Source of the DNA: Sistotremastrum niveocremeum HHB9708
Taxonomy: Eukaryota; Basidiomycota; Agaricomycetes; Sistotremastrales; Sistotremastraceae
Reading direction: 5' to 3'
Assembly: GCA_001630475.1 (NCBI GenBank)
Contig: KV419404.1
Coordinates: 106,225-170,224, forward strand
DNA length: 64,000 bases
The stretch's first letter is position 1. Every line of letters begins with the position of its first letter. Below are positions 1 through 64,000 of this stretch, one piece after another. Position numbers and translations under genes: made by a program. The notes beneath the pieces are model-generated. The model had not been told where the DNA came from and ran no database searches. It worked only from the letters and a program-made list of their open reading frames with translations.

Positions 1-1500
1 TCAAGGGATATCTGAGGTTTGACGTACGCGAGCTTTTCTTCCAGGTCACTCGGGATACTCATTTCTTCAACACGATCCAAGTGCTTCGAAGCCGATTCTT
101 CGTCCAGAGATATTAATGGATGCTGTTTCCTCCAGGCCTCCAGAGATGGCTCGCCCAAGAACACGGCTAGAAGGCCATCTTCTTTGATGACGGGGTGGTT
201 CCTAACTGGAATTTCAGAAACAATGAGACGTGCAAATCGAAAGGGCTAACACCACATAATTCAGGAATCGAGACAGGCCCTTCCTATGAACACGGTCAGT
301 CAGATGGAGAACGCATCCACTACGCATATAATGTACCTTCTCTGTTGGATGAAGTTTTCATCCGCTGTCCCTTCAAGCTCAGAATCCGCTCCTAATGGCA
401 AAAGAGTCGACTTACGACCCACTCGTTTGGGCGGCAAACTAGGAAGGATCCGGAAAGGGTAGCGTTTGACGAGACAGTCCCAAAGCCAAACAAATTCGGA
501 ATATCGTCGGGGGACTGGTGAGCCTCTCTGAACGAAAAGTCATATTAAGGGGATTAGGAAAGACGAGAATGACAAGGCATACTGACGTCATGTTGGATTT
601 GATACAGCATATATCGATTGAGGATGAATCCTTGTTGACCAAGAATGGACACAGAGACGGTTTCTTGACGTTTCCACCATCCACTAGGCAATCCACTGCC
701 TGCCACAGACGACGCAGGGCCGTTCGCAGCGCTTGCCCCGGCTATGACGCGGTTGGTACTGTTCCATGGGTCGTCGGACGAATAAGCAGGCGCAGGCGAT
801 CGTATTGGGATATCAGGTGTCCGGCGAGCAGATGTTGTGGCTGATAATGCAGACAAGTCGAGCACGGGTTCGGGGAGGGTATTTTGCTGGGCGTGAGCAG
901 CCACCTGCTCGATGCTCAATTCTGCTACCACAGTCAATAAGTGAAAACCGAAGTACACAAGCCTGAACGCACCTCGGCTCTCCTGAGCAAAAGCAACTAA
1001 TGCCAGAGCCACGAAGAACTCGAGCTTAGACACACGTGGTTTCGAGCTGACGAGATTGACGATCTGCGGAGAGTCATTAATACTAATAGCTACTCTATAG
1101 ATTTCATTATGATTCACCTTCTCAATCGTCGCCGCAGGTAATGAAGACGTCGACATCACTCGAACCAACGAATTCACGGAGACTTCGCCTGTGGCATTTG
1201 GATCAACGGCAGCGAATGCTTTGGTGTATATCGCCGGGACAGTCGCGTCCGCTATAATACATATTTCAATCAGTTTGAAGAGTAGATAACAGCCTGCTTA
1301 TCTGTACCTATAACATTGGCAAAGGAAGAAGAGACTTCCGGGGGAGGAGGGGTGGGTGCGGCACTCCAAGGGTCCAAGCCGTCGTAGCTGGACGACGTTA
1401 ATGGGTTGACGCTGTCCTCCAGAAACGACGAAGAAGCTCCTCCAAAGCCGTTGTTGGTGCTCTGGTAGCGATTCTGAGAAAGGCGGGGAGCGTTGAACAT
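1..1500 (-). CDS. MVP1: Sorting nexin Mvp1, 5' portion (runs off left edge)
   Basis: Endosomal sorting nexin that binds phosphatidylinositol 3-phosphate and acts in vacuolar/retrograde protein sorting. The minus strand gives a family-typical start MFNAPRLSQNRYQ, an EH/EF-hand-like N-terminal region (LEFFVALALVAFAQES), a linker, then a PX domain (RGSPVPRRYSEFVWLWDCLV...YPFRILPSLPPKRV) continuing through KGLSRFLNYV, NHPVIKEDGLLAVFLGEP and VEEMSIPSDLEEKL. At least seven short GT-AG introns join these exons in frame, e.g. after FANVI, after AATIEK, and a gttagc donor after LNYV that restores NHPVI. The C-terminal BAR-like half lies outside the window. An in-frame ATG also exists at 1545; I chose 1500 because the family begins with MFNAPRL. 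The gene looks intact here, unlike its relic at 9.6-10.8 kb. Confidence 0.9.
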
Positions 1501-1545
1501 GAATATCTGTGCGCTACTGCCAGGGAATTGAGCAGGCGCGGACAA

Positions 1546-3400
1546 CGCGTACGTCTATCTCCGCTGCCTTCATCAACGCTGGGCCAACGAAATCGAAGGA
1601 AAATGCTATGCGCTGCAAAGGACTCCCAAGTGTCCTTGAAGGCTTCTACATTTGATCTACCTCTGACTGGAAGGTACGACGTCTCAATGATTTGGACTAA
1701 ATACGGTGGCCTGAATCGACGTTAGCTGAGGCTGGTAATCAGGTCTCAATTTCAGCACGCTTTTGCTTTCTGGATGCCAGTGTCTGCTCTGAATCTTGTA
1801 GATGCGTCACTGAACTGTCAACAACTTGCGTCCTTGAATGAATTTTTCGCACTGGCAAGAACTGCATCGATCATACGAGCTCGCATAAACAGTCACGGTC
1901 GTCTTTGACACGAATTTCATCTGTGGCCGAGTCTTTATTCAACAAGTGCCGACCCCCTGTGGCTTGCCTGCGTTCTCGGTCCAATGACCCATCAACCTAT
2001 CGCTGTTTGGCTACCCCTGAATTCGTCTTCAGTCGCCGTGTTGCCCAGACTCTGATTTCTGTGACCGAGTCTCTTCGACGAGGCTTCACATTCGCTGTAA
2101 GTACTTGATCTACTCGTAGAATCATTTCTCATCAATCCGTCATAGGATGTGTATGAGCGTGAACTCACCACTTTGCTTCATGAGCCGAAGTGTTTGAGCC
2201 CGGCTCTCCTCATTCAACGACGAGGTGAAATTATCTTTCGGCACCGACACTTTCCACATTATGTTAAACATCGAGCAGCTTGTTCCAACCCAACGGTGTC
2301 CGCTCTTGATCTTGTAGCCGTTAAGCAGTATCTTTGAACTGTCGACAGCTCGTTTTCTTGAACAAACGTCTCGCACTGGCAACAAGCGCATCGTTATTAC
2401 GAGCTTGCATAAACATTCTTGGCTATCTTTGTCCTGAACCAAAAATTCACCAGTTTCCGAGTCTTCGTCCAACAGGGTCGAACCTCCACCGCCTGGCTGC
2501 GCTCTCAGGCGAATATTTTATCGGCCTGTAGCTGTTTGGCGACCCCTGAATCAGTCTTCAGTCGCCGTTTTGCCCAAACTTTGGATTCTGTCAGCGAGTT
2601 ACTTCGACGGGGGTTCACGTTTTTCGCACGTATCTGATTTTCTCAGCGGATCATTGCTTATCAATGACTCATAGGGTGCGTCTGAGCGTGGCCTCTTCGT
2701 TTTTCTTGGTGAGGCAAAGTTTCTCAGCCCGGCTCTTCCAGCTCCCTCGGCACACTTTCCACACTATGTAAAACATCGAGCAGTTTGTTTCAATCCAAGG
2801 AATCAATTTCTTGCTTCAGTCTAAAAGTCACCGAAAAGAATAATGTGACTAGTACGACTTCGCCGTATGACAAGTTCCACGGCGTGACCGGAATATATCT
2901 CCATGAAAGAGGGACTGGATCTCGACGGCACTGCTCTATTCATATATCTCTTGCTTCAAATTCGACTCCGTGCACGCATTCTCTGGTCTGTTGTAGCTCA
3001 TCGTGGCCCTGGCTCCTCACTCTAGCTACTCAAAGGCGTTGCCGTTGTGCAGCTCTTTAACACCATTTCCTGTCACTTCTGTCCTGATAGCCCTTCTCTC
3101 GCTCTTGAACTGTCGACAAGAACCTATGATATACTATATATTAATCGCCACGACTGTCGATCGAATGGGGCCGTCGTGTGTCTATTTCACTGCCTAACAG
3201 CACAGATGCGATCAGCGGCTTTTTCGTGCTGGCGTCTGATCTTTGACATGCTCGTAGGATTTCACTCATTGGCAGATCAATCGCTTCTCAAAAAATCATC
3301 TATTATCTCCACACTAGTCACGCTTTAATTGATGAGCATAGCAGCAGCGACTATCTGCTGTTGGTATATGTACATATCATAGCTCGTGAATTCTTATGGA
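1546..3400. repeat. Duplicated upstream segment with an internal tandem gene relic
   Basis: This stretch upstream of MVP1 is matched in diverged form at about 11,590-13,480. Inside it a unit of about 500 bp is repeated in tandem (about 1795-2290 and 2300-2790), with a third version at 11,860-12,340. Each unit reads on the plus strand as a fragment with variants of CLATPEFVFSRRVAQTL and LLRRGFTF, then an intron-like gt...catag stretch, then an exon-like YERGL...LHEPKCLSPAL. The paired splice-like sites suggest the relic of an intron-bearing protein gene. I do not recognise the protein, and no copy is open throughout. Confidence 0.5.
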
Positions 3401-3514
3401 CACGATGGCCTTCATCCTGAAAGGGTACCATAGAAAGCGGTCGAACCCGTTGACAATGTGAAACAAAAGCCATAAAAAGACAACCTGTGAGACTTGCATT
3501 AGTAAAATGGGGGA

Positions 3515-3968
3515 GGCAACGGGGGAATGAACTTATCGTTTGGTCAGGTGAGGATGGAAAGGATCGGTCAGAGAAGGGTACATGAGACAGATAGATTGCT
3601 CAGCTTTTATGGATGAGTTGAAGAGCGTCGCGGTTCGCGAAGATCTTGCGGAGAGGGTACGAGACATATAGCACGGCTCATTCTCTCGCTGCACAAGGGA
3701 CCGGTAAGGCCCGTCCACGACAATAACCTTGTCGCCGAATTATTCATGGCGGCCTACCTGTGAGCGGGAGAGAGCGGCAGAACATGTGGGTCAATGCTGA
3801 GAATCGACCAGAGTATGGAAGTGGGGAGCAAGATGGAGAACGGGGTTTCAAAACGGGATTTTTCTTTTGTCAGAGCATCCAGCGGAGTCTCAGTCGCAGA
3901 TTGAATTTCCTCTTGAATTATAGCAGTAGCGCAAGAGACGAGAAGTCCTATAAAAGCCACAATGGGGA
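3515..3968 (-). repeat. Left arm of a perfect 454-bp inverted repeat
   Basis: Every base I compared from 3515 to 3968 is the reverse complement of 4627 to 4174 (coordinate sum 8142). The arm contains the hairpin core at 3718-3734 in reverse orientation and is a member of the dispersed hairpin repeat family. The match ends abruptly at both sides. A related, diverged copy lies at 13,670-13,960. Confidence 0.9.
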
Positions 3969-4173
3969 TCCAGTGTCGCAAGCAGCCCGAGACATGTCTT
4001 GGATCAGCTTGGATCCAAAGCAGGCGCTGAGTTCGAATCGGTAACGAGCCCAATAACCGGTAACCAGGCACCAGGCACCAGGCACCGTGGCGGTTTCCGG
4101 TTCCGACTGCTAATGCAGCGCTAATGGCTCTGCTAATCCACTGGCAGACGAGCGCAACGACTACGACGCTGTG
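3969..4173. other. Spacer of the inverted repeat
   Basis: Unique 205-bp spacer between the two arms. It holds a short tandem run of a CAGGCAC unit at about 4066-4086 and no coding signal that I can support. Confidence 0.7.
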
Positions 4174-4627
4174 TCCCCATTGTGGCTTTTATAGGACTTC
4201 TCGTCTCTTGCGCTACTGCTATAATTCAAGAGGAAATTCAATCTGCGACTGAGACTCCGCTGGATGCTCTGACAAAAGAAAAATCCCGTTTTGAAACCCC
4301 GTTCTCCATCTTGCTCCCCACTTCCATACTCTGGTCGATTCTCAGCATTGACCCACATGTTCTGCCGCTCTCTCCCGCTCACAGGTAGGCCGCCATGAAT
4401 AATTCGGCGACAAGGTTATTGTCGTGGACGGGCCTTACCGGTCCCTTGTGCAGCGAGAGAATGAGCCGTGCTATATGTCTCGTACCCTCTCCGCAAGATC
4501 TTCGCGAACCGCGACGCTCTTCAACTCATCCATAAAAGCTGAGCAATCTATCTGTCTCATGTACCCTTCTCTGACCGATCCTTTCCATCCTCACCTGACC
4601 AAACGATAAGTTCATTCCCCCGTTGCC
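4174..4627 (+). repeat. Right arm of the perfect 454-bp inverted repeat
   Basis: Reverse complement of 3515-3968. The hairpin core is at 4408-4424 (stem CGACAA / TTGTCG, loop GGTTA) followed by GTGGACGGGCC. A diverged same-strand copy is at about 14,955-15,310. Open frames inside the arm occur symmetrically in both arms and are by-products of the repeat, not genes. Confidence 0.9.
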
Positions 4628-5259
4628 AGGCCACGTCTAATTAACTGATATTACTAGTAGAGCTCTACGACATTATCAGGCTCTGCAAGTCTTTTGTCTT
4701 GGAAGAGCCTCATATGCATCCTGTGCTGCCAGATAATGACTAGCGCCATGAGAGCACAGTTCTTACTGGGTCTGTCGGTACGGAATACACGCGACTCTTG
4801 TGACCACCATGAACAGCGGCGATTCGGCGTGATTTTTATTCACTAACTTGTGGATCTCGCTAAGCTATCGGTGCGTGGGCAGTGCAGCCGTTCGCGCGCC
4901 ATTTCCTCCATTTCTCTAAATTTTTGTCCAGGTCCTTGTTACCGTGCAATAATCATGGATCAGTTGAAGACAACCTCCAGCCTACTTGGTAGTGTTATCA
5001 ATTACACCTTGCGATGCATGTCGATCGAGGGAGAACAGTCAGTTTGATGTGATACAGTATGCTACGAGTCTGAGCAATCACTGCTTCAATATGGATTCAA
5101 AGTAATGATAAATCTACAATACCGAACTTGTGATCGTCGATATAAGCAACATTGCGTGCTGAAATGATACTGAGTATATTGAGCGCCCGCGCTGAGAGAA
5201 ACGCATCGGTGTACAGCATGAGACGTAAACGCGTAAACATCTGATGATCTGAACAAGAT
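4628..5259. other. No gene recognised
   Basis: 632 bp downstream of the interrupted F-box-like gene on the minus strand. I see no conserved frame, repeat or RNA gene. Confidence 0.5.
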
Positions 5260-5650
5260 CTAAGCTGGTGATGGTCGAGATAATGAGTAGGCCCCATAAA
5301 ACCAGCGCGGAACGAGCTTGGGTTCAGAACAGATTACTAGCCACAGACCCCGGGCCGGCATCTCAACCCCGTGATCCCACTCCCTCCCTGGAAACTGATT
5401 CCGATCCTGTATAAATTGACGGTCAAGATCGTTCAGAGCATCTGCGGCCTCTTCGGGACCAGTAATATAGGCATCGAGGAAGCGACTGCGGACTGAAAAC
5501 ACTAGAAGGGGTGTGCCCTGGGATGATCTGGAGAAATTATACCGAATGGCACTAGCAAACACGACGTGAGTTCCGTGCTCGAGCGGCGCACCATGCGCAG
5601 GCTCTACAGGATCAATATCCCAGAGTTTGAGGACTGAGATCTGATTCCAT

Positions 5651-6183
5651 TAGAGTTCCAAAGTCCAGTCACGACTGGACTTTTTCCAAAATTCCCCATG
5701 ACTGGCAACTGCGACCAGTTGCCAAATCCTAAATTTGCCATGACTGGCAACTGCAACTGCAGTTGCGGTCCGGCAACCAGTCATCAAATGACCAGTCACG
5801 ACCAGTTGCCTGCCCTATAAATGTAATATTTTAATGATTAATATATTGTTTTACCCTCTTATATATAGTCTATTGGTGTCTATTGATGATATATATACTG
5901 TATATATATCATATACCATGAATACATGACCATACATGAGGAAAATACCACTACATTACCCTCTGAGCANNNNNNNNNNNNNNNNNNNNNNNNNNNNNNN
6001 NNNNNNNNNNNNNNNNNNNNNNNNNNNNNNNNNNNNNNNNNNNNNNNNNNNNNNNNNNNNNNNNNNNNNGTTGCCGGTTGCCTGATTTTCAGAAACCAAG
6101 GCAACTGGCAACTGCAGTCCAGTCGCGACTTCGGTCCGGTTGCCCAATATGACCAGTCACGTGGACTGGACCTTGGAACTCTA
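5651..6183. mobile_element. hAT-type MITE with 8-bp target duplication
   Basis: Ends TAGAGTTCCAAAGTCCAGTC (5651-5670) and, as reverse complement of 6164-6183, TAGAGTTCCAAGGTCCAGTC: 19 of 20 match. It is flanked by the direct 8-bp repeat GATTCCAT at 5643-5650 and 6184-6191. The TAGAG terminus and 8-bp duplication are typical of the hAT superfamily. Subterminal sequence is rich in short CCAGTC/GACTGG and GGCAACTG repeats in both orientations, as expected for transposase-binding sites. The centre is AT-rich and contains the assembly gap, so the true length is unknown. No transposase is visible, so it is non-autonomous on present evidence. Confidence 0.9.
5970..6069. other. Assembly gap (100 N)
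   Basis: Exactly 100 undetermined bases, a conventional placeholder size, inside the MITE. The real length of missing sequence is unknown. Confidence 1.
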
Positions 6184-7951
6184 GATTCCATATTGACACA
6201 ATGGGATCCGATGAAAGGTGTTCGAAAGCAAGACTCAGCTCTGAGACCAACGGTCCAAAGACGACTAATCGCTGAAGGTCTGGAAAGCCTTTCTTGAGCA
6301 TCGAGCGCCATTGCGTCTGTGTTGGTAGCGAGCCTTCGAATCGAATATACTGGACGAATTTGAAGGACTTGAGAATATCACGTGTAGTGTGATCGTACCA
6401 ACGGTGCCATCTCTGGGAGTCGACGTGACCATGACCGAACGGATATCGGACGTAAATTGTGAAGGTGAACTCTCCCTCCAGCTGGAAATCAACAATCATC
6501 ATCTCCCTCCTAGTCGAGATACGAAGCGATGATGCGTGACTGGTCCAAGATCCTAGAGATCCTGGGAAAAGGAACGGCTCGCGCCATTTTCTCGCAGTCT
6601 TGCCGGGTTTTGCTGACTCTACGCAGAGGGGCATTACGACGAGCAATTGACAATCCTTGAGCGTTGGAAAGCGGAAAAGGCGAAACAGTATGTCGATAGC
6701 GCCCCTCGACAACCCCCCCAGATAGAGTATCTTCAAATGGGGTCGGACACGGTTGGATGATTGCCAGTGCGGGAAGTGCCGGGTCGTCTCTTCGCCTTCG
6801 ATCTCGTTGAGCTTGGTGTCAAATGCGTAGTGCATGGAGTAGAGTAACGGTAACAACTCCAGTATCATAAACACTTGTGAAAATACCACATGTGCATGAT
6901 CCTGGGAGTGCAAATATAGCTTTGTAAGCTTCAAGGGGACGGAGGATGCTTGGGAGGATGTGGATGATGGGACTGATAAGATAGTGGAGCCAGGGAAATT
7001 GACGACGAATAGCTGTGAGAGAGTTGGGAAACGAGATCCATCCAGGATTTTGATTGAAAGTGATCGTTCATCTATGCCTGCATTGCCCCTTACTTGTAGA
7101 CGAGTTGTCTGCAAGTTCTCCAAAGCGTCATGTAGAGCAGCCGCTTTGTCAAGATGAGACTCGTCTGAATTGACGTGCAGCAAGATGGCCGTCGGCGACA
7201 TCCGCTTGAATTCTGGTAATATGAGGTGGATATCCTCATCATCTCCTGTTTTGTGGGAGATCGAGATGGGCCCCTCGCGATTGAGGCGTTCTGTATATCT
7301 GCATGTGTGCTGGGGCAACTGGGGCTCGGGGATGGACACAAGACTGGTTGTGTCGCGGTGTGCCCACAGTGCCGGACACGAGAGTCCGTACTGACACTGC
7401 AGCTCTGCCCTAACAGGAAGATAAGACGTTTTTACACTCTATTTAGAGTGTTATATGCGTACGTTCTGACAACGATGGGCCACGGATCGCCCTCCCAGTC
7501 ACCATTCGCCTCGCTGACGGCTTTCTGTATCAGAGCCGGGCCTTTTCTTTTTGCCACAAACTCGATATCTCCGTTCTCGTCACAGGACTCCATAATATCC
7601 CGCTGGTTATGAATCCGATCGTGAAGTCGAATAGGCTCGCAAAGGAGCGGGAGCATGTCCCTATAAAATTCATATTGTGTTTCTCCTTTTGAACCTCGTT
7701 AGTTATCTTGCTTGTATAGGGAGCAATATTAATCACTCACCCAGCTTAAGACTACTGCTGAGACTTTTGTCCCAATCCGCGAAGATTGCTTCCGGTATCT
7801 GAAGCTCTTGCCCGCGACTTTTCAGCACGGCTTGACGACGTTGGTATTCGATAACGCCCATAAAGATCGTTCGATCGTCTGTCTGTCTCTTCAGCTCTGA
7901 TAGTCTTATGACCAGCCCGAGAATAGGGTTTGGGGGCGCGACTGCCGCCAT

Positions 7952-9589
7952 TGGTGAATCCGGCGAAGATAATAGTATTCGATGAGGGAGTGAACTGAGT
8001 TGAGAACGCGCACTGCTTATGTAATGAGATAGGTGTTTTTCGAATACCCAAGCTTTTCAAGAGTGTCCTTGGTATATTCTAAAATAGCTCAGTGGTTTAA
8101 TCCTATCCCCTCAGTGACAACAAAACTGCTCATACGTATTTCCGAGCATCTCATCGCAGGAGAACTGTCCACACGTATCTTATTACGCTCGCTTCAATCG
8201 CCAACTAAGTTAGTATGTCTCTCAATCAGGACTTGCCGCCCGAGAAGACATATATGGTGACTACTTAGGCACCACGAAGAAAAAGCCCACCTCGCCACTC
8301 TCGCGTGCGCTTATCGGACCCATAATAGGGTTCCTGAGATTTGGGATCTCAGATAGATAAGCGGAATCTCGCACCGAAGATTTGGCGAAGAGCGGAAGCA
8401 ATTCCATTATCACTTTTGATCGACTATGTCTCACGTTATAGCACGAAGAAGGAGAATATGATTCAGAAAGTGAAGTGGTATTAGTAGAACGTGACACGAT
8501 GCTTCGAGTATCTGGCCATTAATTCGACCTATGAAGCTACACTGCATAGTCGCTCAGGAGCACCAGCGTATCAGCGTGCCTTATCAACCGTTTTGGCTAT
8601 TGGATTCGTAAGCGTACAACATGAGATATGAAACAAATGATATCCACCTCAATAGCTACGCCAGCAATCCCGAACTTGAAATCACGAACACCTCGACTAA
8701 GTGACCAGGTTGTATAGTATCGAAGGTCGAGCTGGCAGCCATTGTCATTGTTCTGAAAGCCTTAAAAACACGGAGCGGACAGTATCCTGCAATTCTTTGT
8801 TGAATATCTATAGCACGGTGCTCCGAATACCATCGATTCGATCCCGGGGCGAACTGTGCGCAAGTTTTCGTATCTTTGAGCAACCGAGGAAGAGCCATCG
8901 ATGACTCTTGGCTATGGCCGACATCCCATAAGTCGACAGCACTGAAGATGGTTGACAGGTTCCGGCTCTCTGATATTACTACATCCCGAGACGGCAGTCC
9001 CGTCGAAGTTGTCGGATGTCGGCGCTGAGAGAAGAACGATAAGAAGGACGATCAAAACGGCTAGAATGCATTTGAAGCACGTCTCCGGCGAGAAATAGAG
9101 ATGCCGTTAGACTACAGACTCCGGTTGGCGATATTCACAGCGGAACAGTCGTACGTGCAACAGAACCCGCCTTAAAGGAAGAAGTTCAACAGGAAAATGA
9201 GGCAGTAATGATGACAGTTCCCTCGAGACGTGTGTGGAATCCTGTCGGTGAACCTAATTAGACAGATCTGGCTACGCCGCTAACTTCAAGCCGATGTAGA
9301 TTTGACAGATCTTGATGACGGGTGTTGAGGTTTCCGCGAAGGCTTATGGGTCTTGATCACAGAAAGTGCTGCAATTGTTGCGCCAAATCCTCTGAGTGCC
9401 TGAAGTGTCTGAGAAAAGAGCTTGCCAGATTCATCAAGAAAACGTGCATGAGTTGTTGAAATTCGAGACTCACATAATAGTCTCCGATAGACGGCAATGA
9501 TACGACAAGTGTCGAAGTAATAAAGGAACCGAACCCACGGAGACCTGGAAAGGCATCGGCGAGAGTGTGGACATGAGCAACCTTGATGC
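7952..9589. other. Mostly featureless; possible gene scraps next to the MVP1 relic
   Basis: No recognisable gene at 7952-9300. On the minus strand between about 9580 and 9330, two exon-like pieces (FPGLRGFGSFITSTL, then after an intron-like gtgag...cag, LQALRGFGATIAALSV) resemble each other, suggesting a broken gene of unknown family fused to the end of the MVP1 relic. Confidence 0.35.
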
Positions 9590-10828
9590 AGGATGACTGC
9601 GCCGAAGGATACGGCCAGGAGCCCGACGTCTTTGATTAATACGCTCAGTCAAATGAAAACAGCACCGGCCACGAACGCTACGCACCTCCTCTGTTAAACA
9701 AAGCTTTCATCTGCTGTTCCTTGAAGCTCAGAATCCCTCCCCGAAGGCAAAAGAGTCGACTTACGACTCATTCATTTGGTGGCAAATTTGGGATAATCCG
9801 GAAAAGATGCCGTCTGACGGACAGATTCCAGAACCACACGAGCTAGGAGTCTCGTGGTGGGACTGGTGAGCCTCTTTGAAGGGAGAGTCATATCAGTGGG
9901 ATACGAAAGACGAGAATGACAAAATACTAACCAGATGATAAAATCGATATGGTGAATAATGGCTGAGGATGAATGGTCTCTTGACGCTTCTATTGCCAAC
10001 TGGGCAATCTACTGGCTGCCACCGAGGAAGCTGGAATGTTGGCGGGCTCGCCCAAGCCGTGACGCGGGGGTGGTGTTCCAAGGATCGTCAGACGAACAGG
10101 CGGGCGCAAACGATCATCTAGATAGAGGTCGTATCCAGCGAGAAGATGTTGTAGACAATAATGCGAGAAGGTCATGGGCAGCTCCAGCGAGAATATTTTG
10201 CTTCGCGCTCACAACTGCCTGCTCGATGCTCAATTCTGCTAACATAGTCAACAAATGGGAAAGGAAGCATTCGACACTGCACGCACCTCGGCTCTCCTGA
10301 GCAAAAGCAACTAATGCCAGAGCCACGAAGAACTCTAGTTTAGACACACGTGGTTTCGAGCTGACGAGATTGACGATCTGCGAGGGGTCATTAATACTAA
10401 TAGTAACCCCAATAATTGATCATTCCTCACCTTCTCTATCGTCGCCGCAGGCAATGAAGACGTCGACATCACCCGCACCATCGACTTCACGGAGACTTCG
10501 CCTGTGGCATTCGGGTCGACGGCAGAGAATGCTTTAGTGTATACGGCGGGCACAGTCGCGTCCGCTAAAATACATATTTCAGTGATTAGACAGGACATAT
10601 AACATCCTGCTTATCCATACCTTTAACATTAGCAAAGGAAGAAGAGACTTCCGAGGGAGGAGGGGTGGGTGCGGCACTCCAAGGGTCCAAGCCGTCGTAG
10701 CTGGACGACGTTAATGGGTTGACGCTGTCCTCCAGAAACGACGAAGAAGCTCCTCCAAAGCCGTTGTTAGTGCTTTGGTAGCGATTCTGGGAAAGGCGGG
10801 GAGCGTTGAATATCTGTGCGCTACTGCC
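9590..10828 (-). pseudogene. Decayed partial copy of MVP1
   Basis: Second copy of the MVP1 5' half. The first exon is nearly identical (APRLSQNRYQSTNNGFGG...FANV), and exon 2 and LEFFVALALVAFAQES are present. Compared with 1-1500 it lacks 6 bp that include the expected start codon (...ATATTC-AACGCTCC). The linker region has many replacements, the GWWKRQET segment before the PX domain is lost, and the KGLSRFLNYV exon is missing before a remnant of the KEDGLLAVF region. Similarity then stops at about 9590. It lies on the same strand as the intact copy, which points to segmental duplication followed by decay rather than retroposition, since introns are kept. Confidence 0.85.
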
Positions 10829-10838
10829 AGGGAATTGA

Positions 10839-11589
10839 TAAAATTCTATAGGGCCTCCACGGAATGCAACGGAGTCAATTCATACTCCGCTTTCGGATGA
10901 TCGGATTCATCGTAGCAGTTCGGAGTCATTACATAATGTGTCTAGAATTCATTGCCAAGTCGTCGAGCTCACGAAGAACGCATATCTTCATTTAATTCAA
11001 CTGTCATTGAGTATTCTACCTGTATTGAACATAGATACATGATATACATTGACTATACACATACTATGAGTAACAAATGGCATGGAAAGGGGGTATTTCA
11101 CGAATTAGTATTACTACGAGAGGATGGAGAGTGAGGAGGGCGGTTCTGACATGGCAACGGCGGCGTCAGGCCTGTTCTGGACAATAAACGGCGAGTCTGA
11201 GGGGAAGAGGTTGAGTCTGCGTTCATTATTTGAGTCACAATGAGGGCTTACCTAGCTATAGCCCATCGCGGACGTCTGAGACGACCCGAATCCCCTCCTA
11301 GCCGCCCTATCCCTCTCCAGCGCATCCAATCCATCCCATGCATCCACCAGACTATATTTGGCGCCTTACGAGGTTGATATTTGAGTCCGAGGAAGGGGAC
11401 CGTGGACGACGAGCGGGAGGACGGCCGACGAACAGCCCGAGAGGTGGTGGGGAGAGGAAGGGATGCGCGGTCACATGACCATGTTTGAGTTTCCAGATCA
11501 GCACAGACGGTGAATCCCGAGAGTATTCATCCAAAAGCGGAGTTTTGTCTATCTCCGTTGCATTCCGAGGAGGCCCTTGTAGCCAAGTT
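10839..11589. mobile_element. 751-bp non-autonomous DNA element with 10-bp target duplication
   Basis: The 10-bp direct repeat AGGGAATTGA flanks it at 10,829-10,838 and 11,590-11,599. The intact MVP1 copy has this site once and uninterrupted at about 1531-1540, which is the empty site. The ends are imperfect inverted repeats of about 60 bp: the left has GGGCCTCCACGGAATGCAAC (10,851 on) and the right, reverse complemented, GGGCCTCCTCGGAATGCAAC. A 9-11 bp duplication suggests the Mutator-like superfamily; that assignment is inference. I see no transposase. Confidence 0.8.
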
Positions 11590-11599
11590 AGGGAATTGA

Positions 11600-13480
11600 G
11601 CGGTCGCGGACAACTTGAACGCGTCCGTCTATCTCCGCTGCCTTCATCAACGTCGAGCCAAGGAATTCGAAAGAAAATGATATGCGCTGCAAAGGACTCC
11701 CATGTGTCTAAGAAGGCTTCTACATTGGAATCATGTCTGGCAGGTTGTAAGGTATGAAATTTCAACGATTCAGACTGAACACGAAGGCCTTACTCTACAC
11801 TAGCTGGTAATCAGGTCTCAATTTCAGCACGCCTTTGCTTTCTGGATGCCATTGTCTGCTTTGGATCTTGTATCTGTGTCACTGAACTGTCAACAACTTG
11901 CGTCCTTGAATAAATCTCTACCACTGGACTGAACCGCATCGATAATACGACCTTGCATAAACAGTCACGGTCGTCTTTGGCACGATTTTCACCTGTGTCC
12001 GAGTCTTTGTTGAATAGGTATCGGCCCCCTATCGCTTGGCTGCGCTCTTAGTCTAATATTCCATCAGTCTGCAGCTATTTGGCTATGCGTGGATCAGTCT
12101 TCAGCGAATTACTTCAACGAGGTTTCACATTCTTTGTACGTACCTGATCTCCTCATAGAACCATTGCTTATCGACTCATAGGATGCGTACGAGCGTGGAC
12201 TCTTCGTTCGGCTTCACAAGCCGAATTGTCTGAGCACGGCTGTTCCAGCCAAACGATGAGGTGAATTTCCCTCTCGGCACACTCTCTACAGTATATCAAA
12301 TATAGAGCAAGTTGTTCAAACTCCACGGGACCAACTCCTTGCCTAGTCTCAAAATTTACCAAAAGCATTTCGAGCCTAATCTGGGATACCGTCGAGTTTG
12401 CCAATGCTATTGATTGTCTGATCCAATGACTGTCTCACACGTCTTCCCAGACTGTTGAACGTTGAAGCAAGTGGGCCTGGTTATTTCGGAGACTTTGCGC
12501 TCGCCGATCTTGAACTTGTCCGACGAATCTGGCAAAGCGACTGGCAAAGCAATGGCAGAAGCATAAGAAGCATAAGAAGCCGGAGAAGCTTCCCAGAGCG
12601 TTCAACACCTCCTGTCTGACCTCCGCTTCGCGCTCTCTCTGCTGAATGTTATGCACATGTTATGCTCGAGCATTATCTCCCATCAGCCATCAACTCGCCG
12701 ACATGTCATGAAGCAGGTATTCGCCTGCTATATCTTGCTGCCGAAGGATTACCGTTGAGACGCGCATAAGGCATAGATCCAACTGCGACCTTGAACAGTG
12801 TAACTTCGTCCTGGTGCTTGTCGTGTCTCTACTGTGAGGATCGGTATGCGCACCGTGTGCAAAGCTGGATCCCTTGCTTTGGAGTAGCTGATGGGACCTC
12901 GACATTCAATGTGCAGGCCTATGGAAGATTCAAGAACTTGTCAATGACTCGACTGGTACGACTGCACCATATGAGAATTTCCACGGCGTAACTAGGAATA
13001 TTTCTCCAGGAAAGAGGTGCTGAACATCGACCGTGCTGCTCTATTCATGTATCACTGGCGTCAAACTCGACATCATGCAAACACTCTCTGAGCTATTGTG
13101 GCACATCGGGGCTCAGTTTAGTTCCTCAAGCAATCAAGGATGTTACCCGATGTGCAGATCTTTGACACGATCTCTTGTCGCTTCTGTCCAGATAGCTCTT
13201 CCCTCGATTTTGAACGAGCAACGTTAGCCTATGATGTGCCCGCAAGCGATTCCATAATTGCGCTTGAAGTGTACTCGGCTTTCATCAATTTACTGCTATC
13301 GAGTACGGGTGCCAGTGAGAGGTTTTCCGCATTCGCCTCCAGTCTTTGATATGCTCGAGGGGTATCACTCATTTCGGGGTCAAAATCGATTTTGTCAATT
13401 CTCATTGCATCAACACTATTAACTACGTTACTCCGATTTCGGCGACGTTGAAATGACAGGACAGGCTGTATAGCAGACAA
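11600..13480. repeat. Second copy of the segment upstream of MVP1
   Basis: Matches about 1541-3300 with scattered changes, e.g. GCTGGTAATCAGGTCTCAAT at 1733 and 11,804, and the CPDSxSL coding-like patch near 3090 and 13,190. The stretch at about 12,400-12,930 has no counterpart in the first copy. One relic unit (11,860-12,340) is present instead of two. No intact gene is visible. Confidence 0.65.
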
Positions 13481-13669
13481 TAACTCAAGGCGCGCTTATC
13501 ATATACGCACTTTTTTGGCTCATGATTTCTTGACTCGGTGAATGTCATATTAAGAGGGAGAGATCGAGAAGGGGTGACAACATTTGCGGCTGAACCGCGA
13601 GAAGAATAGAAATGTGTTCTGTGTGAATTGCATTAGCAGAGGTGACAAAAGGAAAGGGGTAATGGACTT

Positions 13670-13970
13670 ATCTATTGACGCGAGCTTAGAGTTGAGGAAA
13701 CTGGAGAGGCAAGTCAGGGAAAGATCATAGAGCGCAGACGCAGATGACTTGGCTCTCGTCGTTGGGTAGAAGCCAAACGCAACTCACAATGCGACCTTGC
13801 GGAGCGTACGACCCAGAATATAGCACTCATTCTCCTGCCCATAGAACATCCGATCCCGCCCGACCACGACAATAACCTTGTCGCCGTATTATTCGCTAGC
13901 GAATACCCCAGGGCAGGAGAGAGTGGCTTAACATCTGGGTCGATGCTGGGAGCGGGCCACAGTAGGCGAG
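13670..13970 (-). repeat. Hairpin-family repeat copy, reverse
   Basis: Diverged relative of the arm at 3515-3968, including ATAATACGGCGACAAGG in reverse sense. The hairpin core is at 13,867-13,883 (CGACAA / TTGTCG). It forms a loose inverted pair with the copy at 14,955-15,310. Confidence 0.7.
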
Positions 13971-14146
13971 TTTGTCATGAGATGTGTGAGGGCTAGAGCA
14001 TGGAGATTCATAAGAGACCTAAACAGAGGGAAGATGAAGACGAACCTGGAAGTATTTGCGTATGAATGGTGTGGACGTCGTATCGTCGCTTGAGACATCG
14101 AGCTCGACTTCCCCACCAACACCTGCCCTGCCGATGGGCCCGACCA

Positions 14147-14163
14147 CGACAGAAATCCTGTCG
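14147..14163 (-). repeat. Hairpin core, reverse
   Basis: Short copy of the conserved core. In sense orientation: CGGCGACAGGATTTCTGTCG followed by TGGTCGGGCC. The stem is CGACAG/CTGTCG. Confidence 0.6.
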
Positions 14164-14448
14164 CCGCTTTGTACGCAAAAGACAAAAGGTGGGTCGGTGA
14201 GGAAGCGGCGTAAGGAGAGATCGATGGTGCAAATCGACCGTAGTGAGAGTGGGGAACTAATCCCAAGCGCGCTGGTAATTATGCAAAATTGCGACTTGCG
14301 CTGCTATGAAGAGCATCCAAGGTATCCAGATCACTTTGACGGTCATTGCTGTATCTGAGTCAAGCAACCAAGAGGAAATCGTCCAGAACGAGAAAGCTGG
14401 GTCAGTCGTCAAGCATAAGATGCTGTCGGATGCTGCCGTGGTTTTGAT

Positions 14449-14930
14449 TTTGACCACTTTCGACGCTTGTCTGCTATATGGAACTCTTGTTAGATACCCT
14501 CAAGCCCTTATCTCCAGATGAGCATAGTATACCCTTCAATATTCATCATTAGTCCCGAATGGGCCCCTTCTCAGCAGATAATGATGTTGCTCTCCTCTGT
14601 GCGCTTCAGGGACTGGGCCGCTGTCTCTCAAAATATTCTCGAACTAAAGGGGCATTTCGATCTATGACTGACACTCTTGACTTTGACCACTTTCGACGCT
14701 CGTCTGCTATATGGAACTCTCGTTAGAAAGGCTCAAACCCTTTTCCCCAGCTCGCATAGTATACCCTTTAATATTCATCATTAGTCCCAAATGAGCCACG
14801 TCTCAGTCTTGACTGCAGGCAGTTGGTCACGATATTGCTCTCCTCTTTGCGCTCAGGGACTGGACCGCTGTCTCACAATATTCTCGAACTAAAGGGGCAT
14901 CTCAACCTAGGACTGACACACCGAAGAATA
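14449..14930. repeat. Two tandem copies of a ~240-bp unit
   Basis: Shared blocks include GACCACTTTCGACGCT, ATGGAACTC, AGTATACCCTT, AATATTCATCATTAGTCCC and TATTCTCGAACTAAAGGGGC. Unit 1 starts near 14,449 and unit 2 near 14,690. Non-coding. Confidence 0.8.
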
Positions 14931-14954
14931 TTTCTACAAAAGAATTTGACTTAT

Positions 14955-15310
14955 TTGAAACTCTGTTCTCCATCTTGCTCCCCACTTCCATGCTCTGGTC
15001 GATTCCCAGCATCGACCCACATGTTCTGCCGCTCTCTCCCGCCCTTGGGTATGCGCTATCGAATAATTCGGCGACAAGGTTATTGTCGTGGTCGTGCCTG
15101 ATCGGATGTTCAACGTGGCGGGAGAATGAGTCGTGCAATACTATCCTGTCTCGTACCCCCGGCACGAACGCATCGCGAGATGCGTCTGGCTTTGACTCAA
15201 CGACGAGTGCCAAGCCATCTGTGTCTGCGTCCTATGGCTCTTGCCTGACTCGCCTTTCCATCTTTCTCACTTCTGGGCTTGCGCTAAATGATGAGTTCAC
15301 GTCTTCGCTA
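14955..15310 (+). repeat. Hairpin-family repeat copy, forward
   Basis: Diverged relative of 4174-4627 (CTTGCTCCCCACTTCCA, CATGTTCTGCCGCTCTCTC). The hairpin core is at 15,072-15,088 (CGACAA GGTTA TTGTCG) followed by GTGGTCGTGCC, then GAGAATGAGTCGTGC. Confidence 0.75.
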
Positions 15311-17025
15311 GCTTATACTCGCTCCGCTGAATGACAACACAGGATATCTAAGTGTCATTGTCGTAGTATTGATTGTAGCCGCATGAAATGACCCGTCAAT
15401 TTCTCTCGCTTAGTATGATATCCATGTTGTCAACTATGAATTCGTTCATAATGCTACATATCTTAAGAGTCAATCAAGCTCCCAGCGGCTGGAGCTTAAT
15501 AGAGCAACAATTTTGAGAGCGGTCTGTCGTGGTCAGTGACACCAGTAGCTTCGGCGGGGTCTTCGAATGAGTACCTAGTCTCTCTATCAAGAGCGTTCCG
15601 TCGACAATCGACAGCGTTCATGATTCCAGCGTTTGCAGAATCTAGAATGTATAATCAGTGAAGGGGTGATCAGAAAATGAATGAAAATACCTTATGGAAA
15701 CCTCCCATTCGGTGCCGAATTTATTCAGCGAATGTGTGAGCTTGTGGCAACGACGGGATTTCGTGGGATTTCGTCGCCCTGCTCGACACTTCAGACAACG
15801 TGGATAGTGCATGAGAATAAAAGTTCACCTCATCAGCAGATGACATGACTGATAGCAAGTATCAGATATTATGTGCTCTTGAAGGGGCACTTGCGGATCA
15901 TGCCTGAGACGTCGACGGGATATTGATTCTTCGTTCAAACAATCTCTTAGCGCACCCAATTTTCGCCGATTAAATACCTAGACAGCGTCAATCAGTGTGG
16001 CGCTTGTAATGTACGGTGAACTCACTTAGCATGGGTCACTGAGGCCGGATATCTCACCCTGGGATATCTGACAGCACAGATTGTCAAGCGTCAAGACTGA
16101 ATGACGCCGGGGGTTGTCTTTGACCAGACTCGGAGGGACGAGGATAAGGAGACTGAGCACGACGTATCATTTCACAGCGTTCATGCAATCGAGCTCTCGT
16201 AAACTGGTGTATCCTGTCAAAGAGAACATTGGTGACTTGCCCACCAACCCCTTCTACCCAATGCGCCCGTCCACGACAGTACCCCTGTCGCCGAGGTCGC
16301 GCTAATGAATCAGACCAGGTAGGTGAGAAGAACAAAAGATGGATAGCGAGAATCAATCGTAGTAGGAAGTAGGGAAGAAGAAGAAGGTGTAAAAATTGGT
16401 AATAGAGTGTCAGGAATATATCGACAGTTAGAGAGGTTGTTCGAGCTCAGCCAAGCTCAGCAGGTCCGCTTGCGACGATGCCAGGTTACGAAGCGACCAT
16501 GAAGAGGATAGAGCTTTTTTGTGATATTATGTAGTGATGAGATGTTGTGAGATTTATAGCAGAATTGATGCAAGCCAGAGAGCGGAACAGCTCAAGCTTG
16601 CTTTGGCATTGCTGCAACGGCTGACCAGAAGACTGTGATCGCCGGTTATTCGTGCCGACCACAGAGCCCCGAAAATTCCACAGAAACGCTGAATAGTGGT
16701 AGCCTGAGTTTCTCATGAAGAGCCGTAGACAGACAATCTGGGTTCTACCAGAATGAGTCTTTGACGACAACCAGTGGAAGGGGAGATGACCAAACAAGAC
16801 CACATATGGCCCTACACCGCTCTTGCACTCTGCTGCACCGAGTTCCACCCCCTCTTCGAGCGAATAAGTGCAGGCGACTGTTCTGCTGACTTTTGACGAT
16901 ATCAATCCTGTCTGTAATTATTCGCCTTGGGAACGCTGGCTTGAACGAGCCCTTGACTCGCTATCGGCATCGTCAGTGGCTATAAACCCAGATTTCTCCG
17001 GAATCATTTCCCCCATTCCTGTTCC
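15311..17025. other. No gene recognised; one hairpin core at 16,274-16,290 (reverse)
   Basis: The core, read in reverse sense, is CGACAG GGGTA CTGTCG followed by TGGACGGGC. Other open frames here lack any conserved character or splice structure. Confidence 0.5.
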
Positions 17026-17600
17026 CTCCCGCCATCAGCCCTCTTGCTCACGGACCTGGTTCTTGAAAGGATGCATCATACAAGGTTGTCACTGGTTGAC
17101 TATACGACCACAGAGTACTGTGGTGGACGTGCCATGTATGGTTGAATGTATCCGCCGTGCTGTGAGAAGAGCCAAGCTTGTGTCTGTAGGGTATGCAGTC
17201 GACCTCGGCGACAATTTTCTTGTCGCCTCGTACTTCCTTTCAATGCGATTCTCGCTCATGGACCTGGTTATTCAAAGGATGCATCATACGAGGCTGTCAC
17301 TGGCTGGCAATACGACTACAGGGTACTGTAGCGGTCGTGCCTTGTATGGTTGAATGTATTCGCCGTGCTGTGAGGAGAAGTTAGCTCTTGTTTGGAGGTT
17401 ATCCGGTCAACTTCATCAACAACATCCGGATCTTCGCCGTCTTGTCCCTTTATCATCAGCCTCTCTCTCGCTCATGGACCTGGTTCTTCCAAGGATGCAT
17501 CATATGAGGTTGTCACTGGTTGTCAACACGGTTGCAGGGTACTGTAGCGGTCGTGCCTGTGTATGAAGCAATGCATCCGCCGTGCCATGAGGAGAGGTTA
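17026..17600. repeat. Three tandem ~210-bp units, each with a hairpin core
   Basis: Unit starts are near 17,026, 17,247 and 17,456. Shared blocks are CTCATGGACCTGGTT (unit 1 CTCACGG), AAGGATGCATCATA, TTGTCACTGG and CGCCGTGCTGTGAG. The hairpin cores are CCACAG AGTA CTGTGG (17,108-17,123), CTACAG GGTA CTGTAG (17,316-17,331) and TTGCAG GGTA CTGTAG (about 17,532). Each is followed by a variant of (G/C)GG(T/A)CGTGCC. The third pairs through two G-U wobbles. Confidence 0.85.
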
Positions 17601-18160
17601 GCCGTTGGATGCAAGGGATGGCCTCAACAACAAGATCTCTGGCGTTGCTCAAAGCGGGACCATATCCTCAGCATCCTTTAGGTTCATTACTGTGAGGCTC
17701 GGTGCGTACACTCTCTTTTCCCTCATTGATACCGTGCCCATTTTTGGCTTCTAGGTCAAGGGCGTTCCCCGCGGCCGGCCAGTCCAAGCCTCGCGATGCG
17801 AAGCATGTCATAAGATTGCCTTTATCGACGTGATATAATTTGGCCCGTACCGAATAACGCCAAATCCCCCATACCTCGAACTTATCGACGTGATTGGATC
17901 GCGCCGCATAATTCTGTACATCCCGGTGTCCTTCATACACCTCCGTTGTATTCTCATGCACATAATAGTATAACATGTATCGCGGATAGAACAAAGCTGC
18001 ACGAGAACGACTGTAGTTTCGAGTACCTTCGCGGCAATTAAGACACGGAAAATTCGAGCATATGTTTACTTTGAGGTGGCTACCGCCGGAATTTTTACAC
18101 TATTTTTCGCCAACTCTTGTACCGGTTTCGTGGTGTATATAGTTCTTACCTATATCGCAG
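17601..18160. other. No gene recognised
   Basis: Intergenic sequence between the tandem repeat and the POL3 promoter, with a short repeated ATCGACGTGAT near 17,825 and 17,885. Nothing else supported. Confidence 0.5.
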
Positions 18161-18167
18161 CGCTCAA

Positions 18168-18195
18168 CACGCGATTTCAGGGCACGGGGACGCGT
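18168..18195. promoter_or_regulatory. MCB-type cell-cycle boxes upstream of POL3
   Basis: A perfect MluI cell-cycle box ACGCGT lies at 18,190-18,195, about 96 bp upstream of the POL3 start, with a near-match ACGCGA at about 18,168. In yeasts MBF (Mbp1/Swi6) binds ACGCGT and drives G1/S transcription of replication genes including DNA polymerases. Assignment to POL3 is by position only. Confidence 0.5.
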
Positions 18196-18290
18196 TGTCA
18201 CGCCGTGACGAGCGCGCTCCTGTTTCCATCCACCAACCGACCGTTTTAAACCACTTCTTGAGTGCATAACAGTCGCTTGAGCTCTCAATC

Positions 18291-21200
18291 ATGGTCGCTA
18301 GTGGGGAGGTTTCTCCCGGCTCGAAAGAAAACAAAGTCCGGGAACTGTGAGTGATCGTTCAGAGCCACCCTAATAAGATTGTTCACGAGGCCGCCGTTTG
18401 AATAGAGTCAAGCCGTCTTCAGACGAGCCAGCAACGAAGAAAAGAAAGCTTGAATCGAGTAACACAGGGAAGGGACTGACTCGGAATGAAGAGTCTTTCG
18501 CCGACGTCCTGGAGAGGTTGCGTGGCCAAGCAAGTGAAACGACAGCTTGTGAGTGTATCGAATTGTGCCCGTGACGCTTCTCGATTCTATCTCCCTCTAT
18601 AGCGGCGGAAGGTGGAGCAGATCAATGGGCTCGGCCGCCCCTTCCTGACATCAAAGAAAAGCGAGATGCCATTAGTAAGCCGCCTTTGTGTAGGTTGGGC
18701 TCGATCTGACTTTGCGTTAGTCTTTCAACAAATCGACATTGAAGAGTATGCCGAAGCTTCGGGTGGCATGGTCATTCGCATGTATGGAGTGACCATTGAT
18801 GGCCACAGCGTCCTTGCCAACGTCTCGGATTTCTTGCCGTATTTCTATGTTCCAGTGCCTCGCGGATTGACACTGGAAGATCTGGGCCCGCTCAGGGATC
18901 ACATTAATCAGAAGCAAGGCCATCACGTCCGAAAGATTGAAGTTGTAAAGAAACACACTCTACTGGGGTATAAGGGCGACGATGTACCTTCATTCCTGAA
19001 ACTGACATTGGCCGAGCAAAAATCAGTCCCACGAATTCGAGATGAGTCACCTTCTCTGATATATACTGCACATTACTTATCTTTTGCCATGATGATTACG
19101 GATGTTCGAGAGAGGAGAATGCGACTTTCGAGGTGTTTTCTCGCCCGACATCGCCACTTTTGAAAGCAATATTGGATATACATTGCGCTTCATGATCGAT
19201 ACGAAAGTAGTGGGAATGAACTGGATTGAGATCCCCGCGGGCAACTATAGACTGCGCGACAAAGGCTCCAAGCTTTCGCACTGTCAAATCGAGGTGGACG
19301 TCAAATGGAACGAATTTATTTCGCATCCACCTGAGGGAGAGTGGTCGAAAATCGCGCCCCTTCGGATTCTCAGCTTTGATATTGAGTGTGCCGGGCGAAA
19401 GGGTATTTTCCCCGAGGCGCAGGTGGATCCGGTTATCCAGATTGCTAACATGGTGACACGCCAGGGTAAGTCTAAACATTACGTATATTCCGCTTTCTTA
19501 AACCGGCCATCAGGTGAAAGCAAGCCATTCATTCGCAACGTATTTACCCTGAACACTTGCTCTCATATTGTGGGGTCTCAAGTTATCGAATTCGACAGCG
19601 AGCTCAAACTTTTGGAATCATGGCGAGATTTCTTGCAGCAAGTCGATCCAGATCTGGTGATAGGATACAACATTGGCAATTTCGATCTGCCTTATCTTTT
19701 AGACCGTGCCAAAGCCCTTAAATCCAAGAGGTTCAATTATTTCGGGCGATTGAAAGGTACATAATCCTTCTTGCCATGAAAGCAAGTTATTGAACATGGT
19801 TCATTCTCCAGATATTCCCACTGTAGTGAAAGATGCTCACTTCTCGTCGAAGGCTTTCGGTCAGCGTGATTCCAAGGAAACGAATATGGAAGGTCGACTT
19901 CAGATGGATATTCTGCAGTACATGCAACGAGAACAGAAACTAAGAAGCTACACGCTAAACTCTGTTTGCGCTCAGTTCTTGGGCGAACAGAAGGAAGACG
20001 TGCATTATTCGGTTATCACCGACTTGCAGAATTATTCGCCTGAGACTAGACGGCGCCTGGCGGTCTACTGTTTGAAAGTGAGATGACAACTCAGTCTGTG
20101 ACTCTCGTTCACTGACTCCGGATTCAAGGATGCATATCTTCCACAACGACTGATGGACAAATTGATGTGTTTCATCAACTATATCGAAATGGCCCGTGTG
20201 ACTGGTGTTCCATTCAATTACCTCTTATCACGAGGCCAGTCGATCAAGGTCTTATCGCAGCTCTACCGAAAAGCGAATGAAGAGGGCTACGTCATTCCTT
20301 CCATGAAAGGCGAAGGTCAGTCTATATCTTGGACGGCGCTTCGTTGTATTGATGTGGCTTTCAGGCACGGACGAGCAATATGAAGGTGCTACCGTCATCG
20401 AGCCAAAAAAGGGATACTATGATTCTCCTATTGCGACCTTGGATTTCGCTTCTCTATACCCCTCTATCATGATGGCGCATAACCTGTGTTATACCACCCT
20501 AGTAGATCCGGACACCATCAAACGTCTGGGCCTTGAAAAAGACAAGGATTATGTGAGGACTCCCAACAATGGTACGACCTCACCTACTTATTATCTTACA
20601 TCCTAACATTCAAGCAGACTTCTTCATAACGCCGACTAGACGAAAAGGATTGCTGCGAACCATTCTCGAAGATCTGATATCGGCCCGAAAGAGAGCGAAA
20701 GCAGACCTGAAAGTCGAGAAGGACCCTTTCAAGAGAGCGGTGTTGGATGGTCGCCAGTTGGCCTTGAAGGTCTCTGATCGCTTTTATGTCACTCCGCTTC
20801 GGCTGACAATATTTGCAGATTAGTGCAAATTCCGTGTACGGTTTTACGGGCGCTACCGTCGGCAAACTTCCCTGCCTTCCAATTTCATCGAGTACCACGG
20901 CCTATGGTCGTCAAATGATCGAAAAGACGAAGGCTCAAGTCGAAGAAACTTATACTATCGCAAACGGTTATACACACGATGCGGAAGTTATATATGGAGA
21001 TACTGATTCCGTCATGGTCAAGTTTGGGCCAAATGATTTGGAGACTGTCATGCGATTAGGTATCCAATACATTCCACGAGTTCATTGACACGCGCTGACG
21101 GGCCTGAGTATAGGAGCTGAAGCTGCGGCATTGGTTACCCAAAGTTTCGTAGCACCGATTAAGTTGGAATTCGAGAAGGTGTATTATCCGTATCTGCTCA

Positions 21201-22306
21201 TTAACAAGAAGCGATACGCAGGATTGTATTGGACCAAGCCTGAGAAATATGACAAAATGGATTCTAAAGGTATCGAGGTATGTACTCTATTTATCGGGCG
21301 GTTTCCGTTTTTGACATGTACGCCAGACGGTCCGTCGAGATAACTGCCGATTGGTATCGACTGTCATTGAGACATGCCTGCATAAGATGTTGATCGATCG
21401 AGACGTCAAAGGGGCGGAACGGTAGGGTTATTCACTGGTACTGCGCCTGTTGCTCATTGTCTCCAGATATGCCAAGCATGTCATTGCCGACCTTCTCCAA
21501 AACAAAGTGGATATGTCACAACTGGTGATCACAAAAGCCCTTGCGAAGACGGACTATGCGGGAAAACAAGCGCACGTGGAACTTGCAGAACGAATGAAGC
21601 AACGCGATGCGGGTTCAGCTCCCGCACTCGGCGATCGAGTTGCGTATGTGATCATTAAAGGAATGAAGGGAGCTGCTGCGTATGAGAAGTCGGAAGATCC
21701 GCTCTATGTCCTGGAAAACAATATCCCGATCGATACCAAGTATTACTTGGACAATCAACTGTCGAAGCCCTTGATGAGAATCTTCGAACCTGTTCTGGGG
21801 GACAAGGCGCAAAATCTGTGTAAGTGCTTGGCCGGGCTGTGGTATCTTGATTGTACTGATATGCTATCCAGTGGTGGGAGATCATACGCGAACGATTACG
21901 ATAGCGACGCCTTCCGTCGGAGGGTTGATGAAATTCGCCGTGAAGACGGCAACATGCTTGAGCTGCAAGACGCCTCTGAAAGCGAAAAATAGCGTTGCGA
22001 GTAAGCGGACTACCACTGCCCGAGCGATTGTTTACTAAATACGACACGGTCATAGATGGAGCGCTTTGCAACAATTGCCGACCTCGAATGAAAGAACTCT
22101 ACATGAAACAGGTCGCGCAGACCAGTCAGACGCAAGTTAACTACTCGCGGTTGTGGACTCAATGTCAGCGATGTCAGGGATCATTGCATCAAGATGTGTT
22201 ATGTTCGAGTAAGGATTGTCCGATTTTCTACATGCGGAAGAAAGCACAGAAAGATGTGGAAGATTCGGTCGCGCTTTTGGAGAGGTTCGAGCAGGATATG
22301 TGGTGA
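18291..22306 (+). CDS. POL3: DNA polymerase delta catalytic subunit
   Basis: Replicative family-B polymerase: lagging-strand synthesis with 3'-5' proofreading. I assemble 16 exons: 18,291-18,346; 18,406-18,548; 18,603-18,674; 18,721-19,041; 19,100-19,465; 19,514-19,756; 19,812-20,077; 20,129-20,315; 20,365-20,571; 20,618-20,769; 20,819-21,059; 21,114-21,277; 21,327-21,421; 21,467-21,819; 21,872-22,000; 22,056-22,306. Exonuclease motifs are [19 protein letters not shown] and YCLKDAYLP. Polymerase motifs are [17 protein letters not shown] (A), [13 protein letters not shown] (B) and YGDTDSVMV (C). The C-terminus has CysA (CLSC...CNNC) and CysB (CQRC...CSSKDC, the iron-sulphur site). The fourth intron (19,042-19,099) appears to have AT...AC ends. 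All catalytic residues are present, so it should be functional. Confidence 0.97.
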
Positions 22307-22732
22307 AGAAAATGGCATACTTAATTCTTGTATTAATATTGCATGCATTGGGACAATTATCATTATTGACTTCATAGATCAAACGGAGGCTGGATTCAGT
22401 TGCTTGAGATCTAGTGCTGAGATTCATCCGGCCGAGATGCCGACAGTCAATGTCGGAAGCTGGCTTGCACCAGACTGGCCACTTTGGCTGAGAGCGATGG
22501 ATAGGGCGACCAGTTCGATACGGAATGTCCGCAAAATAATCAGGGAACGGTTCTCGTCAATTTGTCTGGCCTATTCCCTGCAGCGCTCGCGGGAGCCGTC
22601 GCAGCGTCTCTTGGTTTATCCTCACCGACGATCATGTCACCCTCACTCGCTGCTCTCTTGGTGCGCTCTGCTGTTCGATCCAAGCATATTTATCCCGTTG
22701 AGATGATTTCCTTCTAGAGACAGCACTGAGCC
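22307..22732. other. Intergenic, POL3 to kinase gene
   Basis: 426 bp holding the POL3 3' flank and the kinase promoter and leader. No separate gene seen. Confidence 0.6.
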
Positions 22733-25700
22733 ATGGCTGCGGACAGTTCGTCCCGCCCGGTCCAAGGCCAGAGTTCACCGACTGAGGGAAAAGCGCTCAG
22801 CCCTTTGAGCTCTTCCATATCGGAGACACCTGGAAATGTTACTATTTCATCGCCGATTCGAAGAGGCGTTGGTCTCTTTTCCCGAACCTTGACGAACAAG
22901 GGTCAGGAAAGCTCGCAAGTAGGACTTCTAGTTAACCTCGAAAAGCAGTCGGGACGAGCAATAGCTTCAGAGATAACACGTCAAGTCGAGGAGAGCACCG
23001 CACTATCCCAATCTGATACCTGGCGACCTTTTGAGTCACCGAGCTCCCGACAGAGATCCATGTCGTCACCACCACGCCCTCTCGCACTTCACGTTGGATC
23101 CACGACGCCATCGGCTGCATACACGCCAGCCTTTTCTACATCAGTCCGCAGACGATCAACATCCACCGCTCGTATTCCCACCAGCCCCAGTACCGTCCAT
23201 TCGAACACCACCTCTTCATCTTCGCAACCCGTCGCTCCCTCCTTCTTTGCAACTGGGGAATCGTTTAAGCATGACCTCCCCAAGTTGTCTCACCGCGATG
23301 AATCACGATTATCAAGGGCCGTCAGTGCTGGGCGTGACGTGAAAAGAGGAGCACGCGCTTCTCCCATGGCATACGACGACCTGCCTCCAAAGTCACAATC
23401 CTTGCCAACCCCGAAGAACATCCCAGTCGATGATGCGGGGGGAGGCAAGACCAGCATGTCCACCCCGAATCTGCCGATATTAGGACGGTCTGCGAGTTCA
23501 AGGGGTTCCAGAACGCCTTCTTCGCCATTGGCAGCTGATCCTAACGATTCACGGACGCGGCGGCCTTCGTACAAAGGCTCTACCGTCCCCTCTCGCTCGC
23601 TAGAACCTCCATCCTCACCGTTTCCCTCGTCATCCCAGAATCCGAGTCCCACAAGTCCTCGAATCACGATTCGACGTAACTCGCTCGCTTCATCCCCCAT
23701 TCCCCCCTCAGCTTTCATTCCACATTCACCTTCGAGTTTGGGCACTGCCCGAGCTCAAGCACAGGCCACACCCAATGACCCTCGTCGCGATTCTGTAGCT
23801 TCTACGGCTACAGAGATTACCAACGTGGGCTCGTTATTCTCCCTCAATCGTATGAGTGCATGGGATCGAGACGAGTCGAATTTTGGAAGAATCCGGACTA
23901 TGGCTACCACTGCGACCAATTTTACTTCCTTCAGTTCTCCAACGGCTTCCGCAACTGCAGAAGCTCAAACTCAGGAGAGAAGAGAAAGGAAGACGAGCGA
24001 AGGTGCTGCCATTAGTTTAAGGCGCGTCGCAGAGGAGAGCGAACTGGTTAGGAGAGTGTCTGGCAAGAAGGCAGAGCAAATGAATGCCAGTGCTCGCAGT
24101 TCTCCCAGCGCAGTTGAGGCTGTTGAACTCGGTCTTGAAGCTTTGTCTGGCCGCAGCCAGAACGTGACCTCATTGCAAACACTTTCACGGCACGAAACCT
24201 ACAAGCGATCGAACAACCTCCTAGATGCAGTCTCGAGTGCGAAGTCATTACCAGCCAAAGACCGCGGAGATAACGTGGAGAACAAGTCAGGGCCAGGGCG
24301 CTCTCCATCTCAGATGCCGAGTTTGCCGATGTTTTCCACCCCGCAGCATTTTCCTCCGACTCATCCTGAGTTCAGGGAAGCACAGCCCTCGGATGAAAAC
24401 GCTTTCGATGTGACGACGACGCAGGCTCTCAGTAACTGCACCACCTTTCCTTCCTCCCGTTCTGTTCCTACGCATTCGGACCTGACCGCCTCCGCTATCT
24501 CCATTGGATCGCCCGCATCTCAGAGCTCTGTCAGTTCAGCTCAAGAGGGCAACGGAGTTGCCAGCGCCAGCACATCGTCGGTAGATCAGCTTACAGGTCC
24601 CACGGGCGGGTCTATTGTGAATCAGAGCTCGAGTAGGGATACTCAGGGGGGCAGAGCCGGACCGGAGACAGAGAAGAACGCTCTTGGTGGAAGACGGGAG
24701 TCAAGTACGCCTTCACCCCAACCGTCAACTAGACAAAACTTTGCGAGGAGACGGAATACAAAGCTGGGTCGAAGCCCCAAGTCCTGGGGGATGCATGGCC
24801 CTGGGAACGAGACGACTGGTGCCAGCGAGGCATCTGATGAAGATCATCGAGCAAGGGATCTGACGGGTAATCATGAAGAAGCCAGTGAAGAAGACGCAAT
24901 ACCTCTATTCACAGAAGCCGTTCCCTTCCCTACAACTATCTCCAACGAACCTCCCACCCCGGAGTCACATCGTCCTCGTACGCTTTTACGACCAGAAGCG
25001 GCCAATAGTCCCTTGGGCAATACGTCATCGTCGACGGGTCTACAAACAACTTTGATGCAGCAAACTGCTAGCGATCCTATCCCTATCCGACGTCCTACCA
25101 TAACGCGAGGAAGATTCCAATCTGAGATCGGCGAGGGTTCCCTTCGCCCCAAACTGCGGCCGAGTTCGTTCGAGGAAGCAAGTACGCGCTTCAGAGCCAG
25201 GAATGAGAGCATGGGTCCTGGAAGGAACGGTCGAGGCAGTAGTGGGAGTCCAGTGCCGAGTGCTAGTGACTTGATGATGAGGACTTCGAGTCGGTATACG
25301 GATGCCACCGATGAGAATGCTGTGAGGAAGACGTTGATCGTGAAGGAGGATGGAAAGCCTTCTAGTCGATACGTGAGTAACGCAGCACAAATTCAAGTCT
25401 TCGTTAGCTAAATCACCCCGCAGCAACTAGGAAATTGCATCGGGAGAGGGCAGTTTGGGTCTGTGTACAGAGCGCTGAATGTTAGCACAGGGCAGACTGT
25501 CGCGGTGAAACGAATACCACTGGAAGGACTATCAGATGAGGAGGTCACGCAGTTGACCAATGAAGTGATCTTGTTGAAGAGCCTCTCGCATTATAGCATT
25601 GTCAAATATGAAGGAATGGTGCGGGATGATGATACACTCAACATCGTCCTCGAGTGAGCTCCATTTTTCGTCCATATCGTTGCTTCAGCTCACCTTTATG

Positions 25701-27493
25701 AAAGATATGTCGAGAACGGCTCACTGTCCCACACCATCAAAGCCTTCGGGAAGCTGAACGAACGCCTCGTGGCCGGTTATGTAACGAAAATCCTCGAGGG
25801 CTTACATTACCTCCATCTGAGCCAGGTGGTGCATTGCGATCTGAAAGCCGCCAACATACTCACTACAAAAAATGGCAATGTCAAATTGTCCGACTTCGGA
25901 GTCTCTCTCAATCTGCGAGCGATGGAGAATATTCGCCGGGATAATGTTGCTGGCACGCCTAACTGGAGTAAGTGCCCGATGCTGTTCGACTTTCTTCTAT
26001 ATCTGATCTTTTCCAAGTGGCTCCTGAAGTCATCGAACTGAAAGGTGCATCCACTGCCTCGGATATTTGGTCTCTGGGATGCACCATCGTCGAACTTCTC
26101 ACAGGACGGCCACCGTACGGCGAGATAGCTAACAGCATGTCAGGTACGGATACAAATATGAAAGCAGGCTCGTTGCTTCGTGCTCACGATCAGCTCTACA
26201 GTCATGTTTCACATCGTCGAAGATGATATGCCGCCAATGCCACCTGGCATCTCGGATCCATTGCGCGACTTCCTAACCCGATGCTTCCAGAAAGATCCAA
26301 GAAAACGACCCAGTGCGGAGATTCTCTTCGAGCATGAATGGCTGAAAGCAGATTGGGGGAAGTATAAGGTGAGCGGAAAGCTTCTTCTTATAATGAAGAA
26401 CAATTGCAGATCGGTTACATAATAGGAGTTGCGCCCACAAGACAGCATTCCATTTTTGCGGCGAGTCAGTGCTGATCTGGCGAAGACGGATATGGTCCGT
26501 CAGCTGTCTCTGATGGGCGTCGATATGTCTGGACAGGAGTATGGGGCCCTTCCTTCTCCTTTCGATGAACGACCGCAGCCTGTAAAGCGTCTGTCGACTG
26601 GGCTCTCGTCTCCTCTGCTGCCTGGACGGGCGGAATCACCGGTACCTCGGGCACATTCTTTTGTCAAGACTACGTTCAATAAAGGTTAGAGGAATATTCT
26701 GTAGTACGCTATAGGTGCTGACTCCGGTGTAGCCGTCATCTGTCGAGTCTGCAATCAACCTGTCAAGAAGAGCGCCGTCTTATGTGAGGAATGCAGTCTT
26801 GTGGCACACGCCAGATGTGCACCAGATGCACCTCCCAGTTGTGATCTGCGTGCACAGCTTCTTATGTACGCTCAAGATTGGCCCACGCCATCACAATCAC
26901 CAACGGGTGAAAGCATTCTATCGGGCACACCCCCGCGGCGCACAGACTCTCCTCTGTCTTCATCTCCGCCGGGTGCATTCAAGATCTTCAATCGACGTAT
27001 GTCAAGAAGCTCAAGTCACCGAGACCCTTCGGTTTCGCCCGATCCACCATCTAGACCTTCATCTCTTACGATTACTACTTCACGCGAAGATGACTTGATG
27101 AGACGTGCTACGACAGGAGGTCGTACTCGAAAATCGGTTGACGATTACACTGGTTCCAGACTTAGTTTCTCAAGTAGCAACCCCAACACTTCGAGTTTGA
27201 GAAGTGCGTTGCCCGAGGGTAGCAATCTTGGACACCCATCAGAGATGGGCTATTCGGCTCGTGCGTCTTCTGCTTCCGGCCCACAATCCCAGTCTTCTCC
27301 GAGACCTTTACCTTCCATAAATGCCGATAAAACTGAGCCGAATCTCTCAACATTGCTGCCACCCTTCCCCAATATCTCGTCTTCAGCCTCGCCAGATATG
27401 GCGGATTTCGAGGATCCAACGTCCACGAAGCGCCGTAGACTATTCAGCAGAAAGGAGCACCGCGCTTCGCGTCCGGGCTGTCTTGTGCAGTGA
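22733..27493 (+). CDS. Cdc7/Cdc15-type septation-initiation protein kinase with C1-like finger
   Basis: Ste-group kinase of the septation initiation/mitotic exit pathway (S. pombe Cdc7, A. nidulans SepH, S. cerevisiae Cdc15). Exons: 22,733-25,372; 25,424-25,653; 25,705-25,977; 26,018-26,143; 26,202-26,368; 26,426-26,684; 26,733-27,493. The first ~880 residues are Ser/Pro/Thr-rich and look disordered. The kinase domain follows: GRGQFGSV loop, VAVKR lysine, [10 protein letters not shown] catalytic loop (HCD in place of HRD), SDFGVS and MAPEVI. A C-terminal Cys/His motif H-x12-C-x2-C-x10-C-x2-C-x4-H-x2-C-x7-C ([18 protein letters not shown]...) matches a C1 domain with a short middle loop. A long Ser-rich tail ends at 27,493. 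Fungal Cdc7 kinases usually start with the kinase domain, so the long N-terminal extension is notable; it is one uninterrupted frame. Confidence 0.9.
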
Positions 27494-28071
27494 CGATGTC
27501 AAAAAGCGACTCGTGTCGTGAACTTTCCGACTTTCATTCTGCGTGTTTTCCAGTCCTTCACCGTACTTTGATCGCTACTTTTAATCGATACTCGCTAGCT
27601 TAGATTCTTCATCTGGTTCCATGTATATCCAGTACCTCTAGGTATCTGATGACCGTTTAAAATCTTACTGCGGTCTCTCCGGCACAGCTTGAGTTACACG
27701 AAACTCTGATATCTGGTCGAGGTTGTCTGACTCATCCTGAGAATATCTTGATTTCGACCGTATATGCATCCCATGCTCAAACATCTCAGTTAACCCTACT
27801 CTGCTGTACCAGGTTCAACGATCAACAACGTTCTGAAGAACATGGGAGTTGTTCTGCTTGAGTAGTAATATAATCGAATATTATAATCATTTCGACACGC
27901 AATAATTGCTCGTCTCAATCTGGAAGTAAATAGTTGGACGCCCAAGCGCGTGATCGTGAGCGCGACTGATTTTACGTAAGCATCTGAACGTTCACTCAAG
28001 CATTCTACATCCATCCAGCATCATCAGCACATCAGCACTCTTTACCTCTATTCAACTTTATACACGAAACA
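27494..28071. other. Intergenic
   Basis: 3' flank of the kinase gene and 5' flank of the F-box-like gene. No other feature seen. Confidence 0.6.
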
Positions 28072-29999
28072 ATGTCATTTGAACAGCGAAAACCTCTCTT
28101 GGTGCAACTCATCCGTAGATACCGCGACGAGGCCTCGGCGCAGGGTCGCAACATCCCTCCATGGAGGCCAATCTTAGATTGTACGACATTCCATTCATTC
28201 ATTTTTGTTGTATCTGAGGACTATCGAACAGCCGAGGTCGAGTCAATCTTCTTGAAGTCGAACTTTCCGCTCCTGGCAGAGGCCTACCGGGTATCCCAAG
28301 GCTGGCCAGCAGATCAACGCACTGCACCGTCGCTACAGTTAAAACCGTGGACAAAGCTTCCAACTGAACTCTTGAGGGATACCTTTGAGTGGGTAAACGA
28401 GATCAACAAGCAAGATGGTCTGGGCAGAAATATGATACCTCTTCTCATTGTGTGAGTACACTCAGTTCAAGGACGCGGAACTATTTTGCTTAGAGGCAAA
28501 TGCTATTCAGCTCACCCCAGTGGTGTCAGATTTGCCTTGGGACGTCAAGCCTATGGGGTCTCCTCGATCTCTTCCAGAGTGAGGCCTATAGGTCCGCGGT
28601 CAACTCACTGTGTCGAAATCCAGACGTCGTTCGCTACGACGTATCGGATTTTTTGGACAACAGGAAAATCGACGAAGAGATTGAAATCCTCGCTAGCGGT
28701 ACACAATTCTCTTCGATATCTCTCACGCTGCGACGACGGCAATGGCCTTCCTTTGAGCAATTCGTGGCCTCGCATAGGACGACACTACACAGCACTCGTC
28801 TGAGTATAGAAGACGATTCCTCCACGGGTCCCGCAGCAACTCAGACGCAACCTATACCTCCTCTCTCAGATATTCCGAATGTTACGCAGCTCTATGTTAC
28901 AAACCTACGCATTTCCTCCTATCAACAACTTCAGCCCGGTCTCGGGGAAAATTTACTCGACTTGTCAATCGTCTTAGCGCGCTTGATGCGGATGGATATC
29001 TCTGTTGCGATAAAGGTGCTCGGGCAATGTCGGAATCTCATTTCTTTTGCCTCCCCCTCCGACCCCTCCGCACCCCTCGCGTTTATTCCATGCAGAGACA
29101 TACAAAGTGTGCGCACCGACGGCATCATCGTTTGTCGGCCTGCCTTGAAACGATTCCGCTGGGGAGCAATCGAAAGGAATGATGTTGATTTGCTGCTGAG
29201 CCGCGCGGAGACGCCGAATCTGCAGGATATGCAGTTCATCATGCTCCCTGAACGCATTACGGACCCTCGACTAGCACGACGCCCAGCTATGAGAGTACCC
29301 GACTCCCTTCAATCCTGGACGAAAACCGCGACTCACGTGAAGATCACTACCTCCCAGTCCATAATGGGTATCAAATACGGTTTACCAGACAACTATACCC
29401 ATCAATTTCATGCTCTTCATCCGTGGGGTCTGGGCCCGATCAACAAGCGAGAGTTCGATCAATGGCCGTCCTCGACGTTCACCTCTATCCAATCATGCTT
29501 CGAACGCGTAGAATTCCTGGACATTGATGGGATCGGACCAGATGAAGATCAATGGTTCTCTCTTCTTTCTACTTCCGGGCCTATGTCAAGACTCGCAGCA
29601 ACTGGGCCGAACGTAATCGAATTAATGCAATGCATTTTGAAACATCCTTATCTGGCGGCCAAAATTACGTGTCTAAGAATCTGGCTCCTCCTACCCCGAT
29701 CCAACAAGTCCTCAGTAACGAACTTGAAGCGAAGTTTTTTGAACCTGCAAAGTACACTGATCAAGCTGTATAAGAACGAGGGGCGCTCTGCGGATTCGTT
29801 GGCTTTCAGAATTCAGGACGAGATGGCTAAATTCGGAGACAAATCGAAGGCATCGGAAATTCAGACTAGCCGGATGTTCGTGGACCGCAATCGTGATGAG
29901 AACGGAAACGCAGAGCCGACCGATTGGTTTATCACCTGCCACCTCCCGTACCGGTTTCCCCAGCATGAACATCGTCGACAGACTTTCGCAGCTACTTAA
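28072..29999 (+). CDS. F-box-like protein, paralogue 2
   Basis: Two exons, 28,072-28,451 and 28,496-29,999, joined in frame (LLIV-QMLFSSPQW). After about 100 residues there is an F-box-like start (KLPTELLRDTFEWV), then QWCQICLGTSSLWGLL, matching the RWCSIILSTPQIWTWF of the paralogue at 37.5 kb. The rest is a leucine-rich body without a named domain (about 625 residues in all), with the family landmarks HPWGLGPI, IDGIGPDEDQW, VDRNRDENGNAEPTDW and FITCHLPYRF. F-box proteins of this sort usually recruit substrates to SCF ubiquitin ligases; the target is unknown. Large, fast-diverging F-box-like families are common in Agaricomycetes. Confidence 0.75.
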
Positions 30000-31050
30000 C
30001 AGTCTTTGCAAATTCTCGAGAAGCATACTATCCTACACGAACGACATCCCAGACGAAACGTTTTCCATCATCGACACAACATCACATTAGCTGTTCCATC
30101 AAATCTTTATTATTCACCTGTAAGGACATTTATGTCGACAACTATACGTTTCTTATCACGGCCATATAACAGTTGTCGATGCCTAACTTAAAACCAGCAC
30201 AAAAGTGTGGTTCTCTGCGTTCCCATTGCATATCAAGTCGCAAGTCGTGTCTCTGCTCCAAACAGGCTCATCATACACGGGGCAAGGCGAGACAGGCTGA
30301 GCAGTCACACTAGTGGTGACGTTAAACATGGTTCGCGACCAGGACCTTAAGTAGCGGAAGGGTAGCAGTGAAGTATGACATGAATGGCACTTTGATGACA
30401 TAGGGCGAATGAAACACTAGGCGAACCACCATCATGTAGCGGAACAGCCGATCCTCAAGCAGGTACGCACAGTAAATAGAGGCCACTTTGACCGTATGAG
30501 TTTCAGTGCCATGAGTGGCAATGTCAACGCTTTACTGCAGATCAGATAGTGGAGAACCTAGAGGTTTGAAGTCAACACGCTGCCGCGCCAGAGGTGCTAG
30601 AGACTGAATGTCACGGGGCTTTGATTTCACGATTGCAAGCAGGGACAAGATGGCGCCGGTTTGAGCTCGGTGCTCCGAAGCAAGTAAATCTGGGTCAGAC
30701 AGGCAAAGAATGAGAGAGCGACAGATGATGGAGTCCATTTGGTTATCAGTCGTCGGCAGGGCAAGCAGGCAGTTCAAACGTTCGCGAGATCATCTACTGA
30801 TAGATAAATTGAAGGACATCGTCAGGGTGGGGGAAAAGAGACTGGAGAATGAAGCTCAATATTCTGATGCACAGATGTTACAAACGACGGCACTGTACCC
30901 GTTCATGCACGTGCGCTCTAAAAACAGAGAGCGGTCAGATAAAAAATGCAAGAACCAGAAGGATGAAGCCCACTGTTACAGTGTTGTGTATGGCACTAGT
31001 AGTCGTTGTGGTAAAGAAATACGACAGACATACATGAACGACTCTCCCGA
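30000..31050. other. No gene recognised
   Basis: Flank of the F-box-like gene followed by the start of the second repeat island. Open frames here run into the repeat arm and have no independent support. Confidence 0.5.
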
Positions 31051-31410
31051 GTACTGCTGCAGTCGACCGAAATATCGAACTAATCCAAGAGTTTTCTATC
31101 CAGTATTCTTCTGCTTTCTCTCTTTGTCGAGTCACTCTCTCGTTGGCTGTACAATTGCCTGGACAACCGTATGCTTTGAAGCTCCGAATATTCTGCTGCA
31201 CAAGTATCTGGTATCTCGACTTGAACTCCGCAACACTCTTTCTCTCCCCACTTCCACACTACGGCTGGTTCTCGACATCAGCTCCTTGTACCCCCGCTCT
31301 CACTCGCCAGGTGGCCCAGATGGCAGTCTGGTTATAATAGTCGGCAACAGGTTTACTGTTGTGGTCGGGCCGGCTGCCTCAGCCATCCAGTGGGGAGAGT
31401 CGTGAATGAT
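31051..31410 (+). repeat. Left arm of a perfect 360-bp inverted repeat (hairpin family)
   Basis: Reverse complement of 32,642-33,001 throughout (coordinate sum 64,052). The hairpin core CAACAG GTTTA CTGTTG is at 31,345-31,361, preceded by TATAATAGTCGG and followed by TGGTCGGGCCGGC, then CCAGTGGGGAGAGTCGTG. Inward of 31,410 the match continues only loosely to about 31,600. Confidence 0.9.
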
Positions 31411-32641
31411 ATGCTTCAATCAAGAACTGCAGCGACGACCACCAGAGGCTCCCCCTGACGCTCCAGATATCTTAGGTGATCCTTCCAGCACCTTTCACAT
31501 TGTTCAGTCCACGAGCGATTTATTCAGACGATTTCGACTCAATTGTCAGTCACAGTCGATTTGAAACATCTGAGCAATGCCTCTATGTGCTGTTTCCGGT
31601 CGCCAGATCTGTACATTTCTTGAGCCTTTCAATTCCGCTTAATATGCACCATTGAAAGCGCGATTTGCCTCGTAAACCTTTCCGTCCCGTTTGTGAGTTC
31701 TCACCACTGGCACCCTGAAGTGGATTGATGCCGCGTACTGATTCACCCTTTATAGCCCCATCTCATCTCGTCTAGCATCGTTGGATATATGAGCAGGCAT
31801 ACGATCGTCATTGCGTGTCATGGGTCTCGGAACTCCCGTGAGCTCTCTAGTAGGTCATGCTCCAGAATTTGAAGTTATGGCTGAAAGGGTACATGCATCC
31901 GTTAACGCTACATCATGCCTGGAACATGTAATCTTGTCGTATGGCGCTTGATATATCATCATGATTGGCAAAAAGACATTTGTCTGCTTTTTTCGTCGTG
32001 TGAAATCTTGCGTCCCATGACAGCCCAATACACTCATCAGTGGGCTGGTGTTCAGAACAACGAGTCCCAAGAAATAACGAGCCGTGTGGCTGCTCAACAT
32101 ATGAATGATCAAAAATTGGACTCTCATAGCAATACTAAGAGAACGATTTGTACGATGGGTCCGCCTGACTCCGTCACCCAAATCTACGGATGCACTGAGA
32201 TCCTCACTGATCTGAGGCCATGATGGAAGTGGACCATGTACCGTTGCTGGAATTGCACCAACAACAGATGAAGGCGACGGATAGAGAGTTCTGAGTTACA
32301 GAACATCAGTCAAAAACAGTCTTGGTAGTAAATTTCGGTTGTGAAAACATACAGTGAAAGCGTAAAGGTTCACCACCCGAGTCGCCTTTATTCTCATCGT
32401 GCAAGTCAAGAATATCGGGGAGGCTCGAGCAGACGGAGAAAAGGTGGCGCAAGCGAATGGAGGCAACGCTGAGATGTTTCAGACCGAATGCGACTGACGG
32501 TCAAGCCGAAATCATCTAAATACCAAAGTAAATCGCCTGTGAATTGAAAAGTGTGAGAAATAGTGCAAGGCTCACCCGAAACATCTGCCGCGTCAGAGGG
32601 GTACCTCTGGTGCTCGTCGCTAGAGTTGTTGATTGAGGCAA
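31411..32641. other. Interior of the 360-bp inverted repeat
   Basis: The outer 200-250 bp on each side are loosely inverted copies of each other and share an intron-like stretch GGTGAGCC...TTCACAGGCGATTTA with the copies near 34.6 and 35.5 kb. The middle shows no recognised gene. Confidence 0.6.
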
Positions 32642-33001
32642 ATCATTCACGACTCTCCCCACTGGATGGCTGAGGCAGCCGGCCCGACCACAACAGTAAA
32701 CCTGTTGCCGACTATTATAACCAGACTGCCATCTGGGCCACCTGGCGAGTGAGAGCGGGGGTACAAGGAGCTGATGTCGAGAACCAGCCGTAGTGTGGAA
32801 GTGGGGAGAGAAAGAGTGTTGCGGAGTTCAAGTCGAGATACCAGATACTTGTGCAGCAGAATATTCGGAGCTTCAAAGCATACGGTTGTCCAGGCAATTG
32901 TACAGCCAACGAGAGAGTGACTCGACAAAGAGAGAAAGCAGAAGAATACTGGATAGAAAACTCTTGGATTAGTTCGATATTTCGGTCGACTGCAGCAGTA
33001 C
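32642..33001 (-). repeat. Right arm of the perfect 360-bp inverted repeat
   Basis: Reverse complement of 31,051-31,410, with the hairpin core at 32,691-32,707. Together with the forward copy ending near 33,415 it also makes a divergent pair of about 770 bp bounded by CACGACTCTCCCC and its complement. Confidence 0.9.
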
Positions 33002-33239
33002 TGTACTGCAGCTTGGGAGCGGAGCTTCAAGTTAGCTGTATACCCTTTTCAGGCTTTTGCTGCTTTCACGCGTAGTAGTACTGTGGTCCTCTTTCATCGT
33101 TGTGAAGCTTTTGGTTCCTTTTTCATCAAAGCCTCTGGCGATCCCCTTGGCTCTAGCAAATTTCACGGGATTTTCTTAGAGAAGGTTCGGCCCAAAAGCC
33201 CACAAAACTTGTACAAGTAGTCGCACTCCCGACTTCAAG

Positions 33240-33415
33240 ACGTCAATTCTCTTCCCTCTTCCCCACTACAGCTGATTCCCGACATCAGCTCCTTGTCCCG
33301 CCGCTCTCACTCGCCAGGTGGTTTTAGGTTGTATGTTAGGTTATAATACTCGGCAACAGGTATACTGTTGTGGTCGGGCCAGCTGCATCCGCCATCCAGT
33401 GGGGAGAGTCGTGCC
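33240..33415 (+). repeat. Hairpin-family repeat copy, forward
   Basis: Contains CCCACTACAGCTGATTC, CTCACTCGCCAGGTGG, the core CAACAG GTATA CTGTTG at 33,354-33,370, TGGTCGGGCC and CCAGTGGGGAGAGTCGTG. Confidence 0.8.
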
Positions 33416-34670
33416 TGTCTTACTTATGGGAGCACTGGACATCTCGGTCGCACGAACTTGGATCGCACCACCGTGACCATTAATACCGTTTGAGCATTGG
33501 TCTGGTTCAGAATATACCCAGGTGGCACCGCGCATGAACCGGCGCAATGCTATCTCTGTTCCTATTCGTGAACCCACCTGCATCACTAGGAAACTGCATT
33601 CTCGAGTCAGTATTTACCACGTCTACATTTTGACTCCACTGACATGTATCTATCAGTCAACCCCCGCAAATGGCTAGACGGGATGCTCTTCGTGCCATCA
33701 ACCACCCCACGTCCGTCATAATTATGGCGCTACGCAATCTGCTCAATAGTTGGGAAGTCTGTAGGTCTGATGTTTCAGGTTGACCTATTGCTCAATTCAT
33801 TATGTGGTATTGCTAGTGAGTTGTCCGACCGTTCATTTTCTGTGATCATAATCTCATCATGCCTTTGCAGGCCACTCGGCCGAATGTAGAATTGCGTCCG
33901 TTCAGGCTTTTGGCCCGACTGCAGTGGCAACGGCAAGAGGCTTTGGTTTCAAGTTCATCATCAGGGGTCTCTGTGGCGCGTTTGGGAAAAGCCGGTCTCG
34001 ATTCCACCAGTCCAAGGCGATGTAATAAAAACCATGCATCGGAAATGATATACAAAGCATGAATAAATTTCTTTCTGACGTCAAAATAATACATAGTGCA
34101 CCGAGTGTCATACTACAACAAGTCTAACAGGGATTTGGCTTCAATACGCAAATATACAAGTCCAGATGCAGTCCGAGTCTCGCGAGCCAGGGGACAGGGG
34201 ACAGGGATATCGATGCAAAGTACAGTGTATAACACATAAAGATGGTAGGAGAAACTGCCGAGGCTATAATACGCGTCTCTCAAGCATCATTGGTAGAACG
34301 GCATGATACGGGATGACGACTGCGAAGCTAGCAGCGAATGGAAAGGTATGAGCTACAGAGCATCCATTAAAAGTAGCTTTGGGAGTGATTGAAATCGAGA
34401 AAACATACAGAAAATGGAAAAAGGTTCACGATGCAAATCGCGTCCTTGTTCACGATGCAAAATGGAGAGAAGCGGGCTGCATCCCGATGTATGAATCACT
34501 CAGATGTTTTAGACCGACTGCGACTGACGGATAGGTCGAAATCATCTAATCAAATCACCTCTGAATAGAAAAATGTGAAAAATATTGCAAGGCTCACCTA
34601 GAACAGTTGGCGTGCTTCAAGCTACTCCTCGCCTCTGTCGCTGAAGTTCTTGATTTAAGTATATTATTCA
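33416..34670. other. No gene recognised
   Basis: From about 34,200 to 34,670 the sequence is a reverse-orientation relative of 32,240-32,640, so it belongs to the repeat family. The rest is unassigned. Confidence 0.5.
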
Positions 34671-34870
34671 CGACTCTCCCCACTGGATGGCTGAGGCAGC
34701 CGGCCCGACCACAACAGTATATCTGTTGCCGAGTAGTTATAACCAAACTGCCGTCTGGGCCACCTGGCGAGTGAGAGCGGGGTTACAAGGAGCTGATGTC
34801 GAGAATCAGCTGTAGTGTGGAAGGGGGGAGAGAAAGAGTGTTGCGGAGTTCAAGTCGAGATAGCAGTTAC
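34671..34870 (-). repeat. Hairpin-family repeat copy, reverse
   Basis: Begins TTCACGACTCTCCCCACTGG. The core, in reverse, is CAACAG ATATA CTGTTG at 34,712-34,728. It forms a divergent inverted pair with 35,250-35,450. Confidence 0.8.
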
Positions 34871-35249
34871 ATGTAAATTTCTGAGTCAAGGGCAGGATGT
34901 TCTCCAGGAAATCGAAAATGCCTTCGACAGACTGACAAGGGCATTGCTGAAGTCCCTGATAAAGTGTACAGACCAAAAGCTTGAGTCAATCACCAAAGAG
35001 GACCGGACGGACGTGTGCAAGCTTGAAAACTTCGAATTCAGAATTCGAAAAGGGCAACTGAGGTTGCGAAGCTCCGCCCACAACGCTCTCTGCTTGCAGA
35101 CCCGAACTCAAAGCTGTAGTCAGAGTCTTCTCTTCAGACTTATTCAATCTCTTCTTCACATCACTTTTTCTGTCTAGAAGAATATTCTGGAATGCTCGTT
35201 GCTCCTGAGAATGGTCCGCTTCAAAGCCCCGAATTTTGTACAAGTAACA
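34871..35249. other. Interior between inverted hairpin-family arms
   Basis: About 380 bp, related to 40,130-40,500 (both end TTTTTCTGTC and lead into the module). An open frame of 120 codons covers it and the left arm, but it carries no known motif, so I do not call a gene. Confidence 0.5.
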
Positions 35250-35620
35250 GCCATCTCGTCTTGGACTTTGCAACGGGCTTTCTCTTCCCCCTTCCCCACT
35301 ACAGCTGATTCTCACCATCAGCTCCTTGTACCCCCGCTCTCACTCGCCAGGTGGCCCAGACGGCAGTCTGGTTATAATACTCGGCAACAGGTATACTGTT
35401 GTGGTCGGGCCCGCTGCCTCAGCCATCCAGTGGGGAGAGTCGTGAATGATATGCGTCAATCAAGACCTCAAGCGATGATCATTAGAAGGACCTTGAGCCA
35501 CGCGAGCTGTTCTAGGTAAGCCTAGCAATATTTTATACATTTTTCTATTCACAGGCGATTTATTTAGATAATTTCGACTTGACTGACAGTCACTCGCTGC
35601 CTTCAACCGCTTGCGCCGAA
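35250..35620 (+). repeat. Hairpin-family repeat copy, forward, with extended 3' part
   Basis: Core CAACAG GTATA CTGTTG at 35,385-35,401, then CCAGTGGGGAGAGTCGTG. The 3' extension has GGTAAGCC...TTCACAGGCGATTTA, which looks like a short spliceosomal intron (GTAAG donor, CACAG acceptor). Confidence 0.8.
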
Positions 35621-37491
35621 TTTCTTATCTGTGTGCTCGAGCCTCTCAGATATTCTTGCGTGCACGATGAGAATAGACGCGACTCGCGATGTGAGCCTTG
35701 CCCCCTTTCTGTGAGTTCTACCACCTTGAAGTGGCCTGAAACGGAGTCCTGATCGAGCCTTCATAGCCCCAAATTTTCTCATCTAGCACCGTGGAATATA
35801 TATCACGGCATACGGTCGTCGTTGCGCGTCATGATTCCCAAACTCCCCTCGAGCTCTCGGGTATGTCGTAGTCGGGAGTTCGAAGATATCAGTATCTTAC
35901 TGAAGAGAGCAGGTCGAAACGGTACATGTACTGCTTCTCCAGTCTAACCAGAACGAGAACTGCATTTAGACGCCGACCGCAGAGTTAACAATGATGGCGA
36001 TCTGGAAAGTGCGGGATCACTCGATCCAAGTCCTGACTCTAGACTATCTGAACGAGTCAAGTGAGGCCAATCTTCAATCCTCATCCTAGTATTGACTGAC
36101 AATTACTGACTAGATGAGCCGCAAGATGCGCAGGTCGAGTCGGACAACCCTGATATCGCGAAATTATATCGAATCGCCCCTCCGAGATTGCTAGAGACGT
36201 GCAGAGCGAGACCTATTTTTCTCTTCGTAAGTAGGGTGGTTGACGTCTGATCCTTAATCGATCTCTCTTTGCAGCATGCCGTATACTACCAAGCCTCTTT
36301 CAAGGTACACTTTTGAACGACCCCCACCACGAGCGTGACCAGTCGGACGACGAGACTACGCCTGGGGTCAGGATTCAGTAAATACCGTACACGGCCCCTC
36401 CACAAGAGTACGAATAGCTCGCTCGCTCGCGACCCACAGGCGCGCCAGGACTTGCTTCTAGATTCTCATACTTCAACGGATTAAATTTGGACTCCGAGAC
36501 ACAACTAAAAGCTTTTGCGTGTTTTGGATGCATCAACGTCTGGGCTTCACCACTTTTGATTCGCGATGTCTCAAGATTTATTCGGGCCCTTTTACCTTCT
36601 CTCGTTTCCACGCGCTAATTAAAGTCCCTCCATTTCTCAACCGGAGAGGCAATATCTGCCTGCTCACAAACGCATTGCTCTGGTTTCCGTCGCTGTGGCT
36701 CGCGAGACGAACGCGACTGCATGTCCGTGCTATCTCGGAAAACAGACGCGGGAAACTCTCCGTTTCTCGATAGACACTCTCGCAGCGCAATCAAATTCGG
36801 ATCAGGTCTGGTGAGCTTCTGAAGTCGATCAATTTGCTTGAAGCTGACTCTTTCTTTCCGAGAATATTCAGCAATACAGTACTGCAATCAACGTGTCTCG
36901 AAATTGTCCTCCAGAGATAGTCTCGTCGAGAAGCTGCCGCCGAACCTGTCTTAATGTCTTGAAAACGTTCAAACGCTGCGTGTACGGCCAATGTCGGCCA
37001 AATACTAATATATCATCAAGTTTGCCACGAGGCATCGCTTATGTGATTGAAATACTTCCGTCTCTTAGCGCCAAGCTCTCGGTTCGGTCTGTTTACTAGG
37101 CTCAGCCACTGAAGTACTTGAGTCAAGGCAGGGCGAAAAAAGTCAATGCATAAGATCACGCATCGAAGTGGATCGCTCTCTGGAATGAGCTTCCGCGCAG
37201 AACGATTGAGCCTCATTTCATCGACAGAGAAGACTAGATAGTATTATAGCACAAGCTGCGAATAAGGCACTCGCTCAAATTTGTATATTTCCTGGTACTC
37301 GATTGTCTGAAGATGGCTCTCTTATCGGGAGCTGAAAATCTGCCAGTCAAGAGCAGCGTTGAGCGTGACGTAAGCATTCCAACTTGCGCACGAACACTGA
37401 ACAGAGGAGTCCTCTATCCACTGTATCCAGCACAACTCATCTTGGATTTTGCTGCCGTTTCAAGTCATTATCACCCAACAAGTACTCGAGC
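35621..37491. other. No intact gene recognised
   Basis: 1.9 kb between the repeat copy and the third F-box-like gene. Short open frames only, none with a convincing family. Confidence 0.5.
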
Positions 37492-39509
37492 ATGTCCGAC
37501 CGTCAGAAGCGAGTCGCGCTTATCGCTCTCTATGAGTGCCATCTTCGCCTCGCCGAAGAAAAACAGCTACCATTTCCCGAGGACTTGCCCTCAAGTGTCT
37601 CGCCCACTCTCCGTGCTGGTCCGTTCTCATGATATTTTTGACAAATTGACGAACAATTTTTGTACAGGTGAAAGCCATACGGGGTGGTTACGTCGCTTCC
37701 TGCCCCTATTCACCATCGCGTACAGATTGAACTCAGGATTGCCCATCGATGACGCGCCAGACATCGAACCTTTAGAGGAAACCGATCTGCCAGATTTGCC
37801 AGACGAGATCCTGGCCATGATATTTGCCCGCGTCGTGGAAGATGCGAACGAAAATCATTTTACGCTAGACTGGCACTATCTGTTCACCATGTGAGTGCAA
37901 CACTCCTTCAGCAATAACTCAGGGATTGACATCAACTCCTACCAAATCCAGCTCACCGCGATGGTGCTCAATCATCTTATCGACGCCGCAAATCTGGACA
38001 TGGTTCGATTTCACTCTAGGCGCCGCATATATAGAGGCCGTCAAGCCCTTGCGTAGTGTTGAACTGCCGGCGATGATACGAGTTGATGTTACCGAGCTTC
38101 CCTCCGGCCAATCGATACAGGAAGCACTGCTGTCGCACGAATTTGACCTACAGTCGGGCGTTGCCCTGCTTTCGGTGTCATGTCGACGAAATCAATGGGC
38201 CACGATCCGCGACTTCATTTCAGCCCACAGCTCCACTATCGTCTCGACGCGAATTAGTATCATCGGAGATTTGCCAGACGCACCCGAGATCGCAGACGAA
38301 GAGATAGTTCCCCAATTAGACCAAGGACAGCTAACACAACTAGCACTTCTCGATCTGCAGAATCTCAACCTCCCTCTCCTATCTCCGACGCTTGGACCTC
38401 ACCTTCAGAAGTTGTCCATTCGAGCCAAATCACGAGCCCCCCTCGATGTTTCGACCACCTTCCTATTCCTTTCACAGTGTCCAAACATCCAAGGATTCCA
38501 ATTTCCAGCGTATTATAATAGCGGGCCCACGGTAGCACCCTTCGTACCACCCGATCTCAGTGTCTTCGACCAGCCCGACTTGAAACTGCCATCTCTGACC
38601 ACCTTTCATCTCGGGTGCACGGAACGCGAAGGCTTCAACACACTTTTCCGCTCCATAGAAGTACACGCGATCCGCAGTTTGAAGGTCATTCTCCCACCGG
38701 AAACGCGCGATGCAGTCTCTCCTACTAGTACTCCGACCAGTCATCAAATGCAGCTTCCGAACTCTTTACGTCCTTGGATGGACCAAGCAGAGTGGATTCG
38801 AATAACGTCTCATGCCTCAGTGATCACTATCGAGTACGGCCGCGAAGGACAATTCACACACGAAATCCATTTCATACATCCGTGGGGACTCGGACCTGTC
38901 GATAGGGACGAGTTGCAACGCTTGCCAAATCAGCTCTGCGTCGATCTTCCTGAGTATTTTCGAAACATACAGTCCGCGGAATTCGATGGAGTCTTGCCGA
39001 ACGTGGACCAGTGGACGGCCTTGCTGGCTTCTTGGGATATTCGTTCGGATCTTAAAGTTATCGGACAGAATGCTACGGAGTGCTTGGTTTCCCTTAGATA
39101 CCGGCCGGACTTGCAGGAACGAATACCAATTCTCAACGCCTGGCTTATCGACTCGAATGCTGCCCGCGACTATAGCTCCATGCCAAAGGCGAAGAAAAAA
39201 ATTATCTCGCAACAGAAGCATCAGTTTCTTGCTGTCTCGCGTTCGCTGTTCCAAGCATATCAGGCAATGGGTCGAGAGGCAGATTCGGTGGTTGTCAGAT
39301 ATCAGGGGGAAGGAGCGAGGATGATCGACGTAGCAGGCAACCCAGGTTCAGCTGCAGAATTATCACCGACAGAAACCGAAGAGATCTTTCCAGAGCGAAA
39401 TCGCGATCGCGACGATAATGCGCAACCGTCTCCCTGGCTGGTCACCTGCACTGCTGAAACTCACTATCGCGACCTTTCACATCTCCGTCAACGTTTCTTA
39501 TCCTCTTAA
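37492..39509 (+). CDS. F-box-like protein, paralogue 3
   Basis: Three exons: 37,492-37,618; 37,668-37,890; 37,952-39,509. Start MSDRQKRVALIALYECHLRL; joins RAG-ESHTG and FTI-SPRW are in frame. The F-box-like core is LPDLPDEILAMIFARVVED, followed by LDWHYLFTISPRWCSIILST. The leucine-rich body of about 500 residues has no named domain; landmarks shared with the gene at 28 kb are HPWGLGPVDRDEL, FDGVLPNVDQWTALL, ERNRDRDDNAQPSPW and LVTCTAE near the C-terminus. Probable SCF substrate adaptor, target unknown. It is the most F-box-like of the three paralogues and appears intact although it sits between repeat blocks. Confidence 0.8.
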
Positions 39510-40129
39510 ATGTGATTTGTGACTTTCATTATCAGCATTTGTAAAAGTTCTGGACTGCGTTCGGTTTTATTCAACCTGCCATCACTCTTTAATCACGTCA
39601 TGTATTGTCTTGTGTAGTCTGCTCCAGTATACCAGTTCGCGCGATAGAAAGGCGCACAACATATAATTATTCTCCTCCCATTTCGTAGAAGCGTAAGGTA
39701 GGCGAAAGACACCTCGTTGTCAACCATGAACAATATGGACAGTTCTTGCACAACAGTCCATGACATCGAGACCCTCTCAATTTGATGTTCAAGGCAGGTC
39801 TCCTCACGCCGTTTGGTGGCGATAGCGAGACTGGAATAGTATATATTAATGACATTTCCAAAGATCCAAGAAACACAAGACTGACCAGGGATGATAATGT
39901 AGCCTCAATCGCTACGTATACCAATCCAACCTTACGTGGGACGCTGCAATCAGCCAAATGGTCGATCCATGCTGGTCATCGGGCCACCTCAGGGCGGCTA
40001 AAACTCATAACAAGGGGGAATTTCACGACGAGAGTCCCCTTTTTTCATGGTGCATGTCAAGCAGACGAGAACGGCCTATAAATACTAACATAGTAACGTG
40101 GAACAGCTCCTGGAGGCATCGCTGAGTCG
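39510..40129. other. No gene recognised
   Basis: 3' flank of the F-box-like gene. A 99-codon open frame at 39,782-40,081 has no recognisable motif and no start context that would support it. Confidence 0.5.
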
Positions 40130-40725
40130 TAATCTAAATAGCAGTCACTTCTCTAGGGCATTCGAAGCTTTCAACAGATTTTTCCCAGGACAAGAAGTTA
40201 TAGCCCGGCCGGAGGCTATGAAGAGAATACGTAGAGTTTTCGATGAAGGGTGCCAACCAAAAGCTTGAGCTAAGAGGAACAGTCAAAGAACCAAGTCGGG
40301 CGAAAGGACGCCGCGTCAAAATCGGAATAGGGTGACTGAGACCTCCGCTCTCAGCTCGTACTGTCTCAGAGGCTGTGTAAGATTTTCCTAGATTGGGATT
40401 ATCTTTTGAGCAGCTTGGGCTCTTCATGTCAAGCACTTTTTCTGTCCGAATGAATGTTTTCAAACGGGAAACATCTGCTTTCGAGCTCCGACACCTGTCG
40501 AATAAGTGACTGCTATCTGGGTTACGACTCCGCAAAACTCTTTCTCTCTCCCCTTCCACACTACAGCTGTTCCCTCGCCATCAGCTCCTTGTCCTGCCGC
40601 TCTTACTCGCCAACTGGACCGACTGTGCGCACAGTTCAAAACACGGCAACAGGGTTACTGTTGTGGCCGGGCTCCAACGCACAATCGCCAGCCAGCGGGG
40701 AGAGTCGTGCTTGTTATGCTCTGAA
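40130..40725 (+). repeat. Hairpin-family repeat copy, single
   Basis: The 5' part resembles 34,900-35,280 and the 3' part is the conserved module: CCCTTCCACACTACAGCTG, the core CAACAG GGTTA CTGTTG at 40,647-40,663, GTGGCCGGGC and GGGGAGAGTCGTGC. Confidence 0.75.
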
Positions 40726-42310
40726 CTGAACAACTCCCGGTTGTTGTTGTTAGGGTGATATCTGACATGCCATCTGTCTAAGGCGAGCCTTGATTTTCCC
40801 TCATGACGTCTAACTTACAAGGATCTCTACAGATGGCATCGTGGATATGCCAGTCTCACTATGCAGTGAACAAAGGAGTGATGCCACCTCGCATCTGGGT
40901 ATATCCCCTGGTCCCTCCTACCCCGCACGCGGTGTATGGTTCCTCGTAAATGACGTGGAATACATTATCACTGGTCTGTGTCGTTGCCGGTATTCTCATT
41001 GGCGCAATGGATCTCCCAGTGGTGGGTCTGAGACGCAGTCTTGATATGTTGAGTCATACGCTAATACATTGTATCATCCATCTTCTATATATGGATATCA
41101 GCGCTACTTTCTGATCACTACTGTATCAATTGATTCGGACTATTTAGACACATACAGTACAATTGACCCCTTTATTCGACTCCTGTCAACGCAATCTTGA
41201 TGAGTTGAACCATAAATCACTGGCTCGGCGGAAACTGGTGTATGACAGTCTCTGTATCAGAGCAGCCAATAATAGCGATCATTTCCATTGCCCCTCGCGA
41301 TCCACATGCGTTGCGAGGTCCACTCGTCTTTTGCATTTTTGAAGTCATCAAAGCGCCAGCAGTGATTCGATTTTGATAATACACCCCGACCCTCCTGAAT
41401 GGTTGTGATTGAGGCAAAGCTTTTTGTGGACGATGTGGGAGACTCTAGCATTGCTTTTCAATATTCAGAATGATGAGGAACAAACGTGGAATGCGTACAT
41501 GTATAAACAGCGCAGAGTCTTTATCATAGGAATATGGAGGACTTATGACGGCTATGTTAAAAAAAACGAAATGTTGACCTCGAATCAGTTGTTGAACGCG
41601 GAATGTGTCGATCTGCGTGCGGGCCATAATTCATAGCGCAATAAGGAAAATAGCCAGTACTAGTGTGCTGAGTGAAGCGTCGGGATGTGGGTCGAGGTTC
41701 TTTTACCCCCAAAAATGACAGGTGTTTGAACCGAAAGACGGAGCATAGTGTCCCACAAAGGACAAGTTGACTCGAGAGGCACGAAGAGAACAATGGAATA
41801 GCTCGAAAGAAGGGAGGGGCCGAGATCGCAAGGGTACATCGGACTCGAGCTCTTTGAAGCAACTTCTGGCAGATCTGTCTCGAGAATACATATTGGGTGT
41901 TGAGCTGTCGTCCTTTTCTGAGAGCGATACAAGGCTGGAAGGGCGGGCGGCAACAATGGAAGACGGGATCTCCGAGTGCGGGCCTATGATTCTTTGACGT
42001 CTCCCACTTATGGAAATTCGTCCTTGTACCAAAGAGAGTGTATTTGATGTCGCTATGAGCCAGAGGGAATAGTTTCAGACCCCATGGAAAGCAGTCTGTC
42101 AGTGAGTCTCATCGGTCCTAGTCTCAGGTTGCAGTCGGGTAGGAAAAGAATTATTTCAGGTCGACGACGACGTCCAAGGCGGATTGAGCTTCACAGTGGC
42201 AGCGATGCCCAAGGTAGAGACCTTGTATTGTGGACGATGGATTTTCGGAAGCAATTTCATCGTGGTGGCGTTATCGATGAAATGGTTAGCACCGCCTGAG
42301 CCGCGCGACC
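40726..42310. other. No secure gene; possible divergent small exon near 42,150-42,260
   Basis: A minus-strand open piece (MKLLPKIHRPQYKVSTLG) ends close to the VPS25 start and could be the first exon of an unidentified divergent gene, but I cannot extend it. The rest shows nothing recognisable. Confidence 0.3.
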
Positions 42311-43128
42311 ATGTCAAAATCCCTGCAGAAACAGACAACGGCATCAGGTATGTTCATCTCGGACAAGTCGTTCCTTCAAACTGACGCACCGTAGGCTTCA
42401 TCTTGCCATCCATCCATGCCTTACCGCCTTTCTTCACGTGGGCCCGATTAGCCATCTGCCGACGACCGACACCCTGACTGACTCGTCGCTAGACTTCAGC
42501 TGCATCCCCCATCTCAGGCATCACAAACAGCACATTGGACGCGTCTGATCTTATCGTATGCGCGACATCGTCGGCTTTTCACTCTTAGACTTGAAGATGC
42601 TGAAGTACCGGGAGGAGAATGGGATGAGATCTTTCACAATTCACGCATAAATCGTGAGTCTTTGAGATCAGTTGTGTCTTTGAGATCGATATTCGAAGCT
42701 AATGCGGTTCTGGTTTTGTGCTAAGGAAGATTGAAACCTACGCATCTTGCGTTTCTGTTATCTACGATGGTCGAACAGGGGCAAGCCATCTGGGATCCGC
42801 CGAAACAGAACCGAGTCGTTCTCTTGCATTGGAGATTACCAGAAGAATGGGCGGAGGTATTGCATGAATGGGTGCGCATCTTCACCTTTGTATGAATTAT
42901 CCGCTCACGGATTGCTCGCACGTTCAGGCAACCTCAACGGGGCAACTCAATACGATCTTGACCTTCTATGAAATCACTGATCCTCCCATCGATTCCGCGA
43001 TGTCTGGAATCCCTACTTCATTGCTTAGACGTGCTATCTCCATTTTGTCAAAGACGGGACGTGCTCAGATTATTGAGGGTGCCGAGGGTGGTGGTGTAAG
43101 ATTTTTTGCTCCTTCGGGCAAGCCATAG
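42311..43128 (+). CDS. VPS25: ESCRT-II subunit Vps25
   Basis: Subunit of ESCRT-II, which sorts ubiquitinated cargo into multivesicular bodies. Five exons: 42,311-42,347; 42,395-42,437; 42,493-42,653; 42,726-42,871; 42,928-43,128. Spliced, they give about 195 residues, close to the usual fungal length. The order matches the family: SGFILPSIHALPPFFTLQ, HWTRLILSYARHRRLFTL, VEQGQAIWDPPKQ, LHWRLPEEWAEVLHEW (winged helix 1), then TSTGQLNTILTFYEIT, IPTSLLRRAISILSKTGRAQ and GVRFF (winged helix 2). Very short exons 1 and 2 make the gene easy to miss; every join is in frame with GT-AG introns. Confidence 0.93.
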
Positions 43129-43239
43129 GTTGGTGGCAAGAGAGTTAGTGATACACATACGACACGATTATGATAGATGTAGATATATGCTAGTATACAC
43201 CTGATTTTACAAGTTGGTGATGCAGTTGCTGTTCCCTGG

Positions 43240-45006
43240 TCAATCGCTCTCGCTGTCGAGACAAGCCATTAACGCTCGATTGGTCGCGATCTAAAGGAAT
43301 TCAGCGATTACGCCACAGACATGTTAACAAAGAGAGATGCTTACTCGACTCTTTTTGAGAGCAACTTCAGGTTCTTCCTCTTCGTCGGAGGTCTCGACCT
43401 TTTCCTTCGGCGTTTCTTTCATTTCTGCGCTTCGGGTTCCCTTACCGCCACTGCCTCTTAACCTGTCATATTCTTGCACGGCTTCTGCGAATCACGAATG
43501 AGACGCCGTTTTGACCAGACTGTCAACACATACCCAGATCCTTCATGAGCTCCCTCTGTTCTTTGATTTGTTTCGCTTGATTCAAGCTCAATCGTCCGTT
43601 CATTCCGAGGTCGGCCAGTATTCGTTTCACATGGGCGATCTGTTGTCTTGTGGATCTGATATCCTTGAATTCCTTAGCCCTGTCATCTTCGATAAGCGCG
43701 CTGATTCAATCTAGCACGTCCGAGGAAGTAAACTGACCACACTTTGCGAACTCCGCATGCAAGTACGAAACTCTGGAAAGTACGTCAAACAAAATTCTGT
43801 CGCGCGGCGAAGATGGAGAAGTCTCGCCTTGAGCTTTTTGAGCTGCTCCTCGTCCTTATCCAAGGGTTCTTTGGATTTGGCGGATTTGGCGCCCTTTGGT
43901 TTCTTGGAATCTTCGCTCCCCGAGTCCCGTGTATGCGATGAAGTACTCGTCCGACGTTCCGGCTATCAGTCAACTCACCATCAGCACAAGGCGTCGAGGA
44001 GGAAACTGAACCCAGACCTTCTTCTTGCTGGAAGCCTTCGACTTTGACTTTCGTTTTTTCGGAGGCTCATCGATCAAGACAGAAAGTTCAGACCCGCTGT
44101 CCTGTAGAGTCAAGATTAGGTCATATTCTCCCTGCATAGTACACAAAAACGGTACCGCATGACCTTCATCAGCCGCATCGGGCTTCGTGCTATGTGGACC
44201 TGAACCTGAAGCATCTTCCTCCTTCGAGGCGCTAACAGAGAGTGCAGTTTCCTTCATAAGTGATCAGCAACGCGGATAACAATGTTAGAGTACGTCTGAA
44301 CACGAACGGTAGAGATTTTCTTGAAACAACGGATAGAACGATGAGATCTTGCGTCTCATGGAGATGCGGTCGCGTTCTCACCTCTGTGGGTTTCTAACAG
44401 CTTGTGAGCGGGACGTACGACGGCCGGTAACAGGCGTCGTACCTCATCGGATTTACGGGACTTCTTGGCTGGAGGAGGGTCTTCGGAAGCGGAAGCATCA
44501 GCCTGGGTATATGTTGAGATAGAGATCAGGACTAGAAGATGAACGTGCCTCCGAGTCCACTTCATCCCGGCTACGCCTTCGGGCCTTCTTCTTGTCGCCC
44601 TTGGACCCAACATCCGTTGATTTTGCTTTTGCTGCTTTCTTGCTTCGCGGCTTGATCTCCTCCGGCTCCTCGTCTGGATTATCGGGCCCGTTCTTAGAGT
44701 GCCGTGAGAATAAAATTCAATAAATCATTTACTTGCAGGAAGAGGGCTCACGATGACTGTTTGTATTATATTCGACACGAAAGTCTTGAGCTCCAAGAGA
44801 GCGCCTGCTTCGAGACTCATCTCCTTTTCGGCCAGAGCTCTGACTGACTTCGGCGTCAAGTCGCTACCATGATATGATACGTGAGATCGAGGCGAACTAT
44901 GACAATATTAAAATCGGATTTCATACCCAAGCTTATCCATCTTCATTGCATCGCGGACAATCCGTCGGACGATCGATGCCACCCGGTCTTGATCAATATC
45001 GCTCAT
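43240..45006 (-). CDS. HIRIP3/CHZ-like histone chaperone with N-terminal DEK_C domain
   Basis: Nuclear protein. It starts MSDIDQDRVASIVRRIVRDA (exon 45,006-44,927), joins to 44,863 (GDLTPKSVRALAEKEM...LKTFVSNIIQTVI), and together these form a DEK C-terminal-type helical domain. The middle exons are Lys/Glu/Ser-rich with nuclear-localisation-like runs (PPKKRKSKSKASSKKK). Near the C-terminus is the HIRIP3-type block TRQQIAHVKRILADLGM, NGRLSLNQAKQIKEQRELM, then an acidic stretch. The last exon ends RALMACLDSESD with a stop at 43,240. There are about nine exons; those in the low-complexity middle are approximate, and one intron near 44,540 may use a GC donor. HIRIP3-like proteins bind H2A-H2B or H3-H4. 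It is divergent from PRP4 across 187 bp. Confidence 0.82.
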
Positions 45007-45193
45007 AGAAGACTCAAGTTGGAGAAGTGATTTCCAAGGAGTGTCCGGGTCGTCGCGCGGCGCTTCACGTCCCTTGTTTGGCTTTGTATACGCGTCTGCG
45101 ATGATTTCCCTTTTGATTTTTCGGACTTCGAATTTTGCTTTGGCTGTCTATTGCGTCGCACAACCCAAATTCTAGCACTGTGAGCTGAACGAC
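45007..45193. promoter_or_regulatory. Shared divergent promoter, HIRIP3-like / PRP4
   Basis: Only 187 bp separate the two start codons, which point away from each other, so both genes must use this stretch or overlap their leaders. No clear TATA box. Confidence 0.6.
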
Positions 45194-47214
45194 ATGGCCG
45201 ACATCGCTTATGAGGACCTGGTGGAGGACATTGGGCGTACCATGGGAGCGGGGGCGAACGATCGTGACAGAGCCATCTTGGACGAGCTTGAGAGAAAGAA
45301 AAAGGCACGAAGCATGGCCGTACCAACTGACGACGGGAGGGTGAAAGCGAAATTGAGAGAAATTGGAGAGCCAATCACATTGTTTGGAGAGAGGGTGCGT
45401 TCTGTTAGTTTCCCATTTCTCGACTTTAACCAACATTTGTCAGGCTGCAGACCGTCGGGAACGTCTAATTTACGTTCTGTCGCAAATCAGCGCAGCCAAA
45501 GGCGATGTCGAAATGGAAGATGAAACCTCCGATGAAAGTGAGGACGAGGTAAGTTATTCGAGCTCAGCCCGGGTATAACACTAATTTTTTTCTCCAGAAA
45601 GTAGAAGAGTTCTACACCCCCGGATCCCTTCCCCTACTTGAGAGCCGAAGGCGAATAGCAGAGTTCTCTTTACCCAGGTTCTACCTCTGCTGTCCTTAAG
45701 GTGAATTCACAGAAGCTTACGTTCTTCTTTTTGTTTTCTCATACCTCTAGAGCGAAAGACCGAGTGGCTCAACAGAGAGAGGAATCCAAGATCCCTCTGA
45801 ACCGTATCCTTGACATTCGTAAACGCGTGTTTGCTGAAGTCAAAGTGAGCTGTCCGCTTTCTGAGCCCTTGGACTTTCTCCTAAAATTTCCTGTATAGAC
45901 TTTCGCAAATTTGGGCTCACAAATCGGTGACGAACGACCCATAGCTCAAGTCCGTTTCTCACCAAACAGCAAATACTTGGCGACTGGCAGCTGGTCTGGA
46001 AACGTCAAGCTATGGAACGTTCCTGCATGTACTCCTGTCAAGACATTCCGAGGTAAGTTCGAGGATCTGAACTCCTTACGCGATAGAATGAACAACGCTA
46101 TTTCAGGTCATAGTGATAAAGTGGGTGGCGTAGCGTGGCATCCACAAGCAACCCTTGGACTCGGCGAAGGTCTCGCAAACTTAGTCAGCGGCGCTGGTGA
46201 CACGAACGTAAATCTCTGGTCACTGGAGAGGTATGTGGAACAATTATATATATTCATTTGTTCCATTTTTGATGATTCCCTATCTCAGCGAAACACCATT
46301 AGCAGTAATGAAGGGACATCAAGATCGTGTCTGTCGCGTCGCTTTCCACCCTTCAGGAAATTATGTCGCCTCAGCTAGCTTTGACACAACGTGGCGACTA
46401 TGGGATGTCAATACTCAACAAGAACTTCTGCTGCAAGAGGGGCATTCAAAAGAAGTCTATTCCGTGGAATTTCAGGATGACGGCGCATTGGTTGCTTCAG
46501 GGTATGCCTCAAGTTTTTCGCATATCGTGTCAGGCTTACTCTAGCTTTAGTGGACTGGATGCAATTGGTCGAGTGTGGGATCTCCGAACAGGTCGAACCG
46601 CGATGGTTCTGGACGGTCACGTTCAGTGCATATTTTCAATCGCGTTTTCTCCAAACGGGTCAGTGTCTTGCTAATGCGTGGTCACTTTTTTCCTAATTCT
46701 TTCACTTTCTAGGTATCAGATATGCACCGGTGCAGGAGACGATACTATGCGCCTATGGGATCTGCGATCCTTGAAGTCACTGTACACAATCCCGGCTCAC
46801 AGATCAAATGTTTCCGACGTTCGGTTCTTCCGAGGCGCGGACCTGCCTTCCGACTCAATTCTCAACGGGGGCGCGAAAATGCAAAGCCCATCACCTGCCA
46901 TCAAAGCCGAACCTGACGACGACCTACAACCCAGTGCTTTCCGCGAGGCTTTTGAAAGCAGACAGAGCGAGCAATACCGCTCAGGTTTATACCTCGCGAG
47001 TTCTGGATATGATGGACTCGTGAAAATCTGGAGCGCTGATGATTGGCAGCTTCTTCGTACGCTGACGACAGATGCCGGCAAAGTTATGTCTGTGGATCTG
47101 TCGCGAGACGCGAAGTTGCTTGCTTCCGGCACATATAATCGCAATTTCCAGCTATACGGACCCGATGACGTTGTTGACCTCACCATCAAGGAGGACCCGA
47201 AAGAGGAAGTTTGA
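45194..47214 (+). CDS. PRP4: U4/U6 snRNP splicing factor Prp4 (WD40)
   Basis: Component of the U4/U6 di-snRNP needed for spliceosome assembly. It starts [18 protein letters not shown] at 45,194. The N-terminal PRP4/PSP-like region contains [48 protein letters not shown] and [11 protein letters not shown]. At least seven WD40 repeats follow: [83 protein letters not shown] and [14 protein letters not shown]. About eight short introns interrupt it; most joins fall between or inside repeats in frame. It ends at 47,214, 233 bp from the convergent end of the Mbp1-type gene. Confidence 0.94.
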
Positions 47215-47446
47215 CTGGTCATTTAAAAGATCCCGCTCGTCTCACCCTATATTACCGTGTTTGTATTCGGAGTGATTCGTAGTTCTATCTCAGCCCTCGC
47301 GAACACACAGTCCTGAAAAGAATTGTTGTACACATGATATGTATTGCGATTGGTGTAAATAATTGACAGTGTAATAACTCGTACATCAATAGTTATATTA
47401 TTGACAATATGGAATTCGAGACGGTACTAATGTTCCAACGTTAACA

Positions 47447-50284
47447 TCACCGAGATAATGCCCATGGTAGAGGAGTCGGTTGTGTATTTCCTTCTCGAAC
47501 CTAGAACTGGTGATGAGCGACGAGCGTCAGCATGACTACGTTTGTCTCACCTTGTGCATGAAGCTTGCAACACGACCCAGGTCTACCATTTGGGGCTCAC
47601 TATCCACGGCGATCACCAGTTGGCCAGTCATCTATGGAGTGTGTTCCAGCGAGGCGTAGAAATTTGAGACCGGAAATGTTTACCTTTTCGATATCATCAA
47701 CAGGCACACCAGTAGAAGCAGACAGAATCCTCTTGCACATCAACTCCTTCTCGGCACTCGCGCCATGCAAAGCTTCTATTCTCCCTTGCAGGAGCGCGTC
47801 CGCTCGTCGATGCCAGGTAAGAAGCCTCCTCAAACGGACAAGACTTTGTCTTGTGTTGCCAACGGTTATCGTGGGATCCGCATCCAGGTTAGGAGCGACA
47901 TCCAATACAACCGAATCTAGCATCGCGAGAGTCGAGGTCGGGCCGCGATTCACGAATGCAGGGCCTGCAGATTCAACAGTTGATGGCGTTCCATCCAGTT
48001 CAGTGCGCCCAGTCCAGTCAAAGGAATCTTCGGCTTCCATGCCACGTTCCAGGTTTCGGATCTTTTGTTGCACTTGATCAAGTTCGCTGCATTTTGCTTG
48101 CCATGAAGCGATTTGTCGACGTTGTTCGGCCAACTGACGGGTGGCAGCCTTTAGTTTGCCTTGGATGCCTTCCAGTGAATCAGTCTTTTTCTTGATCTCC
48201 ACGCTGTATTCGTCGCGCAACGATTCCACCATTGACGTGATATCTGACAGATACTAAGGATGGGCATCAATCGTGATGACCTCCGAATGGCTCACCATTG
48301 ATGACATCCTGACTCTTCTGTATCGGCAGCGAAACGCCGTCTCGAAGGCTCGATATATAATCAACAGTTCCAGGCGCAGTCAAGCTCTGTGTGAATAATC
48401 AAGTCATGCCACTGAAAAATGAATGACAAACTTACGTCTCCTTCAACACCGAAATCTCCAGGTCTGAGACCCAGTTTGTTCGGGAGGATTCGGTTGGCTC
48501 CGAAATCAATCAAAGTCCTAACAAGCTCCCGGTTTCCCACTCGCGCAGCAATGTTCAGCGCAGTATCGCCATGCTCGTCTTGTAGATCGATTACACTTTT
48601 GAAATCTCCATTCTCTCTTTGCGCAATCCACATCACCACGCAAGTCATATAGTATCGTGAGGCTGAAGCGCGTCCTTTGACACCAGCGACAAGTGCAATA
48701 TGGTGGAGGACTGTCCGTCGAGATCGGTCCAGAGTGCGGATACTCGCATGGAGATGCGCGAGAATAGTGTTGAAGTTCTGCGCGTTATAGCCGTCAAGAG
48801 AGAGCACGGTTCGGATAAGAGCCGTTTCTCCCGCGAAAGAGCCACGATTGACGTCTGCGCCGCGAGCGATCAGTGATTCCACCATCGGTACGTCCGCGAA
48901 CGCGGCGGCGAGATGTAGACTCGTGTGCCCTTGATCATCAACAACGAAATCATAGTTGGGTTCCCTCGCGATTTCCCCCGTGTGAGTTTCGGGGGACGTC
49001 AAGACTTGTAAAACGCGTTCTGAATCGTGTTTTGAGATGGCAGCAAGAAGTGCGTTGGCTTTAGTACTTCTCAGGAGAGCTTTCCTGTCAAAATTCCGCG
49101 AGACAGTAGGGGCATTCGAAAAACGTATGTTGGACTCTGCGAAAGACGATTTGTCTATGGTCCTGCCGTTCGTTTTTTTCCATGATTGTTTCTGGGCCAA
49201 TAGAGTGGCGCTGAGGGTAGGACTGAGATCACTGGGGGGCAGCAGTGCTGGCTCTTGTTCCGGTTCTGTAGTTCGTGGTCGCTTAGCAGGCGGGGCTGTA
49301 GGGGTGGATGTTGAAGTGGGGAGAGTAGAAGTGGAGGCGGGGTTTGAACCGTCAGCCATTTGGATGTCTTGTTGTCTGGTCGCCCCGTTCGATTCTTGGG
49401 GCGCGTCAGATTCAGTCCGGGTGCGTTTCAAAGATGAAGAAATAGGAACAGGTGAAGGAGTAGGAACAGAACGAGGGGAAGTAGTGGCACTAATTGGGGC
49501 AGCTAGTACAGGATAGGGTTGGGGGGTGGGTGGATTTGAGTTGTTCGGTGGCATCGTGGTCGACATAGAGGGCGTGAAGAGGCCCTGGGCCCTTCCTTGA
49601 TTCAAGAGCTTCAGAGCTGACCCAGGGACCATTGCCGGTGCTCCTACATGGGACGGCGTGACTGGAGGTCCGGGACTCAGAGTGAAAAATTGGCCAGCTC
49701 CAGGTCTTCCAGGTTGAAGACTATGGAAGGCTGGCATCCCGGGAGAAAGGATATTCATGGCCTGCGCAGGAATAAACTCAAATAGAGGTGCCAGCAGAGG
49801 GGCAACGCCATATTGTGCCGCTACATCACGACCTCTTTCCAAGGGAATCCTAGTGAAAGAAGACGCGTTTAAATGATATGTGGGCCAGACAAGTGCGCAA
49901 CTCAGGAGCTCACCAGGTTCCTTGGTACTTCCCATAACCTCCTTGCACGATTTCATGTTTCCCTGGTAAAATTTCCTTCTCGAGAATCTTGGTACGACGT
50001 CCCTTATCGATACCGGCGACTTTGAGTATCTGAGTCGCGTTCACGAAGGAGTCGACGCGACGACGCATCACAGCGATGCCTCGGACCATGCATTCATAGA
50101 CCTAGACGCGATTCAAGGAGAGAATATCAGAACGGTGTCATCAGAGGGGTGGTGTGATGTCGCGGTTGATGCTCACCTGAACGGATGAATAGACTGCATT
50201 ATAGATTTTCACTGATTGCTGTGGTGGAAACACCGGGATAGGTGCTTGAGGAGTTCGCTGTATGATAGGAGCGGCAGAGGCCAT
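47447..50284 (-). CDS. MBP1: APSES/ankyrin cell-cycle transcription factor, Mbp1 type
   Basis: DNA-binding subunit of MBF, the G1/S regulator. Exon 1 starts at 50,284 ([20 protein letters not shown]). The APSES/KilA-N DNA-binding domain follows: [70 protein letters not shown] Pro/Ser-rich linker leads to ankyrin repeats ([40 protein letters not shown]), then a coiled coil ([17 protein letters not shown]) and the C-terminal hetero-dimerisation region ([18 protein letters not shown]). The last exons are spliced past a weak gtaaac donor to give [20 protein letters not shown] and VREGNTQ, as in related proteins. It could equally be called a Swi4/Mbp1 homologue; basidiomycetes normally have one such gene plus Swi6. 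Confidence 0.92.
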
Positions 50285-50936
50285 CGTCCCGTTGACTAGC
50301 AGTGCGAGTTGTCGCCTAACGCGCTAGTGCCGCCGCCGGCGCAGGTGACACGATGACAAATATTTGGCCTAAGGCGTGTCGCGTTCAATCACAAGCTAAT
50401 ATGGGTTATGGAACATGAAATTCAGATAATAAATTGGGCCATGAAAAGACAATTTATACACGCGAAATAGAACTAGCTCGAAGTGAATTCAACGCAGAAG
50501 CGTTGCAATTGCCAAGTAAGGTGATACACCCATAAAGTAAGTCTGAGCTCGGCACATTGAACCAAAGGCTGATCAGGTGGATCTCGAGCAGTACGCGTAA
50601 GCTCTCGCGAACGCCGTGATGCGAGATGCAGAAACAAGTGTTGAATCAATTCGTCGGTGAAAATTGCAGCGAGGCCAAAGCGCACGCGAGACGGTACAGC
50701 CTGCCGAAAGGCCCGGTTTATGATAGGGCAAACATATCGGACATCCATTGAGGGTCCAAGATCATCGGCGCCGCAACACATATGACAGATTCGTACGTTC
50801 GCGACGCTATCAGATATACCTTAACGCGCGTGGGAGGTTCATTATCAAAAGGTTTTGAAATAATTGAGCTTTGCTCACATATCTCAAGTCGTAAGCGTCA
50901 TTTCATCTAGGTATCCTTTGTTGATGGTACAGCTTA
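50285..50936. other. Intergenic with one unsupported open frame
   Basis: A 102-codon minus-strand frame at 50,473-50,781 (MCCGADDLGPSMDVRYVC start) has no known motif. It might be an exon of an unknown gene, but I do not call it. Confidence 0.4.
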
Positions 50937-51292
50937 TTAAGGGGCGGGTGAATTGAGGTCCGGTATCGTAATGATATCTCGAGATGAAGCGTGGGCTTGA
51001 AGTTTTCGAACAACGTTCTGTTAGTACCTTTGTGAGTCCGATAGCTAACTGAGTAAAACTTTATCGTAACGGACTGCTAAAGATTCAGGGTTCACGCCTG
51101 CTTCAATGAGGGTAACACAAATCGCAAGTGTTGATTTGTCCAACCCAGAGTTCAACAGACGTGAAAGATCCAATAGAACTAGAATATTAGACAAGTCAGC
51201 CAGTGATATCTGGAGAGATACGCAATGGTGACGCAACTATCGAGCGTCTCCTTGGATGAAACGCGATCTTTGTTGGAGATAGATTCGGACAT
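50937..51292 (-). CDS. MZT1: Mozart1, gamma-tubulin complex microprotein
   Basis: Small protein that binds the N-termini of gamma-tubulin complex proteins and recruits them to spindle poles. Three exons: 51,292-51,238; 51,178-51,075; 51,017-50,937. Spliced protein about 79 residues: [60 protein letters not shown], then a short tail ending NSPAP. The block [14 protein letters not shown]...[14 protein letters not shown] is the family signature. No single exon is long, so simple open-frame searches miss it. The second intron has tactaac directly before its acceptor, so the true branch point must lie further upstream. Confidence 0.9.
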
Positions 51293-51993
51293 GACTGTGA
51301 TCGCGTTCAAAAGAGAGACCAGTCGGCCGTCGGCGACGACTTCCGAACGCAGTCCGAACCCGCACCAGCGTCTGTCGTCACAACGTGACAACATTCTTTA
51401 GCGCCAAGCAACACGCCTTGCATCATGTTTGCGGCGGTGCCTTCTGGACGACAATCTATACTTGCTAAGGCACCTGACTCAGCTTTCCCTTACTTATCCA
51501 AGCTCTGCCATAGCTATAGCATGCAGCGAGCCCGAACATACTCAGGACGCCGGCCGAATTTTCTTCTTCCATTGTGGCCCAATCCTGGGAGCCCCGGTGA
51601 AGACACTGGTTTCGTGGCTTGCTTTCTGCCCGATCACTCATACACGAATCTGAACCTGGAAACAATTTGTTGATGACTCGTAGCCCGACTGGCCTCGGAA
51701 GAGACTGTTTGAGTCGACCTCGCTGATATTGGATTCTCACCTCTGTTTGAGGCACCGCCAGTCCGTGTGTTACCTCTAACGCAGATCACGATCATGTGGC
51801 ATGGAGTGGTTATGACTCTGCTTGTCATGACGCGGCCTTCTGCTGTGCTGTGGCATAACGGTGAATTGTTACAGCATCTCACTCTGCTGTAGAGCCTTCA
51901 CTTGAAGTGCTATAAAGCATGTGCTCCGACTCGCGACTAAGGCAGTAAAATTCATCTGTGTTTACTGTTCAGCACCTCTACCGCATCCAACGA
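51293..51993. other. No gene recognised
   Basis: About 700 bp between MZT1 and the first prepropeptide gene; presumably carries both promoters. Confidence 0.5.
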
Positions 51994-52435
51994 ATGATAT
52001 CTTCTCGCCTTCTCGCTTTGACTTCTGCGACTCTCTACTTCTTTTCTACGATAGCTGCACCTATTCAGGTCTACCCAGAAGGTATGTCGGCTCATCCCGA
52101 ATCGTTTGTAATCTACTGACCTGTAATGAAAGATCCGGCTTCTGGAGATTACACTATGACGTTGTCATACCCGTCGCATATCACGCAAAGAGTGAGCATT
52201 TGAAATATCACGATCCGCTATTTGTGCTGACCATACAGGCACCTCAGGCACCGTGTGGCGGAGTTGGAGAGCCTTCATGCGACTCAATCCCAACCACCAC
52301 CCTGCTTTCTAGATTATCAATGGAAAAAGCATGTAGGTCCAATCGTCATTTTTCTTCTGCCGTTCCGCTCAGACTTCGTTGTCAGATGTCTCGACTCGTG
52401 GCTGTGGTGGCCCCGGAGAACCCTCATGCGACTAA
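51994..52435 (+). CDS. Predicted secreted prepropeptide with two Cys-containing repeats
   Basis: Proposed four-exon gene: 51,994-52,081; 52,133-52,191; 52,239-52,332; 52,386-52,435 (96 residues). Exon 1 encodes a signal peptide (MISSRLLALTSATLYFFSTI ending in AAP). Exon 2 is a short pro-region ending SHITQR, and exon 3 starts precisely after that Arg with APQAPCGGVGEPSCDSIP. Exon 4 repeats the motif as STRGCGGPGEPSCD then stops. All introns are GT-AG, 46-53 bp, and phases agree. The gene at 53,803 has the same plan, with exon 2 also 59 nt long. The layout suggests processing by a Kex2-like or related protease to release short Cys-bearing peptides. The family is not one I recognise; expression is unknown. 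Confidence 0.65.
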
Positions 52436-53802
52436 GTCGCGCATCAAAAATTAGCTCCTTCCGTTGCTCTTGGTACGTCGTGTTTTATTCCCCGACGTTT
52501 CGGAATCATTAAGTCGTGCGTCCAGGTAATCCGTCAAGTTATTCACATGCATGCCCACATCGCACTATTTATTAGTATTATGCTAGGCCGACTTTGCAAA
52601 GTGTAGACCGTGCTACACTGAGCGGGGAGCAGGTTCCTAGTCACCGTTATATTAAACTGTCTACTCTATAATGGATAGTCTTCGTCATAATGCAAGTTTG
52701 TACATGCAACACGCGACCTTTCAGAAGGCGACGGCAGTGACCGATTACTCTGCGAAAAGGAATTCGAACGCATCCACAACACTCCATGCCCCTGGTCTTG
52801 CTTTCAACATACCTCGTTTGGAACTTTGCACCGTCGAGGTCCGATAGGTGTTGTGTAAACTAGAAATTCAGCAACAGCTGATCGTGGTGCGATTTCAAAG
52901 ATGGAGCGGATAAAATGGGCGACTCATTTTCATCGAGCGCACCCCCTGTCAAGAAGGGAAATAGGGTCCTGGAATATTATTCTGGATTTTTCAAAGAATA
53001 GTCGCAGGCGCCCCCCAAAGAACAGGAGTCGAGCGGTTCGGCAAAGCCGCTTGTTCCTTCGGGGCGATACGGGGCGCCCAAGCGGCGGGGATTGAACTGG
53101 TTTGAGTCGTTGAAGCCTAAATCCTGAGGCCAGAGCGCAGTCTGGCAGCACTCGATGTCTGAGCTATTTCGATCGTGTGGCAGGCACATTACGCCATACA
53201 AGCCACTCCTGGTCGGCTGAATGAACGTCGGTGGTTTCACCGGTCACCGCTCTCGCTACGCTGGCCTTTGCTCTGCTGCTTATTGGATCTGTGGGAACTT
53301 GTCGAGTTTTAGACTTCTCGAGATCCAGATCAATTTCGAGTGCTTTATGCCAGATCAGTAGCAGCGCGCCAGAAGCAGGGTTGAAATGATAATGCGTCAG
53401 TATCCAGGATCTTGGTCAACTTAGGCCGCCCTGTCGAGTTACGGCGAAACGGTGTACCTGGCAACGCTACGGTCGATCCTTCCAGGGCAAGGCTCTGATG
53501 ACGTCCATGACTCGTGAAACCGGAGTCTGGCTTCATTTGGCCTACCCCTTCGCACTGCTTCCCACAACGAAAGGCCGTCTGTCTCCCTTCGTCCCCTCCG
53601 TATCTCCTTTTCAACGACGCAAGGCACGCGTTGAAGAACTCCCGTGCGTTCAGGACTCGGACGTGCTTGCTATATCCAAGTCTAGTCCCAAATGGCACAA
53701 GGCTATACGGGCCCGAAGAGTATTAAACCTCGTCGCCCGACCTCAAAAAATGTATCCAAAAAAAACCAACTCCCTTCTACTCATACTCTACTCCACAACG
53801 AG
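52436..53802. other. No gene recognised
   Basis: Intergenic between the two prepropeptide genes. GC-rich around 53,000-53,110. Longer open frames at 53,345-53,840 show no conserved feature. Confidence 0.5.
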
Positions 53803-54120
53803 ATGGTTTCTTTCAAGTCCGCTACTCTCATTTCAATGACCTTCTTGGTCGCCAGCAGTTTTGCGGCTCCCATACCATCAGAATGTAAGTTATTCAATGA
53901 CTCCCATTCTCGACCAAAAAACTCACACTCGAATAGCATCGGAGGGTTTGAACTCCTTGCCTCCATTGCTCAAGCTCCAAAATCTTGACAAGAGGGTCAG
54001 TTTGTTTTATTGATACAAGTCAATTTGCTGACCTTGTTCTAGGCGCCATGCGGTCAGGCTGGAGGGCCTTCTTGCGATGCCGTTCCTGGGCCCCACACCA
54101 CCATTCTCGCAAGACCTTGA
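53803..54120 (+). CDS. Predicted secreted prepropeptide, paralogue with Lys-Arg cleavage site
   Basis: Three exons: 53,803-53,884; 53,937-53,995; 54,043-54,120 (72 residues). Exon 1 is a signal peptide (MVSFKSATLISMTFLVASSF-AAPIPSE). Exon 2 (59 nt, the same length and phases as in the neighbour) encodes the pro-region SSEGLNSLPPLLKLQNLDKR. Exon 3 begins directly after the Lys-Arg and gives a 25-residue peptide starting APCGQAGGPSCDAVPG and ending ARP. Lys-Arg is the classical Kex2 site. The shared C-G-x(2)-G-x-P-S-C-D core and intron positions show it is paralogous to the gene 1.8 kb upstream on the same strand. Both Cys are retained, so a small disulphide loop is plausible. Not a CAAX pheromone. 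Confidence 0.7.
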
Positions 54121-55094
54121 TCTCACATCATTGCAGTGCGTCATCTCCATTCCCCTTTTCGTTTCCAAACTCATTTAAACTAGTAGCTGTCCTCTGCGAT
54201 GGACACAGGTGTTCATTCATAGACTCCTTTTTTCGGACAGCTGCCCGCATACATTCGACTGGCATTTGGACCCGGCCAACATATATCATCGTTCCCCTTA
54301 GAGATCTGTGAAGCGTCACAGGCTTTCACGGGTCGCCAATCTGCATCATACCATAGACGTATCTTTATTTTTAGTTTGTATTACTCATCAAGCACGATAT
54401 ACCTCGCATCAGAAGTCATGTATTTATTATTGTGAATATTCTTTGACTCAAACAATTCACTGGGCCTAGTTCTGCGAATGACTGTCCGATCTCGATACAG
54501 TGATTTGCATCTTCACACGAACTAGAACTGCAGGAATCTTTGAATGAGGAGCTCACTCCTAAAGCTAATGCCCCACTTTTTGGGAGTCGACTAGCAACCT
54601 GGATGACCTGATCGAACGCCTTCAGGACACTCATCATCAATCGAAACTTTTCGTCACTATCCACCCAGATTGTGTCGAGACAAGTCACCCGCATCATAAG
54701 CGATGCATCGTGTCCCAGATCTCTTGAATGAGGTTCGACGCATTGCAAAACATGCGCGTAATTGAGCCTCTGCCACTCCGAGCTTCGGCTAGATGCACGC
54801 CGCAGTATGAGTCTATGACCCTGAGGCCTCGTCGTGGAAAAAGATCTCATCTTACAAGCGTCATGCTTGACGATCAAGTTGGATCTGCCCTGATCTGCTG
54901 ATCGAGGCGACGAGGCCCATCGTGAGATGCCGTCTCGGTCGACGGTCTCGGGACGGGGTCAGACCGAACGTCACACCCATCCTTTACCCAAACCATCCTC
55001 TGTAAGTTGGCATTCCGCCCGAAATCCGTACATATGCTTATATAGCTGCAGCACTTGCGGGAATTGCTTTGAAATACAATATCCCAGTGTTCGA
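54121..55094. other. Intergenic; one doubtful minus-strand open frame
   Basis: A 153-codon minus-strand frame at 54,416-54,877 (MIVKHDACKMRSF start) is longer than chance would usually give in this window, but has no motif and no introns. It may be an unknown gene; probability low. Confidence 0.35.
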
Positions 55095-56396
55095 ATGTCA
55101 AACGGATATCACGCTCTTGTTTTTGGTGCCTCTGGCATCTCTGGTTGGGAAGCGTGTAGGCAGTTACTGACCTATCCCACTGCTTCGACTTTCAGCCAAG
55201 TTACTGGTCTTACGAATCGACCACTCACTCGCGAAGCCGCTTTACTTCCCTTGGACCCACGTCTTCGTCTGATATCCGGCGTTGACCTTCAGAAGTCTGT
55301 GGAGGAGCTCATCACAGATCTCACGCAGATCCCAAATATCCAGACCGTCACACATGTGTTTTACTATGGTAACGTCCTCTGTCTTTCCAATGACGACATA
55401 CAGTACTAGTTGGCTGATTTTGTGACCCGATGTTTCAGCATATAAACAGGTCGAGGATAAGGTAGAACTCAATAAAGTCAATACGCAGATGCTCGAAACA
55501 GCAATCACGGGTCTGATCAAACTCAACGCTCCTCTAAAACACGTAATGCTACAAACCGGTGGAAAGGTCTGTCCAGTGTCGATCTCCCGCATTTTACAAG
55601 GCTTCATGCGACTCTATCCCGTCATTAGGCTTATGGTCCTGAGTTCTATGGCCAAGTCCCTTTCCCTCCTATTCCTCTCAAGGAGTCGACTCCTCGACTT
55701 CCCGAACCATATGCTTCTCGAATTTTCTACTACTCCCTAGTGGACGTTCTCGCCCGTCTGTCACAAGGCACCTCTTGGACATTTAGCGAAGTCCGTCCAG
55801 ATAACATCATTGGCTTTGCTCCCAATTTCAATGCCATGAATGAGGCCCAAATATTTGGCGTTTATCTCTCGCTTTATCGAGCCGTCTACGGCCAAGGCGC
55901 AGAGATCCCTTTCCCTTCAACAAAAGCCGCATATAAAATCATGACCACCGAGTCGTCGACCGAGACTCTTATCCGATATCAGATACACCTCGCTTTACAT
56001 CCTGACAAATTCGCCAATGGAGAGGCATTCAACGAGGGAGATAAAGCTGCCAGTTTTGAAACCAAGTGGCCCGCCATGGCTGCTTATTTTGGACTCAAAG
56101 GTGTCCCACCCAAAGAAGACAATCCTCAAGACGCCATGGAGAAGTGGGTTTGGAAGCACAAAGATGTATGGGACAAGCTAGAAAAAGAGTACGATTTGAA
56201 ACCAGGTGCGATCGAAGGTACGGGATGGTGGTTTGGCAACTTCGTCATCTGGGCTTTCTGGGATCGCCCATATGATCTTTCGAAGATGAAAGCAGTCGGC
56301 TTCGAGGAGGAAGGAGATACGGTGAAAGGCTACTACAAATCCTGGGATCTGTACAGGAAGGCGAAAATCATTCCTGACTTTCCTTCTGACTCGTGA
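55095..56396 (+). CDS. PRISE/SirQ-like NAD(P)-dependent short-chain dehydrogenase
   Basis: Three exons: 55,095-55,368; 55,439-55,566; 55,629-56,396. Starts MSNGYHALVFGASGISGWEA with a GxxGxxG cofactor loop. VTHVFYYAYKQ and LKHVMLQTGGKAYG continue the Rossmann fold, and KAYGP...YYSLVDVL holds the Tyr region of atypical extended SDRs (progesterone 5-beta-reductase / iridoid synthase group). The C-terminal part has the family's FAPNFNAMNEAQIFGVYLSL and WPAMAAYFGLKG. About 389 residues, normal for fungal SirQ-like proteins. The name SirQ comes from a sirodesmin cluster, but members occur widely outside clusters and no other secondary-metabolism gene is adjacent, so the substrate is unknown. Confidence 0.85.
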
Positions 56397-56705
56397 AAGC
56401 CATGTAAAATCTGTGATATTGTACCAGTACTTTTGCGACTCGAGCAGCGCTCCATGCGTGCCACAGAAAATTTCGGTTTGATTTGAGGTTGTACTGAGAG
56501 GTTTATAAAACGTTTTTGCAGAGGACGGACTCACAATGCTCGTGGCGTAACTAGTCTTATGGAGAAAAAATGTCAGCGAGCCACTTGGTTCGGAGCAGAG
56601 TCACGGAAGCGGCGGAGTTGGTGAACGGCAGGTCGCAGGCAAACAAAGCCAAACGTCGCATTTCCCGCACCGTTCTCATCTGTCTCAGCCTGTCTCAAAT
56701 TGAAT
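56397..56705. other. Intergenic
   Basis: 309 bp between the dehydrogenase gene and the Bye1-like gene. No feature seen. Confidence 0.5.
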
Positions 56706-59700
56706 ATGGTTGCGCGCAGTAGAAGTCGCGCAAACACGAATGGCACCCATAAAGCCTCGTCACAGCCACCAACTCGACGTCGCGTGCAGAAGAAAGAGAC
56801 CGTTTATTGTACCTGTCGTGAACCTGAAGATGGGACGCCTATGATCCAGTGCAATCTCTGCAGCGAATGGTAAGACATCAGACATATGAAGCCCGAGACA
56901 ATCTTGCATACCAACCTTTTACTAGGTATCACTTTCGATGTGTCGGGATCACCACCCGAGATGCTGAGGATATCCGTGAGTTCTGCGCGCCTAGTACTCT
57001 TCACATCGTCTCACTCGTCATCCAGAGCTATATGTGTGTGACTCATGTCAAGAAGCAACTGGTCAAAAACCCCTCAGTGAGTATCGTGGTATGCGTATCT
57101 TTACGAGAGAATCGTCTACTTTCTATGGTCTCGAAAAATTTCTCCTTATCATATGTCGTACATGGAATATTCTATCGTCCACTGCATGTTCTTTCGAGCA
57201 TCATACGATGCCACCGCATTGTGTGCGATAGCTAGCTCGGAAGCACGCTCAAAGTCCCCCATCGGCTTCATGATTCAATCATTGTGAATTTTGTCGTAGT
57301 CGTGAGGCAACAGGGACGATTCGAGAGTCGTCCGATGAGCGTAGCTGCCGAGTGACATTTAATTTTCTTTCTAGGACCTATGTCTTTTCATTCTGCCTCT
57401 CACGATCGCGTTACTAATATTACTCTTGCAGTGGAATGGGAAGGGCCTGAGGTTCTGAAGGAGGTTGAGGCACCGCTTCCCGTAGCACCTCCCTCTCCTC
57501 CGGAGTCGCACACTAACAATGATTCATCAGATGAAGAAGAGCCATTGGGGAGTGGGGACGAGTATATTGAAGAGGATCAGAATAAGAAACCAGGGTTGAG
57601 CAATGCCAAGGTGCGTGGCTCTGTCATAGCATACAGAGTCTTCCTTACCCCGCACCAGAAACCCAAGCCTCGAGTAATCCAGGAATCTTCTGATGACGCC
57701 GAACTATCAGACGCCGCCGAGAGCCTGAAAAGTGCAACGAGATCGAAAGCTAAGAGTCTGAAACGCAAAGCTCCAGATCCCGTCGGTTCATCCAAGCGCA
57801 AGAAATCCGAAAGTGGCTCCTCTAAGCCTTCAGACGATCCTCTTCGAAAGTACTGTCTCGGCAAGCTGCATGGAATTCTCCACCCCATCTTTGAGAAATA
57901 CCACGAAGCCGATTCTGAAGGTTCGGAACAGAACGACACAAGTGCGAATGACGACGAGAAAACGAATCGAATCGGCGCAGCTGCAGGGCGCTTCGTAGAG
58001 GAATTAGAACAATGCTTGTTCGATATATATTCCGAGCCAGATAAGAATGGCAAGAAGGCGGCGAGTGGGAAATACAGGTAAGCAAAGCTCGCTGTAGTAG
58101 TTATACTGCGCTGTGCTGACGAGGCTTCTTCAAGGGAGCGGTTTCGTATGCTCTCCTTCAATCTCGAAAAGGCAGACCGAGTTTCACTCCATCGTCGCAT
58201 AGCCACCCTTGCTCTTAGTCCTTTGGAATTATCTCAGATGTCGTCCAGCGATCTTGCGAATGACCAGATCAAGGAAAAGATTGAGCACGCTCAAAAAGAA
58301 TCTTTGAATCAATCCATCCTCAAGCAAGCCGATACTGTAGGTCCTCGTGCGAAGAGGACGCATAAAGGCGAGGAAGTGATTGAGACATATGATGATATTA
58401 CTCGGCCCTCGAAGGAAGAAGACGAACGACAGGAAAGAGAACGCATGATGCGCATGCGAGTCCCGAGTACAGATAATATTAACACGACCAATCTTCCGTT
58501 GGGATCTCCAACCGTATCTGCACCTCCAACAGGATCCTCTATCCCCCCGACTCCCTCTCGTTCTACATTCCTTTTTCCCGTGCCAGATACTTCTCTGCCT
58601 CATGAATCCGCCGTTGATCTCGCCGATCTCATTAATATTGATCTTCCGGACTCGCCTCGAGACCTTGAAGAGCCATCGGCAGCGTTGGATGAGCCTGTTG
58701 TGCCAGACCAACCTGTGGGCCCACCAGAAGAGCCCGACGTTGTGTCAATACCAGCGGCGACCTCATTGACCTTGCAATCTCCGTTGCGATCATCTTTCAA
58801 TCTTGATGCGATCTGGTCCAAGCCTGCAGCTGCTATCGCAGAAGAGCCAGAAGAACTGGAAACATCAAACGCTGACGCTGAAGTCGACGCAGAGACTTCA
58901 ATCTCAGTAGATTCGCCAATAAAGAACGCCGATTCTGGTACTACCGAAGAAGCCGACGACCAAGATTTCGATCTCTTCCTTGGCGACACCGAGGAACCTA
59001 TGCAGGGAGTTGAGGCAAACCCGCCGCTTGACAAAAATCAGTACGAAAAGGAGCGATATGAGGGTCTACCTACGATTTGGACAGGAAATGTGAGTCCAGA
59101 GTCAAACCCATTGCACCTAATGCTCATGTGTACCCAAGATCAATATGCCCTACGACGCGAATACGACCTATAGTCCGAAAATCACCGCCCGTCAAGTTGG
59201 AGGGAGACATATGGGCGTTTCCCCTGAGGCGTGGAATCTTCTTTTCCCTACGAATCACCCGACCATCGATGGTCGAGTTCCTATCGACCAGTCTTCTAAA
59301 TACTTGATCGACAGTCGATTGAGTACCACGAAAGAGTTACTAGCGGTCGCTTTCTCGCCTACCGCACCGGAACATCAAGCTGCTTATGATCAGATTTTTG
59401 ATTTCCTGGTTGGCAAAAAGTGCGCTTCTGAAATATTGACGGTTGTACTCTACTAACGCATCACGTAGCCGCCATGGATTGATCTTTCCTTGGGGAAAAC
59501 ATCCCAGATCGGATGCTCCCGGCCGTGAACTCTACATTGTGCCTTTGGAACCGTCGAATACATTGCCTGAGTACATCGATCTTCTCGACGAACTTCAGCT
59601 TCCCCAAGTACGAACTGAGAAGATCTTGGTCGGGGTTTGGATCTTGCACAAAGGCAAGCTGGTCAAGCCCGCTACGCCGCCCCCGCCGCCAGCTGCTTCT

Positions 59701-60360
59701 CAGCCCACTCCTCCACCGTCACTTCAACCGTCACAACTGTTAGCTGCCTTAGGCATTCCCTTGTTGCCTCGACCTTCTGTGCCAATGGTCTCTGCTACAC
59801 CTCCGACGATCCCCACCATTCCATCCGCTCTCAACCTTGGTGCGCTGAGTAAAGACGTAGTTGGGATGTCACCTGCACAATTGGAGCTCGTAGCGCGAGC
59901 TCTGAACCATGCACAAAGTCCACATCAACCCCCTCCTCCAATGCCTTTGAGTATGGGCTTAAATCCTGCCGCGATGCCTCCCGTCCTTCCTAATTTCCCG
60001 CCCAATCTGCCATTTTATGGCCACACCCCTACTCTACCTCAACCTTTAGGAACTTCAGGACCGCCCCCGCCATTAGGATTTTCTGCACCTCCGATGCATG
60101 CAGTTCCGGGATCTTACTCACCGCGTGCACCACCGCACCATTCTTCCAGTAGCCCTCATCGTGATGACTATGGACAGGACTGGAATCAGCGGGGAGGTTA
60201 TAGAGATGATCGACCACGAGATGGGCCCCCTGGCGGACGTCGTATCTATGAAGGAGGAAGGGAGCGAGGTGGTCCTAGTCGTCGCGGCGGCCGAGATACA
60301 GATGGCGCACCGCGACCGCGAGATTCTGGATGGGGAAATAGGGGAAGAGGTCGTGGATAG
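56706..60360 (+). CDS. Bye1-like transcription factor (PHD, TFIIS-M, SPOC)
   Basis: Chromatin/RNA polymerase II factor. Exons include 56,706-56,869; 56,926-56,975; 57,026-57,076; 57,432-58,078; from 58,135; and downstream exons split near 59,091 and 59,425. Domain order: PHD finger VYCTCREPEDGTPMIQCNLC, SEWYHFRCVGI and LYVCDSCQEATG (Cys4-His-Cys3); TFIIS central domain RKYCLGKLHGILHPIFEKY, ERFRMLSFNLEKADRVSLHR, LSPLELSQMSSSDLAN; SPOC domain LPTIWTGN...RQVGGRHMGV, GLIFPWGK and VGVWILHKGKL; then a Pro-rich stretch and an Arg/Gly-rich tail ending RGRGRG. This matches yeast Bye1, which binds H3K4me3 and Pol II. The intron at 57,077-57,431 is 355 bp, far longer than its neighbours, yet skipping it gives the expected PLMEWEGPEVL. 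Confidence 0.9.
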
Positions 60361-61960
60361 GAATCGAATTCTATTTTATCTTGGTTTCTTGGCCGTATTC
60401 AGAATAGTCTGCGATACGGTCGTTTGTTCTCCTCCGACGCTATTCTTTTGTTTTAAACTGTATCCGTAGTGTCTTATCCTCAAGTTTGCAGCTAATACAC
60501 GGCCAGACATCCCAGAAAAAGAAACCCATGAAGTGCATTTGAGATCATTTGCCTGAGCAAAATGCTTTGTTTTCGATTAGATTTGGCATAATACAGGGTT
60601 CCGAACCCCCCAGCACTTTCGAAACGGCGTAAACCAGACTTAGCCGATGATGTGTCATCATCCCAGAATCAGGAAATTAAATTCACTTTTATTCCCCACC
60701 AAATCCTTTCTTCAACTGAAAATGTCTGAGCAAAGCAGGTTGAACTTGGCGTCGGACCTTCAACGTCCCTCTTTTCTCAACCCACATCAGCCCGTCATCC
60801 TCTCCTCCCGCAACTCGCTGAGTCTTCCGACTCTTCCCCTCCCTTAGCATTCAGCTGCATCACGCTCTCATCCATGTCATCAGAGCATTGGGCCTTCAGT
60901 CAAGTTCGAGTTTTGCTACCCGGTCTTGGTCTCGGTCAACGTCTCCGCCACCCTGGTCAGTGTCTCGTCACTCTCGTGGTAGTACGGTGGTACCAGTCAC
61001 TCTCAGCGCCTCGACTTGAGCTCTCTTTCTCTCTGTGCCAGACTGTCCCGGTTCTTGCCAAGTGTTTTCTCTGTGAATCTCCGCTGCCTCTAGTGTCTCG
61101 TCTGTTTTCTGGGCTCCAACTTTCATTTCCGTTCCATCAGGCAAGCGGCAATCATGATACGCGCGGCATCTCCTCTCTAATGCAATAAATCCGTGGTATG
61201 GTGGCGACACAGGTATCAGAGGGATCGGGGAGAATAGTGTGGAAGGATACGGCGGTTGTCACCTGGAGTTAGGCCCCCTTGGAACAGGGCGGGGATGCCA
61301 CGGAAAATTGTACAGTACCGGTATGGCGCTCGAATACGGCGACCGCTAGGAATGCCCGCGCAGTAGTAACGATAGGATGTAGTGCGTAGCCTAGCATGGA
61401 ATGATATATATTTTCTGATTTCATCTCTCGTTACAAACACCAAATCAGGCATATATCGAAGTAAGCGAGCTTCGGAAACCCTTTTGGAAGGATTAAACTA
61501 GCATTATTCTACATTTATTTGATTTAAGTAGTCGAAAATGTTGCATTTCGCGACAAGAAATCGGTTACTTCTATGCGAAAAACATATGTTTTCTATGCGA
61601 TCCGCGTGCTGTCTCAGAGATACGCATTTCTTTTTTCAGGATGTCCGCCTGTGTACTCATTCAATCGATACTATTTCGTGTATGGCCAAAAAGGAACGAA
61701 AGCCGCTGACGATCCCGGAGTTCCGAATGCCGTTGCCGAAGCCGGAGCTGGTGCCTTCATCGACAAGAGACGGATGAATACGTCCAAATCAGACTTTCTT
61801 CTCGAAGTCTGCCTCGAGGCTCGCCAAGGTGGCCTATTACTCAATTAACAAGCCATAAGGAAGTATAAGAAGGCCATATGGATGACGAAACGCTCTTAGC
61901 TTGGCAGGCTGCTAACAGGTGCAGTGCAACTGTTCTCTGCTACAGAGATCGCTGGCGTCT
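60361..61960. other. No secure gene
   Basis: 1.6 kb after the Bye1-like gene. Short open frames around 61,570-61,850 (including MAKKERKPLTIPEFRMPLPK at 61,681) may be leader exons of the next gene, but I could not join them in frame. Confidence 0.4.
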
Positions 61961-62753
61961 ATGGAGAACCCAGCGACGCCTCTCGAAAGTACTGATCCGA
62001 GACTTGCGGTTGCTGTCAGGCGATTAGATCAAGTTGTTCAGCTTGCGGCCCAGCGGAATTTGAGGTTCGAGAAAAGGATCCAAGAGTTGGAGGTGAGTTG
62101 TTCTCTCAACTGATGATGTAGAGCTGAGGTGCTAACCGAAGCTTTGTACAGAATAGAATTGCGTTAGGATTGCAGAATGCTCGGTCACAAACGTTAGATA
62201 TGCAGGACTCAAAGAAACGACTTGAGGTTTGTGGCCACTCTTCTGATTTCGATGACACCGTTGACGGATTCGTTCTTGTAGGAAGCCGAGAAGGCTCTCG
62301 ATCTCAGCTTCGATACATGGATACCTCTGATACGACAGAACATAGGAACCTCCGAGAAACACATTGGCGAATTGGAAGAAGTCCTACCCCAGAAACTGCA
62401 GAGTATAGAGGGTATTCACGAGCTGTATAAGTCTGGCCGAAGGAGGGTATGTCATCTCATCAATGGCCCATGATCCAACGCTCATTTTATCCGCTCATGG
62501 TTAGGCACAAATTCTGGAGACTGAATTGAGCTGGTTGACGATGAGCTGGTTTGAACAAGTGCGACGAACAGCTTTGCTCCAGGAATCGCCACGAAGCAAA
62601 CGCTGGCAACGAAATGTCCGTATTTTGACATATCTTTTTATTCTCATTGGGTCTACCTACACCAGTATGAACATGGGCGATTATACCATTTCCCAGATTT
62701 CTCGATGGTGGCCGGGCGATAGTAGCAATTCAACAGAACCGACACAGCATTAG
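61961..62753 (+). CDS. Hypothetical coiled-coil protein with one C-terminal membrane segment
   Basis: Four exons: 61,961-62,092; 62,152-62,226; 62,282-62,446; 62,505-62,753, all in frame with GT-AG introns (about 206 residues). Starts MENPATPLESTDPRLAVAVR. Heptad-rich helices follow (LDQVVQLAAQRNLRFEKRIQ, LEEVLPQKLQSI), then one hydrophobic helix ILTYLFILIGSTYTSM near the C-terminus with a short polar tail, suggesting a tail-anchored membrane protein. I do not recognise the family. It converges with COQ3, whose end is only 63 bp away. Confidence 0.65.
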
Positions 62754-62816
62754 CTTTTTAAGTATATTCATGCATTACAAGATGTATCATTAGTGTCATT
62801 GGAATATGTACAATAA

Positions 62817-63765
62817 TTATGTCGTATGTTTGCCATCGTCCTGAAGTGGTTTTCGAGCCCAGAACATATAGTTACATTCCATGGATCCAGGGGTGGTTTT
62901 TGGAAGTAATGCCCATGCACCTTTCCAAGGGAGATACGCAATTCCCTGGATCTCCGCTTCCGTGCGTGGCGGAGTACCATGGTATGATCGAGATAACCAG
63001 CCTAAATCTTCTTGGAAGAGTTCAAGTAGTTCAGAGGGATTGATGAATTTGGAATAAGTATGGGTGCCAGGGGTTACAAGACGAAGGGCCCGCTCCGCCA
63101 TGAAGATGGTCAGGAAATAGGACAGAGGCGTGCGTGCAATAGTGGACATGAAGAGGTGACCGCCGGGCTGCTACAGAGTGAGATAGATATTTCATAGATA
63201 AGAGGTAATATTCACCTTAACCAAATGAGCGAGTGATCGTAGGAAATTGGCCGGATTGTCCACATGTTCAATGACTTCCATAGAGCAAACGATATCAAAC
63301 TGCCGACCTGCCTTGACGAGATCCTCTGCAGGCATGTGTCTATATTCGAGACCATTTAGCCAGTGATCAGAAGAGGCATGCAATGATGCGATGTTGATGT
63401 TTGACAGTGATGCGTCGACCCCTAGCGTTCGTGCGCCCAGTCTCGCCAGACTCTGCAACCAAGGATCGGTCAAGATGTTTAGAATAGCAGGGATAGCCAC
63501 ACACTTCAGATAATAGCCCTCCCCCGCATCCTACGTCCAACGCGTCTTTGCCTTCCAGTATCCCACCGTTGCGTACGTTCTCTGCATCCTCCTCGTGCGA
63601 AATTTCGAGCAGCTTATCACGAATAAATTGCATTCGAACTGGGTTCATCTTATGCAGTAGACCAAACTCTCCCTGCTCGTCCCACCATGAAGCAGAAAGG
63701 CGCGAAAAATGAGCGATTTCGTCAGGATTGATCGAGGATGTATGGTTCATGCGTGCTATAGCCAT
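62817..63765 (-). CDS. COQ3: Ubiquinone biosynthesis O-methyltransferase, mitochondrial
   Basis: S-adenosylmethionine-dependent methyltransferase doing both O-methylations of coenzyme Q synthesis at the mitochondrial inner membrane. Three exons: 63,765-63,505; 63,452-63,216; 63,167-62,817. Motifs: EIAHFSRLSASWWDEQGEFG (the F-x3-A-x2-WWD family start), LDVGCGGGLLSESLARLGA (SAM motif I), GVDAS, FDIVCSMEVIEHVDNPANFL (post-I/II), VKPGGHLFMSTIARTPLSYF (motif III), THTYSKFINPSELLELF and a terminal NYMFWARKPL. I chose ATG 63,765, as the next upstream in-frame triplets are Arg-rich (RIALGTTRSVRGRC) but lack an ATG before a stop; a spliced leader with a longer presequence is possible. Confidence 0.93.
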
Positions 63766-64000
63766 AGCAGGACTGCATCGCCCCCGAACGCTCCTGGTGG
63801 TCCCGAGCGCTATTCGAGTGACTGTTCTGCACCGAGTGAGTCATTTTCCTGAGAATTGAACTGAACGTGTGGCACCTCATCTTCAGAGACAGCGGGCGGC
63901 TATCGGTCAGCGTCGAGTCAGCCGAATCGGCACGGGCGTTCCGGGCAAGATATTCTGCTCAAGATATTAACCCACACGGTTCACTCCTCCCTCCATCTCC
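63766..64000. other. COQ3 upstream flank
   Basis: Promoter side of COQ3 up to the right edge. No other feature seen. Confidence 0.5.

Follow-up and report, generated by a model that had tools for sequence, protein, structure and literature searches.

Two related precursor genes

Two genes on the forward strand lie between positions 51994 and 54120 of the window, that is, of the whole stretch of 64,000 nucleotides of Sistotremastrum niveocremeum DNA analysed here. These outer limits are the ATG of gene 1 and the final stop base of gene 2. Both genes are predicted to encode a signal peptide, a short pro-region and one or two peptide exons, and the core CGxxGxPSCD is common to both. Their features are listed below (G3 to G11 are further genes of the same genome, described in the next section).

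51994-52081, + strand: gene 1 exon 1, predicted signal peptide (MISSRLLALTSATLYFFSTIAAPIQVYPE), from the gene model and its hydrophobic stretch
52133-52191, + strand: gene 1 exon 2, 59-nt pro-region with C-terminal Gln-Arg, from the gene model
52239-52332, + strand: gene 1 exon 3, first peptide exon (APQAP-CGGVGEPSCD...), from the gene model
52254-52283, + strand: gene 1 first core, CGGVGEPSCD, the same 10-mer as in G6, G7 and G8, from motif scan and gene models
52386-52435, + strand: gene 1 exon 4, second peptide exon, ending ...GCGGPGEPSCD-stop, from motif scan and gene model
52403-52432, + strand: gene 1 second core, CGGPGEPSCD, the same 10-mer as in G10 and G11, from motif scan and gene models
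53803-53884, + strand: gene 2 exon 1, predicted signal peptide (MVSFKSATLISMTFLVASSFAAPIPSE), from the gene model and its hydrophobic stretch
53937-53995, + strand: gene 2 exon 2, 59-nt pro-region with C-terminal Lys-Arg, from the gene model
54043-54120, + strand: gene 2 exon 3, peptide exon AP-CGQAGGPSCD-AVPGPHTTILARP-stop, from the gene model
54049-54078, + strand: gene 2 core, CGQAGGPSCD, the same 10-mer as in G3, G4, G5 and G9, from motif scan and gene models

The predicted precursors comprise 96 aa (gene 1, 51994-52435) and 72 aa (gene 2, 53803-54120). Exon lengths are 88, 59, 94 and 50 nt in gene 1 and 82, 59 and 78 nt in gene 2. The second exon measures 59 nt in both, the first intron is in phase 1 and the second in phase 0, and the five predicted introns (47-53 nt) all follow the GT...AG rule. 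This agrees with an earlier note on this DNA, which had proposed two same-strand genes with a common exon plan and whose coordinates are exact; the 1.8 kb that it placed between them is the distance from start to start (1809 nt). Equally accurate was its description of a third exon that follows Gln-Arg in gene 1 and Lys-Arg in gene 2 and holds the motif, and of a second motif copy carried by the upstream gene on its own exon; this copy stands directly before the stop.

Two candidate acceptor AGs of gene 1 exon 3 stand 9 nt apart (52236-52247, the downstream AG ending at 52247), and their alternative use may let the exon begin with either APQAPCGG or APCGG. If the third intron were left in place, reading would shift to another frame and the second core would be lost. 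When all six frames of the window were scanned with a broader pattern, the three core copies and one unrelated match came out. Searches of Pfam (E <= 0.1) assigned no family to the proteins of gene 1 or gene 2, MF_alpha and MF_alpha_N included, Rfam had no match in the window, and the best hit among solved structures (E 0.12) was not meaningful.

A family of precursor genes in the genome

Protein queries against the organism's own genome (34,710,156 bases, or 34.7 Mb, in 111 contigs) recovered nine further genes on five other contigs, for which models were built by hand. What had been described as a pair of paralogues is thus a family of at least 11 genes with at least 21 cores. Both numbers are lower bounds, since only the best candidates were scored and the last protein query still gave a new gene. 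The precursor genes are distributed over six contigs (C11, C21, C36, C53, C67 and C87), and their products range from 40 to 133 aa and their predicted introns from 47 to 72 nt. The members outside the window are the following.

C36:317118-316606: G3, four cores
C36:338520-338003: G4, three cores
C36, locus about 337229-336857: G5, two peptide exons at 337054-336857, signal-exon frame broken
C36:336224-335885: G6, one core
C67:29605-29182: G7, one core
C53:66695-66573: G8, intronless, 40 aa, one core
C87:21593-22205: G9, four cores
C87:24588-25015: G10, one core
C21:26855-27139: G11, one core and a Cys-rich tail

Ten of the eleven models are complete, G5 being excluded. A hydrophobic N-terminal stretch is present in all ten, weakest in gene 1 (G5 was unscored, and the measure is not SignalP), and it is very probable from their sequences that the 11 genes are precursors of secreted small peptides. 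The idea of a small family of secreted Cys-loop peptides was sound as to the type of precursor and the two-Cys peptide as its conserved part, and too narrow in its size of two genes.

Several features of individual members were also observed. G11 differs from the other modelled members in that its core (TPCGGPGEPSCD) is fused to a Cys-rich tail (WCMMDPDEMCCPGWCVTNPDAACCQD). The broken signal-exon frame of G5 would mean either that this gene is decaying or that the assembly is wrong there. G3, G4, G5 and G9 have in common spacers of the type VAQAPLVLEER, and the regions of G9 and G4 resemble each other (72.5% across 462 nt). Four members fall within 22 kb of one contig (C36:316.6-338.5 kb) and two share the 37-kb contig C87; this clustering may extend past the stretches examined. 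A weak match at C8:352464 (E 0.18) lacked the core and was dropped. A prokaryotic or viral origin was considered and rejected, since scans with an alignment gave 53 pattern matches in genome contigs and 67 in viral contigs, none of which was a confirmed relative. Among ten upstream regions, no 7-mer exceeded shuffled sequences as a shared promoter element; the 8-mer ATATAGCA occurred in four of the ten, a borderline figure that was attained in 3 of 40 shuffles as well.

Could such a motif recur by chance? Given the base composition of the window, 0.58 copies of the loose motif and 0.04 of the strict one would be expected in the whole genome, and the fetched loci held 21 and 15, respectively; the patterns were written after the copies were known, so that the expected figures are only indicative. 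No motif copy arose in 60 shuffles of the window, whose total of 3.8 Mb is too little sequence to weigh much, and a reversed precursor used as decoy gave no match, an empty result that is uninformative by itself. The nine further genes are a stronger argument than shuffles and decoy. Together with the synonymous divergence of the cores they led us to reject artefact or chance; the composition estimate and the reversed decoy argue more weakly in the same direction.

Exon plan and candidate cleavage sites

Each core generally opens its own exon: 19 of the 21 are the first of their exon and begin no more than 7 residues from its start, the exceptions being the fourth core of G3 and that of the intronless G8. 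Where a preceding exon was modelled, the intron before the core is in phase 0 in 17 of 18 cases; the phase 1 case is the second core of gene 1. Phase-0 peptide exons could be duplicated or skipped in frame, which would provide a simple route to a changed number of cores.

For 20 of the 21 cores, the 7 residues before the core include a Lys or Arg, which is true of 124 of the 454 remaining positions in these proteins; the sole exception is the first core of G5, for which the model omits the exon before it. The basic site closest to the core is KR or RR in five cases, a single Arg in twelve, a single Lys in two and RK in one, with none modelled for the remaining core. The reading of Lys-Arg as a Kex2 site, made in the earlier note, is thus borne out for the presence of an upstream basic residue and does not extend to a dibasic site in most copies. 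Likewise, its claim that a basic residue comes immediately before the peptide exon applies to exon 3 of genes 1 and 2, and an intron directly follows Lys or Arg in 12 of the 21 copies and not in the others. The AG/GT splice consensus favours Arg codons at exon ends and may partly explain these junctions.

Pro or Ala directly precedes Cys1 in 17 of the 21 cores, and exact X-P/X-A dipeptides, the STE13 signature, span the gap to Cys1 in nine. On the C-terminal side, 6 of the 19 cores of the ten complete models end at Asp, five of them at a stop codon and one, in G3, at a Lys-Arg that follows the core directly. These five core-stop precursors and the core of G3 point to the Asp at position 10 as the likely C-terminus of the peptide. 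The other 13 of the 19 cores carry C-terminal tails. Those after the last cores of G4, G9 and G11 contain no Lys or Arg, so a free decapeptide is unproven and the product is possibly longer.

Conservation of the core

Positions 1 (C), 2 (G) and 9 (C) are invariant among the 21 copies. Positions 5 (G), 8 (S) and 10 (D) are each conserved in 20 copies and position 7 (P) in 15. All 21 cores are distinct as DNA, and they encode eight peptide variants in the genome; CGQAGGPSCD recurs in five genes, CGGVGEPSCD in four and CGGPGEPSCD in three. Cores of the same peptide differ at about 6 synonymous changes per 30 nt, and over 193 between-gene core pairs, which are non-independent, pS is 0.84 and pN is 0.16. 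Pairwise comparison between the ten complete models gives a mean protein identity of 79% for the cores (155 pairs), against 24% for the first 25 residues, which cover the signal (45 pairs), and 26% for the pro-regions (36 pairs).

The high identity of the cores, the low identity of signal and pro-region, and the recurrence of the same 10-mers despite differing DNA indicate that selection keeps the released peptide while the precursors drift. With synonymous sites near saturation, the family would be either old or fast-changing in its DNA, and constrained in its protein.

Candidate proteases, receptor matches and neighbouring genes

Matches to the P-domain of convertases were found at two loci of the genome and a DPPIV_N match at one; both domains also occur outside Kex2 and Ste13. 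The genome contains 25 STE3 stretches, which belong to several genes and are all located on contigs C13 and C35, and no precursor lies on either contig. The STE3 matches are grouped at 8-9, 25-29 and 75-76 kb of C35 and at 527 and 610-626 kb of C13. A genome search for STE2 (PF02116) gave no match, and neither did its controls, so that its absence is unproven. The many STE3 genes, the empty STE2 search and the short introns fit a basidiomycete. Class I receptors are described as restricted to Ascomycota (PMC13308352, a FEMS review), and the same review reports that several basidiomycetes possess non-mating STE3-like receptors of obscure function.

Three ORFs with recognisable domains are found near genes 1 and 2.

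48361-50040, - strand: ankyrin-repeat ORF
54.9-56.4 kb, + strand: PRISE-type reductase
58.1-59.2 kb, + strand: TFIIS_M ORF

The C36 locus contains a kinase ORF and WD40 ORFs. None of 28 selected ORFs (8 + 10 + 10), drawn from the surroundings of the genes and from other parts of the window, matched a RiPP tailoring enzyme, in line with the earlier statement that no tailoring genes are adjacent, and none of the 28 matched DUF3328 (UstY).

A putative peptide signal and its alternatives

The members of this family, at least 11 genes, appear to release a near-identical ten-residue peptide with two Cys, which is perhaps a secreted signal similar to yeast and mould mating factors. In the mechanism that we propose, the signal peptide would direct each precursor into the secretory pathway, a Kex2-like protease would cut after the basic residue just before each core, and a Ste13-like dipeptidyl aminopeptidase would trim X-Pro or X-Ala in many copies. 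The product would be a peptide based on ten residues, of the type CGGVGEPSCD, with a Cys1-Cys9 disulphide loop. It would most likely be recognised extracellularly by a receptor of its own and convey a hormone- or pheromone-like signal that serves a purpose other than mating. We give a probability of about 0.6 to the product being a looped peptide built on this core that acts as a signal. Our preference for a non-mating peptide hormone presupposes splicing, secretion, cleavage, trimming, disulphide formation and signalling, each of which is predicted from sequence. A bolder version, which we offer tentatively and consider rather doubtful, is a disulphide-looped, alpha-factor-like hormone system that operates without STE2 in a basidiomycete. 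At least eleven genes would converge on a few letter-perfect decapeptides, perceived by an orphan receptor (e.g., a non-mating STE3-type or other 7TM protein), and duplications of phase-0 peptide exons would adjust the copy number. Such a system may share descent with the alpha-pheromones of ascomycetes and with the CGGRGTPC peptide of Trichosporon.

The same peptides would serve a different purpose if they were weapons or effectors secreted against competitors, grazers or a host instead of self-signals. Peptides of agaricomycete KEPs (Kex2-processed repeat proteins) have been suggested to act in the biotic environment, their knockouts being without phenotype in axenic culture (Vogt et al., PMC9769878). 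The presence of eight core variants in a single genome and the coupling of core and Cys-rich tail in G11 are also consistent with this role. Toxin families usually conserve the signal and vary the mature peptide. Here the pattern of an arms-race toxin is reversed, with cores 79% identical on average against signals at 24% and pro-regions at 26%, and the same cores recur at near-saturated synonymous sites; we thus regard weapons or effectors as unlikely.

The precursors might instead remain uncut, as small surface proteins in which the core serves a structural or metal-binding function. We consider this quite improbable: conservation in the rest of the precursor is poor, basic residues are enriched immediately upstream of the core, and the intronless G8 amounts to a signal plus one core and little else. 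The two Cys and the acidic end could nevertheless bind metal, precursors of 40-133 aa are short enough to act whole, 12 of the 21 candidate cut sites are a single Arg, and 13 of 19 cores have tails. Further modification is the subject of a last alternative, in which the peptides would be dikaritin-like RiPPs cyclised by UstY/DUF3328 enzymes. Secreted Kex2-type precursors with short cores are indeed the type of substrate used for dikaritins, and yet Tyr occurs in none of the 21 cores, the 28 selected ORFs include no DUF3328 match, and the precursor genes are scattered over six contigs, which makes this highly improbable.

Comparison with known systems

KEPs are the first group to which the putative peptide signals can be compared. 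Basidiomycete precursors with STE13 signatures have been reported (Le Marquer 2019, PMC6339444), and basidiomycete KEPs were also surveyed by Umemura 2020 (PMC7329392). Peptides of agaricomycete KEPs have been detected, either natively or from yeast expressing the precursors, some of them with Ste13-type trimming and some ending at a single Arg, and knocking out six other KEPs in Coprinopsis produced no phenotype (Vogt 2022, PMC9769878). The family described here resembles the KEPs of these three studies in its signal-type N-terminus and in short repeated cores after basic residues. It resembles those with a STE13 signature in the X-P/X-A dipeptides before nine of its 21 cores, with no tailoring enzyme seen nearby.

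There are also differences. The family has one to four cores, mostly after a single Arg, and most of them open their own phase-0 exon. The STE13-type cores of Vogt 2022 end in Trp (QYKAPSW), and the word cysteine is absent from the main text of that paper (PMC9769878), whereas the cores described here have two Cys. A KEP in the sense of Le Marquer (PMC6339444) has an N-terminal signal peptide by SignalP and, once the C-terminal fragment has been set aside, gives four or more fragments at KR/RR (or KK), of which three or more are similar repeats. Nine of our ten complete models yield two KR/RR fragments at most, short of that number, and combining KR, RR, KK and RK changes only G6, to two fragments. 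G3 yields four fragments, three of them with a core, and is borderline as that method sets the C-terminal one aside. This suggests that screens requiring at least three repeats at KR/RR would miss most members (9/10 models), and that split small genes of this kind need motif-based searches. The second route used by Vogt, in which repeats were chosen by eye, might have caught the genes with many cores. Five core strings had no occurrence in the literature searched, and we recognised no description of a basidiomycete KEP family with a Cys core among the matches listed; the supplementary tables of the KEP surveys could list a member.

The classical pheromones of basidiomycetes, CAAX lipopeptides perceived by STE3 receptors, are likewise products of a small multigene peptide family, and several STE3 genes are present in this genome. 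Unlike them, the precursors described here have a signal-type N-terminus and no canonical CAAX among the last four residues of the ten complete models (G11 ends in CCQD, with the Cys in place and without the aliphatics). Moreover, no precursor adjoins STE3, whose genes are on C13 and C35 while the precursors are on other contigs.

A resemblance is also found with the two-Cys alpha-type pheromones of ascomycetes and with the Trichosporon oleaginosus peptide QSWGGCGGRGTPCW (PMC6339444), all of which share with our cores two Cys and a short loop with Gly and Pro. The segment CGGRGTPC of the latter is the nearest published sequence that we met to CGGVGEPSC. Alpha-type pheromones also derive from a pre-pro precursor, and part of the copies described here have Kex2/Ste13-type starts. 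They differ in that genes 1 and 2 have no Pfam match and the genome no STE2 match, the controls of that search being empty as well. The Trichosporon peptide itself has six residues between its Cys and a Trp after the second one, compared to seven and an Asp here.

Basidiomycetes do not use alpha-type precursors for mating, and the function that these have there has been left open (PMC6339444, PMC9769878); the family provides a short, easily synthesised and strongly conserved candidate ligand. It would work like a KEP or an alpha-pheromone precursor, and on the tests made it should not be counted as a member of either group. Judging by these sequences, the closest known kind appears to be that of the Kex2-processed, alpha-pheromone-like precursors of basidiomycetes.
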